Of a stretch of DNA of 64,000 nucleotides, positions 1 to 64,000 are shown one piece after another (position 1 is the stretch's first letter; the number at the start of each line of letters is the position of its first letter). The stretch is from Chitinophagaceae bacterium (GTDB lineage Bacteria; Bacteroidota; Bacteroidia; Chitinophagales; Chitinophagaceae): contig CANGTN010000002.1 in assembly GCA_947456805.1 (NCBI GenBank), forward strand, positions 49,126 through 113,125, given 5' to 3'. The notes beneath the pieces are model-generated. The model did not search any database. It worked only from the letters and a program-made list of their open reading frames with translations, and was not told the DNA's origin. The position numbers and the translations under genes are program-made.

Positions 1-1
1 T

Positions 2-1033
2 AATGTTGGTATGGCTAAAATGGCTAACGCAAATTATGCTTCAAACCCATATCAGTTCATTAATCATATTCATAGCCTTCGTATAGATACATTAACTGGA
101 ATAGATATTACAGGAGAACGTAAACCTGTAATACACCTACCCGGAACAAAATTGTGGAGTGCCATTTCAATTCCATGGATGTCATTTGGTTATGGTATTG
201 CCATTTCACCATTGCAAACGCTGGTATTGTACAATGCAGTGGCCAACAATGGCAAAATGATGAAGCCTTATTTGTTGAATGCTGTGAAAGATGAAGGCGC
301 TGTCATTAAAGAATTTACACCTACTGTAATCAATGAAAAAATTTGTAGTGATAATACTTTACAACAATTAAAAGCTTGTTTGGAGGGTGTGTGTACCGAT
401 GGAACTGCAAAAAATTTATTTAAAAATACACAATACAAAGTAGCTGGAAAAACAGGTACAGCAAAGGTTTCAGATGGTAGTAATACTTATGAAGATAAAA
501 TTTATCAGAGTTCATTTGCGGGGTTCTTTCCAGCAGATAATCCACAATACACTATTGTAGTTGTGATAAAAAATAAAGCACATGCAGCTAAAGTTTATGG
601 CTCAGAAGTTGCGGGTCCTGTATTCAAAGAAATTAGCGATCGTTTATATATTTCATTTGTAAAAAAGTATGATAATCGACTGAAGCAAATTCAAAAAGAT
701 AGCAGTATTATCAGTTATGCAGGTAATAAAAATGATTTACAACAAGTAACAAGAAAGCTCAATATTAATTTGGAAAATATTGATGCAAGAGGTGATGAAT
801 TGATTGATGTAGCAACAAATGGTTCGACGACCAAAGTGAATAAAAGAGTAGTTGCAGTTTCATCATCTATGCCACAATTAAAAGGCATGGGATTAAAAGA
901 TGCAATTGCTACTTGTGAAAATTTGGGGTTAAAAGTATCAGTAAAGGGAAAGGGTAAAGTTAGCAATCAGTCAATTAATGCAGGGCAATATATATCAAAA
1001 GGTCAGATGATAAATATTGAACTGAATCCATAA
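2..1033 (+). CDS. ftsI: Penicillin-binding protein 2/FtsI transpeptidase, C-terminal part with one PASTA domain (5'-truncated by window edge)
   Basis: Frame is open to the left edge (NVGMAKMANANYAS...). KTGTAK transpeptidase motif (VAGKTGTAKVSDG), C-terminal PASTA-like MPQLKGMGLKDAIATCENLGLKV, first gene of dcw cluster. Confidence 0.9.
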   Translation, partial: NVGMAKMANANYASNPYQFINHIHSLRIDTLTGIDITGERKPVIHLPGTKLWSAISIPWMSFGYGIAISPLQTLVLYNAVANNGKMMKPYLLNAVKDEGAVIKEFTPTVINEKICSDNTLQQLKACLEGVCTDGTAKNLFKNTQYKVAGKTGTAKVSDGSNTYEDKIYQSSFAGFFPADNPQYTIVVVIKNKAHAAKVYGSEVAGPVFKEISDRLYISFVKKYDNRLKQIQKDSSIISYAGNKNDLQQVTRKLNINLENIDARGDELIDVATNGSTTKVNKRVVAVSSSMPQLKGMGLKDAIATCENLGLKVSVKGKGKVSNQSINAGQYISKGQMINIELNP

Positions 1034-1089
1034 ATGAAAAGACGACTATTGGGTTGGGATAATTATAGAAAAAGAACGAAAATTTAATA

Positions 1090-2553
1090 ATGGCAGTACT
1101 TCAAGACATATTATACAAGGTTCAACTTAAACAAGTATATGGAAATACTGCTGTTGAAGTGAGTGATATACAGATAGACTCTAGAAGGGTTTCAAAAGGT
1201 TCTGTATTTGTAGCAATTACAGGTGAACAAACAGATGGACATAATTTTATTGACAAGTCTATAGAATCAGGTGCCAATGTTGTTGTGTGTGAAATCATGC
1301 CATCTAGTTTTTTTGAAAATGTTACCTATGTATTAGTAGAAAATTCGCATGAAGCTGTCGCTTACATGGCTCATAATTTTTACAATGAACCATCATTACA
1401 TATACAATTAATTGGTGTAACAGGTACTAATGGTAAAACCACTATTGCAACATTATTATTTAAATTATTTTCTCAATTAGGTTATTCATGTGGTTTGATA
1501 AGTACTGTTCAAAATCAAATTGGTACAACCATTATTCCATCTACACATACCACTCCCGATGCAATCAGTCTAAATGCATTGTTGCATAAAATGGTAGATG
1601 CAGGCTGTGCTTATGTTTTTATGGAAGTTAGCAGTCATGCTATTCATCAACATCGAGTAACGGGATTACAATTTACAGGTGGTATATTTAGTAATATCAC
1701 ACATGATCATTTAGATTATCACAAAACCTTTGATGAATATATCAAAGTAAAGAAAAAATTCTTTGATGATTTGCCTACATCATCATTTGCAATTAGTAAT
1801 GCAGATGATAAAAGAGGAACTGTCATGTTGCAAAATGCATCTGCAAAAAAATTTTATTATAGCTTAAAAACACCAGCCGAATTCAAAGGAAAAATATTAG
1901 AAAACGGACTTACCGGTTTGCAAATGCTGGTGAATGATCAAGAAGTTCATTTTAGATTGATTGGAGAATTTAATGCATACAATTTATTGGCTGTATATGG
2001 TGCAGCAATTTGTTTGAATCAAAAAAAAGAAGAAGTATTAACTGCATTGAGTTTATTGAATGGTGCTGAAGGAAGGTTTGATTATGTCATCAGTAGTAAT
2101 TTAATTATCGGCATTGTTGATTACGCCCACACACCCGATGCACTGGAAAATGTTTTAATTACAATAAAAAAACTAAGAAAAGGTCACGAGCAAATCATTA
2201 CTGTAGTTGGCTGCGGAGGTGATAGAGATAAAACAAAACGACCTGTAATGGGACAAACATCTTGTGACTTAAGTGATAGAGTCATCTTCACAAGTGATAA
2301 TCCACGAACAGAAGATATGTATCAAATTTTAGCGGATATGGAAGCCGGATTAAGCAGTGCTGCTAAAAGAAAATTCATTTCTATTCCAGATCGAAGAGAA
2401 GCAATCAAAACTGCTGTGAGCTTGGCTAATAGTGAAGATATCATTTTGATAGCAGGTAAAGGACATGAAAAATATCAGGACATCAACGGAATAAAATTTC
2501 CTTTCGATGATAAGGCGATTTTGCTTGAGATGTTTAAAGAATTGGGCAAATAA
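1090..2553 (+). CDS. murE: UDP-N-acetylmuramoyl-tripeptide synthetase-type Mur ligase MurE
   Basis: GVTGTNGKTT ATP-binding motif, HDHLDYH, DNPRTED motif; dcw context. Confidence 0.95.
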   Translation: MAVLQDILYKVQLKQVYGNTAVEVSDIQIDSRRVSKGSVFVAITGEQTDGHNFIDKSIESGANVVVCEIMPSSFFENVTYVLVENSHEAVAYMAHNFYNEPSLHIQLIGVTGTNGKTTIATLLFKLFSQLGYSCGLISTVQNQIGTTIIPSTHTTPDAISLNALLHKMVDAGCAYVFMEVSSHAIHQHRVTGLQFTGGIFSNITHDHLDYHKTFDEYIKVKKKFFDDLPTSSFAISNADDKRGTVMLQNASAKKFYYSLKTPAEFKGKILENGLTGLQMLVNDQEVHFRLIGEFNAYNLLAVYGAAICLNQKKEEVLTALSLLNGAEGRFDYVISSNLIIGIVDYAHTPDALENVLITIKKLRKGHEQIITVVGCGGDRDKTKRPVMGQTSCDLSDRVIFTSDNPRTEDMYQILADMEAGLSSAAKRKFISIPDRREAIKTAVSLANSEDIILIAGKGHEKYQDINGIKFPFDDKAILLEMFKELGK

Positions 2554-2599
2554 TTAGAATTAATAAAATTGAGAGTGCTATAATTTAATTATTCATTGT

Positions 2600-3907
2600 A
2601 TGCTGTATCATTTGTTTACATGGTTGAATAAAACTTTTCATATTCCGGGCTTGGGATTGTTTCAATTCCTTACGTTCAGAATTGCCATGGCAATCATATT
2701 ATCATTGTTGATAGCAACTGTATATGGGAAACGAATTATTATTTTCTTGCAAAAAAAACAAATTGGTGAAAGTGTAAGAGACTTAGGTCTCGAAGGGCAA
2801 GTTCAAAAAAAAGGAACGCCAACAATGGGCGGAATTATTATACTGCTTAGTATTTTAATACCTACATTATTGTTTGCAAATCTTGATAAGGTATATATAA
2901 GATTAATGATTTTATGTACTGTATGGCTTGGTGTGATTGGCTTTTTAGACGATCTTTTTAAAATACGTGCAAGAAAAGCAGCACTTTCAAAGGGTGAAAC
3001 ATACAAGAAAAAAGATTCTGATGGTCTTGCAGGAATTACAAAAATTATTGGACAAGTTGGTCTTGGAATTATTATTGGTGCATCATTATATTTTAGTAAT
3101 GCAGTTACAGTAGAAAGAGAAGTTATTGGTAATGAGTATCACAAACAAGCCAATGAAAGGTTTGCGAAAGACTCCTCTGTTTTTATCAGAAATATTGATG
3201 GAGTTGAGAAAAAATTTGTTCGGGTTAAAACACCTATTGCAACAATTCCATTTGTAAAAAATCATGAATTCAATTACAGCAAACTTATTAGTTGGATGGG
3301 TCCTGGTTCAGAGAAATTTACATGGATAATTTATACACTTATTGTTACACTGATCATAACAGCAGTAAGCAATGGTGCTAATCTTACAGATGGATTAGAT
3401 GGTTTGGCAGCAGGTGTCAGCGCTATTATTGGCATTGGAATTGGTGTTTTTGTATATGTAAGTGGTAACTACAAGTTTGCCGATTATTTAAACATAATGT
3501 ACATCCCCAATCTTGGTGAGCTATCCATTTTTGTTGCTGCATTTGTAGGTGCTTGTATTGGGTTTTTATGGTACAATGCTTTCCCTGCGCAAGTATTTAT
3601 GGGCGATACAGGAAGTTTGGCTCTTGGTGGTATTATCGCTTCTCTTGCAATTATTGTAAGAAAAGAATGGTTGATTCCTATTTTCTGTGGTGTCTTTTTA
3701 GTTGAAAATTTAAGTGTAATTATTCAGGTAGGTTGGTTTAAGTACACAAAGAAAAAATATGGCGAAGGGCGAAGAGTTTTTCTGATGAGCCCATTGCATC
3801 ACCACTTCCAAAAGAAGGGTTTTCACGAAAATAAAATTGTAATACGTTTTTGGATTATCACCATATTATTAGTAGTAGCAAGTATTGCAACATTAAAAAT
3901 CAGATAA
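2600..3907 (+). CDS. mraY: Phospho-N-acetylmuramoyl-pentapeptide-transferase MraY
   Basis: [29 protein letters not shown] and PLHHHF motifs. Confidence 0.96.
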
Positions 3908-3941
3908 TATCAGGTTACCGGAAAAGTAAATACCAAAAAGA

Positions 3942-5282
3942 ATGAATCATAGGTTAGTAATACTTGGAGCAGGGGAAAGTGGAGTGGGTGCTGCATTACT
4001 TGCCAAACAAAAAGGTTATGATGTTTTTGTAAGTGATGGCGGTGTAATTAAAGAAAAGTATAAACAAGAGCTCTTTGAGAATGAAATTGAATTTGAAGAA
4101 GGCAATCATTCAGAAGAAAAAATTTTGAATGCAGATGAAGTGATGAAAAGCCCGGGAATACCCGAAAAAAATGAAATGGTGAAAATCATTCGTGCAAAAG
4201 GTATTTCAATCATCAGTGAATTTGAATTGGCATATCGGTTCAAAGGCTTAAGCAAAATTGTAGGTATTACAGGAAGCAATGGCAAAAGTACTTGTACCTC
4301 TCTGCTTTTTCATATTTGTAAAACTGCCGGCTTGAATTGTGCTCTCGTTGGCAATATTGGTTACAGCATTGCTAAGCAAATGGCTGAAAACCCGGTTGAA
4401 TTATATGTTGCAGAAATCAGTTCTTTTCAGTTAGATGACATTCAAACATTCAGACCCGATATAGCGATACTTCTCAATATCACAGAAGATCATTTAGACA
4501 GGTATGAATACAAATTTGAAAACTATATCAATAGCAAATTTAAAATTGCCCAAAACCAAACATTTAACGACTACTTTATCTACAATTTAGATGATGAAGT
4601 CATAACGAACAAATTAATAAAATTAAAACCAAATACTAACCCATTACCATTTTCTATGAAACAAGAAGTAAAAAAAGGCGGATATATTAAAGGCGACCAG
4701 ATGATGCTACGTATTCAGGAAGAAAGAGTAAGTATGAGTATTTACGACTTTGCTTTAAAAGGTAAGCACAATAATTATAATACTATGGCAGCAGGTATTG
4801 CAGCAGCAACGCTCGGAATTCGCAAAGAAAAAATCAGAGAAGCAGTAAAGGACTTTCAAACCTTAGAGCATCGTATGGAGTTCGTGGCAACTGTTCGTGG
4901 TGTTGAATTCATCAATGACAGTAAAGCAACAAATGTGAATAGCACTTGGTTTGCATTGGAAAGTATGAACAAACCAACCATACTTATTTTAGGTGGTACA
5001 GATAAAGGAAACGATTATTCTTTAATGGACGACTTAATAAAACAAAAAGTGAAAGCAATTATTTGCATGGGCATAGATAATAAAAAAATTATTGCTGCTT
5101 TTAAAGATATCGTACCCTCAATCTTAATTACTGGTTCGGCTAAAGAGGCTGTAAATACTGCATTTAAAATAAGTACAAAAGGAGATGTGGTTTTATTAAG
5201 TCCTGCTTGTGCAAGTTTTGATTTGTTCAAAAACTATGAAGACAGAGGCAGACAATTTAAAGACGCAGTAAAGGAATTATAA
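3942..5282 (+). CDS. murD: UDP-N-acetylmuramoylalanine--D-glutamate ligase MurD
   Basis: GITGSNGKST, ITEDHLDRY, FINDSKATNV motifs; dcw context. Confidence 0.95.
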   Translation: MNHRLVILGAGESGVGAALLAKQKGYDVFVSDGGVIKEKYKQELFENEIEFEEGNHSEEKILNADEVMKSPGIPEKNEMVKIIRAKGISIISEFELAYRFKGLSKIVGITGSNGKSTCTSLLFHICKTAGLNCALVGNIGYSIAKQMAENPVELYVAEISSFQLDDIQTFRPDIAILLNITEDHLDRYEYKFENYINSKFKIAQNQTFNDYFIYNLDDEVITNKLIKLKPNTNPLPFSMKQEVKKGGYIKGDQMMLRIQEERVSMSIYDFALKGKHNNYNTMAAGIAAATLGIRKEKIREAVKDFQTLEHRMEFVATVRGVEFINDSKATNVNSTWFALESMNKPTILILGGTDKGNDYSLMDDLIKQKVKAIICMGIDNKKIIAAFKDIVPSILITGSAKEAVNTAFKISTKGDVVLLSPACASFDLFKNYEDRGRQFKDAVKEL

Positions 5283-5306
5283 ATTTTATTTCAACAAATT
5301 ATTTTT

Positions 5307-6617
5307 TTGGAAGATACACGCAACATAAAAGACATCGCATTTGCTTCACTTAATAAGGAAGCAATCATCAAACGTACCCATGGCGACAAATACATATGGG
5401 GTATTGTTTTGTTGTTGTCTGTGATATCCATTTTAGTAGTATATAGTGCTACAGGTTCTTTGGCTTATAAAATGAATAAAGGCAACAATGAAATTTATTT
5501 ATTCAAACAATTATCATTTACTTTAGTTGGGTTACTAACAATGTACTTTTTGCATCGCATCAACTATACTTTGTTCTCAAGCATTGCTACAATAATTTTT
5601 GCAATTTCTGTTCCATTATTAGTTTATACATTATTATTTGGAGCTAAAATAAATGAAGGTAGTCGTTGGATTAAATTACCAATTATACATCTTACTATAC
5701 AATCTAGCGATGTTGCTAAACTTGGTCTATTCATGTATATTTCTAAAATCATGAGTAAGAAACAAGATGTTATCAAAGACTTTAAAAATGGGTTTTTGCC
5801 GGTAATAATTCCGGTATTTATTATATGTGGTTTAATCATGCCTGCAAACCTCAGTAATGCACTGCTAACAGGTGCTACATCACTTTTACTAATGTTTATT
5901 GGCAGGATAAGTTTAAAGCATATTTTATTAACAATTTGTGTTGCACTCATCCCAATTTTAATAATTGTTGGCATTGCTTGGTCAACTTATGATGGTCAAC
6001 AAGCAACAGATAAATCAAAAGCGACAACCTCGCAAAAATTAAAATCTATTGGTCGTATTGGTACATGGGTAAAACGTGTACAAGATCATTTATTTGCACC
6101 TTCTACCGAAACACCATACCAAGTGCAACAAGCAAAAATTGCTATTGCAAAAGGTGGAATTTTAATGGGTAAAGGACCCGGTAATAGTGAGCAAAGAAAT
6201 TTTTTACCACAAGCCTACAATGATTTTATTTATTCAATTATTATTGAAGAATATGGGTTGCTGGGTGGTGCTGTTATCATTTTTATTTATTTAGTTTTTC
6301 TGTTCCGCTGCATTCGGATTTTCAGAAAATGTCCTTATGCTTTTGGTGCATTTTTAGCACTGGCATTGAGTTTCACATTGGTGATACAAGCAGTAGCAAA
6401 CATGGCTGTAAATGTAAATATAGTGCCGGTTACAGGGGTTACCTTACCGCTAGTAAGTATGGGAGGTAGTTCATTTTTATTTACTTGTGCAGCAATCGGA
6501 ATTATTTTAAGTGTAGCAAGAAACGTAGAGCAATTAGAAGGAAATACAACAACAGTTGTCAATAATATTGAATCAAATAATACAACACAAAAAGTGGTCA
6601 ACCCGGCAATAGCATAA
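5307..6617 (+). CDS. ftsW: FtsW/RodA/SpoVE family glycosyltransferase FtsW (TTG start)
   Basis: Multi-TM SEDS protein; GGSSFLFTCAAIGIILSVARN motif; TTG at 5307. Confidence 0.92.
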   Translation: MEDTRNIKDIAFASLNKEAIIKRTHGDKYIWGIVLLLSVISILVVYSATGSLAYKMNKGNNEIYLFKQLSFTLVGLLTMYFLHRINYTLFSSIATIIFAISVPLLVYTLLFGAKINEGSRWIKLPIIHLTIQSSDVAKLGLFMYISKIMSKKQDVIKDFKNGFLPVIIPVFIICGLIMPANLSNALLTGATSLLLMFIGRISLKHILLTICVALIPILIIVGIAWSTYDGQQATDKSKATTSQKLKSIGRIGTWVKRVQDHLFAPSTETPYQVQQAKIAIAKGGILMGKGPGNSEQRNFLPQAYNDFIYSIIIEEYGLLGGAVIIFIYLVFLFRCIRIFRKCPYAFGAFLALALSFTLVIQAVANMAVNVNIVPVTGVTLPLVSMGGSSFLFTCAAIGIILSVARNVEQLEGNTTTVVNNIESNNTTQKVVNPAIA

Positions 6618-6630
6618 GTATCAGGCTTTT

Positions 6631-6650
6631 GTTGCGTCGCACGCTTGTAC
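6631..6650 (+). repeat. Dispersed intergenic repeat copy 1 (GTTGCGTCGCACGCTTGTAC)
   Basis: 19/20 match to the copies at 20678 and 28598. Confidence 0.75.
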
Positions 6651-6757
6651 GTTCTGTTCTTTGTTCAACGTTTATCGAATTGATGATTGAAAATAAAAAT
6701 CAATTGGATAAATTAAAAAAGTGGGTTAGTTGTTTTAAATGTGGATGAAATAATAAA

Positions 6758-7849
6758 ATGAGTAAAAAAATTATCATAGCGGGTGGTGGAACAGGCGGAC
6801 ATATTTTTCCGGCTATTGCAATTGCCAATGCTTTGAAAAATTTAGACAGCTCAATTAAAATTTTATTTATCGGGGCAAAAGGAAAAATGGAAATGGAAAA
6901 AATTCCGCAAGCTGGTTACCCGATTATTGGATTGGATATTGCTGGTTTTAACAGAAGTTCTTTGATAAAAAATATTGGCTTACCATTTAAATTGTTGAAA
7001 AGCTTTTTACAGGTGCGTAATATTTTCAATTCTTTCAAGCCTACTGCTGTGATTGGCGTTGGAGGATATTCTACGTTTCCGGTTTTAAGGTTTGCACAAA
7101 GTAAATGTATTCCAACATTTATTCATGAAAGCAATTCGTTTGCCGGAAAATCAAATATCATGTTGGGAAAAAATGCTACTAAAATATTTGTTGCAGGAAA
7201 TGGAATGGAACAATTTTTTCCAAAAGATAAAATTGTCATTACAGGAAATCCAATTCGAAAAATTATTGCACAATCAACCGTTTCAAAATCTGAAGGGATA
7301 TCTTTTTTTGGATTGGATTCAAACAAAAAAATAATTCTTGCAGTTGGTGGAAGTTTGGGTGCAAAATCAATTAATGAAGCATTGGCAAATCATATTAATG
7401 AGTTTGAGAAAAACAATCTTCAGTTGATTTGGCAAACAGGAATCACCACATTTCAAGAATATAAAACAATTGCTGAAGGCAGAAAAAATATTTGGTGTAA
7501 TGCTTTTATTAAAGAAATGGAAATGGCTTATGCAGCGGCTGACATTATCATCAGCAGGGCAGGAGCAATGGCTGTTGCAGAAATTTGTGTAGCTGCAAAA
7601 CCAACAGTGTTTGTCCCATTCCCATTGGCTGCAGAAGATCATCAAACTACTAATGCAAAGTATTTAGTTAATCAACAAGCTGCACTGATGGTAAAAGATA
7701 GTGCAGCAAAAAAAGAATTGGTTTCAACAGTAATAGTATTGTCAAAGGACGAAGAACAACAAAAATTATTAAGTAAAAATTGTCAATCATTAGCAGTTGT
7801 AAATGCAGATGAAATGATTGCAAAACAAATTTTGAATTGTATTGAATGA
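6758..7849 (+). CDS. murG: UDP-GlcNAc:undecaprenyl-PP-MurNAc-pentapeptide GlcNAc transferase MurG
   Basis: GGGTGGHIFPAIAIA N-terminus; ISRAGAMAVAE motif; overlaps murC by 4 bp. Confidence 0.96.
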   Translation: MSKKIIIAGGGTGGHIFPAIAIANALKNLDSSIKILFIGAKGKMEMEKIPQAGYPIIGLDIAGFNRSSLIKNIGLPFKLLKSFLQVRNIFNSFKPTAVIGVGGYSTFPVLRFAQSKCIPTFIHESNSFAGKSNIMLGKNATKIFVAGNGMEQFFPKDKIVITGNPIRKIIAQSTVSKSEGISFFGLDSNKKIILAVGGSLGAKSINEALANHINEFEKNNLQLIWQTGITTFQEYKTIAEGRKNIWCNAFIKEMEMAYAAADIIISRAGAMAVAEICVAAKPTVFVPFPLAAEDHQTTNAKYLVNQQAALMVKDSAAKKELVSTVIVLSKDEEQQKLLSKNCQSLAVVNADEMIAKQILNCIE

Positions 7850-9210
7850 GTGATATAAACACCATACAAAAAATATATTTTCTAGGAATTGGAGGTATCG
7901 GAATGAGTGCCTTGGCTCGCTATTTCAAATCGAAAGGTTGTGTTGTTAGTGGGTACGATAAAACAGCTACTCCATTAACAAATGAACTTGAAAATAGTAG
8001 CATTGATATTCATTACGAAGAGAATACAGATGCGATTCCAAAGGATGTGGATGTAGTCGTCTATACACCTGCCATTCCAAAGAATCATAGTGAATTATTA
8101 TACTATCAAAATAATAATTACCAGGTTGTAAAAAGAAGTGATGTGCTGCAATGGATTACAGAAAACTCATTCAACATCTGTATTGCAGGTACTCATGGAA
8201 AAACAACTGTAACAAGCATGATTGCACATATACTTCGGGATTCTGGATTTGGTTGTAATGCTTTTTTAGGAGGCATTGCTTCAAATTACAATACCAATTT
8301 TTGGAGTAGTGAAAAAAATGTAGTTGTGGTTGAAGCAGATGAATACGATAGAAGTTTTTTGAAATTAGTACCAGATGTTGCAGTGATTACTTCAATGGAT
8401 CCAGATCACTTAGATATTTATGGTACACCGGAAGAAGTTGAAAATGCATTTATACAATTTTCAAAAAAAATAAAACCTAATGGTTGTCTAATAAGCAAGT
8501 ATGGGCTAAAAAGAGAAAATGAATTATCCGCACATCAACATTATTTATATAGCAATACCAACAATAATGCAAGTGTTTATGCAACTAACATAGAAGTAAT
8601 CAACGGTAGTTATGTTTTTGATGTGAATGCTGAAGAATGGAGTATTACTAATATTGATTTGCATATGGGTGGTTTACACAATATTGAAAATATTACTGCA
8701 GCTATTACAGTTGCCAAATATATTGGTATTGAAGATGATAAAATAAAAAAAGCTGTTGCAACTTTTAAAGGCGTAAAAAGAAGATTTGAATACATTTTAA
8801 AAAAGGATGATGCTATATTAATTGATGATTATGCGCACCATCCCGAAGAGTTGAGAGCTTTGATAAATGGGGTTAAAAATATTTTTAAAGATAAAAAAGT
8901 AACAGTCGTATTTCAGCCGCATTTATACAGCAGAACGAATGATTTGGCAAAGCAATTTGCAGAGAGTTTAGATCTGGCTGATGAAGTAATTCTGTTGCCA
9001 ATTTATCCTGCAAGAGAATTGCCAATGGCGGGAGTTGAAAGTAAGATGATTGTTGAAAAAATGGAATCAACAAAAAAGCATTTATTCTCAAAAGAAGAAA
9101 TGCAAAATTGGATTTACGTTAATCAACCGGAATTGGTAGTAATGGCTGGCGCAGGTGATATTGATGCTTTGGTATTACCTGTTGCAGACATAATGAAAAT
9201 GTACAAATAA
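7846..9210 (+). CDS. murC: UDP-N-acetylmuramate--L-alanine ligase MurC
   Basis: GIGGIGMSALA, AGTHGKTTVT, DDYAHHPEE motifs. Confidence 0.96.
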   Translation: MSDINTIQKIYFLGIGGIGMSALARYFKSKGCVVSGYDKTATPLTNELENSSIDIHYEENTDAIPKDVDVVVYTPAIPKNHSELLYYQNNNYQVVKRSDVLQWITENSFNICIAGTHGKTTVTSMIAHILRDSGFGCNAFLGGIASNYNTNFWSSEKNVVVVEADEYDRSFLKLVPDVAVITSMDPDHLDIYGTPEEVENAFIQFSKKIKPNGCLISKYGLKRENELSAHQHYLYSNTNNNASVYATNIEVINGSYVFDVNAEEWSITNIDLHMGGLHNIENITAAITVAKYIGIEDDKIKKAVATFKGVKRRFEYILKKDDAILIDDYAHHPEELRALINGVKNIFKDKKVTVVFQPHLYSRTNDLAKQFAESLDLADEVILLPIYPARELPMAGVESKMIVEKMESTKKHLFSKEEMQNWIYVNQPELVVMAGAGDIDALVLPVADIMKMYK

Positions 9211-10226
9211 TGAAACAAATCTGGAAGCAAAGAATGATACAAGGGTTGTGGATTGCATTGGGCATCGGCACAATTGTATTACTTGGAGCTGCCATGCAAC
9301 AAAAAAATCATAAGATTTGCTCGGACATAAAAATTGAAATCATTGGGACAGTACAACATATGTTTATTGATGAACATGATGTACTTCAGATTCTAAATAG
9401 AGATCAAAATATTGTCGGCGCTGAGATGGCTAATATAGACATAAGAACTATGGAGGAAATGCTAGAAAAGAATCCTTGGGTTCTAAATGCTGAAATGTTC
9501 TTTGATAATAAGCAAGTGTTGAATGTAAGTATTACAGAACGTCAACCAATTGCAAGAGTATTCACAGTTCAAGGTAATTCGTTTTATATAGATTCATCTT
9601 GTAATCGATTACCTCTAAGTGAAAAGTTAAGCGCAAGAGTTCCTGTATTTACCAGTTTCACCAATAGCAATGCTGTGATGTCGCATGGCGATAGTGTATT
9701 GTTGAAAGACATTTCAAAACTTGGAGCATTTATCATGGCAGATAGTTTTTTAATGGCTCAAACTGCACAAGTTGATATTACACCAAGTGGTAAGTTTGAA
9801 CTCATACCTGTTGTGGGCAACCATATTGTTGTATTAGGAAATGCTACTGATTTAGAAAATAAATTTAATAGGTTATATACTTTTTATAAACACGCATGGT
9901 TGCAAAATGGAATGAATAAATATGAAAAAATTGATGTGCAGTTTGACAATCAAGTTGTTGCTTTAAACAGAAATGCATCTAGAGTATTTATTGATTCTAC
10001 AAAGGCATTACAAACTTTGAACGGAATGATGTTACAGCAAGGAATTCTAGATTCAGCTCTTACAAAAGTTATTAATGAAAAGAAAATTCCGATAAATATT
10101 GTAATGGTTAAAGATTCTATAAAAATAAAACCAGCGAAAGCCGAAACTAAAATTAAAACTGAAACTAAAAATAAAACTAATAAGCCGCAAAGTCAACAAC
10201 CAAAGGCGTTGATGCAAAGAAATTAA
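9210..10226 (+). CDS. ftsQ: Cell division protein FtsQ/DivIB
   Basis: Single N-terminal TM, POTRA-like region (NPWVLNAEMFFDNKQVLNVSITERQPIARV), between murC and ftsA; Lys-rich C-tail. Confidence 0.85.
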   Translation: MKQIWKQRMIQGLWIALGIGTIVLLGAAMQQKNHKICSDIKIEIIGTVQHMFIDEHDVLQILNRDQNIVGAEMANIDIRTMEEMLEKNPWVLNAEMFFDNKQVLNVSITERQPIARVFTVQGNSFYIDSSCNRLPLSEKLSARVPVFTSFTNSNAVMSHGDSVLLKDISKLGAFIMADSFLMAQTAQVDITPSGKFELIPVVGNHIVVLGNATDLENKFNRLYTFYKHAWLQNGMNKYEKIDVQFDNQVVALNRNASRVFIDSTKALQTLNGMMLQQGILDSALTKVINEKKIPINIVMVKDSIKIKPAKAETKIKTETKNKTNKPQSQQPKALMQRN

Positions 10227-10275
10227 AAGAATAAAACATTAAATAATTAAAAAACAATAACTAAAACAAATATCT

Positions 10276-11655
10276 ATGAGTCAGAATGAATCACCAATTA
10301 TTGTAGGTCTTGATATCGGAACAACTAAAATTGCTGCCATTGCAGGAAGAAAAAATGAGTTTGGTAAATTAGAAATTCTTGGCTTCGGCAGAGCTAATAG
10401 TAGCGGTGTGTTGCATGGTCAGGTTCTAAATATCGATCAGACAATTAAAGCTATTCAACAAGCATTGGTAAATTGTTATGAAAGTAATCCCGAACTTGAA
10501 ATCAACGAAGTATATGTTGGTATTGCAGGACATCATATCAAGAGTTTACAAACACGTGGTGATGTTGTAAGACAAGATTCTGAAAATGAAATTCAGCGTT
10601 GGGAAATTGATATGTTGATCGAAAATCAACGCAAAACATTTATTCCAGCAGGCGATCAAATTATTGATGTGATTCCACAAGAATTTTATGTTGATAATAA
10701 TCAAAACATAAAAGATCCAATCGGTTACAATGGTGTAAAAGTGGGAGCTAATTTTCATATCATCACAGGTGATAGAAATGCTATTCGTAATATCAATCGT
10801 GCTGTTGATAGAAGTAATTTAAAAACAAAAGATTTGGTATTACAACCATTGGCAAGTGCAAGTGCAGTGATGAGTGATATTGATATGGAAGCCGGTGTTG
10901 CTATTTTAGATATTGGTGGAGGCACTAGTGATCTTGCTGTTTTTTATGAAGGCGTTTTAAAACACACTGCCGTTATACCATTTGGTGGTGAAAATATTAC
11001 CAATGATATCCGCATGGGATTGGGTGTTTTAAAACAACAGGCAGAAGCAATGAAAGTTCAATTTGGTAGCGCTTTAAGCGACGAAGCTAAAGCCAATGCA
11101 TTCATTACAATCCCAGGATTAAAAGGGATGCCTGCTAAAGAAATAAGTGTGAAAAATTTAGCACAAATTATTCAGGCAAGAATGAGTGAGATTTTAGATT
11201 TTGTTTCTTATCATTTAAAACAAGTTGGGTTGGATAGTCGTGCATTAAATGGAGGGATCATTTTAACAGGTGGTGGTTCTCAGTTGAAACATTTAATTCA
11301 ATTAACAGAATATACAACAGGCTTAAATGCAAGAATTGGTTTGCCTAATGAACATTTGGCACCCAACCATATTGAAGAATTGAAAAAACCAATGTACGCT
11401 ACTTGCTTAGGCTTGATTTTAAAGGGTTACAGCGATTACGAACATAAGTACAAAGAGTTCAATCAGCAATATAAAAAAGTAGATGTACCAAGATCTTTAA
11501 AAACTACTATCAATGAAGCAGCAACACAACAAGTAGCTGTACAACCAGAAGTAGTTGATGTTAATGACCGTGTTATAAAAATTAAATTCTGGGATAGATT
11601 TAAAGACAATCTTATTGATTTGTTCAAAGAAGAAGAAGATAAAATGATTAAATAA
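10276..11655 (+). CDS. ftsA: Cell division protein FtsA
   Basis: Actin-like VGLDIGTTKIAAIAGR, LDIGGGTSDLAVF, TGGGSQL motifs. Confidence 0.96.
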   Translation: MSQNESPIIVGLDIGTTKIAAIAGRKNEFGKLEILGFGRANSSGVLHGQVLNIDQTIKAIQQALVNCYESNPELEINEVYVGIAGHHIKSLQTRGDVVRQDSENEIQRWEIDMLIENQRKTFIPAGDQIIDVIPQEFYVDNNQNIKDPIGYNGVKVGANFHIITGDRNAIRNINRAVDRSNLKTKDLVLQPLASASAVMSDIDMEAGVAILDIGGGTSDLAVFYEGVLKHTAVIPFGGENITNDIRMGLGVLKQQAEAMKVQFGSALSDEAKANAFITIPGLKGMPAKEISVKNLAQIIQARMSEILDFVSYHLKQVGLDSRALNGGIILTGGGSQLKHLIQLTEYTTGLNARIGLPNEHLAPNHIEELKKPMYATCLGLILKGYSDYEHKYKEFNQQYKKVDVPRSLKTTINEAATQQVAVQPEVVDVNDRVIKIKFWDRFKDNLIDLFKEEEDKMIK

Positions 11656-11729
11656 AAATTACTTACATACTTACTAACCATTACTACTAACAAACAAATA
11701 TTACATTCTAACCCATTAAAATTTCAATT

Positions 11730-13601
11730 ATGATTCACTTCGATTTGCCAAAACAAAAATCTTCCATCATCAAAGTAATCGGTGTAGGTGGCGGAGGAAG
11801 CAATGCAGTAAATTATATGTTTTCTCAAGATATTGAAGGCGTTGACTTTATCATTTGTAACACAGATTCAAAAGCAATTGAACAAAGTAAAGTGCCTAAT
11901 AAAATTCAATTAGGTCCTCATTTAACACAAGGTCTTGGTGCAGGTGCTAATCCCGAAGTTGGTAAAGCAGCAACTGAAGAAAGCCTTGAAGAAATCAAGC
12001 GTATTCTTGAGGTTAATACCAAAATGGCTTTTATCACTGCCGGTATGGGTGGTGGTACAGGAACAGGTGGCGCTCCAATCATTTCAAAAATTTGTAAAGA
12101 CCTAGGGATACTTACAGTAGGTATTGTTACCACACCATTTGGTTTTGAAGGTCCTCGTCGTATGCAACAAGCTGAGGAAGGTATCAAACAATTAAAGCCT
12201 TATGTTGATACATTATTAGTGATTAGCAATGATAAGTTGCGCATGCAATACGGCAACTTAAAAATGAAAGAAGCTTTTACAAAAGCCGATAATGTTTTGG
12301 CAACAGCTGCAAAATGTATTACTGATATTATCAATAGTCGCGGACATATTATTGTAGACTTTGCCGATGTATGTACAGTGATGAAAAATGGTGGTGTTGC
12401 AATTTTAGGTAAAGCTGAAATTGAAGGTGAAGACAGAGCACAACGTGCAATTGAAGAAGCATTGAATAGTCCGTTATTGAATGACAGCGACATCAAAGGT
12501 GCAAAATGGATTTTAATCAACATCAATAGTGCAGAAGGAGATGATGAGTGTACAATGGATGAATTAGAAACCATCAATAATTACTTACGTATGCAAGCCG
12601 GTGAAAGTACTGACGTTATTGTAGGCACAGGCTACGACAATAATTTGGGTGGTAAAATTAGCATTACATTAGTAGCAACAGGTTTCGATGCAAAAGATCC
12701 ATTTGCAAAACACGTTCCTGTTAAAAAAGTGGAACCTGTTCAAGAAAAAATTGTAATGACTTTGGGTGTTGAAAATGAAGAGAAGAAACTTGAAAAACAA
12801 GTTTTCGAACAACAAACTTTGCCTTTAGAGTTTCAACAACAAAATAGCATTAGTAGTGAGCCGTTAAACGTTTATCATAATTTTAATGATGCTTACAATA
12901 TGCCGGTAGTTGAAGATCTTACACCAACATTGAATGAGATTGTAGAAACAACACCTATTCAAAATGAAGTTGTGACTATGATTCAGGAAGATGAAAATAC
13001 TGTGTATCATTTTGAATTATCAACTGAAATTTCGGAACCGGTTATTGCTGAAACACCAATAGCAGATCCTATTGAACAATTTCAAAATATAACTCAAACA
13101 AATTCTTTTTTAACAAGACCTACCAATATTTATGCCGATGTACTTCAAGAAAACATTGAAGTGAAACCTGAGACAATACAAGAGGTACAGCCAAATATTG
13201 AAGCGGCACAAGAGCAACCTGAAATAGAAATGACTTTGGTAATGAGAGAAGAAATTCAGGAAGTTGAAAAAGTAGTTCCAACACTTTCTATACATGAAGA
13301 AACAAATGTTTCAAGCATTACAGAAATGGACCCAACTATGTTTGATGAAGGTGAAGAACAAAGACGAAGAGCTGCAGAAAGAATTCAGAAGTTGCGTAAT
13401 CTTTCTTTTAATAATACCAATGAAGCTAACTCAGAGTTCGATGCTGTCCCTGCTTACATCCGTCGTAACATGGAGTTGTTTGGAAATACACTTACATCCG
13501 TAGAAAATTTTTACAGTAAATACACCGTTAACAAGGAAGAAAATAATAACGGACCAATTTCCAGTATCAACACTTTTTTAGATGGTAAAAAACCTGATTA
13601 A
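11730..13601 (+). CDS. ftsZ: Cell division protein FtsZ with long C-terminal linker
   Basis: GVGGGGSNAVNYM, AGMGGGTGTGGAP tubulin signature; long acidic linker; PAYIRR conserved peptide near the C-terminus. Confidence 0.97.
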   Translation: MIHFDLPKQKSSIIKVIGVGGGGSNAVNYMFSQDIEGVDFIICNTDSKAIEQSKVPNKIQLGPHLTQGLGAGANPEVGKAATEESLEEIKRILEVNTKMAFITAGMGGGTGTGGAPIISKICKDLGILTVGIVTTPFGFEGPRRMQQAEEGIKQLKPYVDTLLVISNDKLRMQYGNLKMKEAFTKADNVLATAAKCITDIINSRGHIIVDFADVCTVMKNGGVAILGKAEIEGEDRAQRAIEEALNSPLLNDSDIKGAKWILININSAEGDDECTMDELETINNYLRMQAGESTDVIVGTGYDNNLGGKISITLVATGFDAKDPFAKHVPVKKVEPVQEKIVMTLGVENEEKKLEKQVFEQQTLPLEFQQQNSISSEPLNVYHNFNDAYNMPVVEDLTPTLNEIVETTPIQNEVVTMIQEDENTVYHFELSTEISEPVIAETPIADPIEQFQNITQTNSFLTRPTNIYADVLQENIEVKPETIQEVQPNIEAAQEQPEIEMTLVMREEIQEVEKVVPTLSIHEETNVSSITEMDPTMFDEGEEQRRRAAERIQKLRNLSFNNTNEANSEFDAVPAYIRRNMELFGNTLTSVENFYSKYTVNKEENNNGPISSINTFLDGKKPD

Positions 13602-13634
13602 TATTTTAGATTGTTAAGTTTTGTTTTGTTGTTT

Positions 13635-13668
13635 ATCCTCCCAATAAAAGTTGGGAGGATTTTTTTTA
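13635..13668 (+). terminator. Rho-independent terminator after ftsZ
   Basis: atCCTCCCAAtaaaagTTGGGAGGat followed by T8. Confidence 0.85.
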
Positions 13669-13974
13669 ATTTTTTGGGCTGTTATCAATAAAATATCATT
13701 CAACTTTTGTTCAGGCTGTTCGTTGCAAGTCCTTGCTTCTGCGTCGCTGCGGGCTTTCCACTGCCATCCTGCAGCCATTGAACTGAAGAATTAATCATCA
13801 ACTGAAATTTTTTAAATTAAATAATAAAAACTAAAAATTATTTTGGTGTATTAAAAATTAGCAAATTCATATTGTGATGAATATTTATAGATAGTAAAGC
13901 TGCATTGCTAATAAACTTGAAACACCAATAATTGAATATTTTTTTAAAACTTCTCTGTATTATCTTCGCAGTCT

Positions 13975-14979
13975 ATGGCAAAAGAGGTAGTGTTAAGCGG
14001 TATCCGCCCCACAGGGTTTCTCCATTTAGGAAATTATTTTGGTGCAATGCGCAATTATGTTCGTATGCAAGATGATTATGATTGTTATTTTTTTGTAGCC
14101 AATTGGCATGCGCTTACAACACATCCTGATACACAAATGCTGAAAGCAGCAGTTCACAGAGTGATTGCAGAAAATATAGCTTGCGGATTAGATCCTGAAA
14201 AAGTTTGTTTATATGTACAAAGTGATGTGCCTGAAATTGCAGAATTGTATTTGTATCTCAATACATTAGCTTATAAAGGAGAGTTGGAAAAAACCACAAC
14301 ATTTAAAGATAAAGCAAGGCAACAGCCTGAAAATATTAATGCCGGTTTATTGACTTATCCTGTATTACAAGCAGCAGATATTTTAATTCATAGAGCTGTG
14401 AAAGTGCCTGTGGGTAAGGATCAGGAGCAACATTTAGAAATGGCAAGAACTTTTGCCGAACGTTTTAATCACCGATATGGTGATGTATTGCCATTGCCAT
14501 ATGCTTTTAATTATGGTGGAGAATTGACCAAAATTTTAAGCCTCGATGGGATTGGAAAAATGAGTAAAAGTGAAAACCAGATGGCAACTTTATATCTGGC
14601 TGATGAAGATGATGTCATCAGAAAAAAGATCATGAAAGCCAAAACTGATACAGGTCCTACTGAACCTAATTCGGCGAAGCCCGATTATATTCAAAATCTT
14701 TTTACACTAATGAATATTGTGAGTACATCAGATACCGTACAAAAGTTTGAATCAGATTTTAATAATAGCTCCTCCGGCAATTGTATCATTCGTTATGGCG
14801 ATATGAAAAAGCAATTGGCAGAAGACATGGTACAATTTATTAAACCAATTAGAACAAAAGCTGCTGATTTACAAGAAAATAAGGAGTTGCTCGAGAAAAT
14901 AATTCAGCAGGGTGCACAAAAGGCAAGAGTCAGTGCTTCTGCAACATTACAATTGGTACGGAAGGCAATTTTAGGGTAA
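13975..14979 (+). CDS. trpS: Tryptophanyl-tRNA synthetase
   Basis: SGIRPTGFLHLGNYFGA and KMSKSENQ class I aaRS motifs. Confidence 0.95.
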   Translation: MAKEVVLSGIRPTGFLHLGNYFGAMRNYVRMQDDYDCYFFVANWHALTTHPDTQMLKAAVHRVIAENIACGLDPEKVCLYVQSDVPEIAELYLYLNTLAYKGELEKTTTFKDKARQQPENINAGLLTYPVLQAADILIHRAVKVPVGKDQEQHLEMARTFAERFNHRYGDVLPLPYAFNYGGELTKILSLDGIGKMSKSENQMATLYLADEDDVIRKKIMKAKTDTGPTEPNSAKPDYIQNLFTLMNIVSTSDTVQKFESDFNNSSSGNCIIRYGDMKKQLAEDMVQFIKPIRTKAADLQENKELLEKIIQQGAQKARVSASATLQLVRKAILG

Positions 14980-15101
14980 TTACAACTTTTTAGTAGTATT
15001 TATTGCATAATAATTGCAGAACCCCTATTTTCACGAAACACAATTATAGATAGAGTTTTTAAAACTATTTTTTTCTTTTTAAATTTTGAATATCGCTTGT
15101 C

Positions 15102-15737
15102 ATGTCTAAAGCAAAAAAACCAAAACACATTGCAATAGCCGGAAATATAGGTGCCGGCAAAACTACATTAACGGAAATGCTGAGTAAGCATTACAAATGG
15201 ATCCCTCAGTTTGAAGATGTAGATCATAATCCTTATCTCATGGATTTTTATGATGATATGCCTCGCTGGAGTTTCAATTTACAAATCTATTTTTTGAATA
15301 GCAGATTAAACCAGTTATTAGATATTCAACGTGGTACAGAAACGATAATTCAGGATAGAACTATTTATGAAGATGCACAAATATTTGCACCGAACTTACA
15401 TGACATGGGTTTGATGAATAAAAGAGATTTTGATAATTATTTTAAGTTTTTTCAAACACTTAAAACAATGGTACAACCCCCAGATTTATTAATTTATTTA
15501 AAAGCTTCTGTTCCTACATTGGTTGGTCAAATTCAAAAACGTGGCAGAGAATACGAAGAAAATATTCGTTTGGATTATTTAAAAAAATTAAACGAACTCT
15601 ACATTAAATTTATTGATGGATATAAAGAAGGTCCTCTATTAATTATTGATTGCGATAAAAATAAATTTGGTGAAAATGAAGAACACCTAGGAGAAATCAT
15701 ACGCAAAGTTGATGGTATGTTGTATGGTTTGTTTTAA
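15102..15737 (+). CDS. Deoxynucleoside kinase family protein
   Basis: IAGNIGAGKTTLTEML P-loop, DRTIYEDA motif typical of dNK/dGK-like kinases. Confidence 0.88.
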   Translation: MSKAKKPKHIAIAGNIGAGKTTLTEMLSKHYKWIPQFEDVDHNPYLMDFYDDMPRWSFNLQIYFLNSRLNQLLDIQRGTETIIQDRTIYEDAQIFAPNLHDMGLMNKRDFDNYFKFFQTLKTMVQPPDLLIYLKASVPTLVGQIQKRGREYEENIRLDYLKKLNELYIKFIDGYKEGPLLIIDCDKNKFGENEEHLGEIIRKVDGMLYGLF

Positions 15738-15766
15738 GATTTTTTATTCAATTTCTTTAACATAAT

Positions 15767-15793
15767 CCACTAAGTAATTCTTAGTGGTTTTTT
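15767..15793 (+). terminator. Rho-independent terminator after deoxynucleoside kinase
   Basis: CCACTAAGtaattCTTAGTGG followed by T-tract. Confidence 0.8.
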
Positions 15794-15887
15794 ATTTCAA
15801 AAAGTTATATTCAATCGCCTTTGTTTCTTGAAAAGTCTTTATTTTCATTTGTGCAAATTAAATTTTACACTCAAAAAATATTTCCTG

Positions 15888-18644
15888 ATGCAAAAATTAT
15901 TTTTATTCTTAATGCTGATGATTAGTGTACAATTATCAGCACAAAAAAAACCTTTGGACCATACTGTTTATGATAGTTGGCAGTCAATTGGTGAAAAGTT
16001 GATAAGTAATAACGGTAGTATTATTGTATATACAATCAATCCACAAGATGGAGATGCAACTTTGGTAATACAAAATAATAATGGCACTAAAATAATGGAA
16101 GTACGAAGGGGTTATGCGGCCAAGATTACCAATGATGGAAAGTTTGTAGTTTTTAAAATTAAACCAACTTATCAACAAACAAGAGATGCAAAGATTAAAA
16201 AGAAAAAAGCAGATGAAATGCCAAAGGATAGTTTGGGAATTGTAAATATTGCAACAGGTACGTTAGAAAAATTTGCCAGAGTGAAATCATTTAAGATAGC
16301 TGATAAAAGTAGTGAGTGGCTTTCCTGGCAATACGAAAAAGAAGAAAAGAAAAAAGCAGAAAATAACGATAAAAAAGAAGATGAAGGTACTTTGTTGGTA
16401 GTAAGAAATTTGTGGAATAACAAGCAAGATTCACTAGCACTAACTACTGAATATTTTTTTGATAAAAATGGTAAACATTTATTGGTTGAAAGCGCTGCTA
16501 ATATAAAAGATAGCATAAAAGCAAGTGTGCATTTAATTGATTTACTTTATTGGAAAAAGCAACGAATTTTTTATGGGTTCAATGATGCAAAAGGTTATTC
16601 ATTTGATGAAGAGGGTACACAAATTTCTTTTATTGCCGAACGAGATAGTATCAAAAAAGAAAGCCAGAAATTTTATCAGTTGTTTTATTTCAAAAACAAC
16701 TTTGATAGCGCTGTAATGATAGTAAATAAAGCATCACAAGGGATGCCTGTAAAATGGAGTGTTAGTGAATTTGGTAACATCAGTTTCAGCAAATCAGGAA
16801 AAAGATTGTTTTTTGGGACTGCTCCAATTCTTCCTTTAAAAGACACATCTTTACCCGAATTTGAAAGAGTAAACGTAGATGTTTGGCATTATAACGATGA
16901 TGATTTGCAACCTGCACAATTAAAAAATTTAGAAAATGATTTAAAGAAAAATTACTTAGCCCGTTATGATTTTGAAACAAAGAAAGTAGTGCAATTAGGG
17001 AATGAAAATTTTGAACGCGTTGAAAAAACATCAGAAGGTGATGGTGTAACTTTTTATAGCACAACTGATGCAGGAAAGCGGGTAGCAAAACAATGGCAAG
17101 GTTTCACTTTACGTGATGTATATGCCGTTAATCCAATTGATGGTAAAGTCACTTTGATTAGAATAAATTTAAAAGGAAATATCAGTTCCTCTTACAGTGG
17201 AAACTATTTATTGATGTATGATGAACAGCTCAAACAATATCAGTCCTACAACGCATTAACTCAAAAGATTAATAAAATAGCAGCAGATATTCAATACCCT
17301 CTATACGATGAAGAAAATGATGTACCCGATGATCCGAATGCTTATGGAATTGCAAAATGGATAGAAGGGGATAAGCATGTTTTGATTTATGATAAGTTTG
17401 ATATTTGGAAAGTAGATCCGCTTGGAAAAGAAAAAAGTATCTCATTAACTTCAGGAAGAAAAAATTCAATTCAATCCCGTTTGGTAAATTTTGATGAGGA
17501 CAAAAAATTTGTCAATACTGATGATACTATTTTGCTAAAAACATACAATGAAAAAACAAAAGGAGCTGGAATTGCTAAATTGTATTTTAGTAACAACGGT
17601 AAATTAAATCTTGTACAAACAACAATCCCAATTTCAGATTGTTTCATAAATAACATTGTTCAAAGTAAAAATGCTACCAATTTTATTTTTACAAAAGAAA
17701 GATATGAATCTTCTCCAAACATATATGCAGCAACTGTTTCAGGTATAAATAAAATTACCAATTTAAATCCACAACAAGCCAATTACAACTGGGGTTCTGC
17801 TGAATTGTTTCAATGGAAAGCTTACACCGGAAAGCTTACAGAAGGTGTTTTGTACAAACCCGAAAACTTTGATGTAAAGAAAAAATATCCAATGATTGTT
17901 TATTTTTATGAAAGAAACAATCAAACTCTTTATAATTATATTGCACCAACACCAACTCCATCCCGTTTAAATATTTCCTTTTTTGTAAGCAGAGGATACA
18001 TTGTTTTTGTACCAGATATTTGGTATAAAAATGGAAAGCCTGGGCAAAGTGCATACGACTACATTGTAAGCGGCACAAGAGCTGTCGTTAAACTTGGTTT
18101 TGTTGACAGTACTAAACTCGGCTTGCAAGGACAAAGCTGGGGCGGTTATCAAATTGCACATTTAATTACAAGAACAAAATTGTATGCAGCTGCTTGGGCG
18201 GGTGCCCCGGTTGTAAATATGACAAGCGCTTATGGCGGTATTCGTTGGGGTACGGGAATTAACAGACAGTTTCAATACGAAAAAACACAAAGCAGAATTG
18301 GTGCAAATTTGTGGGAACGCAGAGATCTGTATATAGAAAATTCTCCGTTATTTCATTTGCAAAATGTAACAACCCCTGTAGTAATCATGGCAAATGATAA
18401 AGATGATGCAGTGCCCTGGTATCAAGGGATTGAAATGTTTTCAGCATTGCGCCGTCTGAATAAAAAAGTATGGATGCTGAACTACAATGATGAAGTACAT
18501 AATTTAATGGAACGAAGAAATAGAAAAGATATACAAATTAGAGAACAACAATTTTTTGATTGGTTGTTGAAAGGAGAGAAGCCTGCAACATGGCTTTCAG
18601 AGGGATTACCTGCAGTTATGAAAGGAAGAACATTAGGTTTATAA
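15888..18644 (+). CDS. S9 family prolyl oligopeptidase, secreted
   Basis: Signal peptide MQKLFLFLMLMISVQLSAQ gives a likely start at 15888 (ORF opens at 15828); catalytic GLQGQSWGGYQ, NDKDDAVPW, DEVHNL. Confidence 0.9.
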   Translation: MQKLFLFLMLMISVQLSAQKKPLDHTVYDSWQSIGEKLISNNGSIIVYTINPQDGDATLVIQNNNGTKIMEVRRGYAAKITNDGKFVVFKIKPTYQQTRDAKIKKKKADEMPKDSLGIVNIATGTLEKFARVKSFKIADKSSEWLSWQYEKEEKKKAENNDKKEDEGTLLVVRNLWNNKQDSLALTTEYFFDKNGKHLLVESAANIKDSIKASVHLIDLLYWKKQRIFYGFNDAKGYSFDEEGTQISFIAERDSIKKESQKFYQLFYFKNNFDSAVMIVNKASQGMPVKWSVSEFGNISFSKSGKRLFFGTAPILPLKDTSLPEFERVNVDVWHYNDDDLQPAQLKNLENDLKKNYLARYDFETKKVVQLGNENFERVEKTSEGDGVTFYSTTDAGKRVAKQWQGFTLRDVYAVNPIDGKVTLIRINLKGNISSSYSGNYLLMYDEQLKQYQSYNALTQKINKIAADIQYPLYDEENDVPDDPNAYGIAKWIEGDKHVLIYDKFDIWKVDPLGKEKSISLTSGRKNSIQSRLVNFDEDKKFVNTDDTILLKTYNEKTKGAGIAKLYFSNNGKLNLVQTTIPISDCFINNIVQSKNATNFIFTKERYESSPNIYAATVSGINKITNLNPQQANYNWGSAELFQWKAYTGKLTEGVLYKPENFDVKKKYPMIVYFYERNNQTLYNYIAPTPTPSRLNISFFVSRGYIVFVPDIWYKNGKPGQSAYDYIVSGTRAVVKLGFVDSTKLGLQGQSWGGYQIAHLITRTKLYAAAWAGAPVVNMTSAYGGIRWGTGINRQFQYEKTQSRIGANLWERRDLYIENSPLFHLQNVTTPVVIMANDKDDAVPWYQGIEMFSALRRLNKKVWMLNYNDEVHNLMERRNRKDIQIREQQFFDWLLKGEKPATWLSEGLPAVMKGRTLGL

Positions 18645-18676
18645 AAAAAAGGTGCATTTTTAATGCACCTTTTTTT
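18645..18676 (+). terminator. Bidirectional-type terminator between convergent genes
   Basis: aaaaaAGGTGCATTtttAATGCACCTttttttt. Confidence 0.82.
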
Positions 18677-18685
18677 AGCTAGTTG

Positions 18686-19114
18686 TTACACTCTATAATA
18701 ATCTGCCTTCCAGTTTTGGATGGATTCTTTGATAGCTCTGCCGGAAAGATTTTCTGTTGCTGCACGATTGCATAATGCTACAAATTCATCATCGCTTGCA
18801 AAACGTAATGCAATGATTTGACCAATTCTTAATCTGCTATCAATTGCTTTTCCGGTTAGGATAAAATACCTTAAACTTTCTTCTGCACGTATTGCACGGT
18901 CCTGCGCTTTCAATGCAAAAATTCTTACAAATGCAAAAAAGCATAAAAAAATAAAAGCACACAAACAAAGCAATGATGCTGAATAAAGGTTTTCTTTTGC
19001 AGCATGGAATAAATTTACAAAACTGCCAATTAATAGTGCCAGTATACTGAAAAAAGTAAGCCCATGCCAGCCGCCCACAAGCCTTGAATGATTTTTAAAA
19101 TTCTGTTGTTGCAT
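18686..19114 (-). CDS. DUF6526-like membrane protein
   Basis: NFKNHSRLVGGWHGLTFFSILALLIGSFVNLFHA, two TM segments; recalled family resemblance. Confidence 0.7.
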   Translation of the reverse strand: MQQQNFKNHSRLVGGWHGLTFFSILALLIGSFVNLFHAAKENLYSASLLCLCAFIFLCFFAFVRIFALKAQDRAIRAEESLRYFILTGKAIDSRLRIGQIIALRFASDDEFVALCNRAATENLSGRAIKESIQNWKADYYRV

Positions 19115-19203
19115 AAAGTATATTTTTGAGGCTTGAAGTTAATTGAACTTATTTGTATTCAATATGTTTTCATAAAATATCTATTAATTATTTGTAACTA
19201 TAT

Positions 19204-20460
19204 ATGAACAAACTTTTTGCATCTATCATAACTATTGGTGATGAGTTATTAATTGGACAAGTGATTGATACCAACAGTGCATTTATTGCACAGGAATTAA
19301 ATAAAATTGGAGTGCCTGTAAAACAAAGATTGGCTGTTGGAGATGTATGGGATGATATTTGGAATGCACTGGATGAGGTAAGTAAAGAGGCTGATATAAT
19401 TTTAATAACCGGAGGTTTGGGTCCAACAGCTGATGATATCACTAAACCATTGCTGTGTAAGTATTTTGGAGGAATAATTATAGTTGATGAACCAACATTG
19501 GCGCATGTTACCAACATCTTTGAAAATATATTAAAACGCCCAATGATAGATCGAAACAGGAAGCAAGCAGAAGTGCCCAATGTTTGTACTGTTTTAAAAA
19601 ATGAAGTGGGAACAGCACCTGGAATGTTGTTTGAGAAAGATGGAAAAATATTCATTGCAATGCCCGGTGTGCCTTTTGAAATGAAATACATTATGCAGCA
19701 ACATGTGTTATCATTGATACAAAAAAAATTTACAACATCACATATTGAACACAGAACTTTATTAACGGCAGGTATTGGAGAAAGTTTTTTAGCAGAAATG
19801 ATTCAATCATGGGAAGAAAAATTACCCACAAATATTAAGTTGGCTTATCTGCCTAATTACGGAATGGTTCGTTTAAGGCTTACTGCGTCTGGGTTTGAAA
19901 AAGATAACTTAGTGAAAGTGATTGACACAGAATTTGAAGCATTGAAAGTTTTGGTGCAAGAATACTTAGTGATTGATGAAGATTTACCTATGCATTTGGT
20001 AGTAACCAGATTACTCAAGGAAAAAAATAAAACGCTTGCTACTGCTGAAAGCTGTACAGGTGGAAGTATTGCAAGTATCATGACAGCTAATGCGGGTGCG
20101 AGCAGTATTTTTACAGGTAGTGTGGTTTGTTATGATAATAGAATTAAAACAGAATTATTAGGTGTTTCGCATGAAATACTAACAACAGTGGGGGCGGTGA
20201 GCAGAGAAACAGTCGAATTAATGGCAATGAACATTGTTAAATTAATGAAATCCGATTTTGCTATTGCCGTGAGTGGCATCATGGGACCAACTGGTGCTAC
20301 AGATGAAAAACCGGTTGGAATGGTTTGGGTTGCAGTTGCAAACAATGAAAAGGTAGTTGCTAAGCAATTTAATTTCAGATTTGACAGAGAAAGAAATATT
20401 CAACTTACAGTAGTAAATTCTCTAAATATGTTGCGTTTGTTGATATTGGAGTCCAAATAA
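19204..20460 (+). CDS. cinA: CinA family competence/damage-inducible protein (MoCF-like domain plus nicotinamide-nucleotide amidase domain)
   Basis: IITIGDELLIGQVIDTNSAFIAQEL N-terminus; TAESCTGGSIASIMTANAGASSIFTGSVVCYDNRIK C-terminal domain. Confidence 0.93.
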   Translation: MNKLFASIITIGDELLIGQVIDTNSAFIAQELNKIGVPVKQRLAVGDVWDDIWNALDEVSKEADIILITGGLGPTADDITKPLLCKYFGGIIIVDEPTLAHVTNIFENILKRPMIDRNRKQAEVPNVCTVLKNEVGTAPGMLFEKDGKIFIAMPGVPFEMKYIMQQHVLSLIQKKFTTSHIEHRTLLTAGIGESFLAEMIQSWEEKLPTNIKLAYLPNYGMVRLRLTASGFEKDNLVKVIDTEFEALKVLVQEYLVIDEDLPMHLVVTRLLKEKNKTLATAESCTGGSIASIMTANAGASSIFTGSVVCYDNRIKTELLGVSHEILTTVGAVSRETVELMAMNIVKLMKSDFAIAVSGIMGPTGATDEKPVGMVWVAVANNEKVVAKQFNFRFDRERNIQLTVVNSLNMLRLLILESK

Positions 20461-20677
20461 TTTGTAATTTATTTTGACGATAACTAGACTTTAAAAAAAT
20501 ATTTTTTGTTCAACTTATTTTTAATCTGTTTAAAATATCTACTTATAAAATTTTAATGCACCTTTACAAAAGATTGCTTGCTTCATTTGCCTAATACTTG
20601 TTTATTTTGCAAAGTATAGTTTGTTGTATTTTTTACATTACAAGATTTAACTTGTTTTGCTGATAATAGTTGCTGTT

Positions 20678-20697
20678 GTACAAGTGTGCGACGCAAC
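20678..20697 (-). repeat. Dispersed intergenic repeat copy 2 (GTTGCGTCGCACACTTGTAC)
   Basis: 20/20 identical to the copy at 28598-28617. Confidence 0.8.
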
Positions 20698-20745
20698 CGG
20701 TGATGAAGGAAGTAATGCAGCTTGTTACATAAATAAAAAAATTGT

Positions 20746-22074
20746 ATGGCAATAGTTGATTTGATCATGCCTAAGTTGGGCGAAAGTATTATTGAAGCCA
20801 CTGTTTTGAAGTGGAATAAAAATATTGGTGATGCTATTCAGCAAGATGAAACAGTCTTGGAAATTGCAACTGATAAAGTAGATAGTGAAGTGCCAAGTAC
20901 TGCCTCCGGTATTATTTCAGAAATTTTATTTAATGTAAATGATGTTGTACCTATAGGTACAGTAATTGCGAAAATTGATACCGGAAACAACGGTTCTCCT
21001 GTTACTAAATCATCAGCTACAACTATTGTTGCAAAAGAGTTTGAGCCTGCTACCAAAGAAACTACTGAGGTTCCTTTTGTTCCGGCGAGTGTTACAATTA
21101 AGCCTTCAGGAAATAATAAATTTTATTCTCCATTGGTTTTGAATATTGCAAATAGTGAAGGAATTAGCTTGAGTGAGTTGGAAAACATTCAAGGAACTGG
21201 AAATGAGGGAAGGGTTAGTAAAAAAGATTTACTTCAATATCTTGCTAATAAAAAATCAGGAGTTGCAAGTACTGCTATGGTTTCAAATACAATACCTGCA
21301 AGCCTTGTAGAAACACCAAAAGTTGTTGAATCGTCTATACAACCATCAGTTGTTTCGTATTCGGGTAATGTAGAGATTATTGAAATGGACCGTATGCGTA
21401 AGTTAATTGCGAAGCACATGTTAGATAGTAAACAAACTAGTCCACATGTTACAAGCTTTGCTGAAGCAGATGTTACCAATATGGTTTTGTGGAGAGACAG
21501 GGTAAAGAAGCAATTTGAAAAAGAGAATAATTCTAAGATTACGTTTACACCAATGTTTATTGAATGTGTTACAAAGGTGATGAAACGTTTTCCTTTTATT
21601 AATGCAAGTTTGGATGGCGATAAAATTATTGTTAAGAAGGATTATAACATTGGAATGGCTACTGCATTGCCAAGTGGTAATTTGGTTGTTCCTGTGATTA
21701 AAGGTGCCGATATGCTTAATTTGATTGGGTTAAGTAAAAGTGTGAACAGCCTTGCTGAGGCTGCTCGCAACAACAAATTAAAACCCGATGATACCGCAAA
21801 TGGAACTTTCACAATAACCAATGTAGGTACATTTGGAAGTTTAATGGGTACGCCAATTATAAATCAGCCACAAGTAGCAATATTAGCTGTTGGGGCTATT
21901 AAAAAGCGTCCTGTAGTGGTAGAAACACCGGAAGGCGATACGATTGGTATAAGACACATGATGTACCTGAGTTTAAGTTATGATCATAGAATTGTAGATG
22001 GTAGCATTGGTGCTAGTTTTTTAACAGCTGTTGCAAAGGAATTTGAAAAGTGGGATGTGAACAGGGAATGGTAG
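20746..22074 (+). CDS. 2-oxo acid dehydrogenase E2 (dihydrolipoamide acyltransferase)
   Basis: Lipoyl domain with ETDKV-like IATDKVDSEV; E3-binding GTGNEGRVSKKDLLQY; catalytic SLSYDHRIVDGSIG. Confidence 0.93.
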   Translation: MAIVDLIMPKLGESIIEATVLKWNKNIGDAIQQDETVLEIATDKVDSEVPSTASGIISEILFNVNDVVPIGTVIAKIDTGNNGSPVTKSSATTIVAKEFEPATKETTEVPFVPASVTIKPSGNNKFYSPLVLNIANSEGISLSELENIQGTGNEGRVSKKDLLQYLANKKSGVASTAMVSNTIPASLVETPKVVESSIQPSVVSYSGNVEIIEMDRMRKLIAKHMLDSKQTSPHVTSFAEADVTNMVLWRDRVKKQFEKENNSKITFTPMFIECVTKVMKRFPFINASLDGDKIIVKKDYNIGMATALPSGNLVVPVIKGADMLNLIGLSKSVNSLAEAARNNKLKPDDTANGTFTITNVGTFGSLMGTPIINQPQVAILAVGAIKKRPVVVETPEGDTIGIRHMMYLSLSYDHRIVDGSIGASFLTAVAKEFEKWDVNREW

Positions 22075-22101
22075 TCGTTAAAAATTCAATAAATTAATAT
22101 T

Positions 22102-22133
22102 AAAAGGTTTCAATTATTAAATTGAAACCTTTT
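22102..22133 (+). terminator. Terminator after E2 gene
   Basis: AAAAGGTTTCAATtattaAATTGAAACCTTTT. Confidence 0.75.
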
Positions 22134-22176
22134 AAGTAAGCGATAAAATCGACAGTGAGTTTTATTGAAAATACAT

Positions 22177-22203
22177 AAAAAAACCCCTCAAATTTGAGGG
22201 GTT
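22177..22203 (-). terminator. Terminator after rplL
   Basis: Perfect palindrome ACCCCTCAAATTTGAGGGGT with T-tract on the minus strand (AAAAAAA on plus at 22177-22183). Confidence 0.85.
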
Positions 22204-22224
22204 AATATTTCTGAGAAGCTGAAA

Positions 22225-22599
22225 TTATTTAACTTCTACTTCAGCACCTGCTTCTTTTAATTTGCCTGCGATGTCATCAGCTTCTGCTTTAGAAACACCT
22301 TCTTTAACTGGTTTTGGAGCTCCATCTACTAAATCTTTAGCTTCTTTCAAACCTAAACCTGTTAATTCTTTAACAACTTTAACAACACCTAATTTGCTAG
22401 CACCTGCGTTAGTTAAAATTACATCAAAAGATGATTTTTCTTCAGCAGCAGCAGCACCACCACCATCACCACTTGCTACAACTACTGCAGCAGCAGCTGG
22501 TTCGATACCATACTGAGATTTTAAAACATCTGCTAACTCTTGAACTTCTTTTACTGTTAAGCCTACTAATGTTTCGGCCAATGCTTGTACGTCTGCCAT
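22225..22599 (-). CDS. rplL: 50S ribosomal protein L7/L12
   Basis: [45 protein letters not shown]. Confidence 0.98.
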
Positions 22600-22743
22600 T
22601 GTTTTTACTTTTTAACCGCCTTCATATTTGCAATCAACAAATCCGGCGGATGGTTAATTAATGTACCTCATTTGAACCTCAGAGGCATTGGTTTTTTTCT
22701 ATTTTATAACATGTGCTATAAAATTATTTTAAATCAATACTGA

Positions 22744-23346
22744 TTATTCAGCTGTTGGTTCTGCTGCCGGAGCATCTTCAACTGCAGGTGCTTCAGCTAC
22801 TGGAGCCTCAACAATAGGAGCTGCTGTTTCAACAACTGGTGCAATGCCTTGTGCTTTCTGCTCGTGGTGGTGCAATAATGCAGCCAATACACGTTTAGCA
22901 GGGCTTTGTAACAAGCCAATAACTTCACCAATTAATTCGTTCTTAGTCTTAATTTGTGTAAGTGCTTTTAATTGGTTGTCACCGGCATAAATATCACCAT
23001 TAATGAAAGCGGCTTTTAAAACAGGCTTTTCATTTCCGCTATTTTTACGGAACGATGAAATAATCATTGCTGGTTCTTTAGGATTTTCGCTAAACATCAA
23101 TGCAGTTACATTGTGTAAGCTATCGTAAATACCGGCATATTTTTGACCATCCAAGCTTTCTAAAGCTTTTTTAATCAAAGTATTCTTTGCTACTTTCATT
23201 TCAACTTGTTTGTCAAAACAAGCTCTACGCAAAGTACCAACTTGAGCCACTGTTAATGACTCAGTATCGGTAATATAAAAGTTATTGTATTGTGAGAATT
23301 TCTCCTTGAGAACTTCAATCACTTCATTTTTTTGTTCTTTAGTCAT
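22744..23346 (-). CDS. rplJ: 50S ribosomal protein L10 with Ala/Pro/Glu-rich C-terminal tail
   Basis: L10 fold sequence (MTKEQKNEVIEVLKEKFSQYNNFYITDTESLTVAQVGTLRR...), upstream of rplL. Confidence 0.96.
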   Translation of the reverse strand: MTKEQKNEVIEVLKEKFSQYNNFYITDTESLTVAQVGTLRRACFDKQVEMKVAKNTLIKKALESLDGQKYAGIYDSLHNVTALMFSENPKEPAMIISSFRKNSGNEKPVLKAAFINGDIYAGDNQLKALTQIKTKNELIGEVIGLLQSPAKRVLAALLHHHEQKAQGIAPVVETAAPIVEAPVAEAPAVEDAPAAEPTAE

Positions 23347-23405
23347 AACTAAGTTTTAGTAAACCCATTTCACAGTTTTAATTGCTTAAAACTCCATAGG
23401 ATTAG

Positions 23406-24095
23406 TTAGATAATGCTTTTTGTGTCTAATGAAATACCTGGGCTCATGCTACTTGCCATGCTTACTGCTTTAAGGTAGGTACCTTTTGCTGAAGATGGTT
23501 TTAGTTTCATGATGGCATTAATTAATTCAGTACTGTTTTCTGCAATTTTATCAGGAGAAAAAGATACACGACCAATTGACGCGTGAACGATACCTGCTTT
23601 ATCTACTTTAAAAGCAATTTTACCGCCTTTTACTTCATTTACTGCAGCAGCAACATCATTGGTTACTGTTCCGGTTTTAGGATTTGGCATTAAGTTACGA
23701 GGACCTAACACTTTACCTAATTTACCAATTTTAGGCATTACTGATGGTGTTGCAACAATTACATCAACATCTGTCCAGCCGGCTTCAATTTTAGCAATAA
23801 ATTCATCTAAACCTACGAAATCAGCACCAGCTTCTTTAGCAGATGCTTCTTTGTCAGGTGTACATAATACCAATACACGTTTCGTTTTACCTGTTCCGTG
23901 TGGTAATGATACTGTACCACGAACTTGCTGATCGGCTTTCTTAGGATCTACACCCAAACGGATATGTAAATCTACTGAGCTATCAAATTTTGTACAGTTA
24001 ATTTCTTTTACAAGCGTTGAGGCTTCTTTAAGGGAATAAGCTTTATTCTTATCCACCTTAGTATTTACAACTTTTCTTTTTTTAGTCAAAGACAT
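23406..24095 (-). CDS. rplA: 50S ribosomal protein L1
   Basis: [27 protein letters not shown] motifs. Confidence 0.98.
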
Positions 24096-24121
24096 TGTTT
24101 TTAGTTTTTAAGGTGAATGAA

Positions 24122-24565
24122 TTAATTTTCCCAAGGAGCTTTACCATCAACAGATAGTCCTAAGCTTCGTGCAGTTCCGGCAACCATTTTCATAGCGCTT
24201 TCTTTTGTAAAGCAATTTAGATCAGGCATTTTATCTAAAGCAATAGCTTCAATTTGCTGCCAGTTTACTTTACCCAATTTTACACGATTACTTTCTTTAG
24301 AACCTTTTTGGATTTTTGCTGCTTCCATTAATTGAATAGATGCGGGTGCAGTTTTGATTTCGAAGTCGAATGACTTGTCAGTGTAAACTGTAATTAAAAC
24401 AGGTACAACTTTACCTATTTTATCTTGAGTTCTTGCATTGAATTGTTTGCAAAACTCCATAATGTTTAGACCCTTACTACCAAGGGCAGGCCCAACCGGT
24501 GGCGCAGGATTGGCTTGACCGCCTTTAACCTGCAACTTCACATAGCCTGAGATTTCTTTTGCCAT
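24122..24565 (-). CDS. rplK: 50S ribosomal protein L11
   Basis: [35 protein letters not shown]. Confidence 0.98.
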
Positions 24566-24683
24566 TGTGTGTGATTTAATTGGTGATAGCGTTTTATTTT
24601 TTTACAAAAACAAAACTCCCAAGTTGCATCCTTTTCAGGATGACTTTCAATCATTCTTAATTGTAAAGAACTTTTTGGGATTG

Positions 24684-24713
24684 CAAAAGTAGTGTTGTAG
24701 AATGAAAAAACAA
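24684..24713 (-). promoter_or_regulatory. Bacteroidota-type promoter for rplK operon
   Basis: On the minus strand TTG (24713-24711) - N19 - TACTTTTG (24691-24684), matching the -33 TTG / -7 TAnnTTTG consensus. Confidence 0.6.
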
Positions 24714-24767
24714 AAATTTCAGAAAAAATATATAAAATACAATTCAATGGATTTCTAAATATAGGTA

Positions 24768-25262
24768 TTAGGGACTTGGCAAGCTAAATAATCCAATCGA
24801 TTTTTGATTGATGATATACGATACTTTCTGTTTTCCCCAATCACCTATCAATTTTATTTTCAAAGGTGTTTTATTGTTTTCTAAAGCAGGAACAATATTT
24901 GGAGAAACAAGCAATCGGTAGAGACAAAATGGGGCTGCAACTTTAATTTCAATTGGCTGCTGATTGATTTCATCTCTTCCAATAAAAATTGTTTTCTCTT
25001 TTATCTTTGATATTTCAACAGAATAGACTTTACCATTAATCAATGCAGTTTTGAAAAAAGGGATATTGGCTGACTTTGACTTAAGATAAATAAAAACTGA
25101 AGTAGTAACACCGGGCGTTATTGGATTGCCATTTACATCAACAGCAATTATGCCTGCATAACTTGGTTGCGTATAAACATAGTTTTTAACTATGCCGTAC
25201 TGTGCATTTAAACTGGTTATTGAAAAAAAAGACATTATTATAATGTAGGAAACTGATTTCAT
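24768..25262 (-). CDS. Hypothetical secreted protein
   Basis: Signal peptide MKSVSYIIIMSFFSITSLNAQ; no recognised domain. Confidence 0.7.
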   Translation of the reverse strand: MKSVSYIIIMSFFSITSLNAQYGIVKNYVYTQPSYAGIIAVDVNGNPITPGVTTSVFIYLKSKSANIPFFKTALINGKVYSVEISKIKEKTIFIGRDEINQQPIEIKVAAPFCLYRLLVSPNIVPALENNKTPLKIKLIGDWGKQKVSYIINQKSIGLFSLPSP

Positions 25263-25356
25263 AAAAATTGGTTTAATAATAAAATATTATAAAAAAATCT
25301 TACTTGCCGAATGCTATTATTTTTTTGCAAGCTTTACAATTGCAAATTATCATAAC

Positions 25357-27471
25357 CTAACTTACTGTACTACCCGCATCAATGATTCCGTTTGTCTGTA
25401 AAAAATGTAATTTGCCGGATTTATCCTCAGCCAACAAAATCATTCCATTACTTTCTATGCCACGCATTTTTCTTGGGGCAAGGTTACAAACAACTGTTAC
25501 TTGCTGCCCAACAAGTTCTTCGGGTTTGAAGTGCATTGCGATACCTGAAACGATTGTTCTTTTTTCAAAACCTAAATCAACCTCTAGTTTTAAAAGTTTG
25601 TCAGCCTTCTCCACTTTCTCAGCAGCAGTAATTGTACCAATTCGTAAATCTAATTTTCCAAAATCATCAAAAACAATTTCAGGTTTTAAAACAACTGTCG
25701 CTTCTTTTTCTATTTCAACTGATTTATTTTCTTCCACTTTTGTTTTTTTAATTTTTAATTTTTCTAATTGATTTGCAATCTCTTCATCTTCAATTTTTCT
25801 GAAAAGCAATTGCGGCTCTCTTAGGCTATATCCAACTTTCAACAAATCAACCCTGCCTGCATTTTGCCATTCCAACAACTTCTCTACCACCTTCATCATG
25901 TGCAACATTTTCTTGGCAGTAAATGGTAAAAACGGATTAATTAAAATAGCAAGATTGGCTGTTAGTTGTAAACACAAGTGCAACGCATTATCTATCAAAT
26001 GCTGATTGGACGGGCTTTCTGGCAAATATTTAGCCAAAATCCAAGGCTCTTTCTTTTGCATGTACTGATTGGCTTTTCTTGCCAAATCAATTACTTCAAA
26101 TTGTGCTTCTCTAAATTTATAGCCTTCCAGTAAAGTCTCCACTTTCAATTTTGTATTTGCAATATCTTGTATCAATTGTTTGTCTAAATCATCTATTAAA
26201 TCATTATGAAATGGAGGTACTTTTCCATTGCACAATTTGTGCATCAACACAAAAGTTCTGTTCACATAATTCCCCAAAACGCTTACCAATTCACTATTAT
26301 TGGCATCCTGAAAACCTTTCCATGTAAATTCACTGTCTTTTGTTTCGGGTGCAATAGCAGTTAAATAATAACGAAGTACATCTGCCATGCTTTCTCCGCC
26401 ATTTTCTTTTTTAATCCAATCATTAATGTAATCATCCATTTCAATACTCCATCCTCTGCTCGTACTCATTTTATCACCTTCCAAATTCATAAACTCATTC
26501 GATGGAACATTGGCAGGTAAAACATTTCCATGCAATTTCAACATCACTGGAAAAATGATTGCATGAAAAACAATGTTGTCTTTACCAATAAAATGAACCA
26601 GCTGCGTATCATTCTCATACCAATAAGGCTTCCAGTCTTTTCCATGATTCAAAGCCCATTGCTTGGTTGCACTGATATAACCAATAGGTGCATCAAACCA
26701 TACGTACAACACTTTTCCAGCTGCATCTTTTACCGGAACTTGAATGCCCCAATCCAAATCTCTTGTTACCGCTCTTGGTTGCAACCCCCCGTCAACCCAG
26801 CTTTTCACTTGCCCTACCACATTTGCACGCCAGTCGTTTTTATGTTCTTTCAAAACCCATTCTCTTAAAAAATCTTCATGCTTATTCAATGGCAAATACC
26901 AATGGCTTGTTTCTTTTTTTATGGGCACATTGCCACTTAAAGTACTCACAGGATTTATCAATTCATCCGGGCTTAAACTCTTGCCACATTTCTCACACTG
27001 ATCGCCAAAAGCATTGTCGTAGCTGCAATTGGGACAAGTGCCTTTTATAAAACGATCCGCTAAAAATGTTTGTGTTGCTTCATCAAAATATTGTTCACTC
27101 GTTTTTATTTCCAAATCTCCGTTATTATTCAAAACAGTAAAAAATTCTTGTGCTGTTTCATGGTGTAAAGGAGAAGAAGTTCTGTGATAAATATCAAAAT
27201 GAATTCCTAAGTCTTTAAAATTTTGCTCAATAATTGGATGGTATTTATCTATAATAGCTTGTGCGGTAGTTCCTTCCTTCATGGCTTGAATTGGAATAGC
27301 TGTACCATGTTCATCGCTGCCGCAAACAAACACTACATCACGCAATTGTGCTTTTAAATAACGCACATAAATATCAGCCGGAATATATGCACCTGCCAAA
27401 TGTCCAATATGCTTCAATCCATTGGCATAAGGTAATGCAGATGTAACTAAATATCTTTTAGGTGTAGTCAT
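25357..27471 (-). CDS. metG: Methionyl-tRNA synthetase with C-terminal tRNA-binding (EMAP II-like) domain
   Basis: TSALPYANGLKHIGHLAGAYIPADIYVRY, zinc CPNCSYDNAFGDQCEKCG, GDKMSTSRGW, C-terminal DFGKLDLRIGTI. Confidence 0.97.
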   Translation of the reverse strand: MTTPKRYLVTSALPYANGLKHIGHLAGAYIPADIYVRYLKAQLRDVVFVCGSDEHGTAIPIQAMKEGTTAQAIIDKYHPIIEQNFKDLGIHFDIYHRTSSPLHHETAQEFFTVLNNNGDLEIKTSEQYFDEATQTFLADRFIKGTCPNCSYDNAFGDQCEKCGKSLSPDELINPVSTLSGNVPIKKETSHWYLPLNKHEDFLREWVLKEHKNDWRANVVGQVKSWVDGGLQPRAVTRDLDWGIQVPVKDAAGKVLYVWFDAPIGYISATKQWALNHGKDWKPYWYENDTQLVHFIGKDNIVFHAIIFPVMLKLHGNVLPANVPSNEFMNLEGDKMSTSRGWSIEMDDYINDWIKKENGGESMADVLRYYLTAIAPETKDSEFTWKGFQDANNSELVSVLGNYVNRTFVLMHKLCNGKVPPFHNDLIDDLDKQLIQDIANTKLKVETLLEGYKFREAQFEVIDLARKANQYMQKKEPWILAKYLPESPSNQHLIDNALHLCLQLTANLAILINPFLPFTAKKMLHMMKVVEKLLEWQNAGRVDLLKVGYSLREPQLLFRKIEDEEIANQLEKLKIKKTKVEENKSVEIEKEATVVLKPEIVFDDFGKLDLRIGTITAAEKVEKADKLLKLEVDLGFEKRTIVSGIAMHFKPEELVGQQVTVVCNLAPRKMRGIESNGMILLAEDKSGKLHFLQTNGIIDAGSTVS

Positions 27472-27510
27472 TTTTTTGTTCTAAGCTTTTTATTCTTTAC
27501 TTATCGTTCC

Positions 27511-27525
27511 TTGCGTCGCACACTT
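27511..27525 (+). repeat. Dispersed intergenic repeat copy 3, partial (TTGCGTCGCACACTT)
   Basis: 15/15 match to the core of copies 2 and 4. Confidence 0.7.
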
Positions 27526-27663
27526 CAACAGATGAATATGCATCAACAAATAACAATTGCAAAAGTAAGCAATTACTCATAGGGCTTTAAACATAAACAT
27601 AGAAAAACTGAAATTACAAAAACTAATTGCTTTGCAAACTCAGATAATCAATAATATTGTTGT

Positions 27664-28572
27664 ATGATTACGATTCCTCCTTACCTTAAAAAAGGCGATA
27701 CGATTGGCATTGTTTGCCCTAGTGGTTTTATGCCTTACGAAAATGCAAAAACCTGTATTCAAACATTAGAAAGCTGGGGATATAAAGTAAAAGTGGGTGA
27801 AACTTTGGGAAGTCAATTTCATTACTTCAGTGGCACTGATAAACAGCGTACACAAGACTTACAAAAAATGTTGAACGACACAAGCATTAAAGCCATTTTG
27901 TGCGGGAGAGGAGGGTATGGTTTGAGCAGAATAATAGACAAATTAGATTTCCAAAAATTTAAAAGAAATCCGAAATGGATTATTGGCTTTAGTGATATTA
28001 CTGTTTTACACGCACATATTTTTCAGCACTTTCAAATTGCTACAATTCATGCTCCAATGGCTGCAGCTTTTAACGGAGATGGGTTTCAAAACACATACAT
28101 TGCTTCTTTAAAAGATGCAATTAGTGGAATCAGTACCAACTATACTTGCGGAACCCATACTTTCAATAAAACAGGAAATGCAGAAGGAGAATTGATTGGT
28201 GGTAATCTGGCAATAATTGCACATTTAATTGGTTCACATTCCAGCTATAAAACCAGACATAAAATTTTGTTTTTAGAAGATGTTGGCGAATATTTATACA
28301 ATATAGACCGGATGATGATTCAACTGGAAAGAGCTGAAATATTTAAACACCTAAAAGGCTTGATAATAGGTGGTTTCAGCGATTTAAAAGATACAACTGT
28401 TCCTTTTGGAATGGATGTATACAATATTATTAATGAGCATGTGAAAGACTACAAATTCCCAATTTGTTTTGATTTTCCTGTAAGCCATCAAACAGAAAAT
28501 TTGGCGCTGAAAATTGGCATCAAACACGAATTAAAAGTTGGAAAAGATGAAGTGATTTTAAGGGAGGTGTAA
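27664..28572 (+). CDS. LD-carboxypeptidase (S66 family)
   Basis: GDTIGIVCPSG N-terminus, GRGGYGLSRI, GGNLAIIAHLIGS motifs. Confidence 0.92.
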   Translation: MITIPPYLKKGDTIGIVCPSGFMPYENAKTCIQTLESWGYKVKVGETLGSQFHYFSGTDKQRTQDLQKMLNDTSIKAILCGRGGYGLSRIIDKLDFQKFKRNPKWIIGFSDITVLHAHIFQHFQIATIHAPMAAAFNGDGFQNTYIASLKDAISGISTNYTCGTHTFNKTGNAEGELIGGNLAIIAHLIGSHSSYKTRHKILFLEDVGEYLYNIDRMMIQLERAEIFKHLKGLIIGGFSDLKDTTVPFGMDVYNIINEHVKDYKFPICFDFPVSHQTENLALKIGIKHELKVGKDEVILREV

Positions 28573-28597
28573 TTTTATTGTTGAATATCGATATGCG

Positions 28598-28617
28598 GTA
28601 CAAGTGTGCGACGCAAC
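28598..28617 (-). repeat. Dispersed intergenic repeat copy 4 (GTTGCGTCGCACACTTGTAC)
   Basis: 20/20 identical to copy 2. Confidence 0.8.
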
Positions 28618-28653
28618 TACTGTTCAATAGATGTTCTTCAAATTACTTAAAAA

Positions 28654-28682
28654 AATTGGTAGTCTTTTTGAGACTACCAATT
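28654..28682. terminator. Shared terminator-like hairpin between convergent LD-carboxypeptidase and katG
   Basis: AATTGGTAGTCtttttGAGACTACCAATT; A-rich on left and right. Confidence 0.7.
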
Positions 28683-28712
28683 AGTATTAAAAAAATTTAT
28701 GTTTTTTGTAAA

Positions 28713-30941
<2,229 letters not shown>

Positions 30942-31121
30942 TTAGGGCGTAAAATTACATTAATAAATCTATCTACATTTCAATTCATTAACGATATCTT
31001 GATTTTTTTACAAAATAATAAAACAAGATAAAACATACATACTAGCGTATAAAATTTAAAAACAATAAAAATGCATTGTTATACATTATAGAATAACCCA
31101 TCAATTGCTTTTCTTTGCTAC

Positions 31122-31835
31122 ATGAAATTATTTTTGATAAGATATACCAAGCTCCTGTTTATATGGTTGCAGTTACATAGAGTATTTGGGTTCATAAGTG
31201 GTGCTTTTGCTAACTTGTATTACCTAACCAAGTTTTCTCAATGGGCATTTCAAAATAAAAATATTGCCTATAATGATTTTCCTTGTAAGTGGGATTATTT
31301 CAAAAGAAATGACATGTACCAATGGGTAATAGAAAATGAAAAACTAACTGAAAGTATTAATTATATTGAGTTTGGCGTAGCAGCTGGGCATTCTTTTAAG
31401 TGGTGGCTTCAACAAAATAAAAATCCACAAAGTAAGTTTTATGGCTTTGATACTTTTGATGGATTACCAGAAGATTGGGGCCCGTTTAAAAAAGGATCAT
31501 TTAGTAATAACGATACATTGCCTGAAATAAATGATGACAGAGGAAAATTTTATAAAGGACTTTTTCAGCAAACTGTTCCAACATTTGTTAAAGAATTAAA
31601 TAATACCCGAAGAAATGTATTAATGATGGATGCCGATTTGTATTCTGCAACATTATATGCATTGACTTCTTTGGCACCTTACTTAAAAAAAGGAGATATT
31701 ATTTTCTTTGATGAGTTTGTTGTTCCTACACATGAGTTTAAAGCATATTTAGATTTTACGCAGTCTTATTATATTAAACTAGAATTAATTGCAGCAGCCA
31801 ATAACTATTATTTTACTGCGTTTAAAGTGGTGTAA
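31122..31835 (+). CDS. Class I SAM-dependent methyltransferase, TylF/MycF-like
   Basis: YIEFGVAAGHSFKWW, FYGFDTFDGLPEDW, MMDADLYSATLYAL motifs. Confidence 0.8.
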   Translation: MKLFLIRYTKLLFIWLQLHRVFGFISGAFANLYYLTKFSQWAFQNKNIAYNDFPCKWDYFKRNDMYQWVIENEKLTESINYIEFGVAAGHSFKWWLQQNKNPQSKFYGFDTFDGLPEDWGPFKKGSFSNNDTLPEINDDRGKFYKGLFQQTVPTFVKELNNTRRNVLMMDADLYSATLYALTSLAPYLKKGDIIFFDEFVVPTHEFKAYLDFTQSYYIKLELIAAANNYYFTAFKVV

Positions 31836-31847
31836 TAATGATTCAGC

Positions 31848-32429
31848 ATGGAAAAGTTATTTAAAAAAGAAAATTACAAAATAAAATCCTTTTTTTTATT
31901 GATTTTATTCATTTGCAGTCTTGATGTTTTTGCACAAGAGATACAGTCTGATACAAGAAACAGATCTGCGAATAGAGCTACAAATACCAATGCAAGTATT
32001 AATCAAATTCGTAGGATATATAATTATGATTATGTAGAACGGAAACCAATATTTATTGCAGGAAAAGACTCTTTAAATAACATTTATTTAAGTTATTTTA
32101 CAGGGTTTGATTCGTTGGCTATGAGGTGCATAGAGAAAGGGGATACGGCTAAATATATTAGAGTACATTTTGAGTTTGTAGTTGATGAAAACGGCACACC
32201 TTATGATGGTAAATTTTCTTATGTCGGAACCACAAGATATGGCAGTAGCAATGGCGACAGAAAAGTTAAGTATTTTGATGATATAAAAGGATATTTTAAT
32301 GATGCCATCAAAAAAATGATAAAATATATTCCTTCCTGGAAACCTGCCATGCAAAACAGTGTGCGTGTGAGTTGTTTAGTAAAAGATTATTTTCAATTTT
32401 GGTTGGGCATTAATCCGGAGCCAAGGTAA
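31848..32429 (+). CDS. Hypothetical secreted protein with TonB-C-like terminal region
   Basis: Signal-like FFLLILFICSLDVFAQ; FEFVVDENGTPYDG...IPSWKPAMQNSVRVSCLVKDYFQF resembles TonB C-terminal family. Confidence 0.6.
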   Translation: MEKLFKKENYKIKSFFLLILFICSLDVFAQEIQSDTRNRSANRATNTNASINQIRRIYNYDYVERKPIFIAGKDSLNNIYLSYFTGFDSLAMRCIEKGDTAKYIRVHFEFVVDENGTPYDGKFSYVGTTRYGSSNGDRKVKYFDDIKGYFNDAIKKMIKYIPSWKPAMQNSVRVSCLVKDYFQFWLGINPEPR

Positions 32430-34026
32430 TTTTTAGAAAAATAGCCTCGGCAACTTTTTCGCCATCCATCGCTGCGCTTACAATTCCGCCTGCATAGCCC
32501 GCACCTTCTGCACATGGGTACAAATTTTTTATTTGCGGATGTTGTAATGTTTGATGATCTCTTGGAATACGAACGGGAGATGAGGTTCTGCTTTCGGTAG
32601 CTACAACAATTGCTTCATTGGTATAATATCCCTTCATTCTTTTTCCAAAGGCTTGAATGCCCTGTTGCAAGCGGCTTTCAATGAATTGTGGCAAAACTTC
32701 TTTCATTTGAATAGAATTGATCCCCGGCAAATAAGAACAATCAGGAAGTGTAGAAGATTGTTTGTTTGTACAGAAATCAACAACACGTTGTGCTGGTGCT
32801 ACAAATTTTCCGCCACCTGCTGCAAAGGCTTTTGCTTCAATCATTTTTTGAAACTCCAGTAATAGCAAGGGATTTGAAATTTCTGAATTACCCAAATGCT
32901 TTAAACTTTTCATGGCATCTGCTACTTCAATCGTTACAACCATCCCGCTATTGGCAAATGGATTGTTTCTTTTACTAGGGCTCCAACCGTTTACTACTAA
33001 TTCATTGGGGTTGGTTGCAGCCGGGGCAATAATACCACCCGGGCACATGCAAAAACTAAAAACGCCTTTTCCCTGAACTTGTTCTACTAAAGAATAGCTT
33101 GCAGGCGGAAGAAAATCTCCCCTGTTTGGAGTTGCGTTTAAAGAAGCTGTTATATGATATTGTGCAGCATCTATTATGCTTTGAGGATGTTCAATTCGTA
33201 CGCCTAATGCAAAGGGTTTGGCTTCAATTAAAATATTTTTACGATGCAGTAATTCAAAAATGTCTCGTGCACTGTGTCCTGTTGCAAGAATCACAGCATT
33301 AGCAAAATACTTGTCTCCTTCCTGGGTAATTACTCCTTTGATCATTTCATTTTGAAGAACAAAATCAACAACTTTTTTTTCAAATAAAACTTGACCGCCA
33401 CTTGCAATTATTTGTTGCCGCATGGCGGTTATAATATGAGGGAGTTTATTTGTGCCAATATGTGGATGTGCCTCCAGTAGTATTTTTTCTTCTGCTCCAA
33501 ACTGTACAAATAAGTTAAGAATACGATTGATATTTCCTCTTTTATTACTTCTCGTGTAAAGCTTTCCATCACTGTACGTTCCTGCACCACCTTCACCAAA
33601 ACAATAATTACTTTCAGGATTTACAATACCTTCTTTATTGAGTATAGCAAGGTCTCTTCGTCTTGAACGTACATCCTTTCCTCTTTCTATAACAATTGGT
33701 TTTATGCCTAGTTCTATCAACTTAAGTGCAGCAAAAATTCCTGCTGGTCCGGCGCCTACAATAATTACTTCTTTGGCATTTTTTTTTAATTCTTGAAATT
33801 GAATTGAATCAAGTTGTCTTTCAACAAAAGGCTCATCAATAAAGGCTTTAACCGTTAGGTTAACCCAAATTTGCTGACGGCTTCTTGCGTCAATACTTTT
33901 TTTGATTGGGTAGAAACCGGTTATACTTTCTACCGGAATACCAATAGTGTCAGCAATGTGCAGTACAATAATTTCATCGCTAAAAGCCTCATTGGGCTTG
34001 AGTCGTAAAGTAATATCTTGTTGCAT
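32410..34026 (-). CDS. NAD(P)/FAD-dependent oxidoreductase (COG2509-like)
   Basis: EVIIVGAGPAGIFAALKLIELGIKPIVIERG dinucleotide-binding motif; CFGEGGAGTYSDGKLYTR; PCAEGAGYAGGIVSAAMDGEKVAEAI. Confidence 0.9.
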   Translation of the reverse strand: MQQDITLRLKPNEAFSDEIIVLHIADTIGIPVESITGFYPIKKSIDARSRQQIWVNLTVKAFIDEPFVERQLDSIQFQELKKNAKEVIIVGAGPAGIFAALKLIELGIKPIVIERGKDVRSRRRDLAILNKEGIVNPESNYCFGEGGAGTYSDGKLYTRSNKRGNINRILNLFVQFGAEEKILLEAHPHIGTNKLPHIITAMRQQIIASGGQVLFEKKVVDFVLQNEMIKGVITQEGDKYFANAVILATGHSARDIFELLHRKNILIEAKPFALGVRIEHPQSIIDAAQYHITASLNATPNRGDFLPPASYSLVEQVQGKGVFSFCMCPGGIIAPAATNPNELVVNGWSPSKRNNPFANSGMVVTIEVADAMKSLKHLGNSEISNPLLLLEFQKMIEAKAFAAGGGKFVAPAQRVVDFCTNKQSSTLPDCSYLPGINSIQMKEVLPQFIESRLQQGIQAFGKRMKGYYTNEAIVVATESRTSSPVRIPRDHQTLQHPQIKNLYPCAEGAGYAGGIVSAAMDGEKVAEAIFLKITLAPD

Positions 34027-34072
34027 ACTGTTAGGTTTTTATCCTAAAAAGTTTGGAAGTGAGATTATAAAA

Positions 34073-34453
34073 TTAAAACGGCAAATCATCAACTATATCA
34101 CCAGGCGCATCTGAGGGAACAAAATCAGGCGGTGCATCGCTATGACTATTGTCGGTATTTATTTTTACGGTTTCCATACGCCACGCATCTAGATTGGTGA
34201 TATAATTATCAACGCCATTTTTATTCCATTTTGTTCCTTTAATATTAAACATCACTTTTACTTCATCACCAATATTAAATCGGTCAGGCATATTGGTTTT
34301 GTCTTGTACACATTGAAACTTTGCATAGTTTGTGATAACTCTTCCACCAATATCTTCACTTTTTTCAATTACAAATTCTCTTGTTTTAAAAGTTTCAGTA
34401 CGTTGTACAATATCAAATTTGGCAATTAGTTTACCAATCATTTCATAACTCAT
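34073..34453 (-). CDS. DUF3127 (OB-fold-like) protein
   Basis: MSYEMIGKLIAKFDIVQRTETFKTREFVIE...; acidic tail DIVDDLPF. The ORF extends to 34522 but MSYEM at 34453 is the likely start. Confidence 0.82.
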   Translation of the reverse strand: MSYEMIGKLIAKFDIVQRTETFKTREFVIEKSEDIGGRVITNYAKFQCVQDKTNMPDRFNIGDEVKVMFNIKGTKWNKNGVDNYITNLDAWRMETVKINTDNSHSDAPPDFVPSDAPGDIVDDLPF

Positions 34454-34567
34454 AAATAATAATTTAATAAAATCGAAAGTAGGGTAAAAACATTCTAAAT
34501 AAAAAACAAAAAATATTACCATTCAAAAAACAAAAGCTGTAATTTACAACCCCGATAAAAAAAGTCC

Positions 34568-35308
34568 ATGTTCCAAAAAATATTATTGCCATTATTTAGT
34601 TTTGTTGCGTTGATTTCATGTGTACCTCAACAACAAACCACACGCACCTACAACTACCAGAGCTATCAAATAGAAAAACAAAATAAAGCTGATGAAAGTA
34701 TTTTAAAAATGCTTGCTCCATACTCAGATAGTATCAATAAAACAATGAACAAGGTTATTGGTTTTTCAACAACTGGATTAACTAAAAAGCAACCTGAAAG
34801 TGAATTAGGTAATTTTATGACAGACTGCATGAAAGAGATGGCACAACAAAAGTTTGGTAAAAAAGTAGATGCCGCTTTTGTGAATTATGGAGGCATCAGA
34901 TCATACTTGCCAAAAGGCGATATTACTGTTGGAAAAATTTATGAATTAATGCCATTTGATAACTTAATTGTTTTACAGGAAGTAAATGGTTCTGTATTGA
35001 AATCATTTTTAGCCAAAGTTGCTGAAAGAGGCGGATGGCCTGTATCTGGCATGAGTTATCAAATAAAAGAAAAGCATCCTCAAAATATTTTGATTGACGG
35101 AAAACCAATTGATGACAATGCCATTTATATTATTGCAAATACAGATTACATTGCTTTACAGGGAGGAGATGATTGTTCAATGCTAAAAGGTTTGCCTACT
35201 GTAAATAATGGCTATTTATTTCGTGATGCACTTATTGAATATGTACAGCAGGTTACAAAAAAAGGAAATCCAATTGAATCTAAAATTGAAGGAAGAGTAA
35301 CGTATTAA
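34568..35308 (+). CDS. 5'-nucleotidase C-terminal domain lipoprotein
   Basis: Lipobox VALISCVPQ; GNFMTDCMKEMA, VNYGGIRSYLPKGDITVGKIYELMPFDN, IIANTDYIALQGGDD (5_nucleotid_C signature). Confidence 0.9.
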   Translation: MFQKILLPLFSFVALISCVPQQQTTRTYNYQSYQIEKQNKADESILKMLAPYSDSINKTMNKVIGFSTTGLTKKQPESELGNFMTDCMKEMAQQKFGKKVDAAFVNYGGIRSYLPKGDITVGKIYELMPFDNLIVLQEVNGSVLKSFLAKVAERGGWPVSGMSYQIKEKHPQNILIDGKPIDDNAIYIIANTDYIALQGGDDCSMLKGLPTVNNGYLFRDALIEYVQQVTKKGNPIESKIEGRVTY

Positions 35309-35317
35309 ATAAATCTT

Positions 35318-36256
35318 ATGCAAACGAACAGAAGAAATTTTTTAAAAGAATCCGCTAAGGCGGGAAGTGTAATTGTTGCAGCTAATTTACTTCCTTTAGA
35401 CATTTTTGCATCAGATGAAAAAGTTGATAAAATAACGATACTTCATACCAATGATGTTCATAGTAGACTGGAAAGTTTTCCGCTGGATGGTAGTAAAAAT
35501 GCCGGATTAGGTGGTGTTGCTTCAAGAGCAGAATTAATAAAAACAATCAGGGCAGAAACTGAACAAGTATTATTATTAGATGCAGGGGATATTTTTCAAG
35601 GCACTCCTTATTTTAATTTATATAAAGGAGAACCTGAAATTAAAGCGATGAGTATAATGGGTTATGATGCATGTACCATGGGTAATCATGATTTTGATGG
35701 TGGTATGGAAAATTTTTCAAATCAATTAATACATGCAAAATTCCCGGTAATTCTTTGCAATTATGATGTAACAAGTACGCCGTTAGAAGGAAAGACTATA
35801 CCATATAAAATTTTTACGAAAGGAAATTTAAAAATTGGGGTATTAGGAGTGGGTATCGAATTAAAAGGATTGGTTCCTGATAATTTATATGGCAATACCA
35901 TTTATAAAAACCCTATCGAATGCGCAAATAAAACAGCTGAAGAATTAAAAAATAAAGGATGTGATATGATTATTTGTTTATCCCATTTAGGTGATAAATA
36001 TTATGATGATAAAATAAGCGATGAAATATTGGCAAAAGAATGTTTTGATATTGATTTAATTATAGGAGGTCATACCCATCGATTGTTTCCAGAACCAAGA
36101 AAATATATCAATAGAAAAGGGAGAGATACATTGGTAAATCAAGTGGGCTGGGCAGGTATGCACCTAGGCAGATTAGACTTTTCAATTACAGGAAAAAAAA
36201 AGAAAAATCTAGATAATGCACATTCTTTTTTACTAGGGAAAAAAAATGTGAAATAA
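35318..36256 (+). CDS. 5'-nucleotidase/UshA-type metallophosphatase, putative Tat signal
   Basis: NRRNFLKES twin-arginine-like motif; ILHTNDVHSRLE, LLDAGDIFQGTPYFN, MGNHDFDGG, GGHTHRLF. Confidence 0.92.
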   Translation: MQTNRRNFLKESAKAGSVIVAANLLPLDIFASDEKVDKITILHTNDVHSRLESFPLDGSKNAGLGGVASRAELIKTIRAETEQVLLLDAGDIFQGTPYFNLYKGEPEIKAMSIMGYDACTMGNHDFDGGMENFSNQLIHAKFPVILCNYDVTSTPLEGKTIPYKIFTKGNLKIGVLGVGIELKGLVPDNLYGNTIYKNPIECANKTAEELKNKGCDMIICLSHLGDKYYDDKISDEILAKECFDIDLIIGGHTHRLFPEPRKYINRKGRDTLVNQVGWAGMHLGRLDFSITGKKKKNLDNAHSFLLGKKNVK

Positions 36257-36388
36257 AAAATTTTTTTTTCAACATTTATTACCCATATTGCAACCCCTAA
36301 AGAAAATATCCTGTTTTAACAAAAAACAAGACATTTAATGAGGAAAATAGAAAATTGTTAACTTAATTATATAAAGTTTATCGTAATC

Positions 36389-37819
36389 ATGGCCAAGACT
36401 GCTGAATCTGTTTGGAGCAACTGTTTGAAAATTATTAAAGACATTGTAGAGTGGCAACATTTTAAAACTTGGTTCGAACCAATTAATCCTGTAGAACTTA
36501 AAACAAATGTTTTAATGATACAGGTACCAAGTCAATTTTTTTATGAATACTTAGAGGAACATTATGTGAACCTTTTAGCCAAGACATTAAAACGTGAATT
36601 GGGCAAAGAAGCAAGACTAGAATATAGAATCATGGTGGATAGTGGCAATACCGCTAAAAACGGCAGTATGGACGTACCAGCAAGAGGTATGAAAACATAC
36701 AGCAACAATGAAATGAATTTTCCATTAGTGATTGACAGTCCGGTTAAAAATCCATTTGTAATTCCAGGGTTGAAAAAAATGCAAATTGACCCACAGTTGA
36801 ATGCAATGTACACTTTTGATAGTTTCATGGAAGGTGATTGCAACAGAGTAGCAAGAAGAGCAGGAAAAACTGTTGCTGAAAAACCAGGCGCAAATTCTTT
36901 TAATCCATTGGTAATTTATGGTGGTGTTGGTTTAGGTAAAACACATCTGGCACAAGCAATAGGAAATGATGTAAAACGAGCACATCCCAATAAATTGGTT
37001 TTATATGTTAGCAGTGAAAAATTCATCAATCAGTTTCAGGATCATGGACGTAACAACGCAATCAATGATTTTATTCATTTCTATCAATTGATCGATGTAT
37101 TGATTATTGATGATGTTCAGTTTTTTGCAAGAGCAGAAAAAAGTCAGGATGCTTTTTTTGCAATCTTCAATCACCTACATCAAAGTGGAAAACAATTGGT
37201 ATTAACAAGCGACAAGGCGCCGAAAGATTTGGATGGTATGCAAGAAAGATTGCTCAGCCGTTTTCGTTGGGGGTTAAGTGCTGATTTGCAATTGCCTGAT
37301 TATGAAACAAGAATTGAAATTCTGGAACGTAAAATGAAGAATGATGGTTTGGAAATGCCTAAGGAAGTAGTGAAGTATGTTGCTTACAATATTACTACAA
37401 ATGTCAGAGAATTAGAAGGAGCTTTAATAAGCTTGTTGGCACAATCTTCTCTCAATAGAAAAGAAATTGATTTAGAACTTGCCAAAAAAGTGCTAAGAAA
37501 TTTTGTAAAAACCAGTAGCAAAGAAATTACAATTGATGCCATCCAAAAAATGGTTTGTGAATACTTTGATGTTCCCTATGAAAGATTATTACACAAAACA
37601 AGAAAAAGAGAAATTGTACAGGCAAGGCAAATCACTATGTATCTGGCAAAAGCATTTACAAAAAATTCATTAAAAACAATTGGCGAACATTTTGGTGGAA
37701 GAGATCACACCACTGTAATTCATTCTTGCCAAACCGTAAAAGACTTAATGGATACAGATACAATTTTCAAGGAAAATGTAATGGAACTTACACAAAAAGT
37801 TCAATTGGCAGCAATGTAA
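36389..37819 (+). CDS. dnaA: Chromosomal replication initiator protein DnaA
   Basis: IYGGVGLGKTHLAQAIGN Walker A, LIIDDVQFFA Walker B, GGRDHTTVIHSC C-terminal box-binding helix. Confidence 0.98.
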   Translation: MAKTAESVWSNCLKIIKDIVEWQHFKTWFEPINPVELKTNVLMIQVPSQFFYEYLEEHYVNLLAKTLKRELGKEARLEYRIMVDSGNTAKNGSMDVPARGMKTYSNNEMNFPLVIDSPVKNPFVIPGLKKMQIDPQLNAMYTFDSFMEGDCNRVARRAGKTVAEKPGANSFNPLVIYGGVGLGKTHLAQAIGNDVKRAHPNKLVLYVSSEKFINQFQDHGRNNAINDFIHFYQLIDVLIIDDVQFFARAEKSQDAFFAIFNHLHQSGKQLVLTSDKAPKDLDGMQERLLSRFRWGLSADLQLPDYETRIEILERKMKNDGLEMPKEVVKYVAYNITTNVRELEGALISLLAQSSLNRKEIDLELAKKVLRNFVKTSSKEITIDAIQKMVCEYFDVPYERLLHKTRKREIVQARQITMYLAKAFTKNSLKTIGEHFGGRDHTTVIHSCQTVKDLMDTDTIFKENVMELTQKVQLAAM

Positions 37820-37846
37820 TCGAATAAAAATTAAAAAATAGTTTTC

Positions 37847-37883
37847 AAAAAGTCCCGATACTTAATATTTCGGGACTTTTTTA
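37847..37883 (+). terminator. Terminator after dnaA
   Basis: AAAAGTCCCGAtacttaatattTCGGGACTTTTTT. Confidence 0.85.
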
Positions 37884-37915
37884 TTAAAAAAACTGAAAGA
37901 AATTAGAAATTGTTT

Positions 37916-37944
37916 TTGCTATTTGTATTTAGCGATTATATTTG
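37916..37944 (+). promoter_or_regulatory. Bacteroidota-type promoter for tRNA-Ser(GCU)
   Basis: TTG (37916-37918) - N18 - TATATTTG (37937-37944), 35 bp upstream of the tRNA 5' end. Confidence 0.6.
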
Positions 37945-37979
37945 CAACCCCTCACGTTACAGCAGTGACGGAATAAGGA

Positions 37980-38068
37980 GGAGAGGTGGATGAGTGGCTG
38001 AAATCAGTAGTTTGCTAAACTGCCGTACGGGTTAAACTGTACCAAGGGTTCGAATCCCTTCCTCTCCG
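37980..38068 (+). tRNA. tRNA-Ser (anticodon GCU)
   Basis: Acceptor GGAGAGG/CCTCTCC, anticodon arm GTAGT-TTGCTAA-ACTGC, long variable arm, T-arm GGGTTCGAATCCC; CCA not encoded. Confidence 0.95.
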
Positions 38069-38071
38069 CGA

Positions 38072-38104
38072 AAAAACTCTATCAATTTTGATAGAGTTTT
38101 TTTA
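38072..38104. terminator. Terminator between tRNA-Ser and convergent large ORF
   Basis: aaaaAACTCTATCAattTTGATAGAGTTttttt. Confidence 0.82.
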
Positions 38105-38106
38105 TT

Positions 38107-41100
38107 TTATCTCAAGACTGTAAGCCATCCACTTCTGATAGGTTTATTATCACCAGTGTTGATGATGTAATAGTACACTCCTATTGGAACTGGGCTACCA
38201 TTTTTCCTTCCATCCCAAGGTGTTGCATATCCTTTTGATTGAAATATGATTTGCCCATTTCTATTAAAAATTTGAACAGTAGCATTTGGAAATAAATTCA
38301 GATTAGTAATATCCCAATTATCGTGTAATCCATCTCCATTTGGTGAAAAGACATTAGGTATTTTTAAATCTTTTAATAATTTCACATTAACCGTATTACT
38401 TGCACGACAGCCGTTTTCATTAGTTACAGTTAATTTGTATAGCATGTCTGTTAAGGGATTTATTACCCAAGGGTTAGCAGTTGTATTGTTTGAAAGATAT
38501 GTTGAAGGAGTCCATAAATAATTGAATAAAGCACCTCCTGTAACTGTACTAATCAGTTGTATACTATCACCTTCAAATACATTTTTATCAGGTCCTGCGC
38601 TGACAATTGGATTGGCAAATATTACTACATTTACTGCGGTTGATAAATTGCTACAACCATTGCTGTTACTGACTTTCACGGTATAGTTTCCTGCTTCTGT
38701 TATTTGTTGAGAATTGCTTGTGCCACCTGAAATTAAAATGCCATCTCTAAACCATTGATTATCTGTTGATGCAGAACTATAAAGTATTAACGAACTGTCT
38801 GCACATATTTGTAATGGTCCTGTAGGAGTTATTGTTGGAATTGTAGGGGCAGAAACTACATTCACACTAATTGTTGCTTGTGGACTTTCGCAATTGTTAA
38901 TTGTTTGTGTTACGTAATAATTGGTTGAACCAATAACCGTTGTTGATGGTATTGGGCTTGTACTTGTGCCGACGCTACTATTTGGTAAATTATACCACAA
39001 CAGATTTGAGCCTGTTGCTGTTAATGCTGTTGCTGTTGTGTTTTGGCAATATACAATTGGAGTAGTTACAATTGGTGTATTTGGTATTGCATTAATTGTG
39101 ATTGTTGCAGTTGGTGTAATGGTACAGTTACCAACTGTTAAGGTGTAGGTAATAGTATAAATTCCTGGTGTACTAGCAGCAAGATCAATAACTCCTGTCG
39201 TTGCATTAATGATCAATCCATTGCTACTACTGAATGTTCCGCCGGATGTTCCTGTGATTGTTGGAATTGTTGTTCCAACAGCACAAAATGAATTTGCAGA
39301 ATACGTAAATGTAGCAACCGGTAATGGATTGACAGTAATGCTAAATGTTGTTGGTGCGCCGCTGCAAATACCACTTTGCGAAATAAAATTGCCCAATGAA
39401 TGTGGTGCTAAACCAACTCCTACATTTGTCGTTACTACGTTTGTTGCTGTATTAATTACTGATACATTATTTGATCCAAAATTTGCAATAAATGCTTTAC
39501 TACCATCGGCAGTGAATGAAATACCTTGTGGATTACTTCCTACAGAAATTGTTCCAGATACTGTGTTTGTTGCTGTTTTGATTACAGAAACATTTCCACT
39601 CAATTGATTGGTTACATATACTTTCATTCCATCGGGAGTTACTGCAATTCCATTGGGTGCAAAACCAACGGGAACGCTTGTAATAACAGAATTGGATGAA
39701 GTATTGATGATTGAAATATTGTTCGATCCGAAGTTGGTAACATACAATCTGCTTCCATCAGGGCTGATTGCTGCGGTAATTGGTTGATTACCTACTCCAA
39801 TTGAAGTAATTACAGTATTGGTAGCAGTATTAATCACAGAAATATTATTGGAGTTTACGTTGGCTACATAAACTTTGCTACCATCAGGACTGATTGTTAC
39901 TCCTTGTGGTTGCAATGAAATGGGAATAGTTGCAACAACTGAATTAGTTGCAGTATTGATAACGGAAAGTGTGTTTGATAATTGATTTGCAACATATACT
40001 CGGCTTCCATCTGGACTAACAACAAGTCCCATTGGTTGGCTTCCAACTCCAATTGTATTTACAACAGTATTTGTAGCAGTATTAATTACAGATACTGAAT
40101 TGGCTCCATAGTTGGTTACATATACTTTCGTTCCATCTGAACTTGCTGAAACTCCAAACGGATTACTTCCAACCGTAATTGTTGCGGTGACTGTATTGGT
40201 GTTGGTATTGATGACCGTTACGGTGTTACTTAATGGAAATGATGTAACACTTCCATAATTAGCAATGTAAGCAAATGATGAAGGAACAGGTGTTGCAGTA
40301 ATTGTTGCGGTAATAGGTGTTGTGCCAGTATTTAATGCGGTAAATGATGCGATATTTCCTGTTCCATTTGCTGCTAAACCAATAGCTGTATTATTATTTG
40401 TCCAGTTGAAAATATTCGTTCCTGCTCCCGAAAAATTAATGGGGGTTGTTGATGTATTTGTACAAACTGTTTGATTGGATACTGCATTTATGCTAGGTGC
40501 TGCATTAATATTTATTGTAATGCTTGCTCTTGGGCTTTCACAACCATTTACTGTCTGACTTACATAATAATCTGTATTTCCTATTGCTGTTGTAATAGGC
40601 GTTGGTGCAGTTGTATTTCCAGTTCCACCTGTTACAGCATTGTACCACAATAAATTTGTACCGGTTGCAGTTAAAGCAGTTGCTGTAACATTTTGACAAT
40701 AGCTAATTGGTGTGGTAATAGTTGGTGCTGCTGGAGTTGCATTTATAGTTACAACAATATTTGCTCTTGGACTTTCACAAGCACCCGATGTTTGACTTAC
40801 ATAATAATTTGTATTGCCTGCTGCTGATGTTGAAGGTATTGGTGCAGTTGCACTTCCTATGCCACCAGTTGCAGCAGTGTACCACAATAAATTAATACCT
40901 GATGCAATTAAAGCATTTGATGTAGCGTTTTGGCAATATGTAATTGGAGTAGTAACTATAGGTGCTGCTGGAGTTGCGTTTACTGTAACTACAATAGTTG
41001 CTCTTGGGCTTTCACAACTATTTGCTGTCTGAGTTACATAATAATTTGTATTGCCAGTTGTTGTTGTATTAGGTATTGGTGCAGTTGCATTTCCTGTGCC

Positions 41101-42285
41101 ACCCGTTGCAACATTGTACCACAATAAATTAGTACCCGTTGCAGTCAAAGCTGTTGTTGCAGCGTTTTTACAATATGTAATTGGAGTAGTAACTATAGGT
41201 GCTGCTGGAGTTGCATTTACTGTTATTAAATTAGTTTGTGAAATAGGGCAACTGGAAGTACCGGAAATATAGTTTACCGTATATGTAATTTCATAAGTAC
41301 CATTCAATCCAGAAGGGTTAAATAAGTTTCCACTCACGCCAATTCCACTCCATGTTCCACCACTGGTTCCCGTAATTAAATTGGTTAAGTTGATAGATGA
41401 GGTATTTGAGCAAATTGTACCAGATGGTGCTGTCCAACTTGCAGTTGGAATATCTCCACCACTATTAATTGTAAGAGTTAAGCCAGCTGAATAATTAGGT
41501 GAAGATGAAGCATATGAAGTTGCAGAACTATAGCTAGTCCAATTAGTTGGATTGCTTATTCTTGATATCCAAGTTGTTTGATTGGCAGCAGATAATGGTC
41601 CTGTGTATTTATTGTAGGCTGCGCCATTAGTAGGCGCCATACTAAAGCAATTCATGCCGGGATATAAACCTGATTCTCCTGAAGATTGCTGAAAAGATGA
41701 CCAAGACCCACTAGTTGAGAAACCGAACAATATTCTACCATTATTTCCGGGGAAAGTGGCATTTGGTGAAGTTCTACTACCATTAATTGTGCAAAGAGAA
41801 CTTAACTCAGACCATATGCCTCCTTGTGCAAAATAAATTTGATCGCCACCTGAATTAATATTGAAATCATTGGCAAGTACAGAATAATTAGTATTTGTTG
41901 GATGAACGTATAAATCCGTAACAGCCCATCCATTATCAGGAGACAAGAAAGTGTATGGAGAGGTATTTCTAAATGTTATGACAGTTCCTGCTGCGATTGT
42001 TGGTCCAGTTCTTGTAAACTTAGCTCCGCCTTCTTGTCCACAACTCCACAATCCTGCAAGGCAATTTTCATACCCTGCGTCTAATATTTGAATTTCCGTA
42101 CCGGTCATTATCGGTTTAAAACAAACAAAGCTGATTTCATCTTTTGTATTAAGTGTTCCAGAAGAGGCGAGATTTGCATTAACTGCCACAATCGCTAAAT
42201 CCCCTCTATTCAATATAGTTTGAGAATGGATATTTTTAAATGCAAAAAATATTAAAAATGATAGGAGGAAGTATTTTCTATACAT
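38107..42285 (-). CDS. Large secreted modular protein: LTD-like N-terminus, Ig-like repeats, 7-repeat YVTN beta-propeller, PKD-like region, T9SS type B (gliding/CHU_C-like) C-terminal sorting domain
   Basis: Signal peptide; repeated LLWYN..TGGTG..TAPIP units; KVYVTN/SPDGS repeats; C-terminus NVFSPNGDGLHDNWDITNLNLFPNATVQIFNRNGQIIFQSKGYATPWDGRKNGSPVPIGVYYYII. Confidence 0.92.
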   Translation of the reverse strand: MYRKYFLLSFLIFFAFKNIHSQTILNRGDLAIVAVNANLASSGTLNTKDEISFVCFKPIMTGTEIQILDAGYENCLAGLWSCGQEGGAKFTRTGPTIAAGTVITFRNTSPYTFLSPDNGWAVTDLYVHPTNTNYSVLANDFNINSGGDQIYFAQGGIWSELSSLCTINGSRTSPNATFPGNNGRILFGFSTSGSWSSFQQSSGESGLYPGMNCFSMAPTNGAAYNKYTGPLSAANQTTWISRISNPTNWTSYSSATSYASSSPNYSAGLTLTINSGGDIPTASWTAPSGTICSNTSSINLTNLITGTSGGTWSGIGVSGNLFNPSGLNGTYEITYTVNYISGTSSCPISQTNLITVNATPAAPIVTTPITYCKNAATTALTATGTNLLWYNVATGGTGNATAPIPNTTTTGNTNYYVTQTANSCESPRATIVVTVNATPAAPIVTTPITYCQNATSNALIASGINLLWYTAATGGIGSATAPIPSTSAAGNTNYYVSQTSGACESPRANIVVTINATPAAPTITTPISYCQNVTATALTATGTNLLWYNAVTGGTGNTTAPTPITTAIGNTDYYVSQTVNGCESPRASITININAAPSINAVSNQTVCTNTSTTPINFSGAGTNIFNWTNNNTAIGLAANGTGNIASFTALNTGTTPITATITATPVPSSFAYIANYGSVTSFPLSNTVTVINTNTNTVTATITVGSNPFGVSASSDGTKVYVTNYGANSVSVINTATNTVVNTIGVGSQPMGLVVSPDGSRVYVANQLSNTLSVINTATNSVVATIPISLQPQGVTISPDGSKVYVANVNSNNISVINTATNTVITSIGVGNQPITAAISPDGSRLYVTNFGSNNISIINTSSNSVITSVPVGFAPNGIAVTPDGMKVYVTNQLSGNVSVIKTATNTVSGTISVGSNPQGISFTADGSKAFIANFGSNNVSVINTATNVVTTNVGVGLAPHSLGNFISQSGICSGAPTTFSITVNPLPVATFTYSANSFCAVGTTIPTITGTSGGTFSSSNGLIINATTGVIDLAASTPGIYTITYTLTVGNCTITPTATITINAIPNTPIVTTPIVYCQNTTATALTATGSNLLWYNLPNSSVGTSTSPIPSTTVIGSTNYYVTQTINNCESPQATISVNVVSAPTIPTITPTGPLQICADSSLILYSSASTDNQWFRDGILISGGTSNSQQITEAGNYTVKVSNSNGCSNLSTAVNVVIFANPIVSAGPDKNVFEGDSIQLISTVTGGALFNYLWTPSTYLSNNTTANPWVINPLTDMLYKLTVTNENGCRASNTVNVKLLKDLKIPNVFSPNGDGLHDNWDITNLNLFPNATVQIFNRNGQIIFQSKGYATPWDGRKNGSPVPIGVYYYIINTGDNKPIRSGWLTVLR
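39385..40282 (-). repeat. About seven in-frame ~126-bp (42-aa) YVTN propeller repeats
   Basis: Protein repeats of the form [KR]VYV[TA]N..SN.[VI]SVINTATN.V...I.VG..P.G...SPDGS. Confidence 0.88.
40480..41230 (-). repeat. Tandem ~240-bp repeats encoding Ig-like modules (three near-identical plus a divergent unit)
   Basis: ggtgctgctggagttgc recurs near 41201, 40961 and 40723; ttgctcttggRctttcaca recurs at the same phase. A further solitary unit lies near 38850-39090. Confidence 0.88.
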
Positions 42286-42447
42286 ATTTTCAATTATGGT
42301 ATGTTTTTAATCAGAACCAGTTAATTTAAAATAATTTAGCTCAAAATTTTTATCCACGAATTTAGACTTAATTTCTGTCCTATTTATTCAATCCTTGGAT
42401 TTAATATTAACATAGCATTCTTACTCTATTTTTTTAATCTTTGCTAC

Positions 42448-43215
42448 ATGAATTTAATTGATACACATTGTCATTTGTATTTGCCCGAGTTTAAAGATGA
42501 TACTGCAGCTATCATACAAAGTGCTCAAAGCCTTGGAGTACAAAAATTTTATTTACCTGCAATCAACAGTGAATGTATTGATGATATGTTGCTGTTGGAA
42601 GAACAATATCCAAATGTTTGTATTGCTATGATGGGCTTGCATCCTTGTTATGTAAAAGAAAATGTGGTAGATGAATTGGGAATTGTAGAATCATGGTTAG
42701 CCAAAAGAAAATTTGCAGCAATTGGTGAAATAGGGTTGGATTTTTATTGGGATACAACATTTGCATCGCAACAACTTCATGCCTTTCAAACTCAAATGGA
42801 ATGGGCATTACATTATCATTTGCCCATTGTTATTCATACAAGAAATGCCATGCAACAAACCATCGATGCAGTAAAGCCATTTGCAAAAAAAGGCTTGACA
42901 GGTATTTTTCATTGTTTTAGCGGTAGCTATGAAAGTGCTACACAAATTATTGACATGAACTTTGCATTAGGCATAGGCGGTGTTATAACTTATAAAAATG
43001 CAGGTCTGCCGGAAGTATTGCAACATATAGATTTAAAGCATATCGTTTTAGAAACAGATGCACCATATCTTACGCCTGTACCTCACAGAGGCAAACGCAA
43101 TGAAAGTGCTTATCTGGAGTACATTGTAGCCAAACTTGCAGCAGCAAAAAATTGTTCTGTACAAGAAGTTGCAGCCATAACTACAGCTAATGCAATAAAA
43201 ATATTCGGTAGCTGA
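42448..43215 (+). CDS. tatD: TatD family hydrolase
   Basis: LIDTHCHLYLPEF, GEIGLDFYW, VIHTRNA, FHCFSG, LETDAPYLTPVPHRGKRNE motifs. Confidence 0.95.
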   Translation: MNLIDTHCHLYLPEFKDDTAAIIQSAQSLGVQKFYLPAINSECIDDMLLLEEQYPNVCIAMMGLHPCYVKENVVDELGIVESWLAKRKFAAIGEIGLDFYWDTTFASQQLHAFQTQMEWALHYHLPIVIHTRNAMQQTIDAVKPFAKKGLTGIFHCFSGSYESATQIIDMNFALGIGGVITYKNAGLPEVLQHIDLKHIVLETDAPYLTPVPHRGKRNESAYLEYIVAKLAAAKNCSVQEVAAITTANAIKIFGS

Positions 43216-43226
43216 TTGGTAACTAC

Positions 43227-43234
43227 TATTTTTG
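43227..43234 (+). promoter_or_regulatory. Possible -7 element (TATTTTTG) for tRNA-Ser(GGA)
   Basis: Matches TAnnTTTG 17 bp upstream of the tRNA; no good -33 TTG at the expected spacing. Confidence 0.4.
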
Positions 43235-43251
43235 TTGCCCATTAGATAAAC

Positions 43252-43338
43252 AGAGGGGTGTCCGAGTGGTTGAAGGAGCACGCCTGGAAAGTGTGTATAC
43301 GGGAAACTGTATCGAGGGTTCGAATCCCTTCCCCTCTG
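43252..43338 (+). tRNA. tRNA-Ser (anticodon GGA)
   Basis: Acceptor AGAGGGG/CCCCTCT, anticodon arm CACGC-CTGGAAA-GTGTG, long variable arm, T-arm GGGTTCGAATCCC; CCA not encoded. Confidence 0.95.
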
Positions 43339-43345
43339 CTAATAC

Positions 43346-43379
43346 AAAAAAAGACCTAAATTATATTAGGTCTTTTTTT
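43346..43379. terminator. Terminator between tRNA-Ser(GGA) and convergent lipoprotein gene
   Basis: AAAAAAAGACCTAAattatATTAGGTCTTTTTTT. Confidence 0.85.
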
Positions 43380-43400
43380 ATTAATTGCGATAATTCTTTT

Positions 43401-45182
43401 TTATCTTCTTGCTCTGAAGTTACATTGAATTGGATGATTAGTATTTGTAGAACTATCTCTCAAGATTGCAGTAAAACTACCCGCAATATAAGTACCTGTT
43501 AATGTGCCGTATTCGGTTGTAGTAACTGTTGAGCTGTTTGGTGTATAAACATACCGAGGACTATTTGTAGCACTAGTACCTACACTAAGTGAAGTTAAAG
43601 GGTAAGTGCCAACACCATTTCCATTGAAAGAAAAAGAAATACTTTTTTGTGTATTCGGTGATGAGCTACCATAACCATAGATTGAAGTACCAGTTGTAGT
43701 TCCCTGAGTATTGGTAAATGCAATTATAGAATCTGTAGGTGGTAAAATTGAATAGTTAACACCATCAATATTGTAGTAAATATATCTTGCAGTAGATATT
43801 CCACATGCAGTAATCGAACCCAAGTTGGTAGTTGGATTAGTTATTACCATTGTTGCAGTAGCACTTTGTTGATTGTTGGTTGCATCAACGGCATAATAAG
43901 TTATACTAGGTGATGACGAACAACTTAAAAAAGATAAGCTGAATACTCCACTAGCATTGGTAACTGCTGTGTAGTTATTGGTTCCAACCGAAATCTTTAC
44001 AAAACCATTCGTAACTGCGTTATTACTGCAGTTTACAACAGTACCCGAAATGGAAATTGAATTTTGAGCAGGTATGGTTACAGTTATAGTACCCAAAGAG
44101 TTGGTAGTACCTGTAACAAAAGGACCAATATTTTGTGAAAAGATAGGAGTATTGCATGTGTAGCCGGATGATACTTCCAAAACCAAAGATTCATTGGATG
44201 GTACTTGTCCTGTTACATATCCCGTTGAATCAGTAAATCCATAAGAGGAAGAACCATTGGCTCTTTTAATTCTTATCAATGCATGTTGCAAGGGAGCATT
44301 ATTTTGGTTGATAAATTTTGCAGAGAATCTGGCCAATGGAAAATTAGCATCGCAATTCCAAAATGAAAAATGGCTGACATCTGCAATATAAGCACTACCA
44401 GTTTTTGTAGCAGTACCTTCTTGTTTCCATAACCCTGTGGTATCATTAAAACTCCACAATGCAATTGTGCTAGGGGCTGTAGCCAATATAGATGACGGAA
44501 TAGGAAATTTAATATTTGCTTTTTTCCCATTTGCAATTTGTAGTTTTTCACCATTTGTACCTGTCAGTTCTACCCCTAACATTCCAAAACTTTGTAGTAC
44601 TTGCTCTGAACCGCTTGCATCAATCCCTCTTAAATCGCCAGGCATCTGTCTATATAAATCTGTAGAGGTAGGATTAATCCATGTCATTGCAATTGATACA
44701 TCACCTGTGTATGCATTTCCTGTAGTGATGTTGATGATTCCGTTTGCTGGTAATGTAATTGCAGAACCGTTACCAATATTTAATGTACCACCTGATATTG
44801 CATTAATCTTACCCACAGAAATTTTAGAAAGAAGCATTATTTCTACATAATGTTTTTGATTTTCCTTTGCAAAAAATGTTCTGCTACCTTTAAAGTATCC
44901 AGATTTTTGAACAGTAACAACAGCAGCTGATTCATTTAAACTTGCATTATTGATTCTGAAGTTCCCATTTAAATCTGTTGTGGCAGTAGAATTTCCAGCA
45001 GTAATAGTGGCTCCAGAAATTGGCTGATTACTTTCATCTACAATTCTTCCTGTGACAATTACTGAAATTTTATTTACGGGGAATGGATTATTAGAATCGC
45101 CGGAAGAGTTTTCTTTTTTGCATCCTGAGAACATAGCAAAAAAGACACAAACAATCAGGCACATTCGGTTAATGGTATTCAT
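43401..45182 (-). CDS. Lipoprotein with carboxypeptidase-regulatory-like domain
   Basis: Lipobox FAMFSGCKKE; VTGRIVDESNQPISGATITAGNSTATTDLNGNFRI (CarboxypepD_reg-like). Confidence 0.82.
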   Translation of the reverse strand: MNTINRMCLIVCVFFAMFSGCKKENSSGDSNNPFPVNKISVIVTGRIVDESNQPISGATITAGNSTATTDLNGNFRINNASLNESAAVVTVQKSGYFKGSRTFFAKENQKHYVEIMLLSKISVGKINAISGGTLNIGNGSAITLPANGIINITTGNAYTGDVSIAMTWINPTSTDLYRQMPGDLRGIDASGSEQVLQSFGMLGVELTGTNGEKLQIANGKKANIKFPIPSSILATAPSTIALWSFNDTTGLWKQEGTATKTGSAYIADVSHFSFWNCDANFPLARFSAKFINQNNAPLQHALIRIKRANGSSSYGFTDSTGYVTGQVPSNESLVLEVSSGYTCNTPIFSQNIGPFVTGTTNSLGTITVTIPAQNSISISGTVVNCSNNAVTNGFVKISVGTNNYTAVTNASGVFSLSFLSCSSSPSITYYAVDATNNQQSATATMVITNPTTNLGSITACGISTARYIYYNIDGVNYSILPPTDSIIAFTNTQGTTTGTSIYGYGSSSPNTQKSISFSFNGNGVGTYPLTSLSVGTSATNSPRYVYTPNSSTVTTTEYGTLTGTYIAGSFTAILRDSSTNTNHPIQCNFRARR

Positions 45183-45246
45183 AAAAAATAGTTTAGTTAT
45201 TGGTAATTATCTTCCTGTTTTATGAAGATAGGAAAAATTGAATTAA

Positions 45247-45639
45247 TTATAATTTTTTACTCCAGTTCTTATCATACTTTACAAACCAACTTAACCAAAG
45301 ACTTCTCGATAGTCGCATCATTGGCGGTTGAATTGCTAGTAATAAAAAACAAGTAATTCCCAACCACCAAAAAATTGTATTGTTATTTATATTTACATTA
45401 AATAAAACCACAGATGCAACATAAGAGGTTACTAAAAAAGCAACCGATAAAGCATAGCTTACATAACCAGTTCCATAATAAAATCCAACTTCAATTTCAG
45501 TAGATTGATTGCAAACAGGGCAATGTTCATTCATACTAAGATTATGTTTGAAATTATATGCATTATTTGAAGTGAAAAGATTGCCCTGTCTACATCTGGG
45601 ACATTTATTGGTAAGAACAGTTTTAAGATATTGGATCAT
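45247..45639 (-). CDS. DUF983 family membrane protein
   Basis: NKCPRCRQGNLF...CPVCNQSTEIEVGFYYGTGYVSYAL, two TM segments. Confidence 0.85.
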   Translation of the reverse strand: MIQYLKTVLTNKCPRCRQGNLFTSNNAYNFKHNLSMNEHCPVCNQSTEIEVGFYYGTGYVSYALSVAFLVTSYVASVVLFNVNINNNTIFWWLGITCFLLLAIQPPMMRLSRSLWLSWFVKYDKNWSKKL

Positions 45640-45698
45640 TTATTAAAGCTATTTAATAAATGCAAGGTAACCATAAAACTCAACGATTGAGTTAAAAT

Positions 45699-46988
45699 CT
45701 ATGATATTATTTTCTCCATTTGCATACTTCGTGAACCTTTGATTAAAACGTGTGCATCTTGAAAATGTTGTTCCTTAAACCAAACTTTTGCTTCTGCAGA
45801 ATTATTAAAAAACAGGTACGGATGTTGAATATTTTTATAATCGCCACCAACTAAAACTACTTTACTCCATTGGTGTTTTTGAATTAGATTAACGATTGCT
45901 TCATGCTCTGAAATACTCTCTTCCCCTAATTCCATCATTCCACCTAACATAATTATTTTTTCGGCCGCTTTAATTTTTGCAAAATTTTCAATAGCTGCCC
46001 TAGTACTCGTAGGATTAGCATTGTAGGCATCTAAAATTATTTTATTAGACTCCATATTCAACATTTGACTTCGGCTGTTGCTTGGTGTATAATTTTCAAT
46101 TGCAGTTTTTATTTTATCGCTTGAAATGTTGAAATAATTTCCTATTGCAACCGCGCATAAAACATTTGGTAAATTATAATCACCTACCAGTTGTGTTTTT
46201 ATATTTTCTTGAAAAGGTTTATTTAAAATCACTTCCAAAAAAGGTTCAGACAATGTAGCGTTCCCAACTACTTCTCCGCTTTCAGTTCCATATTCAATTA
46301 TATTCGGAATACCAATGCTCATTCTCTTTAAGTAATCATAATTATTGTAAATAAAAGCAATTCCATTTGTCTCTCTTAAGAAATTAAATAGCTCACCCTT
46401 GCCTTTTTTTACGCCTTCAATTCCTCCAAATCCTTCCAAATGTGCTTTACCACAATTGGTAATAATTCCATGGGTTGGTAAGGTATATGCACAATAGCCC
46501 TCGATTTCTTTTTGATGGTTAGCACCCATTTCAATTACAGCTATTTCTGCATCAGGTTGTATACTTAAAATAGTAAGCGGAATACCTATATGGTTATTTA
46601 AGTTGCCCTGTGTGGTATATGTATTAAAACTGCTTGATAAAACTGTGCTCACAAGCTCTTTGGTGGTTGTTTTTCCATTACTGCCGGTAATGGCAATAAA
46701 TGGGATTTTAAATTGCGCTCTATGGAATTTTGCAAGTGCCTGCAGAGTTGTAAGCACATCTTTAGTTTGTATTAATTGATCTGAAATGATGTTTAAAGGT
46801 TCATCAACTATTGCGTAAGCAGCACCCATTTTTATGGATTCCTCAGCAAATAAATTGCCATTAAAATTAGGCCCTTTTAATGCAAAAAATAAATCACCTT
46901 TTTTTATTTTTCTGGTATCTGTTTGTACAGAGGGGAATTGTAAAAACAGTTCATATAATTGTTCTATCTGCACAATATTTTTTTTCAA
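45699..46988 (-). CDS. murF: UDP-N-acetylmuramoyl-tripeptide--D-alanyl-D-alanine ligase MurF (TTG start)
   Basis: VQTDTRKIKKGDLFFALKGPNFNGN, AITGSNGKTTTKEL, ILDAYNANPTS motifs. Confidence 0.95.
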   Translation of the reverse strand: MKKNIVQIEQLYELFLQFPSVQTDTRKIKKGDLFFALKGPNFNGNLFAEESIKMGAAYAIVDEPLNIISDQLIQTKDVLTTLQALAKFHRAQFKIPFIAITGSNGKTTTKELVSTVLSSSFNTYTTQGNLNNHIGIPLTILSIQPDAEIAVIEMGANHQKEIEGYCAYTLPTHGIITNCGKAHLEGFGGIEGVKKGKGELFNFLRETNGIAFIYNNYDYLKRMSIGIPNIIEYGTESGEVVGNATLSEPFLEVILNKPFQENIKTQLVGDYNLPNVLCAVAIGNYFNISSDKIKTAIENYTPSNSRSQMLNMESNKIILDAYNANPTSTRAAIENFAKIKAAEKIIMLGGMMELGEESISEHEAIVNLIQKHQWSKVVLVGGDYKNIQHPYLFFNNSAEAKVWFKEQHFQDAHVLIKGSRSMQMEKIIS

Positions 46989-47043
46989 AATTAAAGCTAT
47001 TCAAACAACAATTAAATTGAAGTTGTGAAGTTTCATCTAAAAG

Positions 47044-47079
47044 CAAAAGCCACCAGAAAAATATCTGATGGCTTTTTTT
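47044..47079. terminator. Terminator-like hairpin between gldJ and murF
   Basis: AAAAGCCACCAGAaaaataTCTGATGGCTTTTTTT; T-tract is better on plus although both neighbouring genes are minus. Confidence 0.45.
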
Positions 47080-47097
47080 CGCTGTATTTACCTTTCC

Positions 47098-48663
47098 TTA
47101 TTTTTTTGCTCTCCTTGGTGGAAAGAAATTTCCTGTTTTAATATTTGCTTTAGTTCCTTCAGGTGCTCCGAAATGTGTCATTGCACAACGGAATCCTATG
47201 GTGCTGCTGCTTTGTTCTTCTTCTAGAAACCTTCTAGCACCTGGGCTTAACCAATAAGGTCTGTCATTCCAGCTACCGCCCTTTATTACTCTTGATTTGT
47301 CAGAAATTAAAGTTGTAGATCCATAATTGTAAAGAGATGAGCGTCCATCTAATGTAGAATCACCATCTAAATAGTCGATTACTTTAGACTTTTGATAGTT
47401 TCTTCTTTTCTTCAACAATGAATCAGGCTCATTTTCATACACTACTCGTCCTAAAGAATCTTTGGAGTATTCACCGGCTGTATCTTTCTTAGCTCTCTTA
47501 AATTCATTACCACGGAAGTAATTGAAATCATCACCTTCTAATGTAGTTAATGGTCTGTATACATCAGCTACCCACTCACTCACATTGCCACTCATATTAT
47601 ACACGCCAAATCCATTTGGGAAAAATGAAGATATAGGAGCGGGGATTGCACTATTATCATTTAAACCACCTGCAACTCCCATGTTATCTCCGGAACCTCT
47701 TTTAAAGTTTGCTAAAAAAGCACCTTGAAAAGCTCCTCTGCGGGTACTGCGTAAATTATCAAAGCCATCATTTTGCCAAGCAAAAATTTGTTTATTAGAA
47801 ACCACTTCTTCACCACGTGTTTTTTCACTTTTTTTAGGTTGGGGATTGCTTAAAACATATCCATAGGCAGCATATTCCCATTCAGCTTCTGTTGGTAATC
47901 TATAATCTCCATATAAAATTCCATCATCAAACTTTGCAGCTCTTGGTTTCCCTTTAGCATCTTTCAAAGGACTTTTATTTGTTGGAGGAGTTTTAGGATT
48001 GTATAACCCCATTAAGTATGACTTAGTATTGAAATTTTCTTCGTGTACATTATTCATTCCGCCTTTAAGGTAATCCTTTGCGTTGATGATACCTTTGTCT
48101 ATCAAAGCTTTCTCATTAACCCTGTCTGTACGCCAAATACAAAAATCATAAGCTTGCTTCCAGTTTACACCAACAACGGGGTAGTAATTATAGGAAGGAT
48201 GACGGAAATAATATTCTACGTATGGCTCGTTGTAAGCTAATTCGCTTCTCCAAACTAAAGTGTCTGGTTTTACATCTTCAATCGCTTGTTTGTATTTATC
48301 ATCATCTCCAAAGGTATTCTCAACCCAATAGATATACTCTTTGTAATGCACGTTTGCAACTTCAGTTTTATCAATAAAAAATGAATTTACAGTTACTCGT
48401 TTAGGAATATTATTCCAATCGCCCATTACATCTTCTTGAGAAGCACCCATTGTAAATGTCCCTCCTTGTACAAAAACAAGTCCGGGACCTGTTTTGATAT
48501 CCTTTGGTTGTGCTACTGTAAAGCCGCCTGTTTTTTTGTCGTTATAGTTCCAGCCCGTTACACCTGACTTTTCTTCTTTCTTCTTAAATAATTTACAAGA
48601 AGACAATGTAACCATTGCCGCCAATAATAATGTTGCATTTTTAAATCCTGTTTGCATGCGCAT
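47098..48663 (-). CDS. gldJ: Gliding motility lipoprotein GldJ-like (SUMF1/FGE-sulfatase fold)
   Basis: Lipobox VTLSSCKLF; FVQGGTFTMGASQEDVMGDWNNIPKRVTVNSFFIDKTEVANVHYKEYIYWV; RVIKGGSWNDRPYWLSPGARRFLEEEQSSSTIGFRCAM; next to porU/porV. Confidence 0.88.
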   Translation of the reverse strand: MRMQTGFKNATLLLAAMVTLSSCKLFKKKEEKSGVTGWNYNDKKTGGFTVAQPKDIKTGPGLVFVQGGTFTMGASQEDVMGDWNNIPKRVTVNSFFIDKTEVANVHYKEYIYWVENTFGDDDKYKQAIEDVKPDTLVWRSELAYNEPYVEYYFRHPSYNYYPVVGVNWKQAYDFCIWRTDRVNEKALIDKGIINAKDYLKGGMNNVHEENFNTKSYLMGLYNPKTPPTNKSPLKDAKGKPRAAKFDDGILYGDYRLPTEAEWEYAAYGYVLSNPQPKKSEKTRGEEVVSNKQIFAWQNDGFDNLRSTRRGAFQGAFLANFKRGSGDNMGVAGGLNDNSAIPAPISSFFPNGFGVYNMSGNVSEWVADVYRPLTTLEGDDFNYFRGNEFKRAKKDTAGEYSKDSLGRVVYENEPDSLLKKRRNYQKSKVIDYLDGDSTLDGRSSLYNYGSTTLISDKSRVIKGGSWNDRPYWLSPGARRFLEEEQSSSTIGFRCAMTHFGAPEGTKANIKTGNFFPPRRAKK

Positions 48664-48825
48664 TTTTTAAATGGTTTGTTATTAAACGATGAAATCTATT
48701 ATATATTGTATAAAAAGTGTTGCAATATAAATGAAAAATCCAAATCTTGTACTATCATTATTGATTTAATGTTAGTAAACTAATAATTTTCGAATTTTAA
48801 AGTTAATTTTATTTGCGAAACTGAA

Positions 48826-51800
48826 ATGAAAAATCTTAAATATACAATCCCACTAGCTTTTTTTTTAGGATTATTTAACTTAAAAAATACCATTCTTTTT
48901 GCCCAAAGGCAATACACTGCTCAATCTGTGCTGGCAACTGGCAATTGTTATAAACTATTTACAAAAATTGACGGTATTTACAAAGTAGATGTTTCTTTTT
49001 TAAATAGACTAGGTATCAATACAAATAATTTGGCATCCTCCTCCATTCAATTATTTGGTAATGGAGGTAAAATGCTGAGTGAAAATAATTCAATTTATCC
49101 TATCGATGATTTATATGAAAATGCAATTGAAATGTTTGATGGTGGAGATGGGATTTTTAATGGGAATGATTTTTTTTTATTTTACGGAGAAAGTCCAGAT
49201 AATTGGCTTAAGGATAGTATTAATCAAAAATTTATTCACCAGAAAAATATTTATTCCGATAGTGTAATTTATTTTATAAAAATTGGCAATAATGGCAAAA
49301 GAATAAATAACTCCAATACTGTATCAGCGGCTAATAAATTTGTAACCAATTTCAACGAAAGGTATTTTTATGAGCAAGATTTAATCAACTTTTTAAATAG
49401 CGGGAAAGAATGGTTTGGAGAAGAATTCAGTAGTTTGCCAGGTAATAGCTTATCTCGGTCATTTTCTGTTGATATGAGTGGTTTAGAACTTACACAACCT
49501 ATACAATTGAGCACCAACTTTGCATGCAGAAGCATAGGCTCTTCCAGTAGTTTTTCTGTAACTGTAAATAATCAACTTGTTCAGAGTTTAAATATGGGGA
49601 TTGTTTCGGGGAATTTTCTGGAGGCTTATGTTACTAATAATTTTCAAAACTCCGTTTTTACTACAAATAACAGTTTGCTTAATATTTCTATTAGATTTAA
49701 TCCTTCATCACTATCATCTCAAGGTTGGTTAAATTGGTTTGAATTACATGTTAGAAAAAATTTAAGTATGAGTTCGCAATCACAATGTTTATTCAGAGAT
49801 TGGCAAAGTGTGGGTGCCGGAAATGTTGCAAAATATACTATTACAAATTGTACTTCAAACACGTCTGTTTGGGATATTACAAATCCTTTGGTTCCCGAAA
49901 AAATGTCAACGACACTTAGTAGTACTTCCCAATTAAGTTTTAATCGAGAATCAAGCAGACTTAGAGAATTTATTGTTTTTAATAATTCCAATTATTTAAT
50001 ACCAGTTACTATTGGCAAAATAGATAACCAAAATTTACATAATTTTCAACAAGCAGATTATCTAATAATTGCTCCTCCTGTTTTTTTATCCGAAGCCAAA
50101 AGGCTTGCTTTGTTTCATCAGCAACAATATCAGTATAAAGTAGTGTTAGCAAGTACTACAGATATTTTTAATGAATTTGCATCCGGAAATGCCGATCCCT
50201 CTGCAATAAAAGATTTTGTAAAAATGTATTTTGATAAAGCAGCCGGAGACACTACCAAAACACCTAAGTATTTATTGCTTTTTGGTGCGGCTTCTTTCGA
50301 CTATAAAAACCGCTTAAAAAACAATACTAATTTTGTTCCTTGTTACGAGAGTATTAACTCAATTGATCCTTTGCTGAGTTATACTTCTGATGATTTTTTT
50401 GGTTTACTTAATGATAATGATGACATTAATCTAAACTCGCCACCAAGTCAGTTAGATATTGCTGTTGGCAGAATTCCCATTTCTTCAGTCAACGAAGCTA
50501 AAAACGCTGTAGATAAAATCATCAATTATCATTCAAAAATAAGTTTGGGGCAATGGCGCAACAATACCATTTTTACTGCAGATGATAAAGATGGAAACAC
50601 ACATTTGAATGATGCAGAATTTGTTTCAAACAATGCTAATACAACCAATAATTTATTCAATCAGAGTAAAATTTATTTAGACGCATATCCGCTAGTAAGT
50701 GGAAGTGGAGGAGGTAGATATCCTGCTGTGAATAATACAATTGTTAATCAGATTTCAACAGGGGCTTTATTCTTTAATTACAATGGCCACGGGGGTTACA
50801 ACCGATTGGCAGATGAAGCTATTTTAAGCCAGGATGAAGCCAATCAATTTAATAATGCAAACAAATTGCCCTTATTTATTACTGCAACTTGCGATTTTGT
50901 TCCATACGATGATCCTACAAAAACTGCATTAGGAACATCTTTATTGGTGGCGGGAAAAACCGGTGCTATTGGTTTGGTAACTACAACAAGAGTTGTATTT
51001 GCTTTCAGCAATAGAATTATGAATGATAATTTTTTAAAAACTATTCTCAAAAAAGACTTTACAAAAGGTTATTTAACATTGGGTGAATCAGTAAGAAGAG
51101 CCAAAAATGAAACCTACCAAAACTACTCTGACGTAATAAATAATAGAAAATTTACACTGATTGGTGATCCTGCAATTCAACTGGCTTTTCCAAAAACAAA
51201 CATTCAAATTACAAGTATTAATAATCGTGCAATAACAGGAAGTGATACTTTAAAACCTTTATCCAAATACACATTTAGTGGTCGGATACTGGATTTGAGC
51301 GGTGCAATGCAAAATAACTTCAACGGCACTATTTATCCTGTTTTATTTGATAAAGTACAACCTATAAAAACTTTAGGCAACGATTCTCAAAGCCCTATTG
51401 TACAATTTAACCAACAAACCAATGTAATCTATCGGGGCAAGGCAACAGTTCAAAATGGGTTATTTAATTTTTCATTTATTGTACCAAAAGATATTAATAA
51501 TCAAGTAGGAAATGGTAGACTTAGCACATATGCAGAAAATGGCATCACAGACGCAAATGGTGTTTTAAATTCATTTTTAATTGGAGGTGTTGGTAATAAT
51601 CTTATCTCAGATTCAAAAGGTCCCGAAATAAAAGCATACTTGAATGATGAGAAGTTTGTTAATGGAGGATTGGTCAATGAAAGACCTATTTTAATTTTAC
51701 AACTATCAGACTCATCCGGAATAAATTCTAGTGGAATTGGAATTGGTCATGATATCACAGCTGTAATTGATGGAGATGAAAAGAATATTATTGTATTGAA

Positions 51801-52269
51801 TAGTTTTTATGAGTCAGCTCAAGATAATTATCAAAATGGAACTATTCATTACCAACTGAATTCATTAAGTGATGGTGTTCATTTCATCAAAATAAAAGCA
51901 TGGGATATTGCTAATAATTCATCTGAAATTATTATTGAGTTTTTAGTGGCAAAAACGCAGCAATTAAAAATTCATCATGTTTATAATTATCCTAATCCTT
52001 TTACTACAAGTACAAATTTTTGGTTTGAGCACAATCAACCCTCTACCAATTTAAATGTGCTGATCAATATTTATTCGGTTTCTGGGAAATTGGTACATCA
52101 AATCCAGCGGTCAATCATTAGTGATGGAAATAGAGTAAATGATATTTTTTGGGATGGAAAAGACAAATTCAATCAAAAATTAGCACGTGGTGTATATTTT
52201 TATCGTATTATTGTGTCGAGTTTGTTTGGGCAAAAAGCTGAAACTACTCAAAAAATATATTTATTGTAA
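48826..52269 (+). CDS. porU: Type IX secretion system sortase PorU (C25 peptidase family) with C-terminal sorting-like domain
   Basis: FFNYNGHGGYNRLADE (His) and LFITATCDFVPYDDP (Cys) dyad; C-terminus NYPNPFTTSTNFWFEH...DGKDKFNQKLARGVYFYRI; followed by porV. Confidence 0.93.
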   Translation: MKNLKYTIPLAFFLGLFNLKNTILFAQRQYTAQSVLATGNCYKLFTKIDGIYKVDVSFLNRLGINTNNLASSSIQLFGNGGKMLSENNSIYPIDDLYENAIEMFDGGDGIFNGNDFFLFYGESPDNWLKDSINQKFIHQKNIYSDSVIYFIKIGNNGKRINNSNTVSAANKFVTNFNERYFYEQDLINFLNSGKEWFGEEFSSLPGNSLSRSFSVDMSGLELTQPIQLSTNFACRSIGSSSSFSVTVNNQLVQSLNMGIVSGNFLEAYVTNNFQNSVFTTNNSLLNISIRFNPSSLSSQGWLNWFELHVRKNLSMSSQSQCLFRDWQSVGAGNVAKYTITNCTSNTSVWDITNPLVPEKMSTTLSSTSQLSFNRESSRLREFIVFNNSNYLIPVTIGKIDNQNLHNFQQADYLIIAPPVFLSEAKRLALFHQQQYQYKVVLASTTDIFNEFASGNADPSAIKDFVKMYFDKAAGDTTKTPKYLLLFGAASFDYKNRLKNNTNFVPCYESINSIDPLLSYTSDDFFGLLNDNDDINLNSPPSQLDIAVGRIPISSVNEAKNAVDKIINYHSKISLGQWRNNTIFTADDKDGNTHLNDAEFVSNNANTTNNLFNQSKIYLDAYPLVSGSGGGRYPAVNNTIVNQISTGALFFNYNGHGGYNRLADEAILSQDEANQFNNANKLPLFITATCDFVPYDDPTKTALGTSLLVAGKTGAIGLVTTTRVVFAFSNRIMNDNFLKTILKKDFTKGYLTLGESVRRAKNETYQNYSDVINNRKFTLIGDPAIQLAFPKTNIQITSINNRAITGSDTLKPLSKYTFSGRILDLSGAMQNNFNGTIYPVLFDKVQPIKTLGNDSQSPIVQFNQQTNVIYRGKATVQNGLFNFSFIVPKDINNQVGNGRLSTYAENGITDANGVLNSFLIGGVGNNLISDSKGPEIKAYLNDEKFVNGGLVNERPILILQLSDSSGINSSGIGIGHDITAVIDGDEKNIIVLNSFYESAQDNYQNGTIHYQLNSLSDGVHFIKIKAWDIANNSSEIIIEFLVAKTQQLKIHHVYNYPNPFTTSTNFWFEHNQPSTNLNVLINIYSVSGKLVHQIQRSIISDGNRVNDIFWDGKDKFNQKLARGVYFYRIIVSSLFGQKAETTQKIYLL

Positions 52270-52370
52270 CAAAAACAACTGCATGATTTGATTTCTACTC
52301 GATAATTTCAACCGTCCAAATTTGGCTGTTTGAAATAATCTTTTATTTTTACAATTCATCTTTAAAATTA

Positions 52371-53540
52371 TTGACCTCGATGAGACAATCAACACTGAAA
52401 GCTACTGCTCTTTTTTTATGTATTGGTGCGTTATTGCCAAAGGCTAATTCCCAATCATCTACCGAAACAATTAATGTAGTTACATCGGCTGTACCTTTTT
52501 TACGCATATCACCAGATGCTGCTGCCGGCGGTATGGGTGATGTAGGAATTGCAACTGCTTCGGATGCAAATAGTGCTTTTTGGAATTTAGCCAAAACTCC
52601 TTTTGCCAAAGAAAAATCTGGAATTGGTTTTACCTATACACCTTGGTTAAAAGATTTAGGATTAACAGATGTTTATCTAGCAAGCTTAGCAGGATATTAC
52701 AAATTAGATGATGAGCAAGCACTATCTGCTTCGCTTCGTTATTTCAGTTTAGGAAATATTCAATTCACTGATTTTGCCGGAAATGATTTACAATCTTATC
52801 GTCCAAGAGAATTTAGTGTGGATTTTGGATATTCAAGAAAATTAAGCCAAAAATTAAGTGTTGGAGTTGCTTTGCGATATATTAATTCAAGTTTGGCAAA
52901 TGGTTCAATTGGTGGAACCACTTATAAAGCTGGTAATGCATTTGCAGGAGATATTTCATTGTTTCATAATGGGAAAAATGATCAAGGAAATGGATGGAAC
53001 TGGGGTGTGGTATTGTCAAATTTAGGTTCTAAAATAAGTTATACCAATGATGCTACAAATAAAGACTATATCCCAGCTAATTTGGGGTTAGGTGTTTCTT
53101 ATACAAAAGTATTTGATGAAGTAAACAAAATTACTTTCGGTTTAGATATCAATAAATTAATGGTTCCAACACCTCCAACATATGTAGGTACCACAAGTGT
53201 AGACTCAGCCAATCTAGCTGATTATAGAAATCAAGGAGTATTAGGAAGTTGGTTTAAATCTTTTGGAGATGCAGGAAGTTTTGGAAATGAGCTGAAAGAA
53301 TTTCAAGTTTCATTGGGTGCAGAATATATGTACAACGATCAATTTGCTATAAGAGCGGGTTATTTTTATGAAGACAAGTATAAGGGCAATCGTAAATTTT
53401 TCACAGTAGGTGCTGGATTAAAGTATAATGTAATTGGCTTGAACTTCTCATACTTAATTCCTTCCGGAAATGGTATCACAAGAAATCCGTTGTCAAATAC
53501 TTTGCGTTTCGGCTTGACTTTTGATATTTCAGGAAAATAA
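52371..53540 (+). CDS. porV: Type IX secretion system outer membrane channel protein PorV (LptO)
   Basis: VPFLRISPDAAAGGMGDVGIATASDANSAFWNLAKTPFAKEKSGIGFTYTPWLKDL; porU-porV order. Confidence 0.95.
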   Translation: MTSMRQSTLKATALFLCIGALLPKANSQSSTETINVVTSAVPFLRISPDAAAGGMGDVGIATASDANSAFWNLAKTPFAKEKSGIGFTYTPWLKDLGLTDVYLASLAGYYKLDDEQALSASLRYFSLGNIQFTDFAGNDLQSYRPREFSVDFGYSRKLSQKLSVGVALRYINSSLANGSIGGTTYKAGNAFAGDISLFHNGKNDQGNGWNWGVVLSNLGSKISYTNDATNKDYIPANLGLGVSYTKVFDEVNKITFGLDINKLMVPTPPTYVGTTSVDSANLADYRNQGVLGSWFKSFGDAGSFGNELKEFQVSLGAEYMYNDQFAIRAGYFYEDKYKGNRKFFTVGAGLKYNVIGLNFSYLIPSGNGITRNPLSNTLRFGLTFDISGK

Positions 53541-53562
53541 TATTTAATTTATTTCATTTTTC

Positions 53563-53597
53563 AAAAGCAAAGGTGTAATTTCCTTTGCTTTTTTTTA
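53563..53597 (+). terminator. Terminator after porV
   Basis: AAAAGCAAAGGtgtaattTCCTTTGCTTTTTTTT. Confidence 0.82.
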
Positions 53598-53607
53598 TAA
53601 AAAAATT

Positions 53608-54090
53608 ATGGCAAACATAAGAATTGGTTACGGTGTAGATTTTCATCAATTAGTGGAAGGAAGAGATCTTTGGATTGGTGGTGTTAAAATCCCCCATACA
53701 AAAGGTGCATTAGGTCACAGTGATGCAGATGTGTTGTTACATGCTATTTGTGATGCAATGCTGGGTGCGGCTTGTTTGGGAGACATTGGTCAGCACTTCC
53801 CCGATACTTCCAACGAATTTAAGAATATTGATAGTAAAATTTTATTACAAAAAAGTTTTGAGCTGATCAAAAATAAAGGGTATACAATTGTAAATATTGA
53901 TACAACACTTTGTTTGGAGTTGCCAAAAATTAAACCTTATATCCCACAAATACAAAAAGTGATTGCTGAAATCGTAGATATAACTGTTGATGATATTTCT
54001 ATAAAAGCCACCACAACCGAAACAATGGGTTTTGTTGGCAGACAAGAAGGTTTAATAGCTTATGCAAGTATTTTGCTAAAAAAGTATTAA
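53608..54090 (+). CDS. ispF: 2-C-methyl-D-erythritol 2,4-cyclodiphosphate synthase
   Basis: RIGYGVDFHQLVEGRDLWIGGVKIPHTKGALGHSDADVLLHAICDA. Confidence 0.97.
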   Translation: MANIRIGYGVDFHQLVEGRDLWIGGVKIPHTKGALGHSDADVLLHAICDAMLGAACLGDIGQHFPDTSNEFKNIDSKILLQKSFELIKNKGYTIVNIDTTLCLELPKIKPYIPQIQKVIAEIVDITVDDISIKATTTETMGFVGRQEGLIAYASILLKKY

Positions 54091-54148
54091 ATTGTATTTA
54101 AAACACAATTTCACCCAGATCACTAATCTGGATTTAAATTAATTAAAT

Positions 54149-55447
54149 ATGATTGAAAGTACAATGCCATGTAAAATTGCAATTATTGGCTTAGGATATG
54201 TAGGATTACCATTAGCAATAGAATTTGGAAAAAAATATGATGTCTTGGGTTTTGATATCAATCAGGTTCGAATCAATGAACTGGAGAACGGCATTGATAG
54301 AACAAAAGAGGCAGATTTAAAAACAGTTACAGAGGTAATCGAATTAAGAAAATCCGATAAAAATTTAGGGTTACATTTTTCTTCTGATGTAAACATGCTA
54401 AAGGCTTACAATGTTTTTATTGTAACTGTTCCAACACCAATAGACAACTTTAAGGCACCTGATTTGAAGCCGCTACTTGCTGCAAGTGCCATGATAGGTA
54501 AGATTTTGAAAGAAGGTGATATTGTGATTTATGAATCTACGGTTTACCCCGGATGTACAGAAGAAGATTGTGTGCCGATTCTCGAAAAACATTCCGGTTT
54601 GGTTTTCAATAAAAATTTTTATTGTGGTTACTCTCCTGAAAGAATAAATCCGGGTGATAAAGTAAATACTTTGACTACCATCAAGAAAGTCACTTCCGGT
54701 TCAACAGAAGCAATAGCAACCTTTGTAGATAATTTATATGCAAGTATTATTACTGCAGGTACGCACAAAGCACCCACAATAAAAGTAGCCGAAGCATCAA
54801 AAGCCATTGAAAATGCACAAAGAGATGTAAATATTTCATTCATTAATGAGTTGGCTTTAATTTTCGATAGAATGGGTATCGATACAACAGATGTCATTGA
54901 AGCTGCTGGTACCAAATGGAATTTCTTAAAGTACAGACCGGGGTTAGTTGGCGGGCATTGTATAGGTGTAGATCCTTATTATCTTGCCCATAAAGCAGAA
55001 ACTTTGGGACATCACCCTGAGGTAATATTAAGCGGACGTAGGGTAAACGATAATATGGGTTTATTCGTTGCCAATAAAGTAGTGAGATTAATGATTAAAA
55101 AAGGACAAAAAATTAATGGCTCAAAGGCATTGATTTTAGGAATTACTTTTAAAGAAAATTGTCCTGATATCCGCAATACGAGGGTAGTAGATATTTATAA
55201 TGAACTACAACAATATGGGGTTCAGGTTGAGGTGTACGATCCACATGCAAACGAAGATGAAGTGAAGGAAGAATTGGGTATTGAATTAGTGCAAAACATG
55301 GGTAAAGATTATGGAGCTGTTATTTTAGCAGTAGCCCATAAAGAGTTTAATGAATTGCCATTACAAACTTTAATAAAAGATAATCATACCGTTGTTTTTG
55401 ATACAAAATCATTTTTTAATCGCCAAATAGTTGACGCTCGATTGTAA
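54149..55447 (+). CDS. Nucleotide sugar dehydrogenase (TviB/WbpO/WecC superfamily)
   Basis: IAIIGLGYVGLPLAIEFGKKYDVLGFDIN, YESTVYPGCTEEDCVPILE, GYSPERINPGD, GGHCIGVDPYYLAHKA motifs. Confidence 0.93.
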   Translation: MIESTMPCKIAIIGLGYVGLPLAIEFGKKYDVLGFDINQVRINELENGIDRTKEADLKTVTEVIELRKSDKNLGLHFSSDVNMLKAYNVFIVTVPTPIDNFKAPDLKPLLAASAMIGKILKEGDIVIYESTVYPGCTEEDCVPILEKHSGLVFNKNFYCGYSPERINPGDKVNTLTTIKKVTSGSTEAIATFVDNLYASIITAGTHKAPTIKVAEASKAIENAQRDVNISFINELALIFDRMGIDTTDVIEAAGTKWNFLKYRPGLVGGHCIGVDPYYLAHKAETLGHHPEVILSGRRVNDNMGLFVANKVVRLMIKKGQKINGSKALILGITFKENCPDIRNTRVVDIYNELQQYGVQVEVYDPHANEDEVKEELGIELVQNMGKDYGAVILAVAHKEFNELPLQTLIKDNHTVVFDTKSFFNRQIVDARL

Positions 55448-55473
55448 GCAAGTTGATAGGTAGTATTTTATCA

Positions 55474-55505
55474 TTTGCTATATTTGTTTTCTCGCACTAT
55501 ATTTG
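55474..55505 (+). promoter_or_regulatory. Bacteroidota-type promoter(s) upstream of polysaccharide export operon
   Basis: TTTG (55474-55477) - N20 - TATATTTG (55498-55505); a second TATATTTG at 55479-55486. Confidence 0.6.
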
Positions 55506-55599
55506 CTGATGACGATCAGTAGTATTCTATAATCAGAATATTTAATCTCTCAACGCTTTCTGGGAGTGACTTGGCGGAGCTCTGTAAAATTCAAAAATA

Positions 55600-58020
55600 A
55601 TGGTAAATATGGCAAAGAAAATCAGTTTTTTCTCTTCTAAAAAGATAACGCTTGTTTTGTTTCTTTTCTTGTCTATTAATTTATTTGCTCAATTACCTTC
55701 AAACATGAGCAATATTAAATCAGCTGATGTTACGGACGCACAATTGCAAGAGTTTGTACAAAAGGCTGCTGGTTCAGGACTATCTGAAGCCCAAATTATT
55801 CAAGAGCTTGCCAAACGAGGAATGCCAGCAGCGGAAATAAATGCTTTGAAATTAAGAATTGGTGCTATGGCTTCAACTGGTGGCAGTGCTCCTAATACAG
55901 GAGGGATGGCACAAAGCTCCGGAAGTAAATCAACTGAGGCGGTGAGCAGTCAGCCTGCTGCAGTAACTTCTATTTTTGGGTCAGAACTTTTTGCAAACCC
56001 TAGTTTATCTTTTGAACCAGATTTACGCATTCCTACTCCCAAAAATTATGTTATAGGGCCCGATGATAAGTTAATGCTTGATGTTTATGGTGTAAATCTC
56101 TCGCAACAAACACTAACTGTAAGTTCAGAAGGTTCTGTAAATATAAAATATGCTGGACCTGTACAGTTAAGTGGCTTAACAATAGAAGAAGCTACAAAGA
56201 TTATTACCAGTAAACTAGCTAAGTTTTATCCAGCTATCTCTAGCGGAGGGAGTAAAGTTCAATTAGTATTAACCGGAATAAGATCAATCAAAATTATTGT
56301 GATTGGGGCTGTAAAAAAGCCAGGAACTTATAATTTAACTTCATTAGCTACTTTGTTCAATGCGTTGTATGTAAGTGGCGGACCAACAGATAATGGCTCG
56401 TTTAGAAATATTGAGTTAATAAGAAACAACAAACAAATTGTAAAAGCTGATTTATATGATTTTTTAATAAACAATAGTCAAAAATCCAATGTTAGGTTAA
56501 TGGATAACGACGTAATAAAAATACCATATGTAAAAACAAGAATTAGTTTGACTGGCGAAATAAACAGATCTGGCTTGTTTGAGATACAACCTAATGAAAC
56601 ACTAAAAGATGCATTAGGGTTTGCTGGTGGCTACAGAAGTAATGCGTATAAAGCTAGGATTACTGGAACTAGAAATACAGATTTTGAAAGAGAAATGATT
56701 GATTTGCCAAAATCTGCTATTGAAACATTTATACCTAAAGATGGTGACGTTTATACTATTGGAAGTTTAATTGATAAATACCAAAACAGGGTAACAATAG
56801 AAGGAACTGTATTTAAGCCAGGCACCTATGCTATAGAAAAGGGCTTAACAATTGCTGGTTTATTGCAAAAAGCAGAAGGCTTAAAAGAAGACGCGTATAC
56901 CGGTAGAGCAACCATTATAAGAACCAGAGAAGATTTAACTAAAGAATACATTACTATTAGCTTGTTAGAAGATGCCGGTAAAAACTATTTATTACAAAAA
57001 GAAGATGTTGTAAGCATTGCTTCAATCTTTGATATAAAAGAAAAGTTTACTGTAACTATAAATGGGGCAGTACGTAAGCCAGGAAGTTATGGTTTTGAAG
57101 ATAGTTTATCTTTAAAATCTTTGATTTTATTAGCCGGAGGATTTACCGACAATGCAACTGGTAACGGAATTGAAATATCTCGAAGAAAAAGAGATGTAGA
57201 TGTAAATAATCCTGAAAGTCCAATAGTCGAAATAATTAAAATAGATGATACCAAAGATTTATCTAAACTATCTGCTGATATTAAGTTGAAGCCTTTTGAT
57301 GTTGTTACAGTAAAGGTTGATCCTTATTATAAATCACAAATTAATGTTTCGATTAGTGGAGAGATTTTAAATCCAGGATCATATACCTTATCGAGCCGCT
57401 CTGAAAAAATTAGCGATTTTATAAAACGGGCAGGAAATATTTTATATACTGCTAATATTGCTGGTGCAAAGTTAGTAAGGAGAAATTATGGTAGTGCCGA
57501 TTTAGAAGTAGTACAAAAAATTGCAGTATCATCTGCAAAAGATTCTTCTGGGGTAATAATAGATCAACAAACAAAGCCCTACAGAGAAGTATCTATAGCA
57601 TTAACAAAAATTATCAATAGCCCTGGTAGTAAAGAAGATATTTTATTAGAAGAAGGGGATCAAATTATTATACCTGCCATAGATAATATGGTTTCTGTTT
57701 CTGGTGAAGTCTTTAAACCTTTGTCAATTAGTTTTGATAATTCGAAAAAGTTGAGAGATTATTTATTTGATGCTGGTGGTGTTACTCAGTCTGGCAATAA
57801 GAAGAGAGTTTTTGTTGTTTATCCAAATGGAAAAGCGGCAAAAACAAAATATGTGTTACTTTTCTTTAGAAAGTATCCAGAAATTTCAGCAGGATGTAAA
57901 ATTTTTGTACCTAAAGTGCCTGAACAGAAAGCTGCAGATTATTCAAAGGTTGGAATTATCATTGCTGGATTTTCAGCTATAGTAACTACTATGGCGTTGG
58001 TATATCAAATAACAAAATAA
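55600..58020 (+). CDS. SLBB-domain polysaccharide export outer membrane protein (Wza-like, multiple SLBB domains)
   Basis: YVIGPDDKLMLDVYGVNLSQQTLTVSSEGSVNIKYAGPVQLSGLTIEEA; repeated VTI.G.V.KPG.Y motifs; signal peptide. Alternative ATG at 55609. Confidence 0.92.
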   Translation: MVNMAKKISFFSSKKITLVLFLFLSINLFAQLPSNMSNIKSADVTDAQLQEFVQKAAGSGLSEAQIIQELAKRGMPAAEINALKLRIGAMASTGGSAPNTGGMAQSSGSKSTEAVSSQPAAVTSIFGSELFANPSLSFEPDLRIPTPKNYVIGPDDKLMLDVYGVNLSQQTLTVSSEGSVNIKYAGPVQLSGLTIEEATKIITSKLAKFYPAISSGGSKVQLVLTGIRSIKIIVIGAVKKPGTYNLTSLATLFNALYVSGGPTDNGSFRNIELIRNNKQIVKADLYDFLINNSQKSNVRLMDNDVIKIPYVKTRISLTGEINRSGLFEIQPNETLKDALGFAGGYRSNAYKARITGTRNTDFEREMIDLPKSAIETFIPKDGDVYTIGSLIDKYQNRVTIEGTVFKPGTYAIEKGLTIAGLLQKAEGLKEDAYTGRATIIRTREDLTKEYITISLLEDAGKNYLLQKEDVVSIASIFDIKEKFTVTINGAVRKPGSYGFEDSLSLKSLILLAGGFTDNATGNGIEISRRKRDVDVNNPESPIVEIIKIDDTKDLSKLSADIKLKPFDVVTVKVDPYYKSQINVSISGEILNPGSYTLSSRSEKISDFIKRAGNILYTANIAGAKLVRRNYGSADLEVVQKIAVSSAKDSSGVIIDQQTKPYREVSIALTKIINSPGSKEDILLEEGDQIIIPAIDNMVSVSGEVFKPLSISFDNSKKLRDYLFDAGGVTQSGNKKRVFVVYPNGKAAKTKYVLLFFRKYPEISAGCKIFVPKVPEQKAADYSKVGIIIAGFSAIVTTMALVYQITK

Positions 58021-58105
58021 AACAATACTTCAAAATTATCCTTGTATTAAAATAAATTATTTTAATACATTAATATTGACTTCCATTTTTAAATTTAAAT
58101 AAAAT

Positions 58106-59182
58106 ATGAATGACAATTATAGCAATGATGAAACAAGTATTAGCGATCTTTTATTAAAATTGAAATCATCTTTGACATATATATTTAAGCATAATTTACT
58201 TTTATTAATTAGTTCTATAATAGTAGGTGGTATCAGCGGTCTTGGAATTTCGATTTTAAAGCCAACAACATATCAATCAGAAATGTCTTTCATGGTTGAA
58301 GAAGGGCGTACAACTAGTAGTTTAGCTGCAGTGGCCGGACAGTTAGGTTTTGATATCTCAGGGAACAGTAACACAACTCTTTTTTCTGGAGATAATATTT
58401 TAATGTTTCTTAAAAGTAAGAACCTTTCTAAGGAAACTTTACTAACTGAATATTCCAATAATAATAATGTAAAATTGCTGCTTGCAGATAAATATTCAGA
58501 AGTGTATGGGTTAAAAAAGAAATGGATAAAAAATAATATAATCACCGATAAATTTAATTTCAGTGAGAGATTCTTACTCAATTCAAATCGCTTATTAATT
58601 GATAGTCTTTTGCAAATAATGACTAATAGAATATTAAAAACTGAATTAATAGTAGAAAGGCCAGAGAAAAAGGCTACTGTTATTAAAGTAAGTTGCGAGA
58701 TGCGAGACGAACTTCTAGCCAAACTTTTTTGCGAACGGTTAGTAAAAATTGCAACTGAAAAATATGTACAAAGTAAAACTACACGTCAAAGACGAAATGT
58801 TGACAAACTTGAAAGAAGATCTGATAGTTTAAAAAATATATTGAATGGTCGTACTTTTTTAACAGCAATAGAGCAAGAAAAAGTCATTGATGTTAACCCA
58901 GCAAATAAAACCGCAACAATAGAGGTTGAAATGAGTAATCGAGATAAATTAATGTTAACGCAGTTATATGGTGAGGTAGTAAAAAACTTAGAACTCGGTA
59001 AGGTACAACTAAATCAAGAGACACCAACAATTCAAGCAATTGATATGCCTGAACTACCCCTTTTGAAATCAAAAAAAACTAAAGTTTTGTTTAGTGTAAT
59101 AGGTGCATTTTTAGGAGCAGTTATTACTATTTTTATTTTATTTGTTTTCAGAAAAATGAAATCTTCTAATGCTCATACTTAA
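58106..59182 (+). CDS. Wzz/chain-length-determinant family protein
   Basis: N- and C-terminal TM segments, GISILKPTTYQSEMSFMVEE, periplasmic coiled region; no Walker kinase motif. Confidence 0.82.
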   Translation: MNDNYSNDETSISDLLLKLKSSLTYIFKHNLLLLISSIIVGGISGLGISILKPTTYQSEMSFMVEEGRTTSSLAAVAGQLGFDISGNSNTTLFSGDNILMFLKSKNLSKETLLTEYSNNNNVKLLLADKYSEVYGLKKKWIKNNIITDKFNFSERFLLNSNRLLIDSLLQIMTNRILKTELIVERPEKKATVIKVSCEMRDELLAKLFCERLVKIATEKYVQSKTTRQRRNVDKLERRSDSLKNILNGRTFLTAIEQEKVIDVNPANKTATIEVEMSNRDKLMLTQLYGEVVKNLELGKVQLNQETPTIQAIDMPELPLLKSKKTKVLFSVIGAFLGAVITIFILFVFRKMKSSNAHT

Positions 59183-60482
59183 GCTTTTTAAAAGCCTTAG
59201 AAATGATAGTTCATCAGTTGCTAGTGCATTCTATTCTTTAGTAAATAAAGGAGTTAATTCTATAATTCCTATAATTTTCATTCCCCTCATTAATAATTTA
59301 TTTGGACCAGAATCATTTGGGAAAATGATATACTTTCAATCTTTGGTTGGGTTGATATTAATTTTTGCAGATTATGGTTTTACAGTAAACGGGATAAAAG
59401 AGGCAGGAGATTTATCAAGTAATTCAAAACTGATGAATAAACTCTACTCTGAAGTTTTAACTATTAAGTCTGTCTTTTTAATAATTGGAGCTATTATTCT
59501 TAATGTATATTTAATTTTATGGAATAAAAATATTGAAAATATAAATGACTATTTCTTATTTCTATTTGTTTTATCATCTCTGGCATTTCAAAATCTAATT
59601 CCATTTTGGCTTTTTCAAGGAGTAAAAAAAAATAAAAGTGCAGTTTTAATAAATCTATTTTCTAAATTTCTATTACTCGTTTTAATTATTCTATTTTTAT
59701 TTTTCATCAAGCATAAAAATATTTATCAAATAGCTTTGATAGAATGTATTTCATACCTGATTGCTTTAATTCTATCCACTTATGTGTTAATAAAAAAATT
59801 TAATATATTATTTGAATTGCCTTCTTTCAATAACTTAAAATTGCAAATTATTAAAGGGTTTGATTTTTTTATCATTATTTTATGCTATTGGTTAATAAAT
59901 AATGGAAGCATTGTTTATTTAGAATATATGAAAGTAAATCTTTTTGAAATCGGTTTTTTTGGCATTTACTTACGGTTTTCATACTATGTATTTGCAATTT
60001 TTCAACCCATAATTCATTCTCTAATACCATTTTTTGCTGATAATTTTAAAAAATCGTTTTCTTCGGGTATTCATTTTTATAATAAAACATTTCTTCTATT
60101 TTCAATAACAGTTTTTATAATTTTAGTTTCTGCTGGTTTACTTTTAGACCAAATAACGTTTTTAGCATTCGATCATAATATATACCAATATTATATCCAA
60201 AATAAAGAAATACCGTATTTATTGCTTGTATGGACATTTTTTATACTGATCAATAATTTTTCTGCGAATTCGGTGTTACTAACTAATGGAGACATCAAAT
60301 TATATAGGAATGCACAACTGATAAATAGTTTGGTGGCAGTTGCAATATTTTTTTTATTTGGTCATAAAAATCATGCTACTGCTGTTTGTTTTGGGATGAT
60401 ATTTGGTGAAGTAATCTTTAGTATAATTATTTTCAATAAAACATATAAATACACTAAAATATTTTTAAATGATAAAGCTTAA
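59169..60482 (+). CDS. Wzx-like oligosaccharide flippase
   Basis: Polytopic; IIPIIFIPLINNLFGPESFGKMIYFQSLVGLILIFADYGFTVNGIKE; polysaccharide locus context. Confidence 0.85.
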   Translation: MLILKLFKSLRNDSSSVASAFYSLVNKGVNSIIPIIFIPLINNLFGPESFGKMIYFQSLVGLILIFADYGFTVNGIKEAGDLSSNSKLMNKLYSEVLTIKSVFLIIGAIILNVYLILWNKNIENINDYFLFLFVLSSLAFQNLIPFWLFQGVKKNKSAVLINLFSKFLLLVLIILFLFFIKHKNIYQIALIECISYLIALILSTYVLIKKFNILFELPSFNNLKLQIIKGFDFFIIILCYWLINNGSIVYLEYMKVNLFEIGFFGIYLRFSYYVFAIFQPIIHSLIPFFADNFKKSFSSGIHFYNKTFLLFSITVFIILVSAGLLLDQITFLAFDHNIYQYYIQNKEIPYLLLVWTFFILINNFSANSVLLTNGDIKLYRNAQLINSLVAVAIFFLFGHKNHATAVCFGMIFGEVIFSIIIFNKTYKYTKIFLNDKA

Positions 60483-61332
60483 TAATGATGTTTGTCCTTT
60501 TTGTGGCTCAAGTAATGCCCATTTTAAAAAAAATGTACATGGAAATTTGTTATTTGAATGTCAAGACTGCACTTTGCAATTCTTTTCTCCAAGAAAATTT
60601 AATAAGGATGTTTATGAAGGAGAAAAAATCCAAGGAATATATGAGAGCTACCATAGCTTGCGCAAACAACCAACAATTTGGCTGTTGGAGTTGATCAAAA
60701 CTATTAAAAATTTAAATTTTAATATTAATGACAAACTTATACTTGAAATTGGTGCAGGCGACGCACTCAATTATGAGTATTTAAAGCAAAATTTTAAGAT
60801 AAGTAGTAATAACTATGAAATATTAGAAGTTGATTCTAAAAGTGTAGCAGCCGCTAAGAAAAGAGGTATTACAACTGCTTATACCCAATTTTTTGATGAA
60901 AGCTTTGCAAATCAAAATTCTGATAAGTATGATATACTTATCATAACAGAAGTTATTGAACATCAGGATAATTTAAATTCCTTTTTAGAAAATGCATTTA
61001 AAATTCTTAAAAAGGACGGATTGATATTTATAACTACCCCTAATAGAGAAAGGGTATTTATTAAAATTGGTGAACGAACCGATATGCCACCACATCATTT
61101 TTTAAGATACAACAAGAACTTCTTTATCAAGAACTTTAAAAATCAGATTCAACATATTGGATATTATTTTTTAGACCATAATAATTTACTTGAGTATACA
61201 AGATTACTTTCCAAGTCAAAATTTTCTACTAGAAAACTTTGGATAATTTTTTATCCTTTATTAATTCTCAAGGCAATTTTTGCTAAACTCTTAAATTATG
61301 GCGAGGGCTTGGTTGTAGTTTTAAAAAAATAA
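60469..61332 (+). CDS. Class I SAM-dependent methyltransferase with N-terminal zinc-ribbon
   Basis: CPFCGSSNAHF...CQDCTLQFF; LILEIGAGDALNYEYL; DILIITEVIEHQDNLNSFLENAFKILKKDGLIFITTPNRERVF. Confidence 0.85.
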   Translation: MIKLNNDVCPFCGSSNAHFKKNVHGNLLFECQDCTLQFFSPRKFNKDVYEGEKIQGIYESYHSLRKQPTIWLLELIKTIKNLNFNINDKLILEIGAGDALNYEYLKQNFKISSNNYEILEVDSKSVAAAKKRGITTAYTQFFDESFANQNSDKYDILIITEVIEHQDNLNSFLENAFKILKKDGLIFITTPNRERVFIKIGERTDMPPHHFLRYNKNFFIKNFKNQIQHIGYYFLDHNNLLEYTRLLSKSKFSTRKLWIIFYPLLILKAIFAKLLNYGEGLVVVLKK

Positions 61333-61402
61333 ACTTTTGAAACAGAAGTTAACTTTTACCAACTATTTTATAAATTATATAAAACAGAGAAAAACTGCTT
61401 AA

Positions 61403-62749
61403 TTGAACACATTGAAATATTATAAATTTGTAGCTTTCTTATTAATGGGCTATGCGCTATTTAATAAGGGGTTCGCATATTTAAATATATATATAGGCAC
61501 TCCAATATTTATAGGTGAAATATGCTTAATAACTGGTATTATTTTATTATTCAGATCATACTTAATTCCACTAAAAAAATTTACACTTTTTATTTTAGTC
61601 TTAATTTTTTTTATAATAGGAACAATAAATTTTATTGCTAATTTCCCTCAATTTGGAGTAGAAGCATTAAGGGATTATGCTATGATATATTACTCATTGT
61701 TTTTCTTTTTATGTTTTCACTTAAATAATGTTTGTGAAAGTAATGAGTTGAAAAAATTATTGAAACGTCTATCTCTAGTTGTTCCTATTTATTTTGTATT
61801 TACTTTTTTGTTAGATAAACTACTTCCAAATTGGCAGGGGGTTATTATTGTGCCAGGCACAAATACACCTTTTTTTTTCAATAAAATGGGTGATTCGGGT
61901 GTGTGGTTATCTGCAATTATTTCATTTGTTTTTATTTTTTCAGATGAGTACAATATTTATGAAAAAATATTTATTAGTATAGTATCCCTAATAATATTTA
62001 GCCAAATCTTTGCTATAAATAGAGGAGGGGCTATTTCATTAATATTTTCAACAACCCTGATTCTTGTACGATATATTAATCTGAAGTTTTTTATGTACTT
62101 TTTCTTTTTTTTTACATTGCTATTAGGAGTTATTTTTTTTGTAGATATAAAATTGGGACAAGGCTCCTCATTGGAAGATTATGAACATAGGGAGTTTTCA
62201 ACCATGCAAATACGAAATAATATCAAAAGTTTTTTTGTGAAAAGCGACCAATCGGATGGTGATCTTGGCGGAACTAAAGAATGGCGATTGTTAATGTGGG
62301 CTACTATTATTAATGATGTTACAAGTGAACCTAATCTTTTTTTTAAAGGCATAGGTTTAGGACCTTCTTTACTTAAAATCTACGATGAATTTGAAATTGC
62401 TGAAGCAGATGAATCAAAAATTACAAAACATCCTCATAATTTCATAATAAATATTTTTGCCCGCTTAGGCATCTTTGGATTTATCTCTATTATGTTAATA
62501 TTATTGTATGTGATATATACAATTTATAATTTTTATCAAATTCCCAGAAAGTTATTGTTTAATGAAAAATTTAAGATTTATGCTATTCTCTTGATATTCG
62601 TTGTAGCTGCTTTATTTAATTCAAATTTTGATATTTACCTAGAAGGCCCAATGGGGGCAATACCATTTTGGTGTATGTTAGGTTTTGCATATGCTCAAAA
62701 GAATAGATTAAATAAGCAAATTAAATCACAGATTTTAATGGGTAAATGA
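61403..62749 (+). CDS. O-antigen ligase/polymerase-like membrane protein (Wzy/WaaL type, TTG start)
   Basis: Polytopic; large periplasmic loop and TKHPHNFIINIFARLGIFGFISIMLIL typical of O-antigen ligase family. Confidence 0.78.
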   Translation: MNTLKYYKFVAFLLMGYALFNKGFAYLNIYIGTPIFIGEICLITGIILLFRSYLIPLKKFTLFILVLIFFIIGTINFIANFPQFGVEALRDYAMIYYSLFFFLCFHLNNVCESNELKKLLKRLSLVVPIYFVFTFLLDKLLPNWQGVIIVPGTNTPFFFNKMGDSGVWLSAIISFVFIFSDEYNIYEKIFISIVSLIIFSQIFAINRGGAISLIFSTTLILVRYINLKFFMYFFFFFTLLLGVIFFVDIKLGQGSSLEDYEHREFSTMQIRNNIKSFFVKSDQSDGDLGGTKEWRLLMWATIINDVTSEPNLFFKGIGLGPSLLKIYDEFEIAEADESKITKHPHNFIINIFARLGIFGFISIMLILLYVIYTIYNFYQIPRKLLFNEKFKIYAILLIFVVAALFNSNFDIYLEGPMGAIPFWCMLGFAYAQKNRLNKQIKSQILMGK

Positions 62750-63885
62750 AAATATTAATTATTCATAATTACTACACCGAAAGAGGTGGGGAGGACGTTG
62801 TTTTTGAACAAGAGTGTCAGTTGTTGGAGTCAACAAATGAAGTTCAAAAAATAACTTTCCATAATAAGCGAGGATTAGTAGGATTATTCCAATTTTTTTT
62901 TTCAATTTGGAATATCACTGCAGCGCTTAAGCTAAAGAAATGTATTATTAATTTTAATCCAGATGTGATTCATATTCACAACCTGCATTTTGCCTCTGGG
63001 CCACTTATTATAAGAACTGCTAAGCGGCATGATAAAAAAGTAATTCTTACATTACATAATTATCGGATTATTTGTCCCACCGCTACTTTGTTCTTCAAAA
63101 ATAAAATTTATTTGAATTCGAAAAATCAATCCTTTCCATGGGAAATTATTTTTAAAAAAGGATTTCGAAATTCCTTTCTTTTAACATTTTGGTTAGCTTT
63201 TGTTAATTGGTTTCACAAAAAAATCAATACATGGAATATGGTTGATAATTATATTGTTTTAACAAATTTTGCAAGAGATACCATTCTTGAGTCAAAATTT
63301 GGAATAGATACCAAAAAAATTATAGTAAAACAAAATTTTACTACACCGAATCAAAATCTTGATAGCATTAGAAACAATACTTTTTTATTTGTTGGAAGAC
63401 TTTCATCTGAAAAGGGGATAATATTTTTAATTGATGTATGTTTGAGAAACAACATCCAACTTCACATTATTGGCTCCGGTGAATTAGAAAATGAGGTTTT
63501 ACAGAAAATTTCTCATACAGATACAATTAAGTTTTTGGGAAAGAAAAATACTAATGAAATAAAACTTTTGATGAAGGAATATATGGCATTATTATTTCCC
63601 TCTTTGTGGTTTGAAGGGATGCCAATGGTAATATTGGAGGCATTTGCATCTGGACTTCCAATAATTGGGTGCGACTTAGGAGCAATTCCAAGTATAATAA
63701 ATCATGAATACAATGGATTGATTTTTGAAGCTAATAATGAAAAGAATTTTATTGAAACAATAAACATATGGAATAATTATAGCCAAATTCAAAAAGAAGA
63801 AATGTCCAGAAATGCATATAACACATATTTGGAGTATTATACTCCAGAAATCAATTTAATTACATTAAAAAAAATCTATAATTAA
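62746..63885 (+). CDS. Glycosyltransferase family 4 protein
   Basis: IHNYYTERGGEDVVFEQE; NPDVIHIHNLHF; FVGRLSSEKGI; PSLWFEGMPMVILEAFASGLPIIG. Confidence 0.92.
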   Translation: MKILIIHNYYTERGGEDVVFEQECQLLESTNEVQKITFHNKRGLVGLFQFFFSIWNITAALKLKKCIINFNPDVIHIHNLHFASGPLIIRTAKRHDKKVILTLHNYRIICPTATLFFKNKIYLNSKNQSFPWEIIFKKGFRNSFLLTFWLAFVNWFHKKINTWNMVDNYIVLTNFARDTILESKFGIDTKKIIVKQNFTTPNQNLDSIRNNTFLFVGRLSSEKGIIFLIDVCLRNNIQLHIIGSGELENEVLQKISHTDTIKFLGKKNTNEIKLLMKEYMALLFPSLWFEGMPMVILEAFASGLPIIGCDLGAIPSIINHEYNGLIFEANNEKNFIETINIWNNYSQIQKEEMSRNAYNTYLEYYTPEINLITLKKIYN

Positions 63886-64000
63886 AATCAAATTCTTTTG
63901 TTCTAGCTTTCAATTAATTCCAATAAAATTGAATCCGACAATTGATAATAACTTTTTTGATTTAATTTGTTAATTTTTTTTAGAAATACAATTAATTAAA

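Follow-up and report, generated by a model that had tools for sequence, protein, structure and literature searches.

A seven-bladed YVTN propeller nested in the F-G loop of a PKD_5-type domain in a T9SS cargo protein of a Chitinophagaceae bacterium

A secreted protein of a Chitinophagaceae bacterium contains an Ig-like domain of the PKD_5 type with a complete seven-bladed propeller nested in its F-G loop. The gene lies in the window, meaning the whole 64,000-nucleotide stretch of DNA that was analyzed, and the two parts of the host domain and the guest between them share one open reading frame on the minus strand (Table 1). The observation is confirmed as real, and the arrangement is a wider one, of which the window protein is an example. 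In related proteins across Bacteroidota this loop of the PKD_5-type domain acts as a reusable socket, which holds propeller, LamG-type, PA14 and glycine-rich guests beside intact copies of the same domain.

Table 1. Features of the cargo gene, in window positions, with residue numbers of the encoded protein
Feature	Position	Strand	Evidence
Whole gene, 1392-aa multi-domain secreted surface protein (P0001)	38107..42285	-	single ORF, 1392 codons
Probable signal peptide, aa 1-21, MYRKYFLLSFLIFFAFKNIHS	42223..42285	-	read from sequence
N-terminal region, aa 22-277 (~255 residues)	41455..42222	-	0 Pfam families
Ig_7 (CHU_C associated) tandem domains, 3 copies	40524..41223	-	PF19081; 237-bp DNA period, 82% matches
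Split PKD_5-type Ig-like domain, part one (AVSNQ...PVPS), strands A-F, aa 596-669	40279..40500	-	intact-repeat profile 96.8 bits, 1-75 of 88; AlphaFold2
Guest, complete seven-bladed YVTN propeller, aa 670-970, closed 3+1	39376..40278	-	TIGR02276; 1L0Q match
Split PKD_5 domain, part two, G strand, aa 971-989, SGICSGAPTTFSITVNPLP	39319..39375	-	fused-profile matches, AlphaFold2, alignment
Next, separate Ig-like domain, aa 990-1065, own closing strand	39091..39318	-	sequence; such a domain follows intact PKD_5 in L065
CHU_C / T9SS type B sorting domain, aa 1307-1392	38110..38367	-	PF13585 89.9 bits; TIGR04131 66.0 bits, cut-off 35

The C-terminal TIGR04131 match is above its cut-off and marks the protein as a T9SS type B cargo; the source genome holds ten genes with this domain. 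Stretches matching PF19081 (Ig_7) occur five times across the protein, and additional Ig-like domains lie between the split domain and the sorting domain. The N-terminal region, in which no Pfam match was found, is kept in the orthologue of genome G461 (52% identity over aa 1-1310). The orthologue of genome G011 reads as two copies in the tandem Ig_7 region. Close to the cargo gene, at a distance of a few genes, are the T9SS sortase PorU (NF033707, 1301 bits; window 48826-52269, plus strand) and a GldJ-like lipoprotein (window 47098-48663, minus strand; TIGR03524 402.6 bits, under the cut-off of 458.2). The minus strand at 43401-45182 encodes a 593-aa protein with a lipoprotein-like signal followed by an apparent carboxypeptidase-regulatory-like segment, for which no NCBIfam match was found.

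The window comes from a draft genome of 128 contigs, and the arrangement could in principle be an assembly chimera or a recent accident in this one genome. This reading is refuted by the orthologues, which leave it virtually no probability: G011 contains the same gene with the same neighbors in the identical order dnaA-cargo-tatD and with 90% identity across a 400-aa region, G461 contains a full-length relative, and the same split is found in isolate genomes, among them those of Mucilaginibacter pedocola, Flaviaesturariibacter aridisoli and Spirosoma profusum.

The host domain is hidden from a routine search. Neither the full-length protein nor the upstream piece alone gave a Pfam match to PKD_5 (PF19406), while removal of the propeller, the fused-sequence check proposed in the first-pass annotation, produced a match over profile positions 2-88 of 88 (18.8 bits, E 0.0015). 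This is under the gathering score of 25, which the fused domain of a related protein (L161) approaches with 24.9 bits. Because the Pfam score of the fused sequence is below the gathering score and thus not decisive, a sharper host profile was built from seven intact PKD_5 repeats of the related genome G096. Against this profile the upstream piece alone ends at position 75 of 88 (Table 1), whereas upstream and downstream pieces joined score 103.1 bits over the full length, positions 1-88, in line with the earlier suggestion that the downstream segment is the missing last strand. The fused domain is 51-63% identical to intact PKD_5 copies elsewhere, and their alignment places the insertion exactly between TATITATPV and C.G.P..F.ITV. 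The PKD_5-type domain is complete only once both pieces are joined. Its G strand is not borrowed from the domain that follows, since that domain ends in a closing strand of its own.

The structure was modeled with AlphaFold2 on an alignment of 55 nested sequences, yielding a model of high confidence along its whole length, with a pLDDT of 95.6 and a pTM of 0.89. The model has strands at 13-16, 33-38, 48-50 and 66-75, then the propeller, and then one further strand at 387-394. This last strand would be available to close the upstream sandwich, the predicted F-G pairing following from the strand assignment, the confidence of the model and homology. A run without aligned relatives reached a pLDDT of 59, with the Ig-like part below 50, and that model was discarded. 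The flanking segments do not make two complete domains in the confident model, which together with the fused-profile matches supports the original suggestion that the propeller is nested in a late loop of the sandwich and is not placed end to end.

The guest itself fits the description of seven YVTN-type repeats that follow an Ig-like sequence within one frame: TIGR02276, the NCBIfam model of the 42-residue YVTN repeat, matches in seven stretches (279.1 bits; curated cut-off 27.85). The claim that seven repeats make a closed propeller can be refined. The AlphaFold2 strand list indicates the usual 3+1 closure, where the N-terminal part of blade one supplies three strands (SFAYIANYG.., NTVTVINTN.. 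and TVTATITVG), six full blades follow, and a closing strand (APHSLGNFIS, short in the list) returns to blade one, so that 3+24+1 gives 28 strands and seven blades. With this closure both ends of the propeller lie in blade one, in neighboring strands.

Among solved structures the nearest is 1L0Q, a propeller from a Methanosarcina surface-layer protein (E 2.5e-97; 1.0 A rmsd over 301 columns). As in the window protein, a homologous seven-bladed propeller occurs there together with a PKD-type domain; however, the match covers only the propeller (profile 77-370, chain 1-296 of 391), and the PKD domain of 1L0Q follows its propeller end to end. Weaker, distant matches are to Lactonase, YncE and Bacteroides surface propellers, and on their account the guest could be an enzyme or a cofactor binder, lactonase-like or binding a metal or corrinoid, instead of an adhesive or recognition module. 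This is considered unlikely, because the enzyme-family matches are partial and under the equivalog cut-offs, and 1L0Q is by far the closest solved relative. A putative role in adhesion, to a polymer or to another cell, is the most likely one.

Relatives were searched for in 84,980 species genomes and in 399 genomes of the order, which yielded 160 distinct propellers, 63 of them, in 32 loci, with a PKD_5 half directly upstream; the query used to retrieve the loci was itself nested, which biases these counts toward nesting. The 32 loci include Chitinophagaceae, Mucilaginibacter, Pedobacter, Flaviaesturariibacter and Spirosoma, and all are split at the same F-G loop, so that the survey proposed at the outset did find propellers with the identical split point in many other secreted proteins. 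The G strand follows the propeller in 62 of the 63 by an automatic rule, and in the remaining one (L059 copy 1, where the sequence runs into SLGNFIRKGGPCTA) it was recognized by eye. The insert is 283-303 residues long, with a single exception of 247. By match coordinates the nested form occurs in 8 of 399 genomes in the order sample and in 3 of 395 in the class sample, and it is thus rare but recurrent. Tandem nested units with a period of ~500 aa, two to six per protein, are found in Mucilaginibacter and related genomes. No described case of a propeller inside an Ig-like domain was found in the open-licence literature.

The same incompleteness is repeated in these relatives. Upstream pieces alone end at profile positions 72-79 in all 62 cases, and the joined domains reach 86-88 in 60 of them. 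Joining increases the score by a mean of 5.6 bits; when the downstream pieces are shuffled the mean change is -0.3, and when they are taken from other propeller proteins it is 0.5. Individually, 16 of the 62 cases are not above the shuffled 95% level. Among the PKD_5 matches of all fetched loci that start at profile position 15 or earlier, 67 end at 72-83, 62 at 84-88 and none earlier.

The propeller is not confined to this host. Un-nested copies of the cassette, which starts with (A/S)YAYI and ends with GNFI, directly follow signal peptides or are flanked by complete TIG domains or by other modules, which assigns the nesting to the PKD_5 context and not to the propeller. Elsewhere, one 1269-aa protein (L165/L203, G663:C39:12881-15853) contains fourteen consecutive YVTN repeats over ~595 residues and then another propeller; the run of fourteen might represent two propellers back to back.

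The end-to-end use between TIG domains, and the ITVNP-like ends that many modules of these proteins share, would agree with a simpler arrangement, in which the propeller stands between two complete domains and the likeness of the downstream segment to a G strand is a general linker feature. Such an arrangement is very improbable. The upstream module lacks its own closing strand, as its early stop in all 62 cases and its extension on joining indicate. The confident model also opposes such an arrangement, and C.G.P..F.ITVNP, the motif on the downstream side, belongs to PKD_5 and is missing after un-nested propellers.

Guests other than propellers occupy the same PKD_5 loop. The 3167-residue protein L065 of Flaviaesturariibacter aridisoli contains eleven intact PKD_5 domains, two with propellers and one with a LamG-type guest (PF13385, 44.6 bits) in the F-G loop. 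In the 4098-aa protein L222 (G346:C2:86000-105000; ORF L222:1-10761:+), residues 1924-3040 comprise three PKD_5 domains with three different guests in their F-G loops, namely a glycine-rich segment of 283 residues, a LamG-type domain (59.0 bits) and a PA14 domain (PF07691, 45.0 bits), with intact PKD_5 copies between and after them. L142 and L144 have about nine PKD_5 copies each, a single one of which carries a propeller. In the LamG relatives L209, L211 and L213-L215 the LamG domain is not nested in PKD_5.

The relationships of hosts and guests in L065 disagree. The PKD_5 domain of propeller A is sister to that of the LamG guest (96/94, on short alignments of 92 columns), while propellers A and B are sisters of each other (99, quick propeller tree). 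From the sequences of this one protein, guests appear to have been swapped between PKD_5 hosts. An opposite reading is that nesting arose once and that the PKD_5-propeller pair spread and was duplicated as a fixed composite, with neither a general socket nor guest swapping. Nested propellers are indeed strongly clustered, requiring 10 changes in the propeller tree as opposed to 32 in shuffles; well-supported branches force only two changes, and the tandem arrays are duplications of a composite unit. The tree used was a quick one of 95 rows, replacing a fasttree of 156 propellers, and neither resolves the number of origins. A single fixed composite is nonetheless unlikely, given that LamG, PA14 and a glycine-rich domain are found in the same loop, that guests and hosts of L065 have different nearest relatives, and that L142 and L144 carry one propeller among many sibling PKD_5 copies.

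A second host type is interrupted in a comparable way. The giant proteins L201 (G507:C169, 5503 aa) and L202 (G542:C56, 4228 aa) contain BACON/HYDIN-like Ig repeats that are broken at one loop, after NTG..L.(Y/F), where segments of propeller, LamG, reelin-like or ThuA-like type intervene; the broken repeats alternate with uninterrupted ASH-type domains. The fused BACON_2 match scores 30.4 bits, versus 25.7 for the second half alone and none for the first half. In L143 (G392:C110, residues ~480-830) a YVTN propeller apparently lies in another loop of an HYR-like sandwich (..GEGTFTYSKSV - propeller - IENPTAYHPTNGEV..). This sandwich has two partial matches in one other genome and no Pfam match, and the presence of a propeller within yet another sandwich is weakly supported. 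Taken in general terms, it is probable that unrelated domains are inserted and exchanged in the PKD_5 F-G loop, that at least one other host type, BACON/HYDIN-like, is used likewise, and that the arrangement is an independently evolved counterpart of the split domains of RTX adhesins.

Those Ig-like split domains, known from FrhA, MpIBP and AhLap, are the closest known thing to the PKD_5 nesting. They project ligand-binding guests sideways off the fiber axis, with the guest ends adjacent and PA14 among the guests (PMC10865825, PMC12077191). Neither of these two papers uses the word "propeller". In both systems the Ig-like fold is discontinuous in sequence and is completed after a guest with side-by-side ends, and the PA14 guest has its equivalent in the PKD_5 socket of L222. 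However, FrhA splits after the first strand, while in PKD_5 the break comes late, past profile position 72-79 of 88 and ahead of the last strand. The RTX proteins belong to type I secretion, with RTX nonapeptide repeats, in Gammaproteobacteria, whereas the window protein instead carries a T9SS type B signal in Bacteroidota; the host family, PKD_5, and the seven-bladed propeller guest are different as well. By analogy, the PKD_5 nesting would work like an RTX adhesin split domain, although it is not one, having another secretion system, host family and split point.

Other comparisons are more distant. PKD_5 (PF19406) arrays of Bacteroidota secreted proteins share the host domain, but the Pfam model describes a contiguous domain of 88 residues, and the interrupted form goes unmatched in the full-length protein. 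Lp49 of Leptospira (PDB 3BWS) similarly combines Ig-like and propeller folds in one surface protein, where the two are consecutive domains. Foldseek superposes Lp49 poorly as a whole (13.5 A).

The explanation favored with good confidence is that of a T9SS cargo with an Ig stalk, in which a split PKD_5 module carries a propeller guest in a reusable F-G socket for lateral display, the display part by analogy with the RTX proteins. The surface-exposed protein would form a stalk of Ig-like modules, one of them, of the PKD_5 type, being split in the F-G loop. Because the 3+1 closure places the ends of the propeller in neighboring strands of one blade, the propeller can replace a beta-turn of the host without breaking either fold, as the sequence and the confident model show. 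Held at both ends, the guest may project laterally from the stalk and turn its free face outwards, in the manner of the RTX split domains. The most likely function is to display a binding propeller laterally on a stalk of Ig domains.

Annotation pipelines miss split domains because each half is too short, and joining the halves across the guest exposes both the host domain and the guest. The guests found at the same loop in relatives suggest a general bacterial socket for the sideways display of domains. Should the loop prove to be a true socket, it would allow candidate ligand-binding domains to be recognized from sequence alone, as whatever emerges from split modules, in the large and mostly unannotated T9SS surface proteins of Bacteroidota. 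It would also mean that two phyla have reached the same way of presenting binders, and it would offer a natural plug-in scaffold for protein display.
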